Translations under genes and position numbers: made by a program
Part shown: positions 1-64,000 of the stretch, piece by piece
Position numbering within the stretch: the first letter of the stretch is position 1
Layout: each line of letters opens with the position of its first letter
The notes under the pieces: generated by a model
What the model was told of the DNA's origin: nothing
Database searches by the model: none
What the model saw: only the letters and a program-made list of their open reading frames with translations
DNA from: an uncultured Bacteroidia bacterium
Lineage (GTDB): Bacteria > Bacteroidota > Bacteroidia > Bacteroidales > Prolixibacteraceae
Length of the DNA: 64,000 nucleotides
Direction: 5' to 3'
NCBI GenBank assembly: GCA_903904515.1
Contig: CAIVCR010000110.1
Span: 31,915 to 95,914, forward strand

Positions 1-41
1 ATTATTGTATATTTAGGTTTAAAACCATAATTTTATAGACC

Positions 42-491
42 ATGTCAATTAACAAAGTTATTTTGATCGGAAATGTAGGGAAAGACCCTGATATCAGGCA
101 CCTTGAAAGCAACGTTGCAGTGGCTAACTTCACGCTGGCAACCTCGGAGAATTACACCAATAAAAGCGGTGAAAAAGTAACCACTACGGAATGGCATAAC
201 ATCGTTTGCTGGCGTGGATTGGCAACAATCGCTGAAAATTACATCCATAAAGGGAGTCAGATCTATGTCGACGGTAAAATCAGAACAAGAAGCTACGATG
301 CACCCGATGGATCTAAAAGATATATCACAGAGATTCTTGCCGACTCGATACAACTTCTTGGAAAAAAAGGTGATGGAACCTCCTCCGATGGGTTTAAACC
401 TTCCGATGGGAACCATGTTGGCGAGCCAAACCATGAACCAGGTTCGTATACCGGAGCCGGAGATAAAGATGGAGATGATTTACCATTTTAA
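42..491 (+). CDS. ssb: Single-stranded DNA-binding protein
   Basis: ORF MSINKVILIGNVGKDPDIRHLESNVAVANFTLATSE...; OB-fold SSB N-terminus, acidic C-terminal tail ending DGDDLPF. Confidence 0.97.
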   Translation: MSINKVILIGNVGKDPDIRHLESNVAVANFTLATSENYTNKSGEKVTTTEWHNIVCWRGLATIAENYIHKGSQIYVDGKIRTRSYDAPDGSKRYITEILADSIQLLGKKGDGTSSDGFKPSDGNHVGEPNHEPGSYTGAGDKDGDDLPF

Positions 492-547
492 TGAACTTAG
501 GGGGCCTCATGCTTAACCGGTATTACGCTATATTTGAAAGATTAACT

Positions 548-1129
548 ATGAGGCTTATACCCATTTATGTTCTGACAGGATTTCTGTTTTTTTCCGAATC
601 ATGCAAAAAAGAGTATACCCCAAGACCAAGAGGATATTTCAGAATCTCATTTCCGGCAAAAAGCTACAAACCGCTTGAGCTATCTGTTCCCTATTTTTTT
701 CAGGTACCTGCCTATTCCACTCCGGGTCACGATCTGCTAAGTCCCGATCAGCCCAATTGGATCACTATCGAAGTGCCTGCTAACCACGCCCAGATTCATC
801 TGAGCTATAAAAAAATCAATAACAACCTTGAAAGATATATTGAGGAGTCACACTCTCTTGCTTATCAACATTCCCAGAAAGCGAGCGCCATTGAGGAGCG
901 GCTTTTTATTAATCCTTCGAAAAAAGTCTATGGCACAATCTACACCATAAAGGGGAATGCTGCCTCACCAATGCAGTTCTACCTCACAGACAGCACCCGT
1001 AATTTTCTGCGCGGATCACTATATATCAAAGAGATACCAAATAGTGACAGTTTACAGCCGGTAATCGGATTCCTTATTCAGGATGTCCTGCATCTGATTA
1101 AAACAACCGAATGGAAAGAGGTTAAATAA
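548..1129 (+). CDS. gldD: Gliding motility lipoprotein GldD-like
   Basis: Internal ATG at 548 gives a lipoprotein signal (MRLIPIYVLTGFLFFSESCKKEYTPRPRGYFRISFP); GldD-like PRPRGYFRI motif. Confidence 0.85.
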   Translation: MRLIPIYVLTGFLFFSESCKKEYTPRPRGYFRISFPAKSYKPLELSVPYFFQVPAYSTPGHDLLSPDQPNWITIEVPANHAQIHLSYKKINNNLERYIEESHSLAYQHSQKASAIEERLFINPSKKVYGTIYTIKGNAASPMQFYLTDSTRNFLRGSLYIKEIPNSDSLQPVIGFLIQDVLHLIKTTEWKEVK

Positions 1130-1809
1130 TGCCGCTCCAGCTACATAAACATATTGAAAACGGGGAGATCGGACTATGGAAAATCTCTGAAGAACCTGAA
1201 GAGTTGCTCCTATTGGCTAATTTGTCTTCTGCTGATAAAATTACCTGTTCTGGAATTACAACTCTACACCGCAAAAAAGAGTGGCTGGCTACCAGGGCGT
1301 TGCTCAATGAAATGACCCTCCTTGCCGGCCCAATCAACTATTACGAAGATGGAAGGCCTTACCTTGAACAGGGCAAATACAACATAAGCATCTCACACAC
1401 AAAAGGTTTTGCAGCTATCTTTCTGCACGAAACACTCATTCCCGGTATCGATATTGAACTCACATCCCGACTTGTGGGAAAGGTGGCCAGTCGTTTCCTT
1501 TCACCGGAAGAGTTCGAAATGTGCCATGCCATACCGGAATTAACAACTAAAAGGGTATTGTTGGTATGGTGTGCCAAAGAGGCTATTTTCAAGATAGTCC
1601 CTTTCACTAATATCGAATTTTCAACCGATATCAAAATTACATTAAATGACACAACAGACAATTTCGGCTCTTTTCCGGGAGTGTATGTTGGACCCTTGGA
1701 ACAAATACCTGTTGAATTGGAATACCTTGACAAAAACGGTGTTATCCTGGTTTGGGGCTGTATAAAGCCTGGTCAGGATGCCCGATATAATTTTATCAAT
1801 TCATTTTGA
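1129..1809 (+). CDS. 4'-phosphopantetheinyl transferase superfamily protein
   Basis: ISISHTKGFAAIF...GIDIE...WCAKEAIFK motifs of Sfp-type PPTases. Confidence 0.85.
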   Translation: MPLQLHKHIENGEIGLWKISEEPEELLLLANLSSADKITCSGITTLHRKKEWLATRALLNEMTLLAGPINYYEDGRPYLEQGKYNISISHTKGFAAIFLHETLIPGIDIELTSRLVGKVASRFLSPEEFEMCHAIPELTTKRVLLVWCAKEAIFKIVPFTNIEFSTDIKITLNDTTDNFGSFPGVYVGPLEQIPVELEYLDKNGVILVWGCIKPGQDARYNFINSF

Positions 1810-1877
1810 CCCAGGGATTGAACAATCTGAACCTTCAAATATCTCTTAAAAATTGACTTTATTAAATATTCTTACAG

Positions 1878-3383
1878 ATGAAAATTCCTGAATCACATAT
1901 TATTGTAATTTTCGGAGCTTCGGGCGACCTGACAAAAAGGAAACTAATACCGGCAATTTATCAGTTGTACATTAATCACCTTCTTCCCTCCAATTTTGCG
2001 ATTCTGGGAACCAGCAGAACCCCTCTCTCCGACGAAGAATTCTGCGAACGAATTATCGAATTTCTACCTTCACAAAAAGAGACTGACCCTTCATTTCTGA
2101 ACAGATTATTCTACCAATCAATCGATTACCACGAGAACAATGACTACATTAAGCTTAAAGAGCGACTGGCAGGATTGAGTCAGAACCTGAATATCGCACC
2201 AAATTATCTGTTCTACCTCTCGACTCCACCAAATCTATATGATGTAATTCCGGAGAAGCTCGCGCTGGCAAATCTACATCTTCAAAAAGACGGTTTTAAA
2301 AGGCTGATCATCGAAAAGCCTTTTGGAAATACCCTTGAAAGTGCCAAATCGCTCAATATTAGCCTTCTGAAAAATTACGAGGAGAATCAAATCTATCGGA
2401 TTGATCATTACCTGGGAAAAGAAACTGTTCAGAATCTTATGGTAACCCGTTTTGCGAACGGAATTTTTGAACCCTTATGGAATCGGAATTTTATCTGCCG
2501 GGTAGAAATCACCTCTGCAGAAAGTCTGGGTGTTGAAGGGAGAGGTGGATATTATGATCAGTCGGGCGCCATGCGTGATATGATCCAAAATCACCTGCTT
2601 CAAATGGTAGGCCTCGTGGCTATGGAACCGCCGGTGGTGATTGAAGCTAATGCCATCCGGCATGAAGTGATGAAAGTATTCCAGTCGTTGCGACCCATCA
2701 AGCCTGAAGAGATGCATAAACAGATTATCAGGGGTCAATATACCGCTTCGACGATTAAGGGTGTTGCAACGCCGGGCTATCGCGATGAGCCGGGTGTCGA
2801 TCCCGCATCGCATACCGAAACGTATGTTGCCATGAAATTTTTCATTGACAACTGGCGTTGGGCCGGGGTTCCGTTTTATATCCGTACAGGAAAGAAACTG
2901 CCCACCCGGGTAACTGAAATAGTTATCGAATTTAAGCCTGCACCACACCATCTGTTTGATCAGAACGGGCAAAATCAAAACAACTCAAATCAATTAATAA
3001 TCAGGATTCAGCCTGACGAAGGTTTACTGATTAAATTTAACATGAAAGAACCCGGTTCCGGATTTAAGGTGAACCAGGTTAACATGGACTTTCACTATTC
3101 CGAGCTTTCAGGAATCACATTACCTGCCGCCTACGAACGTCTCCTGCTTGATTGCCTTTTAGGTGACGCAACACTCTATTCGCGTGGTGACACCGTAGAG
3201 GCAGCCTGGAGTTTTATTCAGCCAATACTGGATGCCTGGTCGAATGACACGACAATACCAATTTATGGCTATCCTGCCGGGACATGGGGCCCATACGAAT
3301 CGGACGAATTGATTGAAGGGGACAAAACCTGGCGTTATCCCTGCAAAAATCTGGCTGACGATGGACTTTATTGTGAGTTGTAG
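1878..3383 (+). CDS. zwf: Glucose-6-phosphate 1-dehydrogenase
   Basis: IFGASGDLTKRKL and RIDHYLGKETVQN motifs, 501 aa. Confidence 0.98.
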   Translation: MKIPESHIIVIFGASGDLTKRKLIPAIYQLYINHLLPSNFAILGTSRTPLSDEEFCERIIEFLPSQKETDPSFLNRLFYQSIDYHENNDYIKLKERLAGLSQNLNIAPNYLFYLSTPPNLYDVIPEKLALANLHLQKDGFKRLIIEKPFGNTLESAKSLNISLLKNYEENQIYRIDHYLGKETVQNLMVTRFANGIFEPLWNRNFICRVEITSAESLGVEGRGGYYDQSGAMRDMIQNHLLQMVGLVAMEPPVVIEANAIRHEVMKVFQSLRPIKPEEMHKQIIRGQYTASTIKGVATPGYRDEPGVDPASHTETYVAMKFFIDNWRWAGVPFYIRTGKKLPTRVTEIVIEFKPAPHHLFDQNGQNQNNSNQLIIRIQPDEGLLIKFNMKEPGSGFKVNQVNMDFHYSELSGITLPAAYERLLLDCLLGDATLYSRGDTVEAAWSFIQPILDAWSNDTTIPIYGYPAGTWGPYESDELIEGDKTWRYPCKNLADDGLYCEL

Positions 3384-3389
3384 CAAAAA

Positions 3390-3416
3390 TTAATGGTTAA
3401 TGGTTAATGGTTAATG
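3390..3416. repeat. 7-bp tandem repeat (TTAATGG)x3.9
   Basis: TTAATGGTTAATGGTTAATGGTTAATG directly downstream of zwf. Confidence 0.9.
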
Positions 3417-3427
3417 AATTTTTCGCC

Positions 3428-3511
3428 TGGCAATAATCATTTTATAATTTGAATTTTGCTCTTTTTATTTTGCATTTTACACTTTGCATTTTTAATTTTT
3501 AATTTTATTCT
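3428..3511. repeat. AT-rich intergenic repeat of the TTTTGCATTTT type
   Basis: tttgaattttgctctttttattttgcattttacactttgcatttttaatttttaatttta. Confidence 0.6.
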
Positions 3512-3513
3512 CC

Positions 3514-4236
3514 ATGGCCCCGATTATCCATACCTATGACACCCCGGCAGATCTGGCTGATGCATTTGCAAAACAGCTGATTGAATGGGTTGACAAATCC
3601 GGCTCAGGGAACTTCCATCTCGCCTTGTCGGGAGGCAAAACACCCTCGCTTTTGTTTTCACTACTCGCAGAAAAATATAAGAATCAGGTTCCCTGGGAGA
3701 AAATCCATTTCTGGTGGGGTGACGAAAGAATGGTTCCCCCCTCAGACCCGGAAAGTAATTATGGGGTGGTTCAACAACTCCTCTTTTCGAAGATTGTTTT
3801 GGCCCCTGATCAGGTACACAGGATTCAGGGAGAACAGGAACCTCATCGGGAGGCTGAAAGATACAGCAGGGAAATAAAATTTTTGATTCCTATCGTTAAC
3901 GAATGGCCGAACTTTGATCTGGTAATTCTTGGTCTGGGGGATGACGGACATACAGCCTCAATTTTTCCGGATCAGATCGCGCTGCTTGATTCAAATGAAT
4001 ACACAGCCATTGCGACACATCCTGAATCGGGACAACTTCGCATTTCATTAACCGGAATGGTCCTGAACAATGCTAAGAGAGTTGCCTTTCTTGCCTGTGG
4101 AGCATCCAAATCAAAAATATTCAATACGATTATCTCCAATTCCCAAGGTGCTTCTCGCTTTCCCGCTTCACATATCCATCCCACAGGAGAACTACATTGG
4201 TTTGTAGATAAGGAATGTGCGGAGAATGAAAGATAA
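3514..4236 (+). CDS. pgl: 6-phosphogluconolactonase
   Basis: LALSGGKTPSLLF, WWGDERMVPPSDPESNYG, LGLGDDGHTASIFP; adjacent to zwf. Confidence 0.95.
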   Translation: MAPIIHTYDTPADLADAFAKQLIEWVDKSGSGNFHLALSGGKTPSLLFSLLAEKYKNQVPWEKIHFWWGDERMVPPSDPESNYGVVQQLLFSKIVLAPDQVHRIQGEQEPHREAERYSREIKFLIPIVNEWPNFDLVILGLGDDGHTASIFPDQIALLDSNEYTAIATHPESGQLRISLTGMVLNNAKRVAFLACGASKSKIFNTIISNSQGASRFPASHIHPTGELHWFVDKECAENER

Positions 4237-4254
4237 AGAAGAAAAATAAGCAGG

Positions 4255-4396
4255 GAATAAGAAGAAATAAATGGAAATTAGAAATAAATAGAAATTGGAA
4301 ATTCGTGGAAATAAAGGTGAAATAAGTGGAAATAGGTTGAAATAAAGTTGAAATAAAATATTTCTATTTATTTCAACCTTATTTCTATGTATTTCA
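4255..4396. repeat. GAAATAAA-type 10-11 bp period repeat ending in an inverted repeat
   Basis: GAAATAAATG GAAATTA GAAATAAATA ... GGTTGAAATAAAGTTGAAATAAAAT then ATTTCTATTTATTTCAACCTTATTTC. Confidence 0.8.
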
Positions 4397-4402
4397 TGGT
4401 TC

Positions 4403-5014
4403 CTACTTCACCAGAAAATCGAACATTTTCCGTTCGCCAATAAAACCTTCAAGCTGATCATTGATCTTAACAGGACCAACTCCGGCAGGGGTTCCGGTGT
4501 AGATAAGATCCCCGATTTTAAGGGTCACAAACTGCGAAATATGCTCAATAACGGTGTCGACGGAAAAGATCATATCTCTTGAATTTCCCCGCTGCATTAC
4601 CTCCCCGTTTTTCCGGAGTGAAAAATCGATCTGCCCAAGGTCCCCCAACTCTTCCTTAGGAATAAAACCACCCAAAACGGCAGACGAATCAAATGCTTTA
4701 GCTTTTTCCCATGGCAACCCCTTTTCGATCAGGTGACGTTGTACATCACGAGCCGTGAAATCGACACCAAGGCCAATTTCATCATAATAACGATGAGCAT
4801 AACGGGCTTCAATGGTTTTTCCCAGACGATTAATTTTTATAACCAGTTCGACCTCGTAATGAATCTCATTTGAAAAGCCGGGAAGGTAAAAATGACGGTT
4901 ATCCAACAATAAGGAGGAGTCTGGTTTCATGAAAAAAACCGGTTCCGTTGGAATATCATGTTCAAGCTCACGGGCATGCTTTAAATAATTGCGTCCAATA
5001 CAAATGATCTTCAT
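4403..5014 (-). CDS. Fumarylacetoacetate hydrolase family protein
   Basis: MKIICIGRNYLKHARELEHDIPTEPVFFMKPDSS...LIYTGTPAGVGP. Confidence 0.92.
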   Translation of the reverse strand: MKIICIGRNYLKHARELEHDIPTEPVFFMKPDSSLLLDNRHFYLPGFSNEIHYEVELVIKINRLGKTIEARYAHRYYDEIGLGVDFTARDVQRHLIEKGLPWEKAKAFDSSAVLGGFIPKEELGDLGQIDFSLRKNGEVMQRGNSRDMIFSVDTVIEHISQFVTLKIGDLIYTGTPAGVGPVKINDQLEGFIGERKMFDFLVK

Positions 5015-5067
5015 GGTAATAAATTTTAATATAGTAATTATGACAGAAATTCAAACTCAGACAATTT

Positions 5068-5877
5068 TCAGAGTTTCCGGTTTAAATCCCTTAACTTTAT
5101 TGCGGTTAAGACTTTTTTGGTGTACAGGGGGAACTCACCCTGCATCATCCATGAAAAATACCCCGGTTCATCCTGCAAAACCTTTTCAACTGCTTTCCCT
5201 TTATGTTTTCCAAAATTAAATACCTCCACCCCTTTTTCATCAAAAACAATACGCCCTGCGAAATCGACACTTTTATCGAATGCGGAAAAAGAGGCCAATG
5301 CCTCCACATTATTGACTACAGGAATCGATTTTTTCCCGTTATCGTCAAATTCGACTCCATTGTACCGATCGAGCTGTGCTTTTAGAACTTCATAGGTAGC
5401 CTTAGTATCTACCATTGCACTATGGGCATTTTCAAGATCCTGCGCCAGGTAAAACTTATAGGCTGCTGCCAGGGTTCTCTTCTCCATCCTGTGGAAAATA
5501 ATCTGCACATCGACGAATTTATGCTTTTTCATGTCAACATCGATATCGTACCTCAAAAACTCTTCAGAGAGCAGCGGGATGTCGAACCTGGTTGAATTAA
5601 ATCCTGCAAGGTCGCACCCTTCAATAAATTTGGCATAGATTTTAGCCACCTCCTTGAAATGGGGGGCATCTTTCACATCCTCATCAAAAATTCCATGAAT
5701 TGCTGAGGTCTCGGGTGGAATAGGAATTCCGGGATTAATCCGCTGAAATTTCTCCTCTTCACGGCCATCAGGATAGATCTTTAAAAGGGCAATCTCGACA
5801 ATTCGATCGGTGACCACATTGATCCCCGTGGTTTCAAGATCGAGAAATACGATCGGATTTTTAAGGTTAAGCTTCAC
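5068..5877 (-). CDS. 3'-5' exonuclease (DnaQ-like)
   Basis: FLDLETTGINVVTDRIVEIALL, FNSTRFDIPLL, AHSAMVDTKAT: ExoI/II/III motifs. Confidence 0.92.
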   Translation of the reverse strand: MKLNLKNPIVFLDLETTGINVVTDRIVEIALLKIYPDGREEEKFQRINPGIPIPPETSAIHGIFDEDVKDAPHFKEVAKIYAKFIEGCDLAGFNSTRFDIPLLSEEFLRYDIDVDMKKHKFVDVQIIFHRMEKRTLAAAYKFYLAQDLENAHSAMVDTKATYEVLKAQLDRYNGVEFDDNGKKSIPVVNNVEALASFSAFDKSVDFAGRIVFDEKGVEVFNFGKHKGKAVEKVLQDEPGYFSWMMQGEFPLYTKKVLTAIKLRDLNRKL

Positions 5878-5899
5878 GTTATGGGTTTAATTTTAAACT

Positions 5900-5931
5900 A
5901 AAAAAACCCGGCGGTCTTGTAACCACCAGGC
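5900..5931 (-). terminator. Intrinsic terminator downstream of dnaN
   Basis: Minus strand CCTGGTGGT-tacaag-ACCGCCGGG followed by T7. Confidence 0.75.
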
Positions 5932-5955
5932 TTTATCGGTATCTGTATTTAAGAA

Positions 5956-7083
5956 TTAAGCATTGATCATCATCGGCATCAACAACATAAGAACGTCCTC
6001 GTATTCCTGTTCTTTTTCAGCAGGAAGTAAAAGACCGGCTCTTGAAGGATCCGAAAGTTTCATCTTTACATCACCCGATGAGAGGTTCGAGAGGATCTCA
6101 ACCAGGAAAGTAGATTTAAAACCAATTTCCATTGGCTGTCCATCATATTCACATTTAATGGTTTCAACTCCGGAGATCGCAAAATCAATATCCTGTGCTG
6201 ATACAATCAGTTCTGAAGGGGTAAGTTTCAAACGCACCAGGTTACTCGCCTGGTTGGCAAAAACCGATACCCTTTTTAACGTAGTATAAAACTCCACACG
6301 GTCGATCACCAGCTCATTGGGGTTATTCAACGGAATAACACTATTATAGGCAGGATATTTCCCCTCTACCAGACGGCAAACCATTTTAAAACCGTTGAGT
6401 GTAAAAAAAGCATTCTTTTCGTCGAATTCAAGTTTTACATCAGAATCTTCACGTGGAAGGAGGTTTTTAAGCAGTGATGCCGGCTTTTTAGGAAGGATAA
6501 AAGAGGCCACATCGGTATATTTGACATCACTCCGCTTATATCTGACCAGCTTGTGGGCATCAGATGCAACAAACGCTATCTCCTCAGGCGAAAGTTCAAT
6601 AAAAATACCATTCATTACTGGCCGAAGTTCATCATCTGCAGTCGCAAAGAGCGTTTTGTTTATTCCACTTAGCAAAAGATCGTGAGGGAGACTGATCTCA
6701 TTATGATTTTCGGCAAGTTTTGGCAAGACAGGAAAGTCTTCCCCGTTATGACCAACAATCGAAAACTTTCCGTTTGCCGATAAAATCTCTACGGCAAAGG
6801 ATTCGGAGTCGATATTGAAAGTCAACGGCTGCTCAGGAAACTCTTTTAAAGTGTCGAGCATAATCTTGGCCTGAATTGCAATTAATCCATCTTCCGCAGA
6901 ATTTTCAAGTTCTATTTTTGTGGTTAGGGTGGTTTCCAAATCAGAAGCCGTGATCCACAACGTTTTTTCTTCGAGCTTTAGCAGAAAATTATCGAGAATA
7001 GGTAAGGTATTCTTACTGCTGATTACCCTGCTGATTGCATTTAAATGCCTTAGCAATTCGGTACTTGAAACGACAAATCTCAT
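5956..7083 (-). CDS. dnaN: DNA polymerase III subunit beta (sliding clamp)
   Basis: MRFVVSSTELLRHLNAISRVISSKNTLPILDNFLL..., 375 aa, C-term LLMPMMINA. Confidence 0.97.
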   Translation of the reverse strand: MRFVVSSTELLRHLNAISRVISSKNTLPILDNFLLKLEEKTLWITASDLETTLTTKIELENSAEDGLIAIQAKIMLDTLKEFPEQPLTFNIDSESFAVEILSANGKFSIVGHNGEDFPVLPKLAENHNEISLPHDLLLSGINKTLFATADDELRPVMNGIFIELSPEEIAFVASDAHKLVRYKRSDVKYTDVASFILPKKPASLLKNLLPREDSDVKLEFDEKNAFFTLNGFKMVCRLVEGKYPAYNSVIPLNNPNELVIDRVEFYTTLKRVSVFANQASNLVRLKLTPSELIVSAQDIDFAISGVETIKCEYDGQPMEIGFKSTFLVEILSNLSSGDVKMKLSDPSRAGLLLPAEKEQEYEDVLMLLMPMMINA

Positions 7084-7276
7084 CGGTTTATATGCTTAAA
7101 TTTATTACTGGTTGATATTTTCAGATACATTACAGTAGCCCATTACAGGGCTTTGACTCCCTATACGGGAATTGACGAATTTACAATTATTCAAACACAT
7201 TCCAATTTCAATCGGAATAATTATTTGAAATTTATCGACATTTCCCTGAACAGCCGTTTCAGAATCAGGTATCCGG

Positions 7277-9697
7277 CTAATTATCAAGCCACTGTCTTGC
7301 ATAGCGTCTGCGCCTCAACAACGAGAATAAGATCCCCCCTGCCAGAATTACCAATACAGGAAGTGCTACATTAATCAGTTGCCAGAACGATTTTTCCTCC
7401 CGCAATTTAACCTTATCAAGTAACCGTATTTGCATCGACCGTGACCTTAATTCCATAAGTCCGGAATCGTCACACAGGAAATGAATAGCATTAACCAAAA
7501 ACTCCTTATTCCCAAATGTGATGTTTGAATTTTTATCATATCCCAGAGGTTGTGGAGTATATTTGCCACCCGAAAAGCTAACTTTATTGGCAATAAGACC
7601 TCCATCCGAAATGAAAATCATTTTTGTCGGTTTACTCTCCGGAATGGCATTTGTACCCGGCGCAATATCAAGTTCACGCACCATGCGGTTTTTAAATACT
7701 GAAGTAAAAGTCCCCTCCAGCAATACACCGGCAGGAATATTTTGTTTATTGAAAAGATCGCGTGCGGGCGGGGCATCGATCATCCCCAGATTTACAATCA
7801 ATGGACTTTTGTTTGATCTCGAGTAGGGTGATGTGCTCAATATTACAGTACCCTTTGCCGACTGGGACTCCCCAACAAGATCAATAGAACTGACAAATTC
7901 AGATAATACCCTGTTCACATTCTTACCGATCGGATGATTTTGTGCCGGGTTTAATAACGGGGAAAAATACCAGGGAGCCATTGAATATTTAGGCGGTTGT
8001 CCCACCAGGGCCGTATTGACTTTAATTTGCTGACATTCAACATCCTGAACAAGATCTGAATTAATTCTCACGCCATAGTGAAAAAACTGATCACCAAGAT
8101 TTAGATCCCTGGGAAAGGCTAGTGTAGACATCCCTCCCGAAAGACTGTCAAGACTCACACTTACCGGATCGACAAGCCACATCACACGCCCGCCGCGCAT
8201 CAGGAATTGGTCGACTGCGAATTTATCCCGCTCTGAAAACGGCTTCGTCGGATTGGCTATCACCAGACTTTTAAAACTGTCGGGAACAGAGAGGAGCTCG
8301 TCAACGGTAATCCGATGAATATTAAAACTCTCGGAAAGGGTGCTTGAAATATCGCGAACCTGAACCTCCTCAAGTTCATTATTCCCCGTAAGGAAAGCCA
8401 CATTCTCCCTCTTTTCCTGAAACAAAACTTTCAAACCCCTCGCAAATTCATATTCAAGCAACTCAATGGAACGATTCAGATTCTCCTCGTCGCGCAGAAA
8501 TGGATCGTTTTTCAATAAATTTATGGCCAATTCATTCCCGGCACTTCTCAGAATTAAAGTGGGAAAAACTGTTTTGTTGGTTATTCCCCTATCGGAATTT
8601 ATGCGCAAATTAACGGGGGAGACTCCGAGTGATTGAAGATTTTCAAGGTATCTCTTTTTATCGTTTGACTCAAAGGGGTCAGTAGTATGAATATTCAATG
8701 GCTGATCGCAAAAGTTCCTGATATCCCGAAGTTTTTCAACAGCTGCCAACTGCAGTTTCACGAACCCGGGAGGAAGATCACCCGCCAGTAAAATTTCTGC
8801 ATCAACAGGCGACTTCACTTTTCTAAGTAAGTCAATAGTCAGATCTGAAAGGGTATACCTTTTCTCCGTTGTCAGATCAACACGAAAAAAGCTGGTCGCC
8901 GAGATTAAGGAAACAATAAGGCAAATTGATAAATAAATCAGTAAATGGGTTGATGATCTTTTAAGAGGTCTTCGTTTCCATTCAAGAACAATACGGGTTA
9001 TCAGGATAAATAATCCGGACATGAAAAGGAAGTAGAACAAATCACGGCTGTCGATAACCCCCCTGCTGACCGATTCGTAATGGGCATCAATACCGAGTGA
9101 TAGTATCAATGAAGCAATATCAGAAGGGAAAGGAAGCCGGGCAATAAATCCAAATCCGGAATACCAGAAGAAGCACAAAAAAACAGCCGAAATAAAAGCT
9201 ACAACCTGATTATCAGTCATAGAAGAGGTGAATAAACCAATAGTCAGGTAAATTATAGCGAGCCACAGCAATCCCATGTAACTTCCCCAGGTAGCCCCGG
9301 TATCAATACATCCTGCCGGATTACCTAACCTATAGACACTTAAAAAATAGATGAGCGTGGGCAGCAAGGTGAGCAGTACAACGACAAAGGCTGCCAGAAA
9401 CTTGGTAAAAATGAGTTGAAGTTCGGATACAGGACGGACGAGAAGCAATTCCATTGTCCCGCTGCGTTTCTCGTCGGAAAACATACGCATGGTAATGGCT
9501 GGGATCAAAAACAGGTAGATCCACGGGGCGATTTCGAACAGACCATTTAAGGTGGCATACCCTCCGTCAGGAATATTATAGTTCCCTGCAAAAACCCATA
9601 AAAACAGTCCCGTTACTACCAAAAATACCACAGACACCATTGTCCCAATAATAGAACCAAAAAACTGGGTAATCTCTTTTCTGAATAAACTGACCAT
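7277..9697 (-). CDS. Fused gliding-motility ABC transporter permease/auxiliary protein (GldF-GldG)
   Basis: ABC-2 permease N-half (MVSLFRKEITQFFGSIIGTMVSVVFLVVTGLFLWVF...DEKRSGTMELLLVRPVS) joined to a GldG-type half (RVDLTTEKRYTLSDLTIDLLRK... ABC_transp_aux). Start trimmed to ATG at 9697. Confidence 0.88.
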   Translation of the reverse strand: MVSLFRKEITQFFGSIIGTMVSVVFLVVTGLFLWVFAGNYNIPDGGYATLNGLFEIAPWIYLFLIPAITMRMFSDEKRSGTMELLLVRPVSELQLIFTKFLAAFVVVLLTLLPTLIYFLSVYRLGNPAGCIDTGATWGSYMGLLWLAIIYLTIGLFTSSMTDNQVVAFISAVFLCFFWYSGFGFIARLPFPSDIASLILSLGIDAHYESVSRGVIDSRDLFYFLFMSGLFILITRIVLEWKRRPLKRSSTHLLIYLSICLIVSLISATSFFRVDLTTEKRYTLSDLTIDLLRKVKSPVDAEILLAGDLPPGFVKLQLAAVEKLRDIRNFCDQPLNIHTTDPFESNDKKRYLENLQSLGVSPVNLRINSDRGITNKTVFPTLILRSAGNELAINLLKNDPFLRDEENLNRSIELLEYEFARGLKVLFQEKRENVAFLTGNNELEEVQVRDISSTLSESFNIHRITVDELLSVPDSFKSLVIANPTKPFSERDKFAVDQFLMRGGRVMWLVDPVSVSLDSLSGGMSTLAFPRDLNLGDQFFHYGVRINSDLVQDVECQQIKVNTALVGQPPKYSMAPWYFSPLLNPAQNHPIGKNVNRVLSEFVSSIDLVGESQSAKGTVILSTSPYSRSNKSPLIVNLGMIDAPPARDLFNKQNIPAGVLLEGTFTSVFKNRMVRELDIAPGTNAIPESKPTKMIFISDGGLIANKVSFSGGKYTPQPLGYDKNSNITFGNKEFLVNAIHFLCDDSGLMELRSRSMQIRLLDKVKLREEKSFWQLINVALPVLVILAGGILFSLLRRRRYARQWLDN

Positions 9698-9705
9698 TTG
9701 ATTTT

Positions 9706-10836
9706 CTATTTTCCTTTCAATATATCGACCATCAATTTTGCTCCACGTTCTGCGCAACCCGGACCACCAAGTACAGACATTACGTCGGCATACCCATCCA
9801 GCATCTTCTGGCGATAGGTGTGATCGGTGAGTATACGGTCCAATTCGTTTCCTACAGTTTCGGCAGTACAATATTGCTGAAAAAGTTCCTTCACTATTTC
9901 GCGACCTGCAATCAGATTGACAAGGGAGACCCAGGGGATCTTAACCAACATATCCTTGACTAGCGTTCCCAGCCTTCCGGCTTCAATACGGTAGCAAACA
10001 ACCTGAGGAATATTTATAAATGCTGTTTCAAGAGTTGCTGTTCCTGAAGCAACCAATGCTGCAGTCGATTGCTGCAATAATTCATAGGTTTGTCCAAACA
10101 CTACAGGTATCTCAAAATCTTTAAGCACTTCGGTATATAATTGTTGTGACTGGGAAGGGGCGCCACCTATAACAAACTGAAATTCACGAAACCGCAAAGA
10201 TACTGAAGCCAAAACAGGCAGGATGCGGGTAATCTCCTGACGACGGCTTCCAGCAAGAATTGCAATAATGGGTTTATTGGCAAGGTGATTTCTGGTCGTG
10301 AATTCAGCAAAAGTTTCCTGCTGATTCGGCCGGTGCGTCAGTTCATCGATTGTGGGATTCCCTACAAACCGAACCGGATAATTGTATTTTGCGTAAAAAT
10401 CTGTTTCAAAAGGAAATATCGTAAACATCTCATCCACAAATTTTTTCACTTTATGAACCCGTTTGGTTTTCCAGGCCCAGATTTTGGGGGATATATAATA
10501 GAATACTTTTATCCCGTTAAGTTTTGCAAACTCGGCCATCCTGAGGTTAAATCCGGGATAATCGACAAGGATCAAAACATCAGGCTTGAATTCAAGCAAC
10601 TTTTGTTCTGCCAATTTAAAGTTGCGTTTAATTTTATGAAGGTTCAGAAGCACAGGAAAAAGTCCCATAAACGCCATCTCCCGGTAATGTTTCAGGAGGA
10701 TACCACCTTCCTTTTCCATGAGCTCTCCGCCGAAAAAAGTAAAAGAAGCATTGGTATCTTCCTTCTTCAATTCCCGCATTAGGTGGGAAGCGTGCAGATC
10801 ACCGGAAGCTTCACCTGCAATAATAAAGTATCTCAT
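9706..10836 (-). CDS. lpxB: Lipid-A-disaccharide synthase
   Basis: MRYFIIAGEASGDLHASHLMRELK, VDYPGFNLRMAEFAK, LAGSRRQEI. Confidence 0.96.
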   Translation of the reverse strand: MRYFIIAGEASGDLHASHLMRELKKEDTNASFTFFGGELMEKEGGILLKHYREMAFMGLFPVLLNLHKIKRNFKLAEQKLLEFKPDVLILVDYPGFNLRMAEFAKLNGIKVFYYISPKIWAWKTKRVHKVKKFVDEMFTIFPFETDFYAKYNYPVRFVGNPTIDELTHRPNQQETFAEFTTRNHLANKPIIAILAGSRRQEITRILPVLASVSLRFREFQFVIGGAPSQSQQLYTEVLKDFEIPVVFGQTYELLQQSTAALVASGTATLETAFINIPQVVCYRIEAGRLGTLVKDMLVKIPWVSLVNLIAGREIVKELFQQYCTAETVGNELDRILTDHTYRQKMLDGYADVMSVLGGPGCAERGAKLMVDILKGK

Positions 10837-10944
10837 CTGTCAACGAATTAGTTATAAAGGCTCATGAAATTGTGAAAAACAGGTGTAATAACATATTAAG
10901 TAATAGAAAAGATATAATGTACTACTTAAAATTCTAATCTTCTC

Positions 10945-11135
10945 CTTTTTGACCCCTCTAAATCGCCCCAAAGGGGAGACTTTTGGCCAGCAATCCTTAC
11001 TCCCCTCCTTCTCCCCTCCTCTCCTTCTCCCCTCCCCTTCTTCTCCCCTCCTTCTCCCCTCCTCTGGAGGGGTTGGGGGAGGTCTGGGTTGGGGGAGGTC
11101 TGGGTTGGGGGAGGTCTGGGTTGGGGGAGGTCAAA
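10945..11135. repeat. Low-complexity purine/pyrimidine-biased intergenic repeat containing 3.75 copies of a 16-bp unit
   Basis: ccctctaaatcgccccaaaggggagac..., pyrimidine tract (ctcccctcctt)n, then TTGGGGGAGGTCTGGG x3.75 at 11073-11132. Confidence 0.85.
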
Positions 11136-11186
11136 AGAGGACAATATTAAGACAACATTATATTGTTCATATTACATATCAGCTGT

Positions 11187-11495
11187 TTAGAGGACAAACT
11201 TCAAAATAAAGATAATCACTCCAAGTAGTATTGTAGCAGTTAAAACGCCTCTCCCGGAACTATAACGGCTACTATTTATTAATAGCATAAATGGAGCCAG
11301 GTTAGGCAAGACTGAGAGGCTTAATACATTCACAATTTTTTTTGACTCAATCAGAAAATGAAGGTATTCCGAAAAATTATACTGCCCAAAACGAAAAATA
11401 TAATACAACAGGAAAGAGATTACCGGAGTGATGAATCCAACCAGTAATCCGTACCCTATTTTATTGAAAAATAATGATCTGTCATCAACATGCAT
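11187..11495 (-). CDS. Small hypothetical membrane protein
   Basis: 102 aa with several hydrophobic segments, between surE and lpxB on the same strand. Confidence 0.7.
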   Translation of the reverse strand: MHVDDRSLFFNKIGYGLLVGFITPVISFLLYYIFRFGQYNFSEYLHFLIESKKIVNVLSLSVLPNLAPFMLLINSSRYSSGRGVLTATILLGVIIFILKFVL

Positions 11496-11499
11496 ACGC

Positions 11500-12261
11500 T
11501 TAGAATTTCCATTTTTGCATTTGCGGGAACGCTGTATAGGCTGTAAGGTCTGTATTTACCGGGACAACCGAAACAAACCCATTGAGCACCGCAAAATCAT
11601 CGGTGTCGAGAGCTTCTGATTCGGCATTGTTAAAATATCCCTTGAGCCAATAATATCCGCGACCATGGGGATCGGTTCTTTTCTCAAACTCTTCAACCCA
11701 TTTTCCCCTTGTCTGGCGACTGAAATTAATCCCCTTCACCTCCCCTTGCGGGATATTAACGTTCAGACAAACGCCCTCGGGAAGGCCATTTTGAGCGACA
11801 GTCTGAAAGATACGGGCGACCACAATTTTGGCACGTGAGAAGTCGGCGTCCGGGCTGTAATCGTTCAACGAAAAACCAATTGATGGTACCCCGTGAATAC
11901 ACCCCTCAAGTGCGGCCCCCATCGTACCGGAGTACAAAATTGAGACAGAGGTATTTGCTCCATGGTTAATTCCGGATATAATAAAATCGGGTAATTTATC
12001 CAGTAATTGATTACATGCAAGCTTAATACAGTCAGCAGGTGTTCCGGTACACGAGTAAATCAGGAGTCCGTCCTCCTCCTGAAGGCGGGTGACCCTTAAC
12101 GGATGATCCACAGTGATGGCATGTCCCATTCCTGAGCGGGGACTGTCGGGAGCCACAACGACAATATCTCCAAACAGACGCATCACCTCGATCAGTTCGT
12201 TTATCCCCTTTGCATACACCCCATCATCGTTCGAAATTAAGATTAAAGGTCTTTCGTCCAT
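11500..12261 (-). CDS. surE: 5'/3'-nucleotidase SurE
   Basis: RPLILISNDDGVYAKGI, VVAPDSPRSGMGHAIT, SGINHGANTS. Start trimmed to MDERPLIL. Confidence 0.96.
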   Translation of the reverse strand: MDERPLILISNDDGVYAKGINELIEVMRLFGDIVVVAPDSPRSGMGHAITVDHPLRVTRLQEEDGLLIYSCTGTPADCIKLACNQLLDKLPDFIISGINHGANTSVSILYSGTMGAALEGCIHGVPSIGFSLNDYSPDADFSRAKIVVARIFQTVAQNGLPEGVCLNVNIPQGEVKGINFSRQTRGKWVEEFEKRTDPHGRGYYWLKGYFNNAESEALDTDDFAVLNGFVSVVPVNTDLTAYTAFPQMQKWKF

Positions 12262-12322
12262 CATTAATATTACAGGTTTACAGTTTGCCAAAGATAATGG
12301 AAATGTTCTTAACGAAAATTTT

Positions 12323-12330
12323 TACCTTTG
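12323..12330 (+). promoter_or_regulatory. Candidate Bacteroidetes -7 element TACCTTTG upstream of the glycosyltransferase
   Basis: Matches TAnnTTTG; no convincing -33 TTTG at standard spacing. Confidence 0.35.
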
Positions 12331-12348
12331 CGTTAAAATAGTTATGGT

Positions 12349-13506
12349 TTGAAAAAAAAAATAATTCTTCTTGGCACCACGTGGCCCAGCCGCAGCGGAG
12401 GTATTGCCACATTCAATGAACGGCTTACTAAAGCGCTGATTGAAAATGGTGATGAAGTCATTAATTATACTTTTTCTCTTCAATATCCTTCATTTCTTTT
12501 TCCCGGCAAAACCCAATTATCAGATCAGCCTGCTCCTGAGGGGTTAGATATCAGAATCAGAGTCAACTCTGTGAATCCATTTAACTGGCTTGCTGTTGGA
12601 CGGGAAATTATGAGACTGAAACCTGACCTGCTTCTGGTTCGTTACTGGACCCCTTTTATGGCACCCTGTTTAGGCACCATTGCCAGAATCGTCCGAAAAA
12701 ACAGCTACACCAGGGTAATCGCTATTGCAGACAATATAATCCCACACGAAAAGCACTTTTTTGACAGTGCTTTAACACACTACTTTACCAGAAGCTGTAA
12801 TGGGTTCGTCACGCTTTCAAGGGCAGTACTGAATGACCTGAAGAAATTCAGACCCCTTGCACCAATGATTTATACCCCCCATCCGCTTTATGATATATTT
12901 GGGAAAATCGTAACCCGGGAAAAAGCGATTAAACGCCTGGAGCTGAACCCCGACTATCGATATCTTTTATTTTTCGGATTTATACGTGACTATAAGGGAC
13001 TTGATTGGCTCCTTGAGGCATTTGGTGACGAAAAACTTCGAAGTTTGCCCCTTAAATTAATTATCGCCGGGGAGTTCTATACCTCATCCGAAAAATATCT
13101 GAAAATAATCAGTGAGAAGAACCTTCAGGATTATGTGATTTTGCGCACAGATTTTATCCCCGATCAGGATGTAGCGAACTATTTCGGGGCTGCCGATATG
13201 GTTGTGCAGCCATACAAATCTGCCACCCAGAGCGGGGTGACTCAGATTGCATTTCATTACAATAAACCGATGCTCGTTACCGATGTTGGCGGGCTGGCGG
13301 AAACCATTCCTCACGGCAAGGTTGGATATGTCGTCAATCCCGGCCCTGAAGCAATAACGGATGCTATTTGGGATTTCTACAGTAATGCAAGAATAGATTC
13401 GTTCACAGCAAATGTCATTGCAGAAAAAGAGAAATTTTCGTGGGGAACCATGGTTGAGACCATTGAAATAGTTATGAATAAAATCGTGTTAAAAAGATTA
13501 AAGTAG
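12349..13506 (+). CDS. Glycosyltransferase family 4-like protein
   Basis: TTWPSRSGGIATFNERL N-terminus, FFGFIRDYKGLDWLLEAF, VVQPYKSATQSGV; TTG start. Confidence 0.9.
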   Translation: MKKKIILLGTTWPSRSGGIATFNERLTKALIENGDEVINYTFSLQYPSFLFPGKTQLSDQPAPEGLDIRIRVNSVNPFNWLAVGREIMRLKPDLLLVRYWTPFMAPCLGTIARIVRKNSYTRVIAIADNIIPHEKHFFDSALTHYFTRSCNGFVTLSRAVLNDLKKFRPLAPMIYTPHPLYDIFGKIVTREKAIKRLELNPDYRYLLFFGFIRDYKGLDWLLEAFGDEKLRSLPLKLIIAGEFYTSSEKYLKIISEKNLQDYVILRTDFIPDQDVANYFGAADMVVQPYKSATQSGVTQIAFHYNKPMLVTDVGGLAETIPHGKVGYVVNPGPEAITDAIWDFYSNARIDSFTANVIAEKEKFSWGTMVETIEIVMNKIVLKRLK

Positions 13507-13567
13507 TCATCTGATCATGTTCATAAATATTTTAACACTATTTTTGAGGTAACTAAAAGCGAAGGAC

Positions 13568-15757
13568 TTGCAGACTGAAATAGAAAAAAGGGAGATAGAG
13601 GATTTATTTGAAGACCTTCTTAAGTCATTCACCAGGCCGTTAACGGCTGAAAACGAAAAACTTATAAGGAAAGCCTTCCTGTTTGCCAATACCGCTCATA
13701 TGGGGATCAGGCGCAAATCGGGAGAACCTTATATCATCCATCCAATCGCTGTTGCCAAGATTGTTGTTAGTGAAATAGGACTTGGAACAAAATCGGTCCT
13801 GGCTGCAATTCTCCATGATGTTGTAGAGGACACCGAATACACCCTTAGCGACATCGAGAATATGTTCGGCGCAAAGGTCGCCTCTCTGGTTGATGGTCTG
13901 ACTAAACTATCAGGAACTTTCGATTCAAATCAGGCCACCAATTTCAGGAAAATGCTCCTCACACTATCTGATGATGTGAGGGTGATCCTGATCAAAATTG
14001 CCGACAGGTTGCATAATATGCGAACCCTCGACTCGATGCCCTATCAAAAGCAACTGAAAATCACCTCAGAAACACTTTATATCCTCGCACCACTCGCCCA
14101 TCGGCTGGGATTATACGCGATAAAATCGGAACTCGAAGACTTAAGCCTGAAATACAAAAATCCCGATGTTTACCAACAAATAAAGATCAAGCTGCAGAGT
14201 GAAGAGGAGCGGATCAATTACCTGGTTTTCGATTTCTCGAAACCAATCCAGGAGAAACTCTATGCGGAAAATTTCGATTTCACCATCAGCGGACGTCCCA
14301 AATCGATTTATTCCATCTGGAATAAAATGCAGACCAAAAATGTCACCTTTGATGAGATATATGATCTTTTAGCTATCCGGATAGTTTTTAAACCCAAAGA
14401 GGGGATCTCGGAAAAAAGACAAAGCTTTGATATACTCTCCCTGATAACCGATATTTATACCCCTAAACCCGACCGGATCAGGGACTGGATTACCATTCCA
14501 AAGGCAAATGGGTATGAAGCCTTGCATGTGACCGTTATGGGGCCTCAGGGCCAATGGGTTGAAGTACAGATTCGGACTGAAAGAATGGATGAAATTGCAG
14601 AACGCGGTTTCGCTGCACATTACAGGTATAAGGAGGAAGGGGCTTCGGAAAGCGAACTCGACAAGTGGCTGATGAAAATTCGGGAACTGCTCCGGAATCC
14701 GGAATCCGACGCGCTGGATTTCCTCGATGAATTCAAATTAAATCTCTATTCACAGGAAATTGTAATCTTTACCCCTAAAGGTGAGATGAAGATGCTCCCC
14801 AAAGGTGCTACGGTTCTTGACTGCGCTTACGATATCCACTCCGAACTGGGAAATCATTGTATCGGTGCCAAAGTGAACCATATACTTGTGCCAATGAGCC
14901 ATGTGCTTAAAAGTGGTGACCAGGTCGAGATCCTCACCTCAGATAAACAATCACCGAAGCCATCCTGGATCGAGAGTGCAATAACTGCAAGAGCAAAATC
15001 TAAAATCAGGGATTCCTTCAAACAGGAGCAAAAGAAACACATCGAAGATGGGCGCAATAAATTAAATGAACAATTGGATATACTGAATGTAAAACCAGCC
15101 TCCAACACCCTTAAAAAACTCATTAATCATTACGGACTTCACTCCAAGGAACAGCTCTATGCCGAAATTGGGATGGGACTGGTGAGCCTCGACAACCTCG
15201 AAACTACACTTCTCGAAAAGTCAGTAAATAAATTTGTGAAATTTTGGAAACTCTCCTTTCCCTTTATCGGAGACAAGAAGAATGAGAACCAGGTAATCGA
15301 CAAAAAAAAGCCATTTTTACTTAACGAAGACCTGAAAAAAGCGAATTTTCAACTTGCAACCTGTTGCAATCCTATCCCCGGTGACGATGTCGTGGGATTC
15401 GTTTCTGACGACGGTCAAATCATGATTCATAATAAATCGTGCCCCGAAGCCTTAAAATTGATGTCAAGTCACGGAGACGAAATCATTGAAGCCACCTGGA
15501 CAAAATCCAAGATGCTTTATTACCTTACGCATCTATATATCAGAGGTTTTGACCATCAGGGAATTGCCAATAAAATTACGAATGTCATTTCAAACGAATA
15601 TGGCATTAACATGCGTTCAATTAATCTTGACGCGCATGACGGAATATTTGAAGGTAATCTCTACCTCTATATCCAAAATACTGAGCTCCTGGAAACACTG
15701 ATTACCAAACTTCTAAATATTAAAGGAGTTGATACGGTCCAACGAAAGGAAATTTAA
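13568..15757 (+). CDS. RelA/SpoT bifunctional (p)ppGpp synthetase/hydrolase
   Basis: HD domain (AAILHDVVEDTEYT), synthetase domain (RPKSIYSIWNKMQ), TGS and ACT-like regions; 729 aa, TTG start. Confidence 0.96.
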   Translation: MQTEIEKREIEDLFEDLLKSFTRPLTAENEKLIRKAFLFANTAHMGIRRKSGEPYIIHPIAVAKIVVSEIGLGTKSVLAAILHDVVEDTEYTLSDIENMFGAKVASLVDGLTKLSGTFDSNQATNFRKMLLTLSDDVRVILIKIADRLHNMRTLDSMPYQKQLKITSETLYILAPLAHRLGLYAIKSELEDLSLKYKNPDVYQQIKIKLQSEEERINYLVFDFSKPIQEKLYAENFDFTISGRPKSIYSIWNKMQTKNVTFDEIYDLLAIRIVFKPKEGISEKRQSFDILSLITDIYTPKPDRIRDWITIPKANGYEALHVTVMGPQGQWVEVQIRTERMDEIAERGFAAHYRYKEEGASESELDKWLMKIRELLRNPESDALDFLDEFKLNLYSQEIVIFTPKGEMKMLPKGATVLDCAYDIHSELGNHCIGAKVNHILVPMSHVLKSGDQVEILTSDKQSPKPSWIESAITARAKSKIRDSFKQEQKKHIEDGRNKLNEQLDILNVKPASNTLKKLINHYGLHSKEQLYAEIGMGLVSLDNLETTLLEKSVNKFVKFWKLSFPFIGDKKNENQVIDKKKPFLLNEDLKKANFQLATCCNPIPGDDVVGFVSDDGQIMIHNKSCPEALKLMSSHGDEIIEATWTKSKMLYYLTHLYIRGFDHQGIANKITNVISNEYGINMRSINLDAHDGIFEGNLYLYIQNTELLETLITKLLNIKGVDTVQRKEI

Positions 15758-15842
15758 ATTTATCTTACTTTATTTTCAGTCGAAAATGTTGTTTTCTTAA
15801 AATATTTTCTACTTTTACATTCTATTTTAACTTAGATTAAGT

Positions 15843-16295
15843 ATGAATAGTATGCTTAACAGTAGAGAAACAGTGAAATCGCTTTTTACGGAATACCTTG
15901 AAAGAAAGGGGCACCGCAAGACACCTGAAAGGTTTGCTATCCTTGATGAGATTTACTCACGGGACGGTCACTTTGACATTGAGACCTTATACATCTCGAT
16001 GAAGAATAAGAACTATAGGGTAAGTCGTGCCACCTTGTACAATACAATAGAACTTTTGCTCGATTGTAAATTGGTGATCAAGCACCAGTTTGGGAAAAAT
16101 ATCGCCCAATTTGAGAAAACGCTAGCCTCAAAGCAGCACGACCACCTGATTGATATTCGAAATGGGAAGGTTAAAGAATTTCATGATCCCAGAATTCTGG
16201 AAATCATCAAAGATGCCTGCGCCCAGAATAATTTCAGACTGTCGCATCATTCTCTTTATCTTTACGGCGAGATTGACGATGTAATTAGCGGATAA
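15843..16295 (+). CDS. Fur family transcriptional regulator
   Basis: LERKGHRKTPERFAILDEIYSRDGHFDIETLY...VSRATLYNTIELLLDCKLV. Confidence 0.93.
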   Translation: MNSMLNSRETVKSLFTEYLERKGHRKTPERFAILDEIYSRDGHFDIETLYISMKNKNYRVSRATLYNTIELLLDCKLVIKHQFGKNIAQFEKTLASKQHDHLIDIRNGKVKEFHDPRILEIIKDACAQNNFRLSHHSLYLYGEIDDVISG

Positions 16296-16386
16296 TTATT
16301 CACCATTTTGACCATATTACCCTACTTCGAATGAAGATTCGATGATTCGAGGAATACTCATCTGAATTCCGTAAAATCCTAAAATT

Positions 16387-16412
16387 AAACCTCCTTCACG
16401 GGAGGTTTTTTT
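16387..16412 (+). terminator. Intrinsic terminator between fur-like gene and purA
   Basis: AAACCTCC-ttcacg-GGAGGTTT followed by T-run. Confidence 0.75.
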
Positions 16413-16434
16413 TACTTTTTCGGAAAATAATCTG

Positions 16435-16442
16435 TACCTTTG
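16435..16442 (+). promoter_or_regulatory. Candidate -7 element TACCTTTG upstream of purA
   Basis: TAnnTTTG match about 200 bp upstream of purA. Confidence 0.35.
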
Positions 16443-16643
16443 ATCGATTTTTGCCCGCCCTTTAAATAAATCTGTTTAAAAGCTGATCAGAAAGGTTTCA
16501 TTCCGTTCTAAAAGCAAATTAAGAAGATTAAATGTGGTGGAAAATAGTTACAATACAACATTGGATAGCACGAATTATCACTGAAAAATAGAGCATTAAG
16601 GGCCATCCAGTGATGTCGATACAAAATTTTTAAAAATAAACGG

Positions 16644-17912
16644 ATGAAGGTAGATGTATTACTTGGTCTCCAATGGGGAGATGAAGGTAAAGGTAAGGTT
16701 GTGGATGTATTAACCCCTCATTATGATGTAATAACCCGTTTCCAGGGCGGCCCCAATGCCGGCCATACGCTGGAATTCAATAATATTAAACATGTCTTGC
16801 ATACTATTCCTTCCGGAATATTCAGGGATGACAAGATTAATGTTATTGGAAATGGAGTTGTTATCGACCCCTCTATCTTTAAAAAGGAGATTGAATCGCT
16901 CCTGAAGCTAGGGTTCGACCTAAAGAAAACCCTGTATATTTCGAAAAAAGCTCACCTTATACTTCCCACTCACCGTCTATTGGATGCTGCTTCAGAAGCC
17001 GCAAAAGGGGACGCAAAAATTGGATCCACACTCAAAGGAATTGGTCCTGCTTACAGAGATAAGATCGGACGCGACGGTCTAAGGGTTGGGGACATCCTTT
17101 ATAATTTCGAAGAGAAATATAAAACACGCGTTAAGCAACATACCGATCTGCTGAGCAATTATTACCATTTTGATTATCAGGAGGCGTTAAATGACTATGA
17201 GAAAGCATGGTTTGAAGGAATTGAAACGATTCGTCAATTTCAGCTAATCGACAGTGAGACATTTATTAACAACCAGATAAAAACGGGGAAAACGGTAATT
17301 GCAGAGGGTGCTCAGGGAACGATGCTCGATATCGATTTTGGTTCCTATCCTTTTGTAACCTCTTCCAACACTATTACTGCAGGTGCTTGTACCGGTTTAG
17401 GAATTGCCCCAAACAAGATTGGCAAAGTGTTTGGTATTTTTAAGGCTTATTGTACGCGGGTGGGAAGCGGACCGTTCCCAACAGAATTGCACGATGCAAC
17501 AGGACAAAAGCTCAGGGAGGTAGGTCATGAATATGGCTCAACCACAGGACGTCCGCGCCGTTGTGGCTGGCTCGATCTGGTTGCCCTCAAATATGCGATC
17601 ATGATCAACGGGGTTACCGAATTGATTATGATGAAAGCCGATGTTCTCGATGATTTCGACACGATTTCGGTATGTACCAACTATAAAATCTGCGGTCAGT
17701 TAACCGAAGACTTTCCATACGAACTCGACGATAACGTTGAACCGGTTTACGAGTCCCTTCCGGGTTGGAAAAAACCGCTTACCGGTGTGACAAGCGAAAG
17801 CAACTTCCCGAAAGAGCTAAGTAATTATATCTCCTACCTCGAAGATCAACTTCAGGTTCCAATTTCAATCGTATCGGTGGGACCAGACAGATCTCAGACT
17901 ATTGTCAGATAG
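16644..17912 (+). CDS. purA: Adenylosuccinate synthase
   Basis: VLLGLQWGDEGKGKVVDVL, GGPNAGHT, GSTTGRPRRCGWLD. Confidence 0.98.
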   Translation: MKVDVLLGLQWGDEGKGKVVDVLTPHYDVITRFQGGPNAGHTLEFNNIKHVLHTIPSGIFRDDKINVIGNGVVIDPSIFKKEIESLLKLGFDLKKTLYISKKAHLILPTHRLLDAASEAAKGDAKIGSTLKGIGPAYRDKIGRDGLRVGDILYNFEEKYKTRVKQHTDLLSNYYHFDYQEALNDYEKAWFEGIETIRQFQLIDSETFINNQIKTGKTVIAEGAQGTMLDIDFGSYPFVTSSNTITAGACTGLGIAPNKIGKVFGIFKAYCTRVGSGPFPTELHDATGQKLREVGHEYGSTTGRPRRCGWLDLVALKYAIMINGVTELIMMKADVLDDFDTISVCTNYKICGQLTEDFPYELDDNVEPVYESLPGWKKPLTGVTSESNFPKELSNYISYLEDQLQVPISIVSVGPDRSQTIVR

Positions 17913-17949
17913 CTATTTATGGCCTTATGACAATTTTGCACATTGAATA

Positions 17950-18057
17950 AATAAGTGCAAAATTAAAAGTGCAAAGTGCAAAATTAAAAATATGAAAAGG
18001 AGAACATTTTCTTCGTATTGACTATTTTGAATTTTGCATTTTTTATTTTGCAATTTG
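17950..18057. repeat. AT-rich direct/inverted intergenic repeat (GCAAAATTAAAA / TTTTTATTTTGC)
   Basis: aagtgcaaaattaaaagtgcaaagtgcaaaattaaaaat ... ttttgaattttgcattttttattttgcaatttg. Confidence 0.65.
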
Positions 18058-18130
18058 AACCGAATGATATTATTTCTAACCCTCTAAATTTGGGTCATTT
18101 ATAACTGATTAAATTTAAGCATCAAAAATT

Positions 18131-19567
18131 ATGATGGCAAATTTCATCAATGAACCGCTGGGCCTATATACCGATTTCTATGAGTTATCGATGGCACAGG
18201 GGTATTTGCTGGCCGGCAAAAAAGAGGAGACCACCGTTTTTGACTATTTCTTCCGGACAAACCCCTTTGCAGGAGGATTTCTCGTCTTTGCCGGATTGGC
18301 TGACTTATTAAACTCCCTGTCTTATTTCAACTATTCAGAACAGAATCTTGACTACCTGGAAAAACTTGGATTTAAATCAGAATTTCTTGACTATTTAAAA
18401 AGTTTTCGGTTTAATGGAATCATTTACTCCGTAAGAGAGGGAGAACTTGTTTTTCCCAATGAACCCATACTCCGTGTTGAAGGAAATATCATTGAAGCAC
18501 AGCTTATTGAAACCATATTGCTCAACATCCTTAATTTTCAGTCACTCATTGCCACGAAAGCATTCCGACTAAAATTAGTGTGCGGGGAGAAATCGTTTGC
18601 CGATTTCGGACTCCGGCGGGCACACGGAGCAGGAGGTATTCAGGCGAGCAGGGCCGCAATTATTGGGGGAGCATCATCCACCTCGAATGTGCAGGCTGGA
18701 TTTTTATACAACATCCCGGTTTCGGGCACAATGGCCCACAGCTGGGTTCAAAGCTTTGAGGACGAACTTACTGCATTCCGTCAATATGCCTTACATAATT
18801 CTGAAAATGCAATTTTGCTTGTCGACACATACGACACACTTCGAAGTGGAATCCCCAATGCAATTCGTATAGCCAAAGAGTTGGAAACTTCGTCAAAACG
18901 GTTAGTTGGTATCAGACTCGACAGTGGTGATTTAGCTTATTTCAGTAAAAAGGCGCGGAAGATGCTCGATGCATCCGGACTACACTACGTGAAGATATTT
19001 GCCTCAAACCAGCTAAACGAATATGTGATTACAAGCCTTCATGAACAACATGCGCCGATTGATGGATATGGGATCGGCACGGAACTGATAACCGGCAAAC
19101 CCGACGCGGCGCTCGATGGCGTTTATAAACTGGCCGTAAGTAATGGCACCCCACGGATGAAAATTTCGGAAAATATCGAAAAGATGACTTTCCCCGGCAG
19201 GAAATCGCTGTATCGCTATTACGACAATGAGGGCAATTTTTCGTGCGACGGGATTCTTCTCGGGTCCGAAGATCCTGACTCCTGCACTCGCATTTACAAC
19301 CCTGTTTATCCGGATAAATGGACTGATGTTACGAACCTGAAGAGGGAGCTTCTCCATAGCAAGGTATATGAAGATCAAAAAACAACTCATCCCCTGCCCT
19401 CTCCTCAGCAATGTCAGGAATACCTGTTGTCCAGGGCCGCGCTCTTACCTGCTGAACATAAACGTTTCATCATGCCACATCTTTATAAGGTCGGAACTTC
19501 AAAAGAGTTGCTGGAATTAAGGGATGAGCTTCGGGAAAAGATCACAAACAGAACAATAGGACTATAG
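18131..19567 (+). CDS. pncB: Nicotinate phosphoribosyltransferase
   Basis: LGLYTDFYELSMAQGYL, FGLRRAHGAGGIQASRAA, RLDSGDLAYFSKKAR. Confidence 0.96.
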   Translation: MMANFINEPLGLYTDFYELSMAQGYLLAGKKEETTVFDYFFRTNPFAGGFLVFAGLADLLNSLSYFNYSEQNLDYLEKLGFKSEFLDYLKSFRFNGIIYSVREGELVFPNEPILRVEGNIIEAQLIETILLNILNFQSLIATKAFRLKLVCGEKSFADFGLRRAHGAGGIQASRAAIIGGASSTSNVQAGFLYNIPVSGTMAHSWVQSFEDELTAFRQYALHNSENAILLVDTYDTLRSGIPNAIRIAKELETSSKRLVGIRLDSGDLAYFSKKARKMLDASGLHYVKIFASNQLNEYVITSLHEQHAPIDGYGIGTELITGKPDAALDGVYKLAVSNGTPRMKISENIEKMTFPGRKSLYRYYDNEGNFSCDGILLGSEDPDSCTRIYNPVYPDKWTDVTNLKRELLHSKVYEDQKTTHPLPSPQQCQEYLLSRAALLPAEHKRFIMPHLYKVGTSKELLELRDELREKITNRTIGL

Positions 19568-19597
19568 CCAATATCATCTATTTTACACTTTTTTTAA

Positions 19598-20194
19598 ATG
19601 CAAAAGCCTACAACTATGAAGAAGAGCATTAAAGGTACCATTACCGAACAGAATCTTTTAAAGGCATTTGCCGGCGAATGTCAGGCAAAGAACCGGTATG
19701 AACTCTTTGCAGAAAAAGCTAAAAAAGAGGGGTATGAGCAGATTGCTGCTCTATTTGCCAAAACAGCACTTCAGGAACAGTCACATGCCAAACAGTTTAT
19801 TAAATTCATGGAGGGTGGTGCCGTCGAAATAACAACAGAATATTCAACCGGAATCTCTGACAAAACCCTGGAAAATCTTAAAATCGCGATCAATGAAGAG
19901 AGACGGGAAGAATCGATCATTTATACTCAATATTCCGCGATAGCAAGATCCGAGGGCTTTCCGGCAATTGCGGCTATTTTTCATCTGATCGCAAGAGTAG
20001 AGGGTGAGCATGCAAGGCGGTTTGAAAAGTTATTGAAAAGACTCGAGGACGGGACCACCTTTCGCCGGGATAAACCAACACGGTGGGAGTGCCTCAAATG
20101 CGGACATGTGCATGAAGGGGAGAATCCTCCTCAGATTTGTCCGGCCTGCCAGCACCCGATTGGCTATTTTGAAGAGATGGCTGAAAACTATTAA
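19598..20194 (+). CDS. Rubrerythrin family protein
   Basis: NLLKAFAGECQAKNRYELFAEKAKKEGYEQIA...EQSHA, C-terminal rubredoxin-like CxxC...CxxC. Confidence 0.96.
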   Translation: MQKPTTMKKSIKGTITEQNLLKAFAGECQAKNRYELFAEKAKKEGYEQIAALFAKTALQEQSHAKQFIKFMEGGAVEITTEYSTGISDKTLENLKIAINEERREESIIYTQYSAIARSEGFPAIAAIFHLIARVEGEHARRFEKLLKRLEDGTTFRRDKPTRWECLKCGHVHEGENPPQICPACQHPIGYFEEMAENY

Positions 20195-20309
20195 CGAGAA
20201 TTAATTCGGGCTATTCAAACTCCGGAATATGTCCGGCAATACGATTCATTACCGAAATAGCAGATTCAGCTTAAATGTGCTCTTTTACCTAACCTTATCT
20301 TTTCAAAAG

Positions 20310-21218
20310 ATGTCCTACCAATCCAAGATAAAACGATACATCCAGATCCTCCAGCTGGTCGAGAAATCGAGGTTCCCCACCAGCGCAGAGATGATCGCCA
20401 GGATGAATGAATCAGGAATAAAAGTTTCGGACCGCCAACTAAAACGGGATATCGAAAGCTTACGCGGAGAATTTGGCCTCGACCTTCAGTATTCACCCTA
20501 CAAAAAAGGTTATTTTATTGGGAATGAGGATTCCTCATTCCCCTATTTTCTTAAATTACTCGAGTATTCACAGAATATTGAATTACTAACCAGCTATTTA
20601 AAAGAGGGATCTGACATCTCTGAAATCATAGAGTTTGAGGAATATCACTCATTCAAAGGATTGGGATATATCCACGATCTGGCCTTTTTTATCAAAAACG
20701 GATCAGAAGTCAATTTAAAGTATAAACGGTTTGATTCAGACCTGGAAAAGGAGTATTGTTTTCATCCGTATCTGCTTCGCGAATATCTTAAACGCTGGTA
20801 TGTAATCGGGAGGCTATGTGGCAGCAACGAAATAAGAACCTTTGGACTCGACCGGATCAACAGCTTAACAGATTCAGGTAAGAAATTCAAAAAAGCAGGA
20901 GGAAATAAAATAGCAGCCATATTTCGCAATGTGATCGGAATTACGGCTCCGGAACCTGATAATCCAATTGAAATAGAGCTCTGCTGCCTGCCTTACCAGG
21001 GAAATTTATTGAAGTCTCTTCCATTGCACTGGTCGCAACGCGTTATCGATGAATCTTCCGAAGGGATAACCCTGGGATACAGGATGGTGGTTAACTTTGA
21101 ATTAAAACAACGGTTACTGATGCTTTCTACCCAGGCCCGGGTTGTTAAACCGGAAAGTCTTAAACTGGAGATGGAAAAAATGCTTGGTGAAGCAACGCGT
21201 TTTTACAAAGAATACTAA
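20310..21218 (+). CDS. WYL domain-containing transcriptional regulator
   Basis: N-terminal HTH with VSDRQLKRDIESLRGEFG and WYL-type region (HPYLLREYLKRWYVIGRLCGSNEIRTFGLDRI). Start trimmed to MSYQSKIKRY. Confidence 0.9.
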   Translation: MSYQSKIKRYIQILQLVEKSRFPTSAEMIARMNESGIKVSDRQLKRDIESLRGEFGLDLQYSPYKKGYFIGNEDSSFPYFLKLLEYSQNIELLTSYLKEGSDISEIIEFEEYHSFKGLGYIHDLAFFIKNGSEVNLKYKRFDSDLEKEYCFHPYLLREYLKRWYVIGRLCGSNEIRTFGLDRINSLTDSGKKFKKAGGNKIAAIFRNVIGITAPEPDNPIEIELCCLPYQGNLLKSLPLHWSQRVIDESSEGITLGYRMVVNFELKQRLLMLSTQARVVKPESLKLEMEKMLGEATRFYKEY

Positions 21219-21232
21219 ACCAAAAAAAAAGT

Positions 21233-21317
21233 AGAAATTTCAAATAAAAAAGCAAATTTCAAAATCAGGATCACTTTGATATTTGCATTTTGAATTTTTC
21301 ATTTTGAATTTTAACTT
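21233..21317. repeat. AT-rich direct/inverted intergenic repeat (AAATTTCAAAAT / ATTTTGAATTTT type)
   Basis: aaataaaaaagcaaatttcaaaatc...tttgcattttgaatttttcattttgaatttt; resembles 3428-3511 and 17950-18057. Confidence 0.6.
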
Positions 21318-21354
21318 TCGCCTTGGTATGACCTGTTTTGGCATAGGTGGCCTC

Positions 21355-21362
21355 TACCTTTG
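21355..21362 (+). promoter_or_regulatory. Candidate -7 element TACCTTTG upstream of VWA gene
   Basis: TAnnTTTG match 16 bp before the ATG. Confidence 0.4.
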
Positions 21363-21378
21363 TTAAAAAATAAATATT

Positions 21379-22017
21379 ATGGAGACAAAACATCAGGTTC
21401 ACAACTTAATTATTTTGGATGAAAGCGGTTCGATGGAATCGATCAAGAACACGATTATCGAAGGTTTTAACGAGATTGTCCAGACAGTAAAAGGGATTGA
21501 AAAGGAATTCCCTGAGCAGGAACATTTCATCTCACTGGTCACCTTTAATGGCCTTGGTCAAAAACTTCTGCACTTTATCGATCCGGTAAGCAGATTGGAG
21601 CAGATTGATGAAAAACGGTACCGACCCGACGCCTCTACCCCTTTGTATGATGCGATGGGTTACAGTTTTGCCAAAATGCGACAGGTAACAGATAACCTTA
21701 CCGATTATAATGTTCTGGTAACCATACTCACCGACGGGGAAGAAAATGCATCAACGGAGTACACCGGCCTTGCTATTAAGCAACTGATCGATGAGCTTAA
21801 ACTAAACCGCTGGACCTTTACCTATATTGGCACTGGTCATGATGTTGAGAAATTCGCAGCTACGATTTCCATAACCAACACCATGTACTTTCAGAAAGAT
21901 GAAAAAGGGATGAAAGCAATGTTTGCCAAAGAAAATTCTTCAAGGCGAATCTTCAGTGAGAAAATACGGGAGAAGAAAGATACTGGAGAAGGTTTTTACA
22001 AAGAGCCTCAGGCCTAA
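21379..22017 (+). CDS. VWA domain-containing protein
   Basis: LDESGSMESIKN (MIDAS DxSxS), DASTPLYDAMG, LTDGEENAS. Confidence 0.88.
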   Translation: METKHQVHNLIILDESGSMESIKNTIIEGFNEIVQTVKGIEKEFPEQEHFISLVTFNGLGQKLLHFIDPVSRLEQIDEKRYRPDASTPLYDAMGYSFAKMRQVTDNLTDYNVLVTILTDGEENASTEYTGLAIKQLIDELKLNRWTFTYIGTGHDVEKFAATISITNTMYFQKDEKGMKAMFAKENSSRRIFSEKIREKKDTGEGFYKEPQA

Positions 22018-22179
22018 GTCACCCCTTTTCGTATTAGACTAAACTTTAAAATAGGTAGAACTATGTTTTTCACGCTAAGTACTCGGGAATTGTGAAACTC
22101 CCGATTACTTTATGGTTAAAATGACTTTTGATACAGCCTCGCAAGATTTGTAGGAATGAACAAAAGGCCGATTTTAGGA

Positions 22180-22301
22180 GGAACAGAGTACCGTAATATA
22201 AATACTCGCTAAACAATTCACCAAGAAAATATTGCGGTACGCTGTACCTGTTTCGAATACAATTTATCCCAATTCTATAAATAGATACGGTGCTCTGCAC
22301 C
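22180..22301. repeat. Three evenly spaced 13-bp palindromic modules
   Basis: GGAACAGAGTACC (22180-22192), GGTACGCTGTACC (22236-22248), GGTGCTCTGCACC (22289-22301); 56 and 53 bp apart. Confidence 0.75.
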
Positions 22302-22571
22302 TTTAAATGTCTAAAGTCAGATATTTTCTTGCAAAATAATGAAGCAGGGTTTTCCATCGGAAAATGGTGACTTATAAAATGTACAGCAAGATAACGCTTA
22401 TATGTTTTTTGCCATATTTTGCAAAAATCATTTCTGTCCACACAACTAATTCCAGGCAATTTATTACCTTGCAGGATAATATTCCCGCATAACATAGCTC
22501 CGGAAATTAACAGAACATAAGGACTAACGCGGTAAAATAAATACCCTTAAATCTTTTGTTCTGGCACCATT

Positions 22572-23852
22572 TTGAAAAACTCTACGATGCAAAAAGAATC
22601 AAAAATAACCTGCCCCAACTGTGGAACCGAAATTGATGTTCAAAATGTGCTTACCCACCAACTGGAAGAAGATATCAAAAAAAGTTACAACGCGAAACTT
22701 GTTGTGGAGAAGCAAAAATATGAATCTCAGGTAAAATCGCTGGAGGTTGAGAAGGCTGCCTTCGAAGAAAAAAAGAGGAAAGAGAACGAACTTTTCCAGG
22801 AGAGGCTGGATGCTAAACTGAAGGAGGAGAAGACCCAGATTGAGATCCGGCTAAAAGCTAAAATTGAGGAGCAGCAGGCCGAACAATTTAAACTATTGCA
22901 AAAAGAGCTCAATGAGCAATCTGAAAAGCTCAAAGAGTTAAGCAGAAGTAAGGCAGAGATATCGAGACTTATCCGCGAAAAAGGGGAACTTAAAGAGGCT
23001 ATTGAAGCCGAATCGCAGAAAGTGTTGAATCAAAAACTGATTGAAGAAAAGGAGAAGATCCGGAAAACGGAACAGGATAAAAATGAGATGGCGCTGCGTG
23101 AACTTCAAAAGCAGCTTGATGATCAGAAGAAGCTTACTGAGGAGATGAAACGCAAGCAGGAACAAGGTTCGATGCAGATGCAGGGTGAAGTCCAGGAGTT
23201 GGCTATTGAAGATTGGCTTTCCAATAATTTCCCCCTCGATACGATCGAAGAGATCAAAAAAGGGGCACGCGGTGGCGACTGCATCCAGGTGGTTCATACC
23301 CGCACGAAACAAAATTGCGGAACAATCTATTACGAAAGCAAACGAACCAAAGATTTTCAGTCTACCTGGATCGAGAAATTCAAAAATGACATTCGCGAAA
23401 AGGGGGCCGATATCGGGGTGTTGGTCACTGAAGCAATGCCTTCGGATATGGCCAGAATGGGGCTCAGGGAAGGGATCTGGATCTGCACTTATGAAGAATT
23501 CAAATCACTTAGTCTTGCCCTTCGTGAAACCATAATCCTGGTCAGCAATGCAGTCACATCTCAGGAAAACAGAGGCGACAAGATGCATCTGCTCTATGAT
23601 TACCTCACAAGCAAAACGTTTACGATGCAGGTGGAGGCTATTGTTGAAGGGTTTTCGCAAATGAAAATAGATCTGGATAGCGAAAAACGGGCCATGCAGC
23701 GGATATGGAAGCAGCGCGAAAAACAGATTGAAAAGGTGATCACCAATACGATAGACATGTACGGTTCGGTCAAAGGAATTGCAGGAAGTGCCATTCCCGA
23801 TGTCAAGGCCCTGGAGTTACCGGCCTTTGACCTGGAATCCGATGATCAATAA
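22572..23852 (+). CDS. DUF2130 domain-containing protein (zinc-ribbon, coiled coil, nuclease-like C-half)
   Basis: CPNCGTEIDV N-terminus, long charged coiled coil, GGDCIQVVH...GTIYYESKRTKDFQSTWIEKFKNDIREKGADIGVLVTE. Confidence 0.88.
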   Translation: MKNSTMQKESKITCPNCGTEIDVQNVLTHQLEEDIKKSYNAKLVVEKQKYESQVKSLEVEKAAFEEKKRKENELFQERLDAKLKEEKTQIEIRLKAKIEEQQAEQFKLLQKELNEQSEKLKELSRSKAEISRLIREKGELKEAIEAESQKVLNQKLIEEKEKIRKTEQDKNEMALRELQKQLDDQKKLTEEMKRKQEQGSMQMQGEVQELAIEDWLSNNFPLDTIEEIKKGARGGDCIQVVHTRTKQNCGTIYYESKRTKDFQSTWIEKFKNDIREKGADIGVLVTEAMPSDMARMGLREGIWICTYEEFKSLSLALRETIILVSNAVTSQENRGDKMHLLYDYLTSKTFTMQVEAIVEGFSQMKIDLDSEKRAMQRIWKQREKQIEKVITNTIDMYGSVKGIAGSAIPDVKALELPAFDLESDDQ

Positions 23853-23877
23853 TAGTGTGACAAATCCCCTGATCAAT

Positions 23878-23929
23878 TGTGTAGAGACGCGATGTATCAC
23901 GTCTCTGCGATGAATCACGTCTCTACAAA
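23878..23929. repeat. Palindromic dispersed-type repeat (GTAGAGACG...CGTCTCTAC)
   Basis: tGTAGAGACGcgatgtatcaCGTCTCTgcgatgaatcaCGTCTCTACaaa. Confidence 0.8.
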
Positions 23930-23936
23930 TCGAATT

Positions 23937-24248
23937 TCAAATTTTATTTTGAAGGCTACGCCATGATCCACCATTGTATACCTCGGTGAAGCCATTTGCC
24001 TTCAGCATACTTTTGGCCGATGCACTCCTCATTCCGGAGGCACAGCAGGTAATAATCGGCTTCTTCTTTTTCTTAAGCTGGTGATAGTTGGTTCCAAGTT
24101 TCTCAACAGAAATATTGAGTGAACCCCTGATGTGACCACCTGCAAACTCGCCGGCACTGCGCACATCCAGTATAATGGCACCATCCTTTACAAGTTGTCC
24201 ATAATCAGTTTGTTCTGAGGAAAATAATTTTTTGAGAAAGTCAAGCAT
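23937..24248 (-). CDS. Rhodanese-like domain protein
   Basis: GAIILDVRSAGEFAGGHIRGSLNISVEKL...ITCCASGMRSASAKSML. Confidence 0.93.
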   Translation of the reverse strand: MLDFLKKLFSSEQTDYGQLVKDGAIILDVRSAGEFAGGHIRGSLNISVEKLGTNYHQLKKKKKPIITCCASGMRSASAKSMLKANGFTEVYNGGSWRSLQNKI

Positions 24249-24318
24249 ATTTTTTTAAGATTTCGTTTATTCCGGGCATAAAAATATCCTTTAACCAAAA
24301 CATACTCTGTGATAAAGG

Positions 24319-24951
24319 TTACATTAGGGAAATTTTATTCCGGGAAAGTGAAATAAGGTTCTCTTTTTCCATTTGTTTTAATACCCGGCTCACCGCTTCA
24401 CGGGTTATGCCAAGTTCATTGGCCAGCTGCTGATGTGTAACTGATAGTATCTTTGATTGAAATAAAGCGGATTTTTGTTTGAGCAGATGCATTAATCGGA
24501 CGTCAACTTTTTGAAATGCAACAGCACTTACCACATCAAGTAATTCCTCAAAACGCCGCTGATAGAGGGCGAAAATAAAATCACTCCATTCCGGAAACTC
24601 CCTTATCCATTCGCTTGCCTTTGCCACCGGAATCAAAAGCACCTCGGCATCTTCCTCTACGATCGCACTGATCTTACTCGTATCCTCATTTACACCGGCA
24701 AGAATAGACATGATACAACTTTCAGCTGGTTTAATGTAATACAATAATATCTCCCTTCCTTCCGGGTCAGTTTTGATTACTTTTATGCTTCCCGACAGGA
24801 CGATAGGTATCGATTTTATATAATCGTTCATGTTTAAGATGACGGAACCGGCATTAAACGACTTTACTCGCCCTGAAGCATAAATATCCTTGCTTAACCG
24901 TGAATTGAAAATATTATCTATAGTAACCATATCCAGGAAATAAACGTTCAA
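24319..24951 (-). CDS. Crp/Fnr family transcriptional regulator
   Basis: cNMP-binding-like N-half (DPEGREILLYYIKPAESC) and HTH (THQQLANELGITREAVSRVLKQMEKENLI). Confidence 0.93.
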   Translation of the reverse strand: MNVYFLDMVTIDNIFNSRLSKDIYASGRVKSFNAGSVILNMNDYIKSIPIVLSGSIKVIKTDPEGREILLYYIKPAESCIMSILAGVNEDTSKISAIVEEDAEVLLIPVAKASEWIREFPEWSDFIFALYQRRFEELLDVVSAVAFQKVDVRLMHLLKQKSALFQSKILSVTHQQLANELGITREAVSRVLKQMEKENLISLSRNKISLM

Positions 24952-24981
24952 AGTTAGAGATTCTTAGGACAATCAGACTCT

Positions 24982-25407
24982 TTAAAATGCGCGCAAATCA
25001 ATTCCTAAGACTCTTCCCGTATTCGCGTTTACTAAATGACTGTCCACAATTAAATTTGCTAAAGCCAATCCCAGTTTTGCCTTCAAATCAAAATGAAGCT
25101 TAGAGCTTAACTGACAAGAATACATGGGGCCGACTGCAATGTAAACCAGCTGCCACCAAGTGTAATCAGCCTTTTCGATATCATAATCGTTGTAACAGAT
25201 TATTGAGCATATGCCAATGTGTTTACTTACCAAATATCCAAAATTTATGAAGGTGTCACAATAGCCTGTTTTGGCAGGACCACCATAATTATTGGTTAAA
25301 GATTTACTTGCAAAGTTTGCTACAGGAAATGAAGGACCAATGGTTATTCCAATAAAACCATTCCGTTCATCCCACTCCGGCGAAACAGGATATTTTATCC
25401 GGCATCT
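24982..25407 (-). pseudogene. Truncated outer-membrane beta-barrel protein remnant
   Basis: Stop-to-stop frame on minus strand: RCRIKYPVSPEWDERNGFIGITIGPSFPVANFASKSLTNNYGGPAKTGYCDTFINFGYLVSKHIGICS...TWWQLVYIAVGPMYSCQLSSKLHFDLKAKLGLALANL...GIDLRAF; coding-like well upstream of the only ATG, no signal peptide. Confidence 0.55.
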
Positions 25408-25615
25408 TCATATTTACGTCTTATGGGCCTTTCTCACGTGGATTATAATTGGACATTCACCGTTAGAAAGAGTTTTGTACTAGTAGTATACAACAGAAAG
25501 TATGGCAATCATCAAGGGTTTCTGGTTTACATCCCGGTTTACATGACACCTCGCAAACCCCTATAAAAAGAAAAAATCAGTCAATTATGGAGATCCATAA
25601 CTAACTGATATCCAG

Positions 25616-25688
25616 AGCGGAAAACGAGACTCGAACTCGCGACCCTCAGCTTGGGAAGCTGATGCTCTACCAACTGAGCTACTTCCGC
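25616..25688 (-). tRNA. tRNA-Gly (anticodon CCC)
   Basis: Minus strand GCGGAAGTAGCTCAGTTGGTAGAGCATCAGCTTCCCAAGCTGAGGGTCGCGAGTTCGAGTCTCGTTTTCCGCT folds as a cloverleaf; anticodon loop TTCCCAA. Confidence 0.95.
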
Positions 25689-25857
25689 CTTTTTTATTGG
25701 TGACGCAAAAGTAGGATATTTTTTGAAAATTAAAGCCACTTAAAACTCAGATTCGCATATTATTTTAAAATGTTGTAATTTTGAGTATTGCCACGATTAA
25801 AGATTAATTGAATCAATATATATCACTTTGTGAATCTATTAATTAATATCCTGAATC

Positions 25858-26250
25858 ATGGAAACAAACTCAAAAATCCTTTTTTGGACCCCGCGTGTAC
25901 TTTGCATCCTGGCCATCCTCTTCGTGAGCATGTTTGCCCTTGACTCCTTTGAACCCGGTGTGCCGGTAAGTCAGCAAATACTCGCCTTTCTGATGCACAT
26001 GATCCCCTCTTTCGTATTGATCCTGGCTCTGGTCGTTGCCTGGAAATGGGAACTGATTGGCGGGATTATCGTTGGAACGGTGGGGCTTGCCACAAGTCCG
26101 TTTGTTTATTCGCTCAATTACAACAGAACACACTCAGCCGGGATCAGTTTTGGAATTGTTTGCATGGTGTGTATGCCCTTTTTAGTGGTTGGAATCTTAT
26201 TTATCTGGGATCATTACCACCGGAAACAAAATTCAAAAATATCGGGCTAG
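25858..26250 (+). CDS. Hypothetical multi-pass membrane protein
   Basis: 130 aa with about four hydrophobic helices (VLCILAILFVSMFAL, PSFVLILALVVAW, IIVGTVGLA, GIVCMVCMPFLVVGILFIW). Confidence 0.7.
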   Translation: METNSKILFWTPRVLCILAILFVSMFALDSFEPGVPVSQQILAFLMHMIPSFVLILALVVAWKWELIGGIIVGTVGLATSPFVYSLNYNRTHSAGISFGIVCMVCMPFLVVGILFIWDHYHRKQNSKISG

Positions 26251-26285
26251 ATACCTTTGCTATAATTGATCTGTTTCTTAAATAT

Positions 26286-26423
26286 TAGTTCGGTAAATTT
26301 TAATATTATTCAATTATATGTAACAGATTATAATATATAGAAATAAAAAAATATTTCAATTTATTTCCATATATTTCAACTTATTCATCATGAATTAGAT
26401 ACGAAAACATACCGAAGTATTGT
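26286..26423. repeat. Dispersed MITE-like element, copy A
   Basis: TAGTTCGGTAAATTTTAATATTATTCAATT...TATTTCAACTTATTCATCATGAATTAGATACGAAAACATACCGAAGTATTGT; near-identical to 49556-49689. Confidence 0.85.
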
Positions 26424-27490
26424 TATACGCTAATCTGCGGAAATTCGGATGACTTCAACGTCAGCTGATAACCCTGATCCCAATTGTTATTCTGAAGAAC
26501 CCGTTGAACATTAACTTCGAAAAGCTTCCGGATAACGATGCGGGTAATGTCGGGATAATTGACTTTCACCTTCTCATCCGATTCAAGCCATTGAGCTATT
26601 TTTGCAAAATGCCTCTTTTTCAGACTTTTGATCACCGGCACTCCCATCTTTTCCAATGCGGCAGCGTTACATTGTTGCTCATACTGCCCCTTCATTGGGA
26701 TGACCATAAGTTTCTTATTTAAATAAAGTGCCTCTGCGGGAGCCTCGAAACCGGCACCACAGAATACCCCTTTCGATTTCGCCATATCATTTACAAATTC
26801 ATCATTGGTTATTGGCATAACCACGATGTTCCCAACCTGATACGATTCTTTGGCCTTCTTCGAAAAAATATGCCAGTTGACATTTTCAAAATTGGAGAGT
26901 TTTTTCAGCAATAGTTTATCATTAAACGAAGGCAAATAGACCGTATAATAATCAAGCTCTTCAGCAACACTTTCACGCACCTGTGTCCTGATTACCGGGG
27001 TGAAAATATTGGTGTCATAGGACTCAAAATGAAACCCAAAATGCATCATTGCAGGGGCATAGTTGCGAAGTATAAATGACCCAAAATGGTCAAGTTTAGC
27101 AGGAAAAGGGACATTTTTACTCAGCAAGGAACCCTGATGGCTTAATCCGATGCAAGGAACCTTTTTCTTATAACATGCCCAGGCCGAAACCGGTTCAAAA
27201 TCGTTGATCACAAAGTCATAATCCTCTACCGGAAGTTGGGCAATCTCCCTTCTAAGGTTGGGCAAATTAGCATTGATGGAAGTATTCCACATATCAATCC
27301 CCCCATTTTTTCCAAACCAGAAGCTCAATCCCTTAAACCGGTACTTCACCGGCACACCAAGTTCAACATCACATTGAGTGCCACTGACCAGAATATCACA
27401 CTGACAGTATTCCTGCAGATAGGGTATAATCTCCCTGGCGCGGCTTATGTGTCCGTTTCCGGTCCCCTGAATGGCATATAGTATCTTCAT
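26423..27490 (-). CDS. Glycosyltransferase family protein (MurG/GT-B-like)
   Basis: MKILYAIQGTGNGHISRAREIIPYLQEYCQCDILVSG...GVFCGAGFEAPAEALYLNKKLMVIPMKGQYEQQCNAAAL. Confidence 0.87.
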   Translation of the reverse strand: MKILYAIQGTGNGHISRAREIIPYLQEYCQCDILVSGTQCDVELGVPVKYRFKGLSFWFGKNGGIDMWNTSINANLPNLRREIAQLPVEDYDFVINDFEPVSAWACYKKKVPCIGLSHQGSLLSKNVPFPAKLDHFGSFILRNYAPAMMHFGFHFESYDTNIFTPVIRTQVRESVAEELDYYTVYLPSFNDKLLLKKLSNFENVNWHIFSKKAKESYQVGNIVVMPITNDEFVNDMAKSKGVFCGAGFEAPAEALYLNKKLMVIPMKGQYEQQCNAAALEKMGVPVIKSLKKRHFAKIAQWLESDEKVKVNYPDITRIVIRKLFEVNVQRVLQNNNWDQGYQLTLKSSEFPQISV

Positions 27491-27498
27491 AAAAACCT

Positions 27499-28344
27499 TT
27501 AATTATGGAATTCGACGAGCATATTATTAAACAAATCTTTCACTTTAACATCCACCATGTTTTCCTGATCCGAATCGGCTCCATCTGAAAGATCTACAAA
27601 ATCCTTCCGGAAATTGAAGATCCTCCACTCCCCTTCATTATACTCCAGGGAGGTTAGATTTTCAATCCAGTCTCCTGAATTAAGATACTTTATGCTCTGA
27701 TTTCCAACTGTTATAGTTCTAATTTCTGGTTTGTGAATATGACCACAGACCACCGTTTCAATCTCCTTTCTTGCAGCTGCACCAGCAACTGTATCTTCAA
27801 AAGCATTAATAAATTTAACAGCACCTTTGACCGATTCTTTAATCCTTTTGGAAAAAGAAACGGGCTCAAAATTTAAAAAACGGCCTATTGAATTCACCTG
27901 GGTGTTGAGCCAGATCAGGGAATCATATCCTATAGCCCCCAGCTTTGACAACCATTTGGAATATTGCATTACAACATCGAAAACATCGCCGTGAAAAAAC
28001 CATACTGTTTTTCCTCCAAGTTCCAGTTTCAGATCATTAAGAATCCGGAGCTTGCCGATCTTAATCCCGCTAAACCTGCGAAACATCTCGTCATGATTTC
28101 CGGTGATATAGTATACCGGACAACGGTCTGAGGCCAGGCCTATCAGGTGTTTGACAACCTTCAAGTGAGATTTGGGGAAATAACGCTTCTTAAATTGCCA
28201 GATATCAATAATATCACCATTTAGAATCAGCGTTTTGGGCTTGATACTCTTGAGGTACTTTAATAAATCGCCTGCCTGGCATCCCGATGTTCCCAGATGA
28301 ACATCAGAAATCACAACCAATTCCACCACTCGCTTATTGTCCAT
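27499..28344 (-). CDS. UDP-2,3-diacylglucosamine diphosphatase-like metallophosphoesterase
   Basis: VVISDVHLGTSG, LILNGDIIDIW, YITGNHDEM, FFHGDVFD, VCGHIHKPE. Confidence 0.9.
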   Translation of the reverse strand: MDNKRVVELVVISDVHLGTSGCQAGDLLKYLKSIKPKTLILNGDIIDIWQFKKRYFPKSHLKVVKHLIGLASDRCPVYYITGNHDEMFRRFSGIKIGKLRILNDLKLELGGKTVWFFHGDVFDVVMQYSKWLSKLGAIGYDSLIWLNTQVNSIGRFLNFEPVSFSKRIKESVKGAVKFINAFEDTVAGAAARKEIETVVCGHIHKPEIRTITVGNQSIKYLNSGDWIENLTSLEYNEGEWRIFNFRKDFVDLSDGADSDQENMVDVKVKDLFNNMLVEFHN

Positions 28345-28427
28345 TCCAATATAGATTTTATACCTGCCAAGAAACGAACTAAGAATTACGAAACGGTTAC
28401 AAACTCATTAAGAATTGATTACAATAT

Positions 28428-28635
28428 GAAGAATTAAGAATGAAAGAATGAAGAATGAAGAATGAAGGAATGAAGAATGAAGAATGAAGGAATGAAATGT
28501 GCTAATGTGCTAATGTGCTAATGTGCTAATGTGACAATGTGCTAATGTGACAATGTGCTAATGTGACAATGTGCTAATTTGAAAATGTGCTAATTTGAAA
28601 ATTTGCTAATTTGAAAATTTGACAATTTGACAATG
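28428..28635. repeat. Short-period intergenic tandem repeat: (gaatgaag)-like block then degenerate 8-bp units GNNAATKT
   Basis: gctaatgt gctaatgt gctaatgt gacaatgt gctaatgt gacaatgt ... gctaattt gaaaatgt gctaattt gaaaattt gacaattt. Confidence 0.92.
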
Positions 28636-28646
28636 AATTGACATTG

Positions 28647-30062
28647 TTACTTAAGCAAATCGCGGAACCAGAAGCCGGAATCTTTTACGGTGCGCTTTTG
28701 AGTTTGAAAGTCATTATAAACAATGCCAAATCGCGGACGATTTCCTTCGTCCCATTCAAAGTTGTCGACAAAAGTCCAGGCGAAATACCCCGTGACGGGA
28801 GCGCCATCGTTTTTGGCACGGAGTACATGTTGAAGGTATCGCTGATAAAAGTGGATTCTTTGACGATCGTGGATTTTCCCGTTCTTCTTCAGATGGTCGT
28901 GAAAAGCTGCACCGTTCTCGGTAACGATGATCTCTTTGACTCCATATTTGGCAAACTGCATAATAATATCGTAGATTCCTTCTGGTGAAACTTCCCAGCC
29001 CATGGCTGTTACCTCTGCATCGATGGATGGTTTAACGCGGTTAGCCCAGATCAGGGGGATAAGAGAAGGCTTTGAGGTCACCCTGAAATAGTTCTGAATT
29101 CCGATAAAATCAAAGTCGAATTTTAAATTTTCAGGATCCTCAGGCAGAATAAACTGATCAATCTTGCGCAGAAAGGGAAGCTCCCTGTACGGATACCCCA
29201 TTCCCAGTGCGGGCTCAATAAATAAACGGTTCAGCATTACATCAAGGCGGTCGGAAGCGCGTTGATGCCTCCAGGTCCGCTTCTGAGGCTCGGTATAGGC
29301 ACATGAAAAAGTAGTTCCGATATGGCTCTCTTTTACGTTTTCCCGGATAATTCTTCCTCCTGTCGCCTGGCAAAGTGAAGCATGATGCACCGCGGCCAGA
29401 AATTTTGCAATACCACTCTTCTGAGGTGCATGCATACCCGAGAGATATCCCAGCGTTGTAAAACTTGCCGGTTCATTGAGCACCATCCAATGCCGAATCC
29501 GGTCTCCAAATCGGCGTGTACACAAATCGGCATATTCCGAAAACCAGCCAATGATATCACGGTTTGTCCAGCCCCCCAAATCCTCGAGTTTCTGAGGCAA
29601 ATCCCAATGATATAGCATCGCCCAGGGTTCGATTCCAAGCTCTAGACACTGGTCAAGCATCCGGTCATAAAAATCAATTCCCTTTTCATTTATGTGACCG
29701 GTTCCATCAGGAAGAATTCGGGGCCAGGAAAAGGAAAATCTGAAATTTTCGAAATTAAGCTCTTTCAATAACGATAAGTCGCTTTTGTACCGGTTATAAA
29801 AATCGGTGGCTTCCCGACCATTGGTTCTATCCTTTACATTTTTTGGATTAGCGGTAAACCTGTCCCATATCGATTCCCCTTTCCCGTCAATATCCCAGGC
29901 CCCTTCAATTTGATACGATGCGGTGGCAACACCCCAATGGAAGTCTGGGCCAAAATCCTTCCTGTCAATGTTCAGTTCTTTAATTTCGGACTTAAAATTC
30001 GTATTAAGCCGGTTCTGTGCAACTGAGGAGGCAATAAATTTCAAGAATCGAAGTGTGATCAT
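28647..30062 (-). CDS. Glycoside hydrolase family 1 (beta-glucosidase-like)
   Basis: FHWGVATASYQIEGAWDIDGKGESIWDRF, WMVLNEPASFTTLGY, IIVTENGAAF; exact start uncertain. Confidence 0.95.
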   Translation of the reverse strand: MITLRFLKFIASSVAQNRLNTNFKSEIKELNIDRKDFGPDFHWGVATASYQIEGAWDIDGKGESIWDRFTANPKNVKDRTNGREATDFYNRYKSDLSLLKELNFENFRFSFSWPRILPDGTGHINEKGIDFYDRMLDQCLELGIEPWAMLYHWDLPQKLEDLGGWTNRDIIGWFSEYADLCTRRFGDRIRHWMVLNEPASFTTLGYLSGMHAPQKSGIAKFLAAVHHASLCQATGGRIIRENVKESHIGTTFSCAYTEPQKRTWRHQRASDRLDVMLNRLFIEPALGMGYPYRELPFLRKIDQFILPEDPENLKFDFDFIGIQNYFRVTSKPSLIPLIWANRVKPSIDAEVTAMGWEVSPEGIYDIIMQFAKYGVKEIIVTENGAAFHDHLKKNGKIHDRQRIHFYQRYLQHVLRAKNDGAPVTGYFAWTFVDNFEWDEGNRPRFGIVYNDFQTQKRTVKDSGFWFRDLLK

Positions 30063-30153
30063 TTGGAAATACGCTCTAAATTTTAGATTCCAAAAGTATT
30101 ATTTTTTAAACATTTAAACCTAAACAGATAAGTAAAGGATAACGTACTGCTTT

Positions 30154-30377
30154 TTACTGGCGGCTGGCTGCTGGCTACTGGCTAATGGCAACTGGCGGAT
30201 GGCGACTGGCAACTAGCAACTGGCTACTGGGGGCTGGCTACTGGGGGCTGGCTACTGGGGCCTGGCTTGAATGTCTGCAAAAATTTGACCTTCCTTTTAA
30301 TTTTGCATAAAAAACTTCATTCCTTGCAAATTTTGCCAGAAGCTAGCCGCTTGCAGCAAGTAGCCAGCCGCCAGTAA
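30154..30377. repeat. Long inverted repeat built from degenerate 7-bp units (CTGGCTA-type)
   Basis: 16 consecutive 7-bp units at 30157-30268; inverted units at 30335-30377; perfect terminal IR TTACTGGCGGCTGGCT (30154-30169 / 30362-30377). Confidence 0.88.
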
Positions 30378-30526
30378 CCATCATTTAAGTTAACTACCCT
30401 AAAATTCTACACCCCGAAAATGAAATATTATTGTATTTCATCTGTAACAATATTTAATCTGATTGTAACAATATTGTAACAATATTAAGGAATTTTTGCA
30501 CTGTAGAAAATCTTTAAAATCGAATC

Positions 30527-31903
30527 ATGAAAAAGTTAAAAACGCTTTTATTTTTATTTGTATCTCTGTTGGCGCTCAACCTAAGTGCCCAGGAACAAAA
30601 CCAAGCCGAAAAAATTTCGGAATTAAACGAAAAAGTAAACGGTTTACTTGAAAGAGCAGCAACCAGCGAGTCTGATCTGGCGAAACTTACCAAAATCAAA
30701 GTTTCCGGTTATATTCAGGCTCAGTATCAGAATTTCGAGAGCCCTGCGCTACTGGCAAAATCACAAAACTATTTTTCTTTACGCAGAGTCCGGGTAAAAT
30801 TCACATATGAAGCATTAGATGGCGTAAAATTTGTAGTACAGCCGGATTTTTCACCTGGCAATATCTCCTTAAAGGATGCCTATGCCATTGTTAACGACCA
30901 TTGGACAAAAACATTCAGTCTTTGGGCAGGAAAATTCAACAGGCCAAACTACGAAGTTGAATACTCTTCAAGTCAGCGTGAATTGACAGAGCGTTCATTG
31001 GTAATCAGAACACTTTATCCGGGCGAACGTGCTATCGGTGCTAAACTGGAATACAATCCGCTGAAAGTTCCCCTACATATGCAACTAGCAATTTTCAACG
31101 GGAATGACGGTTTGACAATCGCCAACAGTGCCGGCACAAACCTTAATGCCGCAGACAATATCGATTACGACAACTTTAAAGATATCATGGCTCGTGTAAC
31201 CTATAACATAACTCTTGGAAGTTTTGGAGGATTAGATCTTGGTGCACACGGATATTTTGGAGCAGCAAAATCAAATGCATTGAAAACATTAAGCAGTGAT
31301 TACACGACTGTTAGCGATATTAAATTTGGGGATCGTGTATCAAGAAACTGGCTAGGCGGTGAATTTCAATTATTTGCTGATGTCTTGGGTGGACTTTCAT
31401 TAAAAGGTGAGTACCTTGCAGGAAAAAATGCAACTATTGGCTATGCCCCGGTTGCAGCCTCCGGAACTGTAGCAGCAATACCAGGTGTAGCAAATTTCCA
31501 GAATAATTTCGCAGGTGGTTACCTTTATCTGATCAAGAATTTAGGTAAGAAAAATCAGTTCGCATTCCGTTATGACTACTACGATCCAAATACCGACATC
31601 AAAGGAAATCAGGTTAAGGTAAAAGGATTTACTACCACTGATGCAACAAAACTTGCGAATAAAATGAGCGGTAAGGGTGACCTTGCAACCTCAACTTTTG
31701 GATTTGCATTACACCACTATTTTGACGACAACATCAGAATTACTGCCTGCTACGAAATCGTACAGAATGAAAAAGTAGGCGCTGCAGGTTTATTGACAGA
31801 AGACTATGTTCAGGCTGACGGTCAAAAAGTAGCTAAAGGTCTGGATTACAGCAAAGTCGTACCTGCCAACGTATTTACCTTAAGAATTCAGGCTAAGTTT
31901 TAA
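30527..31903 (+). CDS. Phosphate-selective porin (OprO/OprP-like)
   Basis: Signal peptide, coiled N-terminus, KVSGYIQAQYQNFES...YFSLRRVRVKFTYEALDGVKFVVQPDFSPGNISLKDAYA, C-terminal aromatic; adjacent to pst genes. Confidence 0.9.
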   Translation: MKKLKTLLFLFVSLLALNLSAQEQNQAEKISELNEKVNGLLERAATSESDLAKLTKIKVSGYIQAQYQNFESPALLAKSQNYFSLRRVRVKFTYEALDGVKFVVQPDFSPGNISLKDAYAIVNDHWTKTFSLWAGKFNRPNYEVEYSSSQRELTERSLVIRTLYPGERAIGAKLEYNPLKVPLHMQLAIFNGNDGLTIANSAGTNLNAADNIDYDNFKDIMARVTYNITLGSFGGLDLGAHGYFGAAKSNALKTLSSDYTTVSDIKFGDRVSRNWLGGEFQLFADVLGGLSLKGEYLAGKNATIGYAPVAASGTVAAIPGVANFQNNFAGGYLYLIKNLGKKNQFAFRYDYYDPNTDIKGNQVKVKGFTTTDATKLANKMSGKGDLATSTFGFALHHYFDDNIRITACYEIVQNEKVGAAGLLTEDYVQADGQKVAKGLDYSKVVPANVFTLRIQAKF

Positions 31904-32004
31904 GGATTAGGCTATTAGGCTGTAGGCGTTTAGGAAATTAAGAAATGAAGGGTGTAGACCTTTTGATTAAAAAAATAAAAGTTAAACAGAAAAAAATATA
32001 AACA

Positions 32005-32844
32005 ATGAAAAAATTCAATTTATTAAAGTCGGCAATAATAGCAGTTTTGCTTGGTGTTGTTTGCTTTGCTTTCACAGCAGCTCCCGAAAGGATCACTGTT
32101 AAAGGTTCAGATACCCTGGTAATTTTGGCACAGAAATGGGCTGAAGTTTACATGAAAAGCAACAGTAGTGCATCAATTCAGGTTACGGGTGGTGGTTCAG
32201 GTGTTGGTATTTCAGCATTGATCAATGGTGCTACCGACATTGCCAATGCAAGCCGGAAAATGAAAAATACTGAAAAGGAGAAACTCAAAGCAAGGTACAA
32301 CACCCTTGGAGTTGAAGTTGCCTGTGCAAAAGATGGTATTACAATTTACCTCAATGCTGCAAGTAAAGTTAAAGAATTAACGGTCGATCAGTTAGGCAAA
32401 ATTTTCAGAGGCGAAATTACAAACTGGAAAGAATTAGGCGGCGATGACCAGTCAATCAAACTTTACGGAAGAGAAAACAGCTCCGGAACTTATGTATTTT
32501 TTCAGGAGAATGTTGTAAAAGGCGACTATGCAACAAGCTGTCAGACGTTGCCAGGAACAGCTGCAGTAGTAAATGCAGTTAAAAAAGACACTTACGGAAT
32601 TGGATATGGTGGTGCTGCATACGCAGAAGGTATTTCAATCTGTAAGGTTAAGAAAGATGCCAACAGCCCCGCATTTGCTGCAACTGCTGAAACCATTAAA
32701 ACCGGTGATTACCCTATTACCAGATACCTCTACATGTATCTGCGTAACAGGCCAACAGGAGAAATGAAAAAATATATCGACTGGATTCTTAGTCCTGAAG
32801 GACAAAAACTGGTTGTGGACATGGGGTACTTTCCTGTCAAGTAA
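32005..32844 (+). CDS. pstS: Phosphate ABC transporter substrate-binding protein PstS-like
   Basis: ITVKGSDTLVILAQKWAEVYMK..., VTGGGSGVGISALINGATDIANASRKMK, YGRENSSGTYVFF. Confidence 0.94.
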   Translation: MKKFNLLKSAIIAVLLGVVCFAFTAAPERITVKGSDTLVILAQKWAEVYMKSNSSASIQVTGGGSGVGISALINGATDIANASRKMKNTEKEKLKARYNTLGVEVACAKDGITIYLNAASKVKELTVDQLGKIFRGEITNWKELGGDDQSIKLYGRENSSGTYVFFQENVVKGDYATSCQTLPGTAAVVNAVKKDTYGIGYGGAAYAEGISICKVKKDANSPAFAATAETIKTGDYPITRYLYMYLRNRPTGEMKKYIDWILSPEGQKLVVDMGYFPVK

Positions 32845-32886
32845 AAACAATATGAATTGAAATTCAATAAGATAAAAATGGTTCAA

Positions 32887-32930
32887 AAGCGAATAACTTT
32901 TTCACAGAAGTTATTCGCTTCCTTTGTTTT
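32887..32930 (+). terminator. Strong hairpin/attenuator-like terminator between pstS and pstC
   Basis: AAGCGAATAACTT (32887-32899) / AAGTTATTCGCTT (32908-32920), perfect 13-bp stem, then CCTTTGTTTT. Confidence 0.7.
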
Positions 32931-32965
32931 ACAATTGATTCAATCAGTCCAAAGATCCAATCTTT

Positions 32966-34216
32966 ATGACAAAAAAAAATAAAGTAAAGACTTCACAAAC
33001 ACGCGGTGAAGACATTCAGCCGTCTGTTCATATTGACATTACCCGGAAACGATTCAGAATAGGCGATTTTCTGGCGGAAAAAATAATAAAGGGGGTTGCC
33101 TTTCTTTCGATTACGATTATTGTGTTAATTTTCTTTTTTGTATTCCGTGAGGCTTTTCCTATTTTCAATACATCGAAGGAGATAATAAAACCGGCAACTG
33201 AACAAGCCAAAGCGGATACACAGGAGACCTATGGAGCAGTTACAGATGGTGATTCTAAAGTCAAACCCAACGAGATCAATGGTGCAGTTTCAGATACATC
33301 CGCTAAAAAAGACGTTCAGGAAACTTATGGAGACGTTACAGATAAACAGGAGAACCCGGAACAAAACGGAGTACAAAAAGCAAATTCTTCTGCCATTACG
33401 GCTAAGTCCACAAGTACTTATACGGTAAGTGCAGGAAGCGGAACCGATGATAATCAAAGTGCTTTAAAAACAATGCTTTCTAAAGAATGGGTTCCGGTAT
33501 CAGAAAAACCGCGATATGGCATACTTGCATTAATTATCGGCACGTTTAAAATCACACTGATTTCCCTGCTTTTCGCGGCTCCGCTAGCAATTCTCGCTGC
33601 ATTGTATACTGCAGAATTTGCGAATAAGAGAATGAAAGAGATAATCAAACCAACAATCGAATTACTGGCTGGTTTCCCTTCCGTAGTGATTGGATTTTTT
33701 GCTCTTATGGTACTGGCCACATTTTTACAAAATGTATTTCATTACAGCACCAGGTTAAATTCTTTCGTAGGAGGAATAGCAATGGGAATTGCAGCCATAC
33801 CAATTATTTTCACAATTACCGAAGATGCACTGACAGCGGTTCCAAGATCATTTAATGAAGCAAGTCTGGCTCTTGGAGCATCTAAATGGCAAACTGCTTT
33901 TTTTGTCATTCTGCCGGCAGCAACGCCGGGAATTTTTGCTGCTATCCTTTTGGGTATCGGAAGGGTATTCGGCGAAACTATGATAGCACTGATGGCGACA
34001 GGAAATGCAGCTTTAATGGATCTTAATCCTTTCGAGTCTGTCAGAACACTTGCAGCTACTATCGGAGCAGAGATGGCGGAAGTCGTTTTTGGAGACACTC
34101 ATTATAACGTGTTGTTTCTGATTGGATCGTTGTTGTTTGTTTTTACATTCGTTCTCAACGCGATTGCTGAATTTTATGTCAAGGGAAAACTTATGAAAAG
34201 AATACAGGGAAAATGA
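32966..34216 (+). CDS. pstC: Phosphate ABC transporter permease PstC
   Basis: GFPSVVIGFFALMVLA, ALTAVPRSFNEASLALGASKWQTAFFVILPAATPGI, GRVFGETM. Confidence 0.95.
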   Translation: MTKKNKVKTSQTRGEDIQPSVHIDITRKRFRIGDFLAEKIIKGVAFLSITIIVLIFFFVFREAFPIFNTSKEIIKPATEQAKADTQETYGAVTDGDSKVKPNEINGAVSDTSAKKDVQETYGDVTDKQENPEQNGVQKANSSAITAKSTSTYTVSAGSGTDDNQSALKTMLSKEWVPVSEKPRYGILALIIGTFKITLISLLFAAPLAILAALYTAEFANKRMKEIIKPTIELLAGFPSVVIGFFALMVLATFLQNVFHYSTRLNSFVGGIAMGIAAIPIIFTITEDALTAVPRSFNEASLALGASKWQTAFFVILPAATPGIFAAILLGIGRVFGETMIALMATGNAALMDLNPFESVRTLAATIGAEMAEVVFGDTHYNVLFLIGSLLFVFTFVLNAIAEFYVKGKLMKRIQGK

Positions 34217-35118
34217 TAAACAGCTTTAAAAAAAATATAAAAGGCATTGTCATTGAAGGAATCACCTTAGTTTCAGCCTTACTTATTATTGCCATTGTTA
34301 TCATCATGTTACTGGTGATCTTCATAGGTGGTAAAGACACACTTTCGTGGGAGTTTTTAACCAGTTTCCCAACCGAAGGGATGACAAAGGGTGGAATCTT
34401 TCCGGCGTTATACGGGACGGCCTTATTGGTAATTATCATGTCAATTGCGGCAGTACCATTCGGCACCATCACTGCCATATACCTCACTGAGTATGCAAAG
34501 GAGAATTCCATAATTGCCAAAACGATCCGTTTTGCAGTGCGAACCCTGGCTGTAATTCCATCAATTATTTACGGTCTTTTCGGTTTAGGATTCTTTATAA
34601 AATTTGTTGGAGCCCATATTGATGGAGCATTTTTTGGCGGTGAATTAAGATGGGGGCAGCCAAACCTTCTTTGGGCAAGTCTTACAATGTCATTATTGAC
34701 CCTCCCAGTTGTAATTGTTTCTGTCGAAGAGTCTCTGAAAACAGTGCCACAGGATCTTCGTGCCGCCAGTCTGGCACTGGGAGCAACAAAATGGCAAACC
34801 ATTCGAAAGGTTGTCCTTCCGGGATCCATTTCAGGAATCATGACCGGAACGATCCTGGCCGTTAGTCGCGGTGCAGGTGAAGTGGCTCCGATTTTATTTA
34901 CAGGAGCTGCCTATTATTTGGCAACCTTACCCGGACTTAGTGACCAGTTTATGGTATTGGGTTATCACATTTATGTGTTGACAACCCAATCAGCCAATGT
35001 CGACCAGACCTTACCAATTCAATTCGGGACAACTTGTGTATTGCTCCTACTCACTTTTGTGTTGAATATGACTGCAGTAATTTTAAGATACCGAATCAGA
35101 AAAAAGAAAAATCGTTAA
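34213..35118 (+). CDS. pstA: Phosphate ABC transporter permease PstA
   Basis: [67 protein letters not shown] overlap with pstC stop. Confidence 0.95.
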
Positions 35119-35120
35119 TT

Positions 35121-35879
35121 ATGATACTTGATAAAATCGATACAAAGAATATGTTTTTGTATTACAGCGGCAAAATGGCGCTGAATAATATATCCATTCA
35201 AATACCGGAGAAAAAGGTAACGGCATTTATCGGCCCTTCGGGTTGCGGAAAATCGACTTTTCTCAGGAGCCTAAACCGGATGAACGATCTGATCGACGGA
35301 GTAAAAATAGAAGGTAAGGTAATGATTGACTCGATTAACATTTATGATAAAAATATCGATGTGGTCAATTTACGCAAAAAAGTGGGGATGGTATTTCAGA
35401 AATCAAACCCCTTTGCCAAATCGATCTATGAAAATATCGCATACGGACCAAAAATAAACGGGATAAATAATAAGCATCAGCTTGATGAGATTGTAGAAAC
35501 TGCATTGAAAAATGCAGCCATCTGGGATGAGGTAAAGGATCGTCTGGGTGATTCAGCACTTGGTTTATCCGGAGGACAACAGCAAAGACTCTGTATCGCC
35601 CGCACATTGGCAGTAAACCCGGAAATAGTTTTGATGGACGAGCCTGCCAGCGCCCTTGACCCGTTATCGACAGCTAAAATTGAGGAGCTTATTGTTCAGC
35701 TTAAGGAGCTTTACACCATCGTTATAGTTACTCACAATATGCAACAGGCTGCACGAATTAGCGATAACACCGCCTTTTTCTACCTGGGAGAGTTGATCGA
35801 ATATGACAAAACGAGAAAAATATTCACCAACCCCGACAAGAAACAGACCGAAGATTATATTACTGGGCGTTTTGGTTGA
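35121..35879 (+). CDS. pstB: Phosphate ABC transporter ATP-binding protein PstB
   Basis: [56 protein letters not shown]. Confidence 0.97.
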
Positions 35880-35906
35880 TTATTAATTATTTTATACATT
35901 TATAAC

Positions 35907-36581
35907 ATGGAAAATTACAGAATATTCGACTCCGAACTCGATAAACTTGCCCATAAAGTGATCCAAATGTGTTCGCAGGTCAATCAGCAAATTATCGACG
36001 TGGTTCTTGCCTTAAAAACAGCCGATCTGGTGATCGCTAAAAAGGTAATCATCAACGATGAATACATTAATAACCTTGATGTTAAAATTGATAAACTGTG
36101 CCAGAAAATTTTTGCCCTTCAGCAGCCGGTGGCTTCCGATTTACGGTACATTATTTCAGCACTTAAAATAAACAACGATCTTGAACGAATTGGAGATCAC
36201 GCAGTTAGTATTGCCAAACGGATCGAACCGCTTCAAGACTACCTGCAATTAGTAGAGGATCTTGGCATTGAAGTCATTGGAATCAAAACGACAGATCTGT
36301 TTTCAGATGTTGTTGAGCTGGTAAAAACGCACGATCTGGCATTCGCAGAACAGATAATGAGTAAAGCCGCTGAACTCAAAGATGAATGCAAAAGCGTTGC
36401 AGCCACAATACTTACAGAGATGATGCAACAATCAGAAGTGGTAGTAGTGGCAGCAAACATTCTGATTATTACAAATTTATTTGAACGAATCTCTGGCTAC
36501 TCGACCAATATCGCTGAATCGATCACCTTTGTAGTTAACGGAGAGATTGTTAAGCATAAAAAACACATTGAGAATAATTGA
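35907..36581 (+). CDS. phoU: Phosphate signalling complex protein PhoU
   Basis: QQPVASDLRYIISALKINNDLERIGDHAVSIAKRI. Confidence 0.95.
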   Translation: MENYRIFDSELDKLAHKVIQMCSQVNQQIIDVVLALKTADLVIAKKVIINDEYINNLDVKIDKLCQKIFALQQPVASDLRYIISALKINNDLERIGDHAVSIAKRIEPLQDYLQLVEDLGIEVIGIKTTDLFSDVVELVKTHDLAFAEQIMSKAAELKDECKSVAATILTEMMQQSEVVVVAANILIITNLFERISGYSTNIAESITFVVNGEIVKHKKHIENN

Positions 36582-36655
36582 TAATTTGTCGAATGGCAAT
36601 TCCATATTGTAGATTGTCAGCCGTTTAGGAGAAGAAGTATCAAATTAAGTTATTA

Positions 36656-37345
36656 ATGATGGGTGAAAAATTTAGAATACTCGTAGTTGAAGATGAAGAA
36701 GATCTGAATGAAATTCTTCAGTTTAATCTCGAGAGCGAGGGTTATCAGGTTGATACCTCTTTTTCTGCTGAGGAAGCCCTAAAAAGGGACCTTGCCATAT
36801 ACAGTCTGATAATCCTTGATGTTATGATGGGAAAGATTTCAGGGTTCAGCCTGGCTCAGCGGATCAGAAAAGAGATGCAACTTGAAGTCCCGATCATTTT
36901 TCTTACTGCCAGAGATGCCGAAAATGATATGCTTACCGGATTTAACCTGGGTGCCGACGACTATATTATTAAGCCGTTTTCGATCAAAGAGTTTCAAGCC
37001 CGCGTCAAAGCCGTTCTTAAAAGGGCAAAGGTCTCGCCTGCCGAAGTTGCCTCTACCCTGCTAAGTATGGGTAATTTAGCCATCGATCTGGAAACAAAAC
37101 GGCTTATTCTGGGAGATAAGAAAATTGAACTTACCCGTAAAGAGTATGAGATAATTTCGTTGCTGGCCAAAACACCAGGGAGAATTTTCTCACGGGAAGA
37201 GATTCTTCGCCGAATATGGGAAAGTGACGTCATCGTTACTGATCGTACAGTTGATGTCAATATGACCCGCCTTCGACGAAAAATGGAAGAATACGGCAGT
37301 TATATCCGGAACAAACCTGGATTTGGATATTATTTTGAAATGTGA
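36656..37345 (+). CDS. PhoB-type response regulator (OmpR family)
   Basis: ILVVEDEEDLNEIL, LDVMMGKISG, KPFSIKEFQARV, winged helix C-half; next to pst-phoU. Confidence 0.95.
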   Translation: MMGEKFRILVVEDEEDLNEILQFNLESEGYQVDTSFSAEEALKRDLAIYSLIILDVMMGKISGFSLAQRIRKEMQLEVPIIFLTARDAENDMLTGFNLGADDYIIKPFSIKEFQARVKAVLKRAKVSPAEVASTLLSMGNLAIDLETKRLILGDKKIELTRKEYEIISLLAKTPGRIFSREEILRRIWESDVIVTDRTVDVNMTRLRRKMEEYGSYIRNKPGFGYYFEM

Positions 37346-37360
37346 GATTAATGCTTCATT

Positions 37361-39136
37361 ATGCTTTTCGATAAAAAAACAATCAAGTGGAAACTGTTTT
37401 TCTACTATCTTCTCCTTTTTGGCATTTTTACCTTCTCAATAATACTTTATCAGAATCAACGGGAGCACCATTACAGAATCGGCGAAATTGAAACCAATCT
37501 GAATGATTATACCGACCTGACAAACCGGTACATTGAGCATCACGCCATCTTTAAGGAGAAAGCCTTTTCAAAGCTCGACAGTCTGAAGATATTGCTTCCC
37601 CCCACCAAGGTAAGGATTAGTGTGATCAGCCATGAAGGTATTGTACTGTATGACAATACCAAGACCGAATACACGTCAATGGAGAATCATAAAGAGCGGC
37701 CTGAAATCATTCAGGCACTCAAAGAGGGATTTGGCGAAAATATCCGTCTCTCAGCAACCACCAACAAAAAATACATCTATTACGCGAAATCCTATCCTAA
37801 GTATATCATTCGTGCAGCTTTTGTTTATGACACCCAAATCAAATCCTTTTTAAAAGTTGATACCGCATTTATCCTGTTTTTGATCTTTCTCTTTATTGCA
37901 TTTGGATTCCTTCTGCGGTACATTGCAAATCACATTGCAGATTCGATCACAAAACTCAAGGATTTTGCAGTTCAGGTCAGAAGCAAAGGGAATATTAATA
38001 TCAACGAGGATACACGTTTCCCCAACGATGAACTGGGTTTTATTAGCCGTGAAATCATTTTGTTATACAAGCAGTTACGCAAAACAAAAACCGAGCTGAT
38101 GCTTGAAAAAGAGAAGTTAATCAGCCATCTGTATGTCCTGAACGAAGGAGTTGGGTTCTTTTCTGCAGATAAAAAAGCGATCCTAAACAATAGTCATTTT
38201 ATCTTTTACATCAATATTATATCGGAAGAGACTACCACTGCGATTGAGAATCTGTTTCAGGCCGAAGAGTTCGGCGAGGTGAACAAATTTATTGACCAGA
38301 CAATTGCTGAAAATACGACCTATCAGCTAAATGAATTGCCCCGCATTGAATATTCTGTGCAAAAAGATAAGTTCCATTTTCATATTCAGTGCATTATATT
38401 CCCCGATAAGAGCTTTGAAATTCTGATTGCAGACCAGACTCAGCTGATGCGAAGAAGCATCATGAAACAGCAAATCACCTCGAATATCTCGCATGAACTA
38501 AAGACTCCCATATCATCTGTTAAAGGGTATCTGGAAACTGTTTTGAATAATCCAGACCTGGAACTCAGCAAACAGCACTATTTTATTGAAAAGGCATACA
38601 ATCAATCGGAACGGCTTACCCAATTAGTCAATGACATCTCCCTCTTAAATAAAATTGAGGAATATTCAGAACTCTATGTCCGCGAAAAAGTTCATGTAAA
38701 AAAAGCGATCAATGAGGCGATTGAGAGTTTTAGTGACCTGATCAAACAAAAAAACATCCAGGTTGAAAACCTGATCGGAGAAGATATTATCATCAATGCA
38801 AATCATTCACTGATCTTTTCGGTCTTCCGCAACCTCATGGAAAATTCGGTGAATTATGCAGGTGACAACATAACCATCTCCATTATTAAGTATCACGAAG
38901 ACAATTCATTTCACTATTTATCATTTTCCGACAATGGCCCAGGTGTCGATGAAGAGCATCTCTCAAGACTATTTGAACGGTTTTACAGGGTCGATTCGGG
39001 ACGTTCCAGGAAAGAGGGGGGAACCGGTCTGGGATTGGCCATTGTTAAAAATGCGATTATAAGCTTTAAAGGGGAAATCTCTGCCCGAAAGAAGAAAGAT
39101 GGAGGGCTGGAATTCCTGTTCTCGCTGCCAAGGTAG
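37361..39136 (+). CDS. PhoR-type sensor histidine kinase
   Basis: NISHELKTPISSVKGYLETVLNN (H-box), FRNLMENSVNYA, DNGPGVDEEHLSRLFERFYRVDSGRSRKEGGTGLGLAIVKN. Confidence 0.95.
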   Translation: MLFDKKTIKWKLFFYYLLLFGIFTFSIILYQNQREHHYRIGEIETNLNDYTDLTNRYIEHHAIFKEKAFSKLDSLKILLPPTKVRISVISHEGIVLYDNTKTEYTSMENHKERPEIIQALKEGFGENIRLSATTNKKYIYYAKSYPKYIIRAAFVYDTQIKSFLKVDTAFILFLIFLFIAFGFLLRYIANHIADSITKLKDFAVQVRSKGNININEDTRFPNDELGFISREIILLYKQLRKTKTELMLEKEKLISHLYVLNEGVGFFSADKKAILNNSHFIFYINIISEETTTAIENLFQAEEFGEVNKFIDQTIAENTTYQLNELPRIEYSVQKDKFHFHIQCIIFPDKSFEILIADQTQLMRRSIMKQQITSNISHELKTPISSVKGYLETVLNNPDLELSKQHYFIEKAYNQSERLTQLVNDISLLNKIEEYSELYVREKVHVKKAINEAIESFSDLIKQKNIQVENLIGEDIIINANHSLIFSVFRNLMENSVNYAGDNITISIIKYHEDNSFHYLSFSDNGPGVDEEHLSRLFERFYRVDSGRSRKEGGTGLGLAIVKNAIISFKGEISARKKKDGGLEFLFSLPR

Positions 39137-39156
39137 GTGGAAAAGAGGCGAAGAGA

Positions 39157-39285
39157 TAATTTGGAAATGTGACAATTTGAAAATGTGCTAATGTGCTAAT
39201 GTGCCAATGTGCTAATGTGCCAATGTGCTAATGGGCTAATGGGCTAATGGGCTAATTTGAAAATTTGCTAATTTGAAAATTTGAA
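39157..39285. repeat. Degenerate 8-bp tandem repeat, second locus (GNNAATKT)
   Basis: ggaaatgt gacaattt gaaaatgt gctaatgt gctaatgt gccaatgt gctaatgt ... gctaattt gaaaattt. Confidence 0.9.
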
Positions 39286-39313
39286 CAGAATTTTTTTAAC
39301 TATTTTTGTCGAA

Positions 39314-40033
39314 ATGGAACTGGTAAAAACGATGAAAGAACAAATAGAAGCACTCAATCAAAAATACAGCAATGCTACGGCAGAGGAACTTTTAGAAGGC
39401 TTTTTAGGCGATTACGGCAACCGGATTGCCTTGTCAAGCAGCCTGGGCCTGGAGGATCAGGTCCTGACTCACATGGTTACCAGCATTAACAAGAGTGTCA
39501 AAATCTTCACACTCGATACGGGGAGGCTGTTCCCTGAAACTTATGACCTGATTCACAGGACGAATCATAAATATGGTATTCGGATGAGTGTCTATTTCCC
39601 CGATTCCGAAAAGGTTGAAAACATGGTGAATACCAGGGGGATCAATCTGTTCTTCGAAAGTATTGAAAACAGGAAACTGTGCTGTAATATCCGGAAACTT
39701 GGACCATTAAAGCGGGCTTTTGAGGGTTTGGAGGTATGGATCTGCGGACTCCGTCGTGATCAATCGGTTACGCGACACGATATGCAAAGGATAGAGTGGG
39801 ATGAGGCGAACGGATTGATAAAACTAAATCCGCTGATCGACTGGTCAGAGGCAGACATACTCGAATTTATAAAAACTCACGGAATTCCTTATAATCCTTT
39901 ACATGACAAAGGATTTCCAAGCATTGGGTGTCAACCGTGCACAAGGGCGATTTTCGCGGGCGAAGATATCAGGGCTGGGCGTTGGTACTGGGAAAATCCC
40001 GACACAAAAGAGTGCGGTCTGCACAAAAGGTAA
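39314..40033 (+). CDS. cysH: Phosphoadenylyl-/adenylyl-sulfate reductase
   Basis: ALSSSLGLEDQVLTHMV, FTLDTGRLFPETYDL, RKLCCNIRKLGPLKRA, GLRRDQS, GFPSIGCQPCTR, ECGLH; CC...CxxC implies a [4Fe-4S] type. Confidence 0.93.
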   Translation: MELVKTMKEQIEALNQKYSNATAEELLEGFLGDYGNRIALSSSLGLEDQVLTHMVTSINKSVKIFTLDTGRLFPETYDLIHRTNHKYGIRMSVYFPDSEKVENMVNTRGINLFFESIENRKLCCNIRKLGPLKRAFEGLEVWICGLRRDQSVTRHDMQRIEWDEANGLIKLNPLIDWSEADILEFIKTHGIPYNPLHDKGFPSIGCQPCTRAIFAGEDIRAGRWYWENPDTKECGLHKR

Positions 40034-40064
40034 TAAAAAAAGCGCTTTAGAGGCGCTTTTTTTA
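40034..40064. terminator. Bidirectional intrinsic terminator between cysH and fabI
   Basis: AAAAAAAGCGC-tttagag-GCGCTTTTTTT between convergent genes. Confidence 0.85.
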
Positions 40065-40079
40065 TGATTGAGAATATCG

Positions 40080-40922
40080 TTAATCGAATTTATGACCCGG
40101 CTCCTCGAAGCCCTTGTTATATTGTTCCATAGCACTAACACTCATCCCCATTGAGGAGAATCCTCCGTCGTGGAAAAGGTTCTGCATCGTCACCTTTTTA
40201 GTCAGATCCGAGAACATTACAACACAATAATCGGCACACTCATCTGCGGTTGCATTACCAAGCGGAGACATGCGTTCCGAGAAATCAAGTAAATTACCAA
40301 ACATCTTAAGACCATTTCCTGCAGTGGTAGGAGTCGGTGATTGTGAAACCGTATTGATACGCACTTTACGTTCATTACCGTAGATATAGCCAAAACTTCT
40401 GGCAATTGATTCGAGCAGTGATTTAGCATCTGCCATATCGTTATAGCCATAAAAGGTCCGCTGAGCCGCAACATAGGATAATGCCAGGACAGAACCCCAT
40501 TCGTTGATTGCATCGAGTTTTCTGCATGTTTGCAATACTTTATGGAAAGATACTGCTGATACATCAAGTGTTCTGTTAAGCAGATCATAATCAAGGTCAC
40601 TGTAATGTCTACCTTTTCTCACGTTGGGAGACATCCCGATTGAATGCAGGATAAAATCCAATTTCCCCCCGAGAACCTCAACCGATTTAATAATCAATGC
40701 CTCAAGATCCTCAATATTTGCAGCATCAGCAGGAATAACGATGGAATTGCATTTATCAGCCAGAACCTGTATCTCACCCATTCGCAGTGCAATTGGAGCA
40801 TTCGACAGAGTAAAAATAGCCCCTTCCTCATGCGCCCGTTCAGCAACCTTCCATGCAATTGAACTTTCATTCAACGCACCGAAAATTATTCCTCTTTTTC
40901 CTTTTAATAAATTATAAGCCAT
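40080..40922 (-). CDS. fabI: Enoyl-[acyl-carrier-protein] reductase
   Basis: LLKGKRGIIFGALNESSIAWKVAERAHEEGA, DFILHSIGMSPNVRKGRHY, short-chain dehydrogenase fold. Confidence 0.95.
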   Translation of the reverse strand: MAYNLLKGKRGIIFGALNESSIAWKVAERAHEEGAIFTLSNAPIALRMGEIQVLADKCNSIVIPADAANIEDLEALIIKSVEVLGGKLDFILHSIGMSPNVRKGRHYSDLDYDLLNRTLDVSAVSFHKVLQTCRKLDAINEWGSVLALSYVAAQRTFYGYNDMADAKSLLESIARSFGYIYGNERKVRINTVSQSPTPTTAGNGLKMFGNLLDFSERMSPLGNATADECADYCVVMFSDLTKKVTMQNLFHDGGFSSMGMSVSAMEQYNKGFEEPGHKFD

Positions 40923-41069
40923 TTAGATACAATTTCTGAAAACCATGAAGTTTTCAATTAATAAATTAGTGCACAAATATAGTCTTTATCTGATTTCCCC
41001 TTATTGGTGCAGAACATCTCCACCATATAACCCTTAACGCGGCAAATTGTTTAACGGGATTGATGAATT

Positions 41070-42722
41070 TTATTTTAATAGTTCTTCTGCATTGAGCATG
41101 GCAGCCGGGGTAATATTTTCGCCACTGAGCATTTTGGCCAACTCTTCGATTCTTTCTGTTTTGGTCAGACGTCTTAAAAGCGTTGTGGTATCAACCGCTG
41201 AATCCTGTTTGTAAACAAGATAATGATGATCTCCCCTGGCTGCGATCTGTGGCAGATGGGTGATATTTATTACCTGCATATCTGAAGAAATCTCTTTGAG
41301 TATGATCCCCATCCGGTCCGCAATTTCTCCGGATACCCCTGAATCAATCTCATCAAAAACGATAGTAGGAAGAGCCTTGGATCTGGATATTAAGGCTTTA
41401 ATGGCGAGCATTAGCCTTGACATTTCCCCCCCGGAAGCGACTTTGGAAATTTCACAAAGAGCCCCGTTTTTATTGGCCGTAAAAAGAAAACTTACTGTAT
41501 CCATTCCATGGGTTCCTGGCAGAGGAATGGGTGATATATCCACCTTAAACTTCGAATTTGGCATTCCCAGCAAAAAAAGCTGTTTCAGAACTCGTGCTTC
41601 AACTTCCCCGGCAATGCTATTTCTCCTGGATGATAACCCCTGAGCAAAGGCCTCAACCTCAGCGTATTTCAGCTCTTTTAATTGAATCAGCCGTACAATC
41701 TCCTCCTCATTCATCGAAACAGCAACAATCTTGGTTTCAAATGAGTCGCGCAGCTGAATAAGTTCATTAACCGATTGAACATGATGCTTTTGTTGCAATG
41801 AATAGATCACATCAAGCCTTTCATTGATTGTCCTGATTCGTTCAGGATCAAATTCTACTTTTTCTTCGATCCAGGCCACTTCCTGTGCAATGTCCTTAAG
41901 ATCCACATGCAAGCTCTCCAGACGTTGAGCAAACCCTTGCGCATCAGGGAGAAAGTGAATCATTTTAGTAATCAGTCCAATAGCTGTTTTTGTCTGGTTC
42001 AGCGCTGACGAATCATCACCGTTCAGCAACTCACTGACATTCGAAAGACCTGATTTAATCTCTTCGGCATGCGTCAATAATTCAAGCTCTTTTTCTAACT
42101 CTTCCTGTTCCCCTTCAACCAATAAGGCCTTATGCAACTGGTCGAATTGAAACTGATAATAGTCAAGATCAGCCTTTGATTTTTCATTCACCAACTCAGC
42201 CTCCCTGAGCTCTGATGCTAATTTCTTATATTCACTGAACCGACCTTTGTACAAGAGAAGATCTTCCTGATTTCCCGCACAGATATCAACCACCATCATC
42301 TGAAATGTCTGATCATTTATCTCAAGGTTCTGATTCTGAGAGTGAATATCAATAAGCCGGAACCCAATATCCTGCATAACTTTAAGCATCACCGGCGAAT
42401 CATTGATAAAGGCGCGCGATTTGCCTGCAGGATTTATTTCCCTTCTGAAAATGGCAAAATCATCGAAGTCAAGATCGTTTGACAGAAATAACTCCTCAAG
42501 ACCCAGACCATCAACGCGAAAACTAGCCTCCACTACGCATTTGACCGATTTATCATTCAAAACTGAAGAATCGGCCCGCTGACCCAGAATCAATGAAAGC
42601 GCTCCGAGCAAAATAGATTTTCCTGCACCGGTTTCACCAGTTATTATAGAGAAACCCGGGCTTAGGTCTACATCAAGTTCACGTATTAGCGCATAATTCT
42701 GAATTCTTAATCGTGTCAACAT
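41070..42722 (-). CDS. recN: DNA repair protein RecN
   Basis: MLTRLRIQNYALIRELDVDLSPGFSIITGETGAGKSILLGALSLILGQRAD...SGGEMSRLMLAIKAL; start trimmed to ATG at 42722. Confidence 0.97.
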   Translation of the reverse strand: MLTRLRIQNYALIRELDVDLSPGFSIITGETGAGKSILLGALSLILGQRADSSVLNDKSVKCVVEASFRVDGLGLEELFLSNDLDFDDFAIFRREINPAGKSRAFINDSPVMLKVMQDIGFRLIDIHSQNQNLEINDQTFQMMVVDICAGNQEDLLLYKGRFSEYKKLASELREAELVNEKSKADLDYYQFQFDQLHKALLVEGEQEELEKELELLTHAEEIKSGLSNVSELLNGDDSSALNQTKTAIGLITKMIHFLPDAQGFAQRLESLHVDLKDIAQEVAWIEEKVEFDPERIRTINERLDVIYSLQQKHHVQSVNELIQLRDSFETKIVAVSMNEEEIVRLIQLKELKYAEVEAFAQGLSSRRNSIAGEVEARVLKQLFLLGMPNSKFKVDISPIPLPGTHGMDTVSFLFTANKNGALCEISKVASGGEMSRLMLAIKALISRSKALPTIVFDEIDSGVSGEIADRMGIILKEISSDMQVINITHLPQIAARGDHHYLVYKQDSAVDTTTLLRRLTKTERIEELAKMLSGENITPAAMLNAEELLK

Positions 42723-42738
42723 TCGTATTAAATAAGGA

Positions 42739-43644
42739 TTAAAATATCTTTTGTTCCATAATTTTCTGATATTTTCCGGAATTGGAGGGATCACATTCGG
42801 TAAGAATTGACATAACCCTACCCTTTTCATCAGTACTTCCTTTTGAAAATATGTTAACAAGCTCATCTGATTTAGCTTCAAAAAAAAGACGATTTACATA
42901 AGTGTCAGGTTTAGACCGGTACACCCGCTGCATGTTTTTTAAAGCATCGGCAATTTCTGCGCGCCCCATATCGGGTTTCTCGGCCAGCAAATCAAGACCT
43001 AAACGATGATAACGGTAAAGCAACTCTCTGAATGGACCATACGCTTTATTGGTGAGATTTTCAACGAGCCAGAAACGGTTGAAATTTCCTTCAAAGGCAC
43101 GCCAACCTTTTTCGCGGGCATTTTGGGAACGGTTGACAATATCGCGGGCTTTCTGAAAATAAGCGGTTCCACCAAGAGGTGAATAGGTATCGTAATCAAA
43201 TCCCAGAATAATATCTGCATAATAAGCCAGCATATTAGTCAGCGGATTAGAGTTCCCCGTTTCGTCATATTCCATGGGTTGAAATTCGACGTACTTAAAT
43301 TGTATATCATTATCCTTCAGATTCAGCAGCGGGGAGTTGTAGGAGGAGTTAAAAACCGGCCGGTTCAGCTGAATCTGCATGGTACCGCTAAATTCATCGG
43401 AAGAAAGTTGCTGGGTAATCTGGATGAAAATGGTGCATTCGATCCGTTCATCGGTATTAAAGACATTGTCAGACCATTTACGGTTATTCATAAACTCGTA
43501 AATATCGGTACGCATCGACTCAAAAACCTGTTTGTTAGTCCCTTCCACCCTGGAACTGGAGACACTTACGTTACATCGGAATTCCTGACCACATACCCCG
43601 AATGCAGCATAAAAAAATGCAAAAAAAAGGAAGATTCTTGTCAT
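42739..43644 (-). CDS. DUF4835 family protein (PorD-like, type IX secretion associated)
   Basis: Signal peptide MTRIFLFFAFFYAAFGVCGQEFRCNVSVSSSRVEGTNKQVFESM...ADIILGFDYDTYSPLGGTAYFQKAR; between coaBC and recN. Confidence 0.85.
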   Translation of the reverse strand: MTRIFLFFAFFYAAFGVCGQEFRCNVSVSSSRVEGTNKQVFESMRTDIYEFMNNRKWSDNVFNTDERIECTIFIQITQQLSSDEFSGTMQIQLNRPVFNSSYNSPLLNLKDNDIQFKYVEFQPMEYDETGNSNPLTNMLAYYADIILGFDYDTYSPLGGTAYFQKARDIVNRSQNAREKGWRAFEGNFNRFWLVENLTNKAYGPFRELLYRYHRLGLDLLAEKPDMGRAEIADALKNMQRVYRSKPDTYVNRLFFEAKSDELVNIFSKGSTDEKGRVMSILTECDPSNSGKYQKIMEQKIF

Positions 43645-43678
43645 AAAAACGGGTATAATGCCTATAAAAATACAAAAA

Positions 43679-44341
43679 TCAACGACGTCCTGAGAGGAAA
43701 TCTTCAGTTTCTGACATTTTATTTACAATATCAACAGCAATTTCCAATTTTTGTTTTAAACCGGAAGTGAAAATCAAACCACTCTTATCGAATATTTTTA
43801 TTTGATTGGTGTCGTGCTGAAATCCTGAACCTTTATCATTCAATGAATTAAGAACAATCAGATCAAGGTTTTTCTTGTGCAGTTTCAACATAGCTTTCTC
43901 TTCATCACTGTCGGTTTCAAGTGCAAATCCAACAAGGATCTGATCTTTCCGTTTAATCCCCCCAAGAGTGGCAGCAATATCCGGATTTGGCCGAAGTTCA
44001 AGAAATAAATTTTCGGAGGTTCGTTTAATTTTTTGGTTATCTACAACCATTGGTGCAAAATCCCCTACTGCAGCAACCATCACAGCCCCGTCACAAACCG
44101 GAAAGTGGAGAAGACAAGCTTCATACATTTCGGATGCAGAAACAACATCGATGCGTTGAATAGTTGGATTCTGACAGTGAAGTGATACAGGGCCGGCGAT
44201 CAGAATAACTTTCGCTCCCAGAAAAGCTAACCGTTCAGCAATAGCAAATCCCATCTTCCCTGATGAGTAATTCCCAATATAACGGACAGGGTCAATTTTC
44301 TCATGAGTAGGACCTGCTGTGACAAGATATGTTTTATTCAA
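43679..44341 (-). CDS. coaB: Phosphopantothenate-cysteine ligase half of CoaBC (separate ORF, TTG start)
   Basis: NKTYLVTAGPTHEKIDPVRYIGNYSSGKMGFAIAERLAFLGAKVILIAGPV...VGFALETD. Confidence 0.9.
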   Translation of the reverse strand: MNKTYLVTAGPTHEKIDPVRYIGNYSSGKMGFAIAERLAFLGAKVILIAGPVSLHCQNPTIQRIDVVSASEMYEACLLHFPVCDGAVMVAAVGDFAPMVVDNQKIKRTSENLFLELRPNPDIAATLGGIKRKDQILVGFALETDSDEEKAMLKLHKKNLDLIVLNSLNDKGSGFQHDTNQIKIFDKSGLIFTSGLKQKLEIAVDIVNKMSETEDFLSGRR

Positions 44342-44898
44342 CAGTTTTTTTTTTCAGCGAAGAAATCTACGATCTTTTCGAGAATTACATCCGGTTCCTC
44401 CATTCGTCCTTTTCCGACAAGACCGCTGGCAAGCTCACCTGTTGCCGGATCGAGAATGATATTTCCATCCGCTTTTAAGAGTTCAATGTTACGCTGTGTT
44501 GAAGGATGCAGAAACATGTCCAGGTCCATTGCGGGTGCAATCATAACGGGACATTTAGCAGACAAATAGGTAGTTACCAAAAGGTTATCACAAATTCCAT
44601 GGGCCATCTTGCCCATTGTAGCGGCTGTGGCAGGGGCAACAATCAATAAATCAGCCCATAGTCCCAAATCGACATGACTGTTCCACTGACCATCGCTGCG
44701 GGTGAAAAATTCGCTTAAGACCGGGCGCCCCGAAAGGGTCGAAAGGGTTAATGGGGTGATGAATTCCCGGGCATATTCGCTCATAACAACCTGAACTTCA
44801 GCACCCATTTTGATAAGTCCCCTTAACAAAGAAGCAGCCTTATAGGCCGCAATACTCCCTGTAACACACAGAATAATTTTTTTTCCCTGAAGTTCCAT
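44338..44898 (-). CDS. coaC: Phosphopantothenoylcysteine decarboxylase half of CoaBC (separate ORF)
   Basis: LQGKKIILCVTGSIAAYKAASLLRGLIKMGAEVQVVMSEYAREFITPLTLSTLSGRPV...MIAPAMDLDMFLHPSTQRNIELL. Confidence 0.93.
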   Translation of the reverse strand: MELQGKKIILCVTGSIAAYKAASLLRGLIKMGAEVQVVMSEYAREFITPLTLSTLSGRPVLSEFFTRSDGQWNSHVDLGLWADLLIVAPATAATMGKMAHGICDNLLVTTYLSAKCPVMIAPAMDLDMFLHPSTQRNIELLKADGNIILDPATGELASGLVGKGRMEEPDVILEKIVDFFAEKKNC

Positions 44899-44983
44899 CC
44901 GATCAGAAAGTTATTAATAGGTAAATTCCGGATGATCGTTAAATAATAGCTGGCATTGAATCCAATACAGGAAACAGTTGCTG

Positions 44984-45310
44984 CTATTTTTTTTCCTTTG
45001 TAGGATTGCGATAGTAAATCTGACCCTCTTTAAACTCTTCGTAAGCAATCAGGGTTGGCTTAGGTAATTTTTCGTAATAACGGGAAATCTCAATCTGTTC
45101 ACGATTTTCAAAAACCTCCTCCAGGTTATCGCTAAATGAGGCAAACTCCTGAAGTTTGGTGTTTAATTCCTCTTTTAGTTCAGCATTTATCTGGTTGGCA
45201 CGTTTTGCAATTACCATTAATGACTCATAAATATTACCTGTAAATGCTTCCAATTCATTCAGGTCCCTTGGTACGGTACTTACCGGAGCTTTTGTTTTTT
45301 TATAATCCAT
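44984..45310 (-). CDS. rpoZ: DNA-directed RNA polymerase subunit omega (Bacteroidetes type)
   Basis: NIYESLMVIAKRANQINAELKEELNTKLQEF...PTLIAYEEFKEGQIYYRNP. Confidence 0.88.
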   Translation of the reverse strand: MDYKKTKAPVSTVPRDLNELEAFTGNIYESLMVIAKRANQINAELKEELNTKLQEFASFSDNLEEVFENREQIEISRYYEKLPKPTLIAYEEFKEGQIYYRNPTKEKK

Positions 45311-45312
45311 CT

Positions 45313-46137
45313 CTATTTTTGTATTTTATTTATTTCTTCATCACTAAGGTTCATCAGTTTCTTTGTGTTTGCAAAAAACCGGTCAGCCTCCTTACGATAT
45401 TTACTTTCCGGAAATTCATCCGTAAATGTAAAATACTCATCCAGTGCATTATTCAGACGTTCCCTTTTCTTTTCATCAATGCTGTTTTCCCCTAAAAGGT
45501 ATTTGGCTTTAAGGAGGTAATACATCAGCTCTTCACGATATTTTGAATCGGGAAACTCTTTAATGCAGTTATTTAATGATATAACTGCGGCACGGTAATC
45601 CATCAAATCGTAATACAACCTTCCGGATAAATACGATTTGTACACCAGCTTCTCCCTCAGTTCATCGATGAGTTTATTTGCTTCCGCGACGCGTGAACTT
45701 CCGGGGAAAATATTAATAAATAATTGTAGCGCGTCAATGGCTTCCTGACTTGTTTTCTGATCCAGTCGCGCAGTCGGAGAATCAAGGTAATAACAATAAC
45801 CAATCAGAAACTGGGCCTCCTCATTGTATGGACTGCGGGGGAACTCCTTCAGCATCTGTCTGAAATAATGGCTTGAAAGGACATAATCCCGCTGTCCGTA
45901 GAAACTCTTTGCCAGGTAATAATAAATCTGATCTGCACGACTTGTACCCCGGTAAATATTGACTAATTCCTGGTAAAGCTGCGAGGAACGGCTATATTCC
46001 TTATGGTCGTAATACTCCTTTGCTTTTTTCAGTTTAAACTCATAGTCAGTACTTTTGACTATTTTCTGATAATCGCCACAAGAGAGAACTACGAAAAACA
46101 AGGCCGCTCCAAGTATATTTTTCACATTTCGAATCAT
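45313..46137 (-). CDS. bamD: Outer membrane protein assembly factor BamD
   Basis: Lipoprotein signal MIRNVKNILGAALFFVVLSCGDYQK and TPR-like repeats (SRSSQLYQELVNIYRGTSRADQIYYYLAKSFYGQRDYVLSSHYFRQML). Confidence 0.9.
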   Translation of the reverse strand: MIRNVKNILGAALFFVVLSCGDYQKIVKSTDYEFKLKKAKEYYDHKEYSRSSQLYQELVNIYRGTSRADQIYYYLAKSFYGQRDYVLSSHYFRQMLKEFPRSPYNEEAQFLIGYCYYLDSPTARLDQKTSQEAIDALQLFINIFPGSSRVAEANKLIDELREKLVYKSYLSGRLYYDLMDYRAAVISLNNCIKEFPDSKYREELMYYLLKAKYLLGENSIDEKKRERLNNALDEYFTFTDEFPESKYRKEADRFFANTKKLMNLSDEEINKIQK

Positions 46138-46280
46138 TTTGCAAAGATACATTTTTTCAACAAATAGGGACATCATTTTTTTTGTAATAAATGGATGGGA
46201 CTGACGAAGATCAATCACATGATAATCTATCGTTTATAGCTATGATTCAGATAACGGCAAAAAGGTTGCTATGCTGTGTG

Positions 46281-46934
46281 TCAGTTTTTCAACTTCACCA
46301 CTCCAATTATTTCCAGTTTGTCTGATGCCGCCAAACCATTCGGGTTACATCCTGGTTCCCCTTCAGGAACAGCCAGTTCAAGCTTGCGGTAATGATCGAT
46401 CCACCCGGGAAGAAATTGACCCGTTTTCGGATCTTTAAAGGTCATCGGATTAAGTGTGAAAACAGAATCTGCAGCAAATATCTCGTAAATATATTCCGAA
46501 CAATAGTGACCGGGATCATTTAGCCGGTAAGTAAAATTGTAGGATTGTCCTAAGAATCCATGCGCCTTTTGAATAGCAGCGCAAATTGCTTTCTGATAAT
46601 TCATCTTTAACCGGTAAGCAATGGCTTGTCCAGGTGACTTGCCCGATGACAGAAATTGTCCGATTTGTTCAATGCATACACCTTTTTTAGGGGCAGCATG
46701 AAGGACCCAAATGGTATCCTGTTTTACCTCTACGATACCCACGTGATCAAAATGAGTTTCCATTCCGGTCTGCGTTGACTGATCTATTGCCTTTGAAAGT
46801 TTGCCGGAATCAGCGCTGCAAAAAAGCAGATCACCGGTGCGAAGTAAAATATTCACCTGATTGGATCTGTTCTGACTGTAACCGCCAAACCATGAAAGGG
46901 AAAGAAAAAATACAAATATATATCTCATATTCAA
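46281..46934 (-). CDS. YiiX/YebB-like papain-fold cysteine hydrolase
   Basis: LRTGDLLFCSAD, HFDHVGIVEV, YNFTYRLNDPGHYCSEYIYEIF; signal peptide. Confidence 0.82.
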   Translation of the reverse strand: MNMRYIFVFFLSLSWFGGYSQNRSNQVNILLRTGDLLFCSADSGKLSKAIDQSTQTGMETHFDHVGIVEVKQDTIWVLHAAPKKGVCIEQIGQFLSSGKSPGQAIAYRLKMNYQKAICAAIQKAHGFLGQSYNFTYRLNDPGHYCSEYIYEIFAADSVFTLNPMTFKDPKTGQFLPGWIDHYRKLELAVPEGEPGCNPNGLAASDKLEIIGVVKLKN

Positions 46935-46953
46935 ATCATTAAATAAACAGTTA

Positions 46954-46993
46954 GAGGCGAACGGCCGTGCATCCCTACGGCTGTGCGTCTCAA
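46954..46993. repeat. Palindromic dispersed-type repeat (GAGGCGAACGGCCGTGC...ACGGCTGTGCGTCTC)
   Basis: gaggcgaacggccgtgcatccctacggctgtgcgtctc; intergenic. Confidence 0.65.
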
Positions 46994-47051
46994 TTTTTTA
47001 ATAAATGATCATCATTCCGGAGGTAATCCGACCCTGTAAATTACGATGTAG

Positions 47052-47633
47052 TTAACGGTTAGCCAGGGCAAAAGTTCTGCCAGCATGAAGTGCCTGAAGA
47101 TTAAGGGTCACCATCTCCTCCCCTTTGCGCCCGAAAATCTCTCGAATACCATGTTCCAGTGACTCCAGTGCAACATCGATAAAAGGAGTAGCCGCACCCA
47201 GCATAACCATGTTTGACACTTTGGCATGACCGATCTCTTTGGCTATTGCCTCGGCATCGATAGCAACCCGATGCGGAAGTTTTGTGATCTCATCCATGAT
47301 CAGTTCAAATTCAGGATAATTGACAATATTGCGGTAAGCAGTTATGTTAGTCACCACATATCCGTGGGGAGCGAGATAAGGGAGGTACCTCAGCGATTCC
47401 ATAGGCTCAACAGAGAGAATCAAATCTGCCTTTCCATAGGGGATCAGATCAGAGAAGACAGGTCGGTCCGAAAGACGCAGATAGGACTGAACTGCACCCC
47501 CGCGCTGGCTCATTCCATGGGTTTCCGCCTGTTTGAGGTAGAGATTATTTTCGAGGGCAGCAAAACCCAATACCGTGGCAATGGACAAAATTCCTTGTCC
47601 GCCCACCCCGGCTAAAACGATATCACACTTCAT
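47052..47633 (-). CDS. iorB: Indolepyruvate oxidoreductase subunit beta
   Basis: CDIVLAGVGGQGILSIATVLGFAAL...AETHGMSQRGGAVQSYLRLSD. Confidence 0.92.
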   Translation of the reverse strand: MKCDIVLAGVGGQGILSIATVLGFAALENNLYLKQAETHGMSQRGGAVQSYLRLSDRPVFSDLIPYGKADLILSVEPMESLRYLPYLAPHGYVVTNITAYRNIVNYPEFELIMDEITKLPHRVAIDAEAIAKEIGHAKVSNMVMLGAATPFIDVALESLEHGIREIFGRKGEEMVTLNLQALHAGRTFALANR

Positions 47634-47760
47634 CCGAAGAAATTATTGATTAATTACTAACTAGTTGGTGTTGTGATTCAAACCCGGCTTTCAGGGGTGT
47701 ATCCCCTAAATTGGAACCTAAATTATCCGGGTTATGGCAGAAAAGCATATTTAAAGCTTG

Positions 47761-49383
47761 TTACCTGACACAATGTGCCGGTTTTTGCTTTCTGCTTTCA
47801 CTTATTCTTCGTGCACTTTTCTGGATACACTCCCTCCTGGGAATTATCACTGAAACGCCATTATAAGCAATCTCCTGCCTGATCAGAGCTACCAGCTTTT
47901 CATGATTCTTTGGTAACGCCTCAATGACATGAATATGCTCCGCGTCGACTCCGGCACCAAGGCAAATTGATTCAATCCGTCCAAGAGCAGAAGAATTCTG
48001 TCCGCCTGTCATAGATGTCGATTCGTTATCTCCGATCATAATCAGGATATTCGATTTCTCATACACAGCATCCAGCAATCCAGTAATTCCTGAATGGGTA
48101 AAAGTTGAATCTCCAATCACTGCAAATGAAGGGAAAAGACCAGCATCGGCTGCACCTTTGGCCATCGTAACCGAAGAACCCATATCGACACACGTATTAC
48201 CTGAATGATAGGGAGGAAGAACACCCAGCGTGTAACAACCGATATCCGAAAAAACGTGACCGTCTCCGTATTCGGCACTCACCTCATCAAGCGCTTTAAA
48301 AAGGTCGTGGTGTCCGCATCCTTTACAGAGTGCAGGTGGACGGTTAGCGACCAGAGAGGGCATCGGCATTCCATTCTCGGTTTTGATTTTTAATGCATTC
48401 GCAATAATATCGGGATTGAGCTCCCCAGTTCTGGGAAGGGTGCCGTCCAATTTCCCGGATACTGGCTTCCCATATCCGAAAAAACCTTTCAGCTGCTCTT
48501 CCACAATCGGATACCCCTCTTCGATAATGAGCAATTTATCGACCTGTTGTTCAAGCTTTCTTACCATTTGGGAGGACAAAGGATACTGAACCACTTTAAG
48601 GATTGGGAACGGGCATCCATCGGGAAAATTTTCCTGGAGGTAATTCAGTGCAATACCGCAACAAATAATTCCAAGGCTATTATCTTTCCCGTCAATATAC
48701 CGATTAAAAGGGGACTCTTCCGAGGCCTTCTCAAACCTGGACTGTTTATCCAGTAGGGTCTGGTATCTTTTTCGGGCAAAAGCAGGCAGAAGGATAAATT
48801 GCAGCGGATCGGCAGGAAGTTTTAATTTGTTTTCGGAAGCTGCAGTATCGACAGGAATTACTCCGGCCCTGGAATGAGCAAGACGTGTTGTAATCCGAAG
48901 CAGCACAGGCGTGCCTAACTGCTCTGAAAGTTCAAACCCTGTCCGGGTCATGTCATACGCCTCTTGCTGATTCGAAGGTTCGAGAACCGGGATCATGGCA
49001 AACTTCCCGTAATAACGGGAATCCTGTTCATTTTGGGAGGAGTGCATCGATGGATCGTCAGCCACAGCAATAATCAGGCCTCCATTAATTCCGGTCATTG
49101 CAGCATTCATAAACGGATCAGCTGCGACATTCAGACCCACATGCTTCATGCAAACAAGGGCTCTTTTGCCCGCATACGACATCCCTAACGCCGATTCAAA
49201 TGCCGTTTTTTCGTTAGCTGACCACTCGCGATGAATATTCCGCTCAATGGCCATTTCATTCCCCTGAATATATTCTGTAATTTCTGTTGAAGGAGTGCCA
49301 GGATAAGCGTAAACGCCTGATATACCACCATCTATAGCACCTTGCCCGATTGCTTCAACACCAAGCAAAAGTTTTTTTGTCAT
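47761..49383 (-). CDS. iorA: Indolepyruvate ferredoxin oxidoreductase subunit alpha
   Basis: MTKKLLLGVEAIGQGAIDGGISGVYAYPGTPSTEITEYI, CKGCGHHDLFKAL, DIGCYTLGVLPPY (TPP binding). Confidence 0.93.
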   Translation of the reverse strand: MTKKLLLGVEAIGQGAIDGGISGVYAYPGTPSTEITEYIQGNEMAIERNIHREWSANEKTAFESALGMSYAGKRALVCMKHVGLNVAADPFMNAAMTGINGGLIIAVADDPSMHSSQNEQDSRYYGKFAMIPVLEPSNQQEAYDMTRTGFELSEQLGTPVLLRITTRLAHSRAGVIPVDTAASENKLKLPADPLQFILLPAFARKRYQTLLDKQSRFEKASEESPFNRYIDGKDNSLGIICCGIALNYLQENFPDGCPFPILKVVQYPLSSQMVRKLEQQVDKLLIIEEGYPIVEEQLKGFFGYGKPVSGKLDGTLPRTGELNPDIIANALKIKTENGMPMPSLVANRPPALCKGCGHHDLFKALDEVSAEYGDGHVFSDIGCYTLGVLPPYHSGNTCVDMGSSVTMAKGAADAGLFPSFAVIGDSTFTHSGITGLLDAVYEKSNILIMIGDNESTSMTGGQNSSALGRIESICLGAGVDAEHIHVIEALPKNHEKLVALIRQEIAYNGVSVIIPRRECIQKSARRISESRKQKPAHCVR

Positions 49384-49555
49384 ACAACCTGTACTGGATT
49401 TTCGGATAGATAAATAACCGGGTGAAATTAGTTGAATTATTTTAAAAAAAACGACTAATCAGGGTGTATCCGACTATTTATAAATAATCCAATCTGGGTG
49501 ATAAAACTACTTTAAGGCTTTAGAACTTACAGATAATATCGAGAAACCAACATAA

Positions 49556-49689
49556 TAGTTCGGAAAATTTTAATATTATTCAATTTCAATAATATGTAAC
49601 AGATTGAAATACATAGAAATAAAGAAATATCTCCATGTATTTCAACTTATTCATCATGAATTAGATACGAAAACATACCGAAGTATTGT
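49556..49689. repeat. Dispersed MITE-like element, copy B
   Basis: TAGTTCGGAAAATTTTAATATTATTCAATTTCAATAATATGTAACAGATTGAAATACATAGAAATAAAG...TATTTCAACTTATTCATCATGAATTAGATACGAAAACATACCGAAGTATTGT. Confidence 0.85.
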
Positions 49690-49719
49690 AACAATTACTC
49701 GGGGGGGGGATTTAGAATC

Positions 49720-50331
49720 TTACAGATTTCCGTAATCCTGTACATTATAATTGACAAATGTGCTTGCAGTATTTCTGCTATAGCCAATTCCTACAGTGCT
49801 ATAATTAGAACTTAGCATGGTCATTCTATGTCCTAAATCGGCAACTCCGGCATCGATAATCATAATACGGATAAAATTGATTGCTGCATTTTTGGGATCA
49901 GCAGACGAATTATAGTTTTCGCCGGAAGAGGCTGCGATATTTTCTCCGATTGAAGAACCCTCAAACCCAACTGTTATCGCACGTTTCATTGGTGTTCCGT
50001 TGAGATCATGACCCATGAGGTTTTTATCTGCAAGGAAAGAGGCATAATTAGAGGCTGAGATGTTGAGTGAATTATTGAAAGTGAGCGCTGATAACGGGGC
50101 TAAACCTTTAAGATATAAGTAACTGCCATTGTCATTTGTAGCATCTTTCAACCTCAATTCGGCATATGCTGCAGGATTTGTCCGGGCTAAATTAATTTCA
50201 TCCAGCATGCTTTGCTGAAAAGGGGTAATAACTTGTGGAATTTCAACTGTAGCATCTTTTACCAAACCGGGCTGACAACTTATCAGGGAAATAAAAAGCA
50301 TTCCTAGAATCGCACTGAAAATCGTTTTCAT
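49720..50331 (-). CDS. CAP (SCP/PR1) domain lipoprotein
   Basis: Lipoprotein signal MKTIFSAILGMLFISLISCQPG; MLDEINLARTNPAAYAELRL...GENIAASSGENYN...GHRMTMLSSNYSTVGIGYS. Confidence 0.9.
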   Translation of the reverse strand: MKTIFSAILGMLFISLISCQPGLVKDATVEIPQVITPFQQSMLDEINLARTNPAAYAELRLKDATNDNGSYLYLKGLAPLSALTFNNSLNISASNYASFLADKNLMGHDLNGTPMKRAITVGFEGSSIGENIAASSGENYNSSADPKNAAINFIRIMIIDAGVADLGHRMTMLSSNYSTVGIGYSRNTASTFVNYNVQDYGNL

Positions 50332-50481
50332 ACAATCAATAATTGGTCAAACAAAAAATGATCTTTTGTATAATCTTTGGGCGATTCAAAAATACAGTAA
50401 TATATTTACAGTTCCAAGTAAAATGTATATTATTTATTTACTGTGTATGTTTTTTTTGTTTTGGCTGCTTAATCGCGAAGT

Positions 50482-50630
50482 AATAAAATAATTTAGTTAA
50501 TTATTTTATTGATTTTCTGATACTTAGATTTATCAGAAAAATGTAAAATTATTTTACTATGATTAATTAATCATAGTAAATTCCCGGGTGCGGGAATTGC
50601 ATTTAGAAAAAAAAGAAAATAATTTTACAT
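50482..50630. repeat. Cluster of perfect inverted repeats/hairpins
   Basis: AATAAAATAATT-tagtt-AATTATTTTATT; TTTTCTGATA-cttagatt-TATCAGAAAA; TTTACTATGATTAATTAATCATAGTAAA (28-bp palindrome); AATTCCCG-ggtg-CGGGAATT; outer 15-bp IR ATGTAAAATTATTTT (50541-50555) / AAAATAATTTTACAT (50616-50630). Confidence 0.92.
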
Positions 50631-50657
50631 CAGCCTTAGGTATAGCTGATACAAACA

Positions 50658-50783
50658 TCAGAATCGGATAAAATGAGCAGTGATTTTCCCGTTGTCACCT
50701 TCAACTTTTTGGAAAGTTTTCCGACAAGAAATATTCCAGACATCAATTGTACCGTTTACTTTGGAATAATTGGGAAGGGGCTG
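50658..50783 (-). pseudogene. Possible decayed coding remnant
   Basis: Minus-strand open frame QPLPNYSKVNGTIDVWNISCRKTFQKVEGDNGKITAHFIRF* without a start codon. Confidence 0.3.
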
Positions 50784-50842
50784 CTATTGTTACCTTAATT
50801 TTCTATACCACATTAGGGGCAGAAGGGTATGGCTGAAATGAT

Positions 50843-50998
50843 TTAATTAAATGTGCCACTTACTAAATCGTCAAATGCATTATAAACTCCACGGTTTTGG
50901 GTTCGTTCCTGAAGGTCTTTCTGATTTTGTCTCCAGCTAAAGGCCATTTTCTTTAACTCAGCGTCGGCATGTTCAAAAAATAGCTGATAAGAATATAT
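50843..50998 (-). pseudogene. Possible decayed coding remnant (C-terminal fragment)
   Basis: Minus-strand open frame IYSYQLFFEHADAELKKMAFSWRQNQKDLQERTQNRGVYNAFDDLVSGTFN*; protein-like composition, no suitable start. Confidence 0.35.
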
Positions 50999-51076
50999 TT
51001 ACAGCTATGATCTGCGAAAATAATAAATTTAGATACTTTTACTTCCAATTGAATACACAAGAAAGCATGAATATTG

Positions 51077-53524
51077 ATGCCTAGATTTATAGTTTCCGTT
51101 CTGTGGTTGATTTGGTCTGCAACGATCACTGTCTGGGGGCAGAATTCATCTGCCGGGATAAAGGGGAAAGTTGTTGATCAGGAGTTGCATCCGCTTGAAA
51201 TGATCAGTATCCTGATTAAAGGGACCACCATTGGCACCACAACAAACAGCGATGGGGAATTCAGCTTACCGCCATTAAGGGGGAAGTCGTTAGTCCTTGT
51301 TTTTTCGGCTGTCGGTTATCAAAAAACTGAGCTGATGATTGCGCTCCCGGTCAATAAACCTATTTTGCAAATACTTAAATCTGAACTAAAAAGTATTCAG
51401 GAGATAGTTATTGAAAAAAAGAGGGAAAGGAATAACCTGATCGGAATCCAGCCCAAATTAACCTCCAGGTTACCATCAATAAGTGGTGGCGTTGAGACGT
51501 TGATCAAAACATTGCCAGGGGTAAGCAGCAACAATGAACTAAGTTCCCAATACTCGGTCAGGGGTGGAAATTTTGATGAAAACCTTGTCTACGTAAACGG
51601 GATTGAGATCATTCGCCCTTTCCTGGTGAAGTCAGGCGAGCAGGAGGGGCTTAGTTTCATTAACGGAGACATGGTTTCGTCTATCGGCTTCTCAACAGGT
51701 GGATTTGACGCCTCCTTCGGCGATAAAATGTCATCTGTGCTTGAAATCACTTATCGCAAGCCCAGTCGTACCGGTGCAATAGCTGAAATAGGTGCCTTGG
51801 GTGGATCGGCACTATTGGAGGGGATCAGTGCAAATGGAAAATTTTCCCACCTGACTGGAATCAGGTATAAAAATACCGCCTATTTACTGGGAACCCTGGA
51901 TAAAAAAGGGGAATACAACCCCTCCTTTACCGATCTGCAAACCTATCTCAATTATCGGTTTACCCCCCGTTTTTCATTGGGATTTCTAGGGAATTATGCT
52001 TCAAACAGCTACCAGTTTATCCCCAAAACCCAGCTTACCAGATTTGGCACCCTTACCAATCCATATCAGTTCACGGTCTATTTCGATGGGAGGGAGAAAG
52101 ATCTTTTCGAGAATTACCTTGGCGCCCTTTCGGCAGATTATACCCCGAATGAAAACATCTCCCTGAAATTGCAGGCCAGTTCATTTTACTCCTATGAAAA
52201 GGAGGCCAATGATATCCTGGGCGAATACTATTTAAGTGACATCTCTCAACAAAATGGTTCCCAGACCAATCAGGATAGCACGCTTGTCAATGGAACAGGA
52301 TCAGATCTGGGGCATGTCCGAAATAGCCTGACCGCCAAAGTTACAGCGTTAGAGCACAGGGGAGCATATTCCAAAGGCCATCATCAGATTCAATGGGGGA
52401 TTAAATACCGGCATGAGCATGTCTCCGATCGCATCAATGAGTGGGAGATGCGCGATTCAGCCGGGTATTCGCTACCCTATCGTGCCAATGATTTATCACT
52501 CTATCGTACCGTCACCGGCAAGGCGGATATAGTATCAAACCGCTATTCAGGTTTTGTTCAGGAGGGTTGGTCTGCTGAATTGGCCAGCGGAATTCTCGGT
52601 ATCACGGGTGGGGTGAGATTTCAAAACTGGGATTACAATCACCAGACCACAATTAGTCCAAGAATTTCAGTGAGCTGGAAAACAGGAAAAGAGAGAAGTC
52701 AAACTTTCAGGGCAGCCTGGGGAATATATGACCAAATGCCATTCTTCAAGGAATTAATCGATCGGAAGGCTCAACTGACAAAGGGTGTTAAAGCACAAAA
52801 AGCGATTCATTACGTAGTGGGTTACGACAAAATCTTCACCGGATACGAGCGTCCAATCAGACTTACAACCGAGGTATGGTATAAGTCACTTAGCCATTTA
52901 ATCCCCTATCAGATAGACAATTTAAATATTCAATACCTTCCTGATCAAACTGCCAATGGATACGCTTCAGGAATCGATTTTAAAATTAACGGAGAACTTC
53001 CCTCTGGTGCCCAATCGTGGGCAAGCCTCTCCTTAATGAAAACGGAAGAAAATATCCTGGGCGATTTTTATTTGAAGGAGGTTCCGGGAACAGGAACCGT
53101 AAAAATCTATCCCGGTTATATCCCCCGTCCCGCCGATCAGCGCATTAATTTCAGCATGTTTATTCAGGATTATTTTCCCGGATATCCATCTGTAAAAATG
53201 AGCATGACCCTGTTCTACGGAAGCCGCTTACCCTTTGGACCTCCAAGAGGTGCACGGTATTTGGACACCTTCAGAATGCCACCTTATCAAAGAGTGGATG
53301 CCGGATTCTCAAAGACGTTGATAGACAACAGCAAAAAAACCGTTCCAAACAACCGTAAATACCCTGTTGAAGAGGCATGGATCGGACTTGAAATATTCAA
53401 TCTCTTCGATATCAACAATACCATTTCTTACTATTGGATATCAGATATTCATAATCAAATGCACGCAGTTCCCAACTATCTGACCGGCCGCAGGCTTAAC
53501 CTGAAATTTTCAGTCAGGTTCTGA
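51077..53524 (+). CDS. TonB-dependent receptor with N-terminal CarboxypepD_reg-like domain
   Basis: GIKGKVVDQELHPLEMISILIKGTTIGTTTNSDGEFSLPPLRG; plug SQYSVRGGNFDENLVYVNGIEI; C-terminal LNLKFSVRF. Confidence 0.95.
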   Translation: MPRFIVSVLWLIWSATITVWGQNSSAGIKGKVVDQELHPLEMISILIKGTTIGTTTNSDGEFSLPPLRGKSLVLVFSAVGYQKTELMIALPVNKPILQILKSELKSIQEIVIEKKRERNNLIGIQPKLTSRLPSISGGVETLIKTLPGVSSNNELSSQYSVRGGNFDENLVYVNGIEIIRPFLVKSGEQEGLSFINGDMVSSIGFSTGGFDASFGDKMSSVLEITYRKPSRTGAIAEIGALGGSALLEGISANGKFSHLTGIRYKNTAYLLGTLDKKGEYNPSFTDLQTYLNYRFTPRFSLGFLGNYASNSYQFIPKTQLTRFGTLTNPYQFTVYFDGREKDLFENYLGALSADYTPNENISLKLQASSFYSYEKEANDILGEYYLSDISQQNGSQTNQDSTLVNGTGSDLGHVRNSLTAKVTALEHRGAYSKGHHQIQWGIKYRHEHVSDRINEWEMRDSAGYSLPYRANDLSLYRTVTGKADIVSNRYSGFVQEGWSAELASGILGITGGVRFQNWDYNHQTTISPRISVSWKTGKERSQTFRAAWGIYDQMPFFKELIDRKAQLTKGVKAQKAIHYVVGYDKIFTGYERPIRLTTEVWYKSLSHLIPYQIDNLNIQYLPDQTANGYASGIDFKINGELPSGAQSWASLSLMKTEENILGDFYLKEVPGTGTVKIYPGYIPRPADQRINFSMFIQDYFPGYPSVKMSMTLFYGSRLPFGPPRGARYLDTFRMPPYQRVDAGFSKTLIDNSKKTVPNNRKYPVEEAWIGLEIFNLFDINNTISYYWISDIHNQMHAVPNYLTGRRLNLKFSVRF

Positions 53525-53627
53525 AACCGGATATAAAACATTATAAATATCATAGTTCAAACAAATAAAATGATATAGTTTGGCAACCTTAAAACAACAA
53601 TAAATTAACTGATTTAAACACTCAACT

Positions 53628-54839
53628 ATGGAATCCAGAGATTATATTGAAAAAGAGAATCGTTATGGGGCACACAATTACCATCCGCTACCTGTTGTAC
53701 TGGAGAAGGGTGAAGGAATATTTGTCTGGGACGTGGAAGGCAAACGCTATTTCGACTTCCTGGCCGCCTATTCAGCAGTAAACCAGGGTCATTGCCATCC
53801 GAAAATTGTAAAGGCCCTCACAGAACAGGCTTCGAAGCTTGCCCTTACCTCAAGAGCTTTTTATAACAACACCCTTGGTGAATGGGAAGAGCTGATGTCG
53901 CATCAATTCGGATATGACAAAATGTTACCCATGAATTCCGGAGCTGAAGCCGATGAGACAGCGCTTAAACTTACCCGCAAGTGGGGCTACAAAGTAAAAG
54001 GTATTCCCCAGAATGAAGCGCGCATCGTGGTTTGCAACGGAAATTTTCACGGACGCACAATAACAATCGTTTCGATGTCTTCTGATCCCGATTCCTACCA
54101 GGATTACGGCCCTTTCACACCAGGATTTGTCAATATTCCCTACAACGACATAGAGGCGCTGGAGCGGGAACTGATGCATCCCAATACGGCAGGATTTTTG
54201 GTTGAGCCCATTCAGGCTGAAGCAGGCGTTTATGTTCCCGAGGATGGCTATTTGAGCAAAGCAGCCGCATTGTGTAAAAAATACAATGTTCTTTTGGTTG
54301 CTGATGAAGTTCAGACCGGCCTTTGCCGCACAGGCAAAATGCTCGCATGTGATCATGAAGAGGTTCGTCCCGATATTCTGGTGTTAGGGAAAGCCATTTC
54401 CGGGGGGATGTTTCCGGTCTCATGCGTACTGGCCGACGATGAAATTATGCTCACCATTAAACCGGGAGAACATGGTTCAACTTATGGAGGAAACCCCATA
54501 GCGGCAAAAGTAGCTATCGCAGCAATGGAGGTACTTCTTGATGAAAAACTTGCAGAAAATGCAACACGCATCGGCAAGATATTCAGAGATGAGATGAAAG
54601 CCTTTAAATCGCCACTGATTGCTGAAGTGCGCGGAAAGGGTCTTCTTAATGCCATTCAAATCAACCCGTTTGAAGGAAAAAAAGCATGGGATTTATGTTT
54701 ACTGATGAAAGAACATGGCATTCTGGCAAAACCTACTCATGAACATACGATACGATTTACACCACCGTTAATTATTACTGAACCACAAATGCGTGAAGCA
54801 ATCGAAATAATTAAGCTGTCAATGTCAGAGTTTATTTAA
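53628..54839 (+). CDS. rocD: Ornithine--oxo-acid transaminase
   Basis: [46 protein letters not shown]...[23 protein letters not shown]. Confidence 0.96.
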
Positions 54840-54873
54840 CTTTGCGCGGAAAATTAATTCTGAAGTGATCTGA

Positions 54874-56073
54874 ATGAGGCGAGTTTATTGCTTTTTAATA
54901 TTTTTGTACTTTTTGGCGGTAATCTTCCCTGATTCGGGACTTGCACAAACCAACACTCATGATTCGTTGGCTTTAAAAAACCAATTGAAAATAGAGTTCA
55001 GGACAGATATTGGAAATGTTCTTCCCACAAACGCTTTCGTCAGAATTCAAAATTCAGACGCAGATGGTCTTGCTCATTATTCAAGCTATTCGGTTCGGCT
55101 GGTCAGACAAACAACCGGAGACCAGTTATGGCAGCAGATCTATGGTAAACCAAGTTATGGAATTGGTCTTTATTCCGCTTATTTTAAAGACACAAAAAAA
55201 CTGGGAAATCCAATTGCCATTTACGGCTTTTTTAATGCTCCCTTTTTCAGGATTGGTGCGTGGAGTCTCAACTATGAGCTAGGTTTGGGCTTAACTTTTA
55301 ACTGGAACTCCTACAATCCGGTTGAAAATCCGACAAACATTGCAATAAGTGCCGAAAAATCAGTGTATATCGATGCAGGAATAAATCTAAAATATCATTT
55401 ATCCACCAGACTGGCTCTCAGTTTAGGATACGGGTTTACGCACTTTTCGAACGGAGCATTAAAAATGCCCAATAAAGGGTTAAATACTGAGGCAACCAGA
55501 ATAAGTGTTTCCTACGGATTAAATGACATTCCGATCCGAGATAAAACAGTTGTAAGACCTGTATTTTCCGGATATTGGGAATACACAATTGCAGGATATG
55601 GTGGCGCAAGAAATGTCCTGTACCAGGGAACCGATGTAAACCTGGCAACCAGTATGAAAGGGGTTAATTATGCGGTGTATGGAATCAGCAACACTTTGAG
55701 CCGTCAAATTACGTTCAAATCCAAAATCGGTTTCGGTATGACCACCGAATTTAATGGCTCGCAAAACTCGCAGATTGTTGTCGATGGCCCAACCCTTGAC
55801 ACAGCCGAACTTCCTTTTGACAGGCATCTGGCTTTGAGCATTTACCCCTCCTATGAATTGGTTGTGGACCATGTATCCCTGTTAATTCAACCGGGATTTT
55901 ATCTTCTTAGAATGAAAACATCCCATATGAGCCCCCAATTTTATCAGCGAATCGGAGTAAAATACCATTTCCTGAAAGATACGTACATTGGAATAAATCT
56001 AAGGGCCTACAATTTTTATGAATCTGATTTTATTGAATGGACTATTGGTCATCGCCTAAGGTGGCAGAATTAA
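54874..56073 (+). CDS. Acyloxyacyl hydrolase / lipid A deacylase (PagL)-like outer membrane protein
   Basis: Signal peptide; AISAEKSVYIDAGINLKYHLSTRLALSLGYGFTHFSNGALKMPNKGLN (HFSNG motif). Confidence 0.8.
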   Translation: MRRVYCFLIFLYFLAVIFPDSGLAQTNTHDSLALKNQLKIEFRTDIGNVLPTNAFVRIQNSDADGLAHYSSYSVRLVRQTTGDQLWQQIYGKPSYGIGLYSAYFKDTKKLGNPIAIYGFFNAPFFRIGAWSLNYELGLGLTFNWNSYNPVENPTNIAISAEKSVYIDAGINLKYHLSTRLALSLGYGFTHFSNGALKMPNKGLNTEATRISVSYGLNDIPIRDKTVVRPVFSGYWEYTIAGYGGARNVLYQGTDVNLATSMKGVNYAVYGISNTLSRQITFKSKIGFGMTTEFNGSQNSQIVVDGPTLDTAELPFDRHLALSIYPSYELVVDHVSLLIQPGFYLLRMKTSHMSPQFYQRIGVKYHFLKDTYIGINLRAYNFYESDFIEWTIGHRLRWQN

Positions 56074-56422
56074 AACTATCAGAATAAATCGCAATACCAA
56101 CCTCAATTGAAGATCTTATAATCTTCACAATAACAATCACATAAAACCATACCGGAAGTTTAATTCCAGATGAAACTCACTTCCTTTTTTGGCACAAAAT
56201 TTGTATTATTTCATACTTAGTTGACGCCCTTTATAATTAGGACAAAAAACACCGGATAAAAATAATATCCGGAAATGACAGTTTGGGAATTTATTTTTTT
56301 CTGGTACTGTATCTATGCACGATTATTGGTATAATTTTGCGTTACGATTTTTAATTAAAATCCAGTACTTGTTCAAAAAGCAGAATTTTTTATTCAAAAT
56401 AATAACAGTTAAAAATAGAATT

Positions 56423-57535
56423 ATGAAAACAAAAATTTCTTTCGTTGTTGTTTTAATGGTGGGGATTTTATCCTGGAGTTGCAACAAAACAGACAATCTG
56501 AAAACGCCTCAGGCACAGGTATCGCTAAAATCAGCCCTTACCCAGGGAGTTCAGCAATTAACTACAGCTGTATCTGCAATTACAACCTCAACAGGCTATC
56601 AGGTGGTTACCGGTCCGGCTGATTTAATGACCAAGGATGCTGTTGTATCGCCTTTTGATACAATTACCCGCACTATTTTATTAGCTGACATTGCCGGAAT
56701 TTATGATTATAAAGCAGTCCTGTTCAGGAGAGGATTTATGCCGGTAATGCGCTTTTTCAATAAGGTGGCCGACACCACAGTGATGGTTGTCCGTTTACCT
56801 GAAGAGAAGATTAAAGGATCAAGATCGCTGCTCCATTATGCTGCCAGCGACACACTGCTTGCAAATAACTACCAGATAACAGTTACTGATTATCAATTTA
56901 TTTTCAATCATTCGACCGGAACAACCTACCAAATGGCCTCAAAAACCAAAATTAAAGGTATTGAAGCCGGAGTGTTCAAAATTCAATCCTCTCACAATAA
57001 AACAACAGGTTATCATTTTGCTTCCGAATTTGATTTTCCGAATGGGTATATCACCAAATGTTACTACACACCCGGTGATACTGCTATTTCCGTTTATGCT
57101 ATTTCTGACGGAACAAAAACCCTTTACGAAGAGAAATACACTGCGATAAAAACCAGCACTTCCAACAGACATCGTGAAAAAGAATTCTCACTGACCATCG
57201 GCGATGTTATGATCGTTCGGCAATTAGGACACACGCAAGCCAGTCTTGACAGTGCAAAAGTATATGTGGCAGGAGTTCTGCAAACGAAGGCTAAAGTTGA
57301 AATCGTTGATAAGGCGACAGGTACACCTCCCGTTGATGATGTTGACAAGTGCGTTTCAAATAAGCAACGGGAACTAAAAATAACATTTGATGATGGAACA
57401 AGCAAAACATTTACTGAACTTGCCGGCAGTGTAATTACCGACATCAGTTCGCTGTTTGCTTCATTACGCCAGGCTAATTTCGGAACTGCCATCGTTGACT
57501 GGATAGCCTGGGATATCTACTACAAGAAAATTTAA
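56423..57535 (+). CDS. Hypothetical lipoprotein
   Basis: Start trimmed to ATG at 56423: MKTKISFVVVLMVGILSWSCNKTDN (lipobox); no recognised domain. Confidence 0.75.
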   Translation: MKTKISFVVVLMVGILSWSCNKTDNLKTPQAQVSLKSALTQGVQQLTTAVSAITTSTGYQVVTGPADLMTKDAVVSPFDTITRTILLADIAGIYDYKAVLFRRGFMPVMRFFNKVADTTVMVVRLPEEKIKGSRSLLHYAASDTLLANNYQITVTDYQFIFNHSTGTTYQMASKTKIKGIEAGVFKIQSSHNKTTGYHFASEFDFPNGYITKCYYTPGDTAISVYAISDGTKTLYEEKYTAIKTSTSNRHREKEFSLTIGDVMIVRQLGHTQASLDSAKVYVAGVLQTKAKVEIVDKATGTPPVDDVDKCVSNKQRELKITFDDGTSKTFTELAGSVITDISSLFASLRQANFGTAIVDWIAWDIYYKKI

Positions 57536-57583
57536 GTTAATTCAGCAACAGGTTTAAAATTATTGACACCCCAATATAATTTC

Positions 57584-57630
57584 AACACCCGACAGCTTTT
57601 CAGAGTTTGTCGGGTGTTTTCATTTTTTCT
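57584..57630 (+). terminator. Intrinsic terminator
   Basis: AACACCCGACA (57584-57594) / TGTCGGGTGTT (57608-57618), then TTCATTTTTTC. Confidence 0.85.
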
Positions 57631-59615
57631 TATTCGTCCCTCTCATCACCAGGATGAGTTGAAGAAATTGATCCTTTTAATTTTCCTATTGTTCTTACTT
57701 CATACCCCGTGGTATATTCAACAACATACAAAGTCCTGTTAAGGTACCCTCCCAAATCGGAAAGCTTATGAAAATTATATTCGGATTGGAGGAGTTCAAC
57801 AGCAGGAACAGGATTAGTAACCGGGAAATTTTTCCCGGCAATTCCTAATGAGGTGATGAAATGCAGGGCGATATCATAACCCTGAAAGCTGTACTGAGAG
57901 GGGTCAGTACCATACGCTGAACGGTATTTCACGATAAAATTATTGACTTTAGAACTCCCGTAATCGATAAAGTATGGCGTCAAATATTGGAGGTTTACAT
58001 TGTGAAGATATTCAACATCAATACTCTGCATTTTTGTATATTCCTGTTGTCCGATTACCTTTATTTTATGTGTTTTCGATATCGTATTCAATCGTGTCAT
58101 TGCCACACTTACATTCGCCTCACTTGTTTCAGCCAACACAAAGATATTCTCAAGGTCATCATTAACGAGCTCTTCCAAACCAGCAGCTTCCCCGGTAAGA
58201 ATATTATACGGATGAACTTTCCCTGATCCAAGTTTGTAAGTAATCTTATCAAGGAGATACTTCTCATCACTGGAATAGTCTCCATGGTTAAGAATGATAA
58301 TGTTTTGGCTACCAAAAGTATCGGAGATATAATCTGCAGTACTTGCCAGGCGAACTCTTTTACCCGGATTAATCACATAATATGCCGGTGTTGTAAATCC
58401 AAACCTGCTGTCCGGAGAAAGGGGTGAAACCATGGGGATATGGTTCTTGAAGCTTAGTTCGGCAATAATCTTCTGGTCCTTGGGAAATACAGGCCCAATG
58501 ATCAGATCAAAGGATAAAAATTCAGGCTTTTTAACCAGGCTAGATATCACGTCACTGTCATGATAGGTATCATAAACAAATAGTTTCAGGTTCATTCCGG
58601 TCTGGGATAACTTCTCAGCAGCAATAAGAACCCCTGAATAAAACTCTGTAAAATTATTAGCGTGTAGACTTAATCGGGCAGAATCACTAAGATTTTGGCA
58701 AAAGGGGAGCAGAATAGCAATCTCAAAATTTTTATGATTTAACTCGCGCTCAGGCTCAGACTGGATAAAAGCTGAATGCTCGGTTGCCCCTTTTTCCAAT
58801 GAATTGACATCCGATTTTTGAATAGTGCTTTCAGCTGACTTTTTATCTCCCTTCTCATCAACGGAAACTTTTGCCGGCGTAATCTCAGCGGGTGGTGCCA
58901 CCACTTTTATACCTGACCCTCCCTTCGGGAAGGAGACCACCCTGGCCTGATTGACCTCGTGTGCATTTTTTAATGGAATCTTAAGGAGCATTCCCAATTT
59001 AAACCCATCCTTAAGTCCGGGATTCAATTGGTCCAATTCAGCCTGTGAAACTCCAAATTTTTGCTGAAGCTGATAATAGTTATCACCTGCCGCAATAAGA
59101 TATTCTCTTACGGGCAAGGTTACTTCCGGTTTTGGAGGCGAAATCTCCTGACTGAACAGCACAGGAATCACCAAAACAGTTCCGTTTAAAAGGGCCCCTT
59201 TTACATCAGGATTTAATTTAAGAATCTCTTCCTGTGTCGTATTAAAAATTTTGGCAATCGAATAGAGTGTTTCCCTGCGGTTTACAATATATTTCAACTG
59301 TTGTGTAACCTTGTGCGACTTATCCTCGCCATTAAGTACCAACGGGGCAGGTATCCTGAACTCATCACCAGTATGAATGCCTCGATTTGCCTGAGGATTA
59401 TAAGCAAAAAACTCCTCTGTCGAAAGGTTAAACTTTCTGGCAATCGAATAAGCTGTTTCGCCTCCTAACGCAGTATAATAGCCAAATTTTTTAATACTGC
59501 CAGATCCCCTTTCGTCTCCATGGTTCACCTGCGCCTGCAGGATAATTGTGAAGAAAAGAAGAAATATTACAGCAGCGGCCGATATTGTCAGGATTTGAAA
59601 ACGTCTCAAAAACAT
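57630..59615 (-). CDS. LysM-repeat protein with periplasmic binding (type 1)-like domain
   Basis: Repeated LysM motifs (GGETAYSIARKFNLSTEEFFAYNPQ; RRETLYSIAKIFNTTQEEILKLNPD; AGDNYYQLQQKFGVSQAELDQLNPGL) followed by a PBP1-like region. Confidence 0.9.
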   Translation of the reverse strand: MFLRRFQILTISAAAVIFLLFFTIILQAQVNHGDERGSGSIKKFGYYTALGGETAYSIARKFNLSTEEFFAYNPQANRGIHTGDEFRIPAPLVLNGEDKSHKVTQQLKYIVNRRETLYSIAKIFNTTQEEILKLNPDVKGALLNGTVLVIPVLFSQEISPPKPEVTLPVREYLIAAGDNYYQLQQKFGVSQAELDQLNPGLKDGFKLGMLLKIPLKNAHEVNQARVVSFPKGGSGIKVVAPPAEITPAKVSVDEKGDKKSAESTIQKSDVNSLEKGATEHSAFIQSEPERELNHKNFEIAILLPFCQNLSDSARLSLHANNFTEFYSGVLIAAEKLSQTGMNLKLFVYDTYHDSDVISSLVKKPEFLSFDLIIGPVFPKDQKIIAELSFKNHIPMVSPLSPDSRFGFTTPAYYVINPGKRVRLASTADYISDTFGSQNIIILNHGDYSSDEKYLLDKITYKLGSGKVHPYNILTGEAAGLEELVNDDLENIFVLAETSEANVSVAMTRLNTISKTHKIKVIGQQEYTKMQSIDVEYLHNVNLQYLTPYFIDYGSSKVNNFIVKYRSAYGTDPSQYSFQGYDIALHFITSLGIAGKNFPVTNPVPAVELLQSEYNFHKLSDLGGYLNRTLYVVEYTTGYEVRTIGKLKGSISSTHPGDERDE

Positions 59616-59625
59616 ATAAACTGGT

Positions 59626-60612
59626 TTATTTATGCTCCCCAAAAGTACGCATAAATTGAACCCGTTCGAACTCGGCAAGATTTGTCGTATTATCTAAACT
59701 CAGTTTACCCCTGAAATCGGCGATAGATTCGTATTCATGTTCCTCCATCCATTTGGTCATATTCTGAATTATATCGGAAATAACAGAAAACCCATCCTTA
59801 TAAAGTATGGAAACGAGCTGAACGGTAGTTGCTCCAACGAGCAACATCTTTACAACGGTTTCCCAGTCGTGAACACCGGTGGAAGCAGAAAGATCGCTGT
59901 TTACACGGTTTGCCATCAGTGCAATCCACCGCAAGCTAAGCTTGTAGTCGGTATCCTTACTAAGCACATCCGAACCACTAATTTTCTGCTCATAAATGTC
60001 AACATCCGGGGTATAAAACTTATTGAACAATACCAATCCCCTGATTTCTGAAAATGAAAGATCACGGATAACGGCACCCAGATTGGAGAAATAGTGACTT
60101 ATCTTGAGCGAAATCGGAATTTTTATTTTGGAGGAAACCCGGGAGACGATATCAAAATACATTGTCTCATTATCCTCACTGGTCTGGGAGAGATTGGTGG
60201 GGAGAACAAAAATATTCAGTTCAATCGCATCGGCGCCTGCATCTTCAACTTTTTTGGCAAAAAAGGCCCACTCATGCGCCGTAGTGCAATTAATGCTTGC
60301 AATAACAGGAATCGTTAGCTCCTTCTTAGCCTCGGCAATAAGACTCAGGTAATTTTTGAGGTTATCTTTCTTGATCTGGTAATCGTAATAATCCAGGAAT
60401 TCAAGGTTGTTATCCATGGGTCCGAGTTTTCTGAATTCGTGGGCAAATTCAAGATATATTTCCTCCTCGAAAATCGATTTTAAAACAACTGCACCTGCAC
60501 CTGCCTGCTCAATTGCCCTGAGGTTTTCAATCGAATTGGTAAGGCCACTGCTTCCCGCGATAATCGGGTTTTTAAGTTCAAGTCCAAGGTAGCTGACGTT
60601 AAGATTAGTCAT
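59626..60612 (-). CDS. Dihydroorotate dehydrogenase-like protein
   Basis: MTNLNVSYLGLELKNPIIAGSSGLTNSIENLRAIEQAGAGAVVLKSIFEEEI...VIASINCTTAHEWAFFAKKVEDAGADAIELNI. Confidence 0.9.
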   Translation of the reverse strand: MTNLNVSYLGLELKNPIIAGSSGLTNSIENLRAIEQAGAGAVVLKSIFEEEIYLEFAHEFRKLGPMDNNLEFLDYYDYQIKKDNLKNYLSLIAEAKKELTIPVIASINCTTAHEWAFFAKKVEDAGADAIELNIFVLPTNLSQTSEDNETMYFDIVSRVSSKIKIPISLKISHYFSNLGAVIRDLSFSEIRGLVLFNKFYTPDVDIYEQKISGSDVLSKDTDYKLSLRWIALMANRVNSDLSASTGVHDWETVVKMLLVGATTVQLVSILYKDGFSVISDIIQNMTKWMEEHEYESIADFRGKLSLDNTTNLAEFERVQFMRTFGEHK

Positions 60613-60631
60613 CTTCAAAATTATTGAGTTA

Positions 60632-62116
60632 TTAATTCGATTTATTCTGTAAGTGCAGATGCATGTTTTCGGCAGCCCGTCTTCCGTCACCCATTGCAAG
60701 GATAACCGTTGCCCCGCCGCGCACAATATCGCCACCTGCAAACATCTCAGAGATGGACGACTGCATTTTTTCTTCATCTACAACAATGGTTCCCCATTTG
60801 GTGACTTTGAGATCGGGGAGACAGGATGGGACAAGTGGATTAGGTGAAACGCCTACAGCCACAACAACCAGGTCAACATCAAGTTCAAATTCAGAACCTT
60901 CGATAGGCATCGGACGCCGGCGACCTGATGAATCGGGTTCACCAAGACCCATCCGGTTTAATCTCATTCCACTAACGCGACCTTTATCGTCTGCAAAATA
61001 TTCCAGCGGATTACAGAGTGTCATAAACTCAACCCCCTCCTCTTTGGCATGCTTAACCTCTTCAATACGGGCAGGCATCTCAGCTTCAGAACGGCGGTAA
61101 ATAATCATTGCCCGATGAGCTCCAAGACGCAGGGCAGTCCTCACAGAGTCCATGGCTGTATTACCACCTCCGATAACGGCGACATATTTTCCCTTTAAAA
61201 CCGGGGTATCCTTATCATCCATTGCCGCACCCATAAGGTTCACCCGGGTAAGGTATTCATTGGAAGATAGAATCCCGTTATAATTTTCACCCGGAATCTC
61301 CATAAACCTGGGAAGACCGGCACCGCTGGCAATAAAAAATCCCTGATAACCCTCTTCACGTAAGTCGTCAAATGAGGAGGTCCTGCCAACGATATAATTA
61401 GTCTCGAATTTCACCCCCATCTTCCGGAGATTATCCAACTCAAAGTCAACCACCGAATTGGGAAGCCTGAATTCGGGAATGCCATATTTTAAAACGCCTC
61501 CGATTTCGTGCAACGCCTCAAAGACTGTCACATCATAACCATATTTGACCATGTCACCTGCAAACGCCAGTGCTGCCGGACCAGACCCTACAGTTGCTAT
61601 TTTAATCCCATTGGGAGCTGCTGTCTCAGGAATATTGGCTTTGCCCGAATTTCGTTCAAAATCGGCGGCAAACCGCTCCAGGTGTCCAATGGCAACAGCA
61701 GGCTTATCCGTTTTTTCAACGTAAAAGCATCTCGATTCACACTGCTTCTCCTGGGGGCAAACACGACCGCAAACGGCAGGAAGGGCATTGGTCTCCTTAA
61801 GGGTGGCAGCAGCCATAAGAATGTCACCCTGCTCAATATATTTTACGAATTTAGGAATATTAATGTTCACGGGACACCCTTCAATGCAGGTAGGGTTGAC
61901 ACAATCCATACAGCGGGTTGCCTCTGTTAAAGCCTGGTTCAGCTCAAGGCCCATGTTAACCTCCCGGTCCTGATGTTTCACCCTGATTGCAGGTGCAAGT
62001 TCAGGCATCTTAACACGCGGAATCAACATCCGTTCCTTATTTTTGGTTTTGGAGCGCAACTCCGCCCTCCACATCTGGTTCCTTTCCTCTTTGAGGTATT
62101 CGGGGTTTAATGACAT
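60632..62116 (-). CDS. NADPH-dependent glutamate synthase small-subunit homologue, probable NfnB
   Basis: ATRCMDCVNPTCIEGCPVNINIPKF, TVGSGPAALAFAGDMVKYGYDVTVFEA, GGGNTAMDSVRTALRLGA. Confidence 0.92.
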   Translation of the reverse strand: MSLNPEYLKEERNQMWRAELRSKTKNKERMLIPRVKMPELAPAIRVKHQDREVNMGLELNQALTEATRCMDCVNPTCIEGCPVNINIPKFVKYIEQGDILMAAATLKETNALPAVCGRVCPQEKQCESRCFYVEKTDKPAVAIGHLERFAADFERNSGKANIPETAAPNGIKIATVGSGPAALAFAGDMVKYGYDVTVFEALHEIGGVLKYGIPEFRLPNSVVDFELDNLRKMGVKFETNYIVGRTSSFDDLREEGYQGFFIASGAGLPRFMEIPGENYNGILSSNEYLTRVNLMGAAMDDKDTPVLKGKYVAVIGGGNTAMDSVRTALRLGAHRAMIIYRRSEAEMPARIEEVKHAKEEGVEFMTLCNPLEYFADDKGRVSGMRLNRMGLGEPDSSGRRRPMPIEGSEFELDVDLVVVAVGVSPNPLVPSCLPDLKVTKWGTIVVDEEKMQSSISEMFAGGDIVRGGATVILAMGDGRRAAENMHLHLQNKSN

Positions 62117-62126
62117 TTCCCTAAAA

Positions 62127-62951
62127 TTAAAGCTTTTGTGAATAAATTTCTGATGCCCTCTTCTCCTCCTGGATATAGCCACCCAGTCTCATCAACATCT
62201 CATCAAAATCAACCTGGTGGGCATCAAATTCAGGACCATCAACGCAGGTAAATTTAGTTTTCCCGCCAACGGATACCCTGCACGCTCCACACATTCCCGT
62301 TCCATCTACCATAATCGAATTCAAGCTCGCCTGGGTCGGAATGTTATATTTCTTAGTCAGTAACGATGCAAATTTCATCATGATGGCGGGTCCGATGACG
62401 ATACACTCATCAATCTTCTCCCGCTGAATAATCTCCTCCATCCCTGCAGTTACCAATCCCTGCCTGCCATGTGAACCGTCATCGGTCATGACAATCACCT
62501 CGTCTGACCATTTCCGGATCTCATCTTCCAGAATAATTAAATCCTTATTCCGGGCAGCTATAACGGTCACAACTCGATTTCCTGCTTTTTTAAAGGCTTC
62601 CACAATCGGAAGTAATGGAGCGACCCCTACACCACCACCAGCGGCAAGGACTGTCCCGATCTTCTCAATATGGGTAGGCTTCCCGAGAGGGCCTACAAGG
62701 TCTGTAATGGTATCACCAGGCTCAAGCGCCACTAACTTCGATGAGCTCACACCCATAATCTGGACAACCAGGGTAATGGTTCCCCGAACAGGATCGGCAT
62801 CTGAAATGGTTAAGGGAAATCGTTCACCATCTTCACCAATACGTAATATGACGAAATTACCGGGTTTCCGCGATTTGGCAATCAATGGATTTTCTACAAC
62901 CAATTGAACAACCTTATCCGAAAAATACGTTTTCTCGAGAATCTTATTCAT
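62127..62951 (-). CDS. Sulfide/dihydroorotate dehydrogenase-like FAD/NAD-binding protein, probable NfnA
   Basis: FVILRIGEDGERFPLTISD, GGGVGVAPLLPIVEAFKKAG, SIMVDGTGMCGACRVSVGGKTKFTCVDGPEFDAHQVDFDEM. Confidence 0.92.
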   Translation of the reverse strand: MNKILEKTYFSDKVVQLVVENPLIAKSRKPGNFVILRIGEDGERFPLTISDADPVRGTITLVVQIMGVSSSKLVALEPGDTITDLVGPLGKPTHIEKIGTVLAAGGGVGVAPLLPIVEAFKKAGNRVVTVIAARNKDLIILEDEIRKWSDEVIVMTDDGSHGRQGLVTAGMEEIIQREKIDECIVIGPAIMMKFASLLTKKYNIPTQASLNSIMVDGTGMCGACRVSVGGKTKFTCVDGPEFDAHQVDFDEMLMRLGGYIQEEKRASEIYSQKL

Positions 62952-63281
62952 AGACTACGAAATTATTTTACTAATTATCAATGCATTCCAAACGAATTAA
63001 AATAGTTTACCAAACATCCGAAGGGTTTCGGGAAATGACGCCATTAAACGACAGGATCACTATTTTATTGCGTCGCAAATTTGCAAAAATTAATGATTTG
63101 AATCTAAACGGGTAGCTAAATTAGATTCATTATATTTTATCCCTGGTTCTAACTTATTATTAACTTAGATATTGAATAAAAAAGCTATTTTTAAATTTCG
63201 TTAGCCGGACCGGTAAACATATAATAGGGAAAGCAAAGATTCAACCTTGCCTTGCGCATTACAATAATTAAGATCAAAAAT

Positions 63282-63635
63282 ATGACGAACCTGCAAAATA
63301 GAAAATTGCGCGATGGAGTTGTTTATTCCACTGCAGATAACTTCGAATACAACTATAATTCGGAAGATCAGAATAAGCAGACGCTTAAACCAACACAACA
63401 AAACCTCAAAGTCTTGCTCGACAAGAAGCAGCGTGCCGGGAAAAAAGTAACCTTAATCACCGGTTTTATAGGTTTGGAAGATGATCTCAAAGAGCTGGGA
63501 AAAAAATTAAAAACAAAATGCGGGGTTGGCGGGTCGGTAAAGGATGGAGAGATCCTGATCCAGGGCGATTTCCGTGAACGGATAACAGAACTGCTTATTA
63601 TAGAAGGATATAAGGCCAAGAAAGCGGGGGGATGA
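63282..63635 (+). CDS. SUI1/eIF1-like translation initiation factor (YciH type)
   Basis: GKKVTLITGFIGLEDDLKELGKKLKTKCGVGGSVKDGEILIQGDFRERITELLIIEGYKAKKAGG. Confidence 0.93.
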   Translation: MTNLQNRKLRDGVVYSTADNFEYNYNSEDQNKQTLKPTQQNLKVLLDKKQRAGKKVTLITGFIGLEDDLKELGKKLKTKCGVGGSVKDGEILIQGDFRERITELLIIEGYKAKKAGG

Positions 63636-63781
63636 TGGAGATTTGGAGAGGGAGAGAGGGAGAGACGGAGAGACGGAGAGATGGAATGGGTTAATGTGCT
63701 AATGAGCTGTCAATGTGCTAATTTGGAAATGTGGCAATTTGGGAATGTGGCAATTTGGGAATGTGGCAATTTGAAAAATTG
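63634..63781. repeat. Degenerate short-period repeat, third locus: (ggagagac)n then GNNAATKT octamers
   Basis: gagagggagagagggagagacggagagacggagag ... gctaattt ggaaatgt ggcaattt gggaatgt ggcaattt gggaatgt ggcaattt. Confidence 0.9.
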
Positions 63782-63849
63782 TCTGGTCCTGAAATACTGT
63801 TAAAGAGTGCCAGAAAATAATCCACATCTAATTATTATTCAACGCCTAA

Positions 63850-63955
63850 CTGTCATTGCGAGTCCCTATACTTTTCAAATACACCAAGTTTTATGACAGG
63901 AAGAGATATTAGAAGAAGATTCCTCATTCCGCTGCGCTTCACTCGGAATGACATT
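63850..63955. repeat. Dispersed-type intergenic repeat (TGTCATTGCGAG...ATTCCTCATTCCGCTGCGCTTCACTCGGAATGACA)
   Basis: Sequence style seen in many environmental genomes; non-coding. Confidence 0.6.
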
Positions 63956-63981
63956 TAAATGTGTTTAATAGTGTGGGTGTC

Positions 63982-64000
63982 GGGGCGGCATCGCCGCCCC
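63982..64000. repeat. GC-rich hairpin GGGGCGGC-atc-GCCGCCCC at window edge
   Basis: Perfect 8-bp inverted repeat with 3-nt loop, truncated by window end. Confidence 0.7.

Follow-up and report, generated by a model that had tools for sequence, protein, structure and literature searches.

The hairpin cluster at 50482-50630 is located in the upstream control region of a gene for a CAP-superfamily lipoprotein, where it overlaps an array of short words resembling protein-binding sites, and the additional hairpins are found in this genome alone. Our preferred explanation, to which we give a probability of about 0.68, is that the control region carries a putative array of operators belonging to a surface-protein regulon specific to the genus, and that the hairpins arose as a by-product of it. 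Promoter boxes, enrichment of the site word, its fixed spacing across species and its recurrence at genes for DUF4402 and SprB-repeat proteins can all be read directly from the DNA, while the mode of regulation and the origin of the hairpins are proposals built on them. The window, i.e., the whole 64-kb stretch of DNA that was analysed, has the CAP gene transcribed leftwards and a TonB-dependent receptor gene (51074-53524) transcribed rightwards, a layout that agrees with the earlier note, which had placed the cluster between these two genes. The interval between them also contains the degraded 3' end, at about 50843-50990 (minus strand), of a gene resembling those for anaerobic sulfatase maturases (so named from its radical-SAM-like protein sequence, without a family search); this gene is full-length 5' of CAP in L007 and, judging by sequence, also in L022 and L024. 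Orthologues of the CAP gene were found in 14 genomes of the same genus; the relatives are metagenome-assembled genomes of Prolixibacteraceae and other Bacteroidia from lakes, groundwater and similar habitats. The features of the region are as follows, distances being counted from the -7 box.

49720-50331, minus strand: CAP-superfamily lipoprotein gene (Pfam CAP PF00188, 33.9 bits against a cut-off of 21.1)
50387-50394, minus strand: predicted -7 promoter box TATTTTTG (TAnnTTTG), 63 nt 5' of the CAP start codon
50405-50409, minus strand: half-site GTAAA in the -33/-7 spacer, at 15
50415-50417, minus strand: predicted -33 TTG, with a spacer of 20 to the -7 box
50418-50422, minus strand: half-site TTTAC, at 28
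50425-50441, no strand: 17-bp proximal palindrome GTATATTATTTATTTAC, operator-like (consensus GTAAAN7TTTAC), at 35/47, immediately 5' of -33
50482-50493/50499-50510, no strand: 12-bp stem with a 5-nt loop, arms like degenerate half-sites (AATTATTTTATT)
50513-50522/50531-50540, no strand: 10-bp stem with an 8-nt loop, lacking the half-site, in this genome only
50541-50555/50616-50630, no strand: perfect 15-bp inverted repeat, arms 60 nt apart, the half-site word standing once in each arm, in opposite orientations
50543-50557, no strand: middle operator-like palindrome GTAAAATTATTTTAC, at 153/163
50553-50580, no strand: perfect 28-bp palindrome with a half-site word at each end
50579-50586/50591-50598, no strand: 8-bp stem containing G+C, with a 4-nt loop, without counterpart in relatives
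50624-50628, minus strand: far half-site, at 234, inside the right arm of the 15-bp repeat

A direct coordinate check found all five inverted repeats of the earlier note to be exact, and its view that so much complementarity is unlikely by chance is borne out by shuffled controls. The 171 nt from 50470 to 50640 fold with -47.7 kcal/mol on the plus strand (z -7.4) and with z -8.3 on the minus strand, none of 200 dinucleotide shuffles being as stable in either case, and the strongest 150-nt piece of the cluster reaches z -10.8. The perfect arms of the cluster add up to a length of 79, compared with a mean of 13.7 and a maximum of 60 in shuffles (0/500), and of the eight perfect short-loop hairpins in the 64 kb whose arms reach 9 bp or more, three lie here. 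In the minimum-energy fold, a closed three-way arrangement is accompanied by two hairpins. This fold contains both the 15-bp repeat and the 28-bp palindrome, which had been described as mutually exclusive: the two do overlap, but only by 3 nt, and their exclusivity is weak. When the entire window is scanned for folding energy at given G+C content, the cluster comes out as the second strongest outlier. The strongest fold of the window, at 10950-11140 (150-nt energy -80.6 kcal/mol, 61% G+C), is made of C/T-rich short repeats opposite G-rich tandem repeats of GGGTTGGGGGAGGTCT, and two further long intergenic hairpins, A+T-rich and made up of short recurring words, are found at 4290-4410 (GAAATAAA) and 17930-18080 (GTGCAAAATTAAAA).

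The word array is anchored on a promoter which, judged by its boxes (-33 TTG, -7 TAnnTTTG), is an ordinary one of the Bacteroidota housekeeping type. Such promoters are described for F. psychrophilum, with a -33 TTG/TTTG and a -7 TAnnTTTG (PMC9723704). The homologous intergenic region was collected from 13 genomes of the genus, ten of which have an alignable CAP promoter. TAnnTTTG is present in 11/11 compared genomes, 61-66 nt before the CAP start (47 nt in G008), and in 10/11 a TTG stands near -33, at the spacing of this promoter type (about 19-21 nt). Around these boxes the words GTAAA and TTTAC hold recurrent positions. The spacer half-site lies at 14 or 15 in 7/11 genomes, and the TTTAC half-site at 28 is shared with G010, while in most other genomes it lies at 33-35 and forms, together with the half-site at 45-47, a 17-bp GTAAAN7TTTAC (consensus GTAAATTATTTATTTAC) directly upstream of -33; the proximal palindrome is found at 45-47 in 9/11. 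The middle site is kept in G004 (152/162), G009 (162), G008 (161) and G016 (159), as supported by alignment, and the far half-site in G009 (233), G014 (233), G010 (234) and G004 (233), so that five genomes have it in common within 3 nt, a number that none of 400 shuffles reaches (maximum 4). The middle palindrome covers the greater part of the left arm of the 15-bp repeat, whose two arms are the two far sites of the array, a reading absent from the earlier note. Palindrome spacers vary, being 5, 7 and sometimes 4, 8 or 12. Over the 350 bp upstream of CAP in the 11 genomes there are 67 GTAAA/TTTAC words against 18.4 (sd 4.0) in shuffles, a 3.6-fold enrichment, although these shuffles overstate independence, sister sequences being related by descent. 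Within the window, the CAP intergenic region has the lowest P for these words among 21 intergenic regions (10 versus 3.2). The motif statistics are based on the window, on individually retrieved loci and on counts of pattern matches.

The same promoter type recurs at other genes of the genus. A composite pattern, GTAAAN7TTTAC-TTG-TAnnTTTR, has 22 matches in 18 same-genus genomes against 5 in the reversed control, and no excess in 87 other genomes of the family outside the genus (20 versus 23 in the control). Representatives of the genes behind it were scanned against Pfam and the remainder assigned by evident similarity, giving 6 CAP genes, 9 genes for small secreted DUF4402 proteins, 3 for SprB-repeat adhesins plus one on a truncated contig, and 3 others. 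Among the 15 non-CAP promoters, a set that is only partly independent since it includes paralogous DUF4402 genes, far sites recur at the places expected from the CAP promoters, 105-121 upstream of the palindrome in 8/15 (shuffle mean 1.0, 0/400 reach this) and 183-200 upstream of it in 4/15 (mean 1.1, P 0.0075). In the genome of the window itself, the DUF4402 gene L159 has sites at 235, 166/157, 35 and 6, and the SprB gene L037 has both palindrome and promoter. Enrichment of the site word, conservation of its positions among orthologues and an arrangement shared by CAP, DUF4402 and SprB genes are what would be expected of a regulon. The bare palindrome GTAAAN3-12TTTAC was also tried as a genome-wide marker and set aside in favour of the composite pattern, having 99 matches in the own genome versus 150 in the control; as it lacks whole-genome enrichment, the regulon would be small or the full context needed. 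Three further observations concern these words. In L037, L053 and L063, from three same-genus genomes, an SprB-repeat adhesin gene with this promoter signature follows an arginine-decarboxylase-like gene; the beta-helix secreted-protein gene L098 (own genome, C9, about 28.6-28.75 kb), possibly a further member of the set, has two upstream GTAAA..TTTAC palindromes with spacers of 12 and 5; and one near-consensus palindrome adjoins a topoisomerase I gene in two same-genus genomes (L042, L044). A search of the open-access literature found no description of the array motif.

The multi-stem fold by itself would suggest a structured non-coding RNA or a riboswitch-like leader, and the z values of -7.4 to -10.8 and the three-way arrangement with two hairpins speak for such a role, which the earlier note had proposed. 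We nevertheless consider it improbable: at the corresponding place in ten sister genomes z is never below -3.4 and mostly near 0, RNAalifold finds 0 conserved pairs in nine homologous regions, and Rfam gives chance-level matches only, at gathering and relaxed thresholds alike. The fold is as strong on one strand as on the other, and the cluster is situated on the upstream side of the CAP promoter, with no standard-spaced TTG and TAnnTTTG reading into it and only a weak TAnnTTTA at 50620-50627. A switch between alternative folds, also raised before, is likewise unsupported, in view of the same unstructured homologues and absent pairs and of the position of the cluster outside the CAP leader. 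That the hairpins are transcription terminators, e.g., a remnant of the upstream maturase 3' end, is very improbable. This degraded end does read toward the cluster, and the hairpins are accompanied by A/T runs, but they consist mostly of A+T, a G+C stem with a T-run is missing on both strands, the G+C hairpin at 50579-50598 is not followed by T, and relatives do not conserve the hairpins, the 12-bp stem at 50482-50510 likewise being without counterpart there.

The perfect 15-bp ends, 60 bp apart and enclosing an interior rich in hairpins, could also delimit an invertible segment or a short mobile element of the non-autonomous kind, and a mobile-element end and a recombination site had both been put forward for the cluster. 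The cluster, however, is present in a single copy in its own genome, and no copies were found in sister genomes, phages, plasmids or viral contigs; weak A+T-rich matches lack adjoining homology, and a 46-nt match in G015:C773, inspected by eye, contains neither array nor hairpins. The farthest site stands 233-234 bp from the -7 box both at this locus and in four sister genomes, which means that no DNA was inserted, and both ends are conserved half-sites in sister genomes, where they do not form a perfect repeat. A search of the contig for tyrosine recombinases (PF00589) was empty, the three of the assembly being all on other contigs, no target duplication was seen, and no promoter with a -33 TTG lies between the 15-bp arms (50556-50615). 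Mobility or inversion is very improbable. Selection of the palindromes in this lineage, whether as additional operators or as an element able to form a cruciform, is also unlikely, if less readily dismissed. The cluster is far beyond chance, and the 28-bp palindrome adds a right-hand half-site word (50576-50580, at 186) that is missing in relatives; against this, two of the hairpins have no half-site word, and the other promoters of the set lack such structure, their arrays giving z of -2.0 to +1.1 compared with -9.6 at the CAP cluster.

Under the preferred explanation, an operator array with hairpins as its by-product, one DNA-binding regulator would recognize the half-site WWTWTTTAC, paired as GTAAAN5-7TTTAC, at putative sites in the -33/-7 interval, immediately 5' of -33, and about 160 bp and about 234 bp from the -7 box. 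A dimeric regulator may occupy the proximal palindrome and the half-sites overlapping the promoter, with the two far sites helping through cooperative binding or looping. Measured centre to centre, the middle site is about 117 bp and the far site about 188 bp away from the proximal palindrome, or near 11.1 and 17.9 turns; such nearly whole numbers of helical turns fit looping, or cooperative binding on one face. Since the sites overlap the promoter core, repression appears more likely than activation; we infer that a repressor accounts best for sites that lie within the -33/-7 spacer or abut -33, and a class-II-like activator less well. The hairpins would have grown on the A+T-rich quasi-palindromic array by template switching during replication, a plausible origin in this genome. 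Template-switch mutation has been reported to perfect hairpin arms, and quasi-palindromic operator arrays are natural substrates for it (PMC7202029; PMC8794818). For the 10-bp and 8-bp hairpins the array offers no explanation. A bolder combination, in which a hitherto undescribed, genus-specific putative regulator controls CAP, DUF4402 and SprB proteins through looping between sites at fixed distances out to 234 bp and the palindromes have in addition changed regulation in this lineage, can be put forward tentatively and is rather doubtful. Little is known about the regulation of adhesins in Bacteroidota beyond Flavobacterium and gut Bacteroides, and a signature joining a CAP lipoprotein, DUF4402 proteins and SprB-repeat adhesins defines a regulon open to testing and offers a bait with which to seek the regulator. 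The region also illustrates how a promoter rich in A+T can mislead by its strong predicted structure: the information conserved in it is where the DNA words stand, not the stems.

Control regions of the AraC, GalR and LacI types have multiple operators, including distant auxiliary ones. The CAP region resembles them in combining a promoter-proximal operator-like site with distant sites at fixed, near-integral helical spacing, and differs from them in that its site word has not been linked to a known family and that looping is here a suggestion from the spacing. Compared with the F. psychrophilum promoter, the CAP -7 box and the spacing of the TTG match, whereas the flanking GTAAA/TTTAC array has no equivalent in what is accessible of that description (PMC9723704). 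The perfect stems, their restriction to one lineage and their quasi-palindromic location are features shared with template-switch hairpins, the CAP case being known from its perfected form alone (PMC8794818; PMC7202029). Finally, the invertible promoters of Bacteroidales likewise have an inverted repeat in the control region of surface proteins (PMC8748976), but the arms at CAP are conserved half-sites, the segment between them carries no promoter and no tyrosine recombinase gene is nearby.
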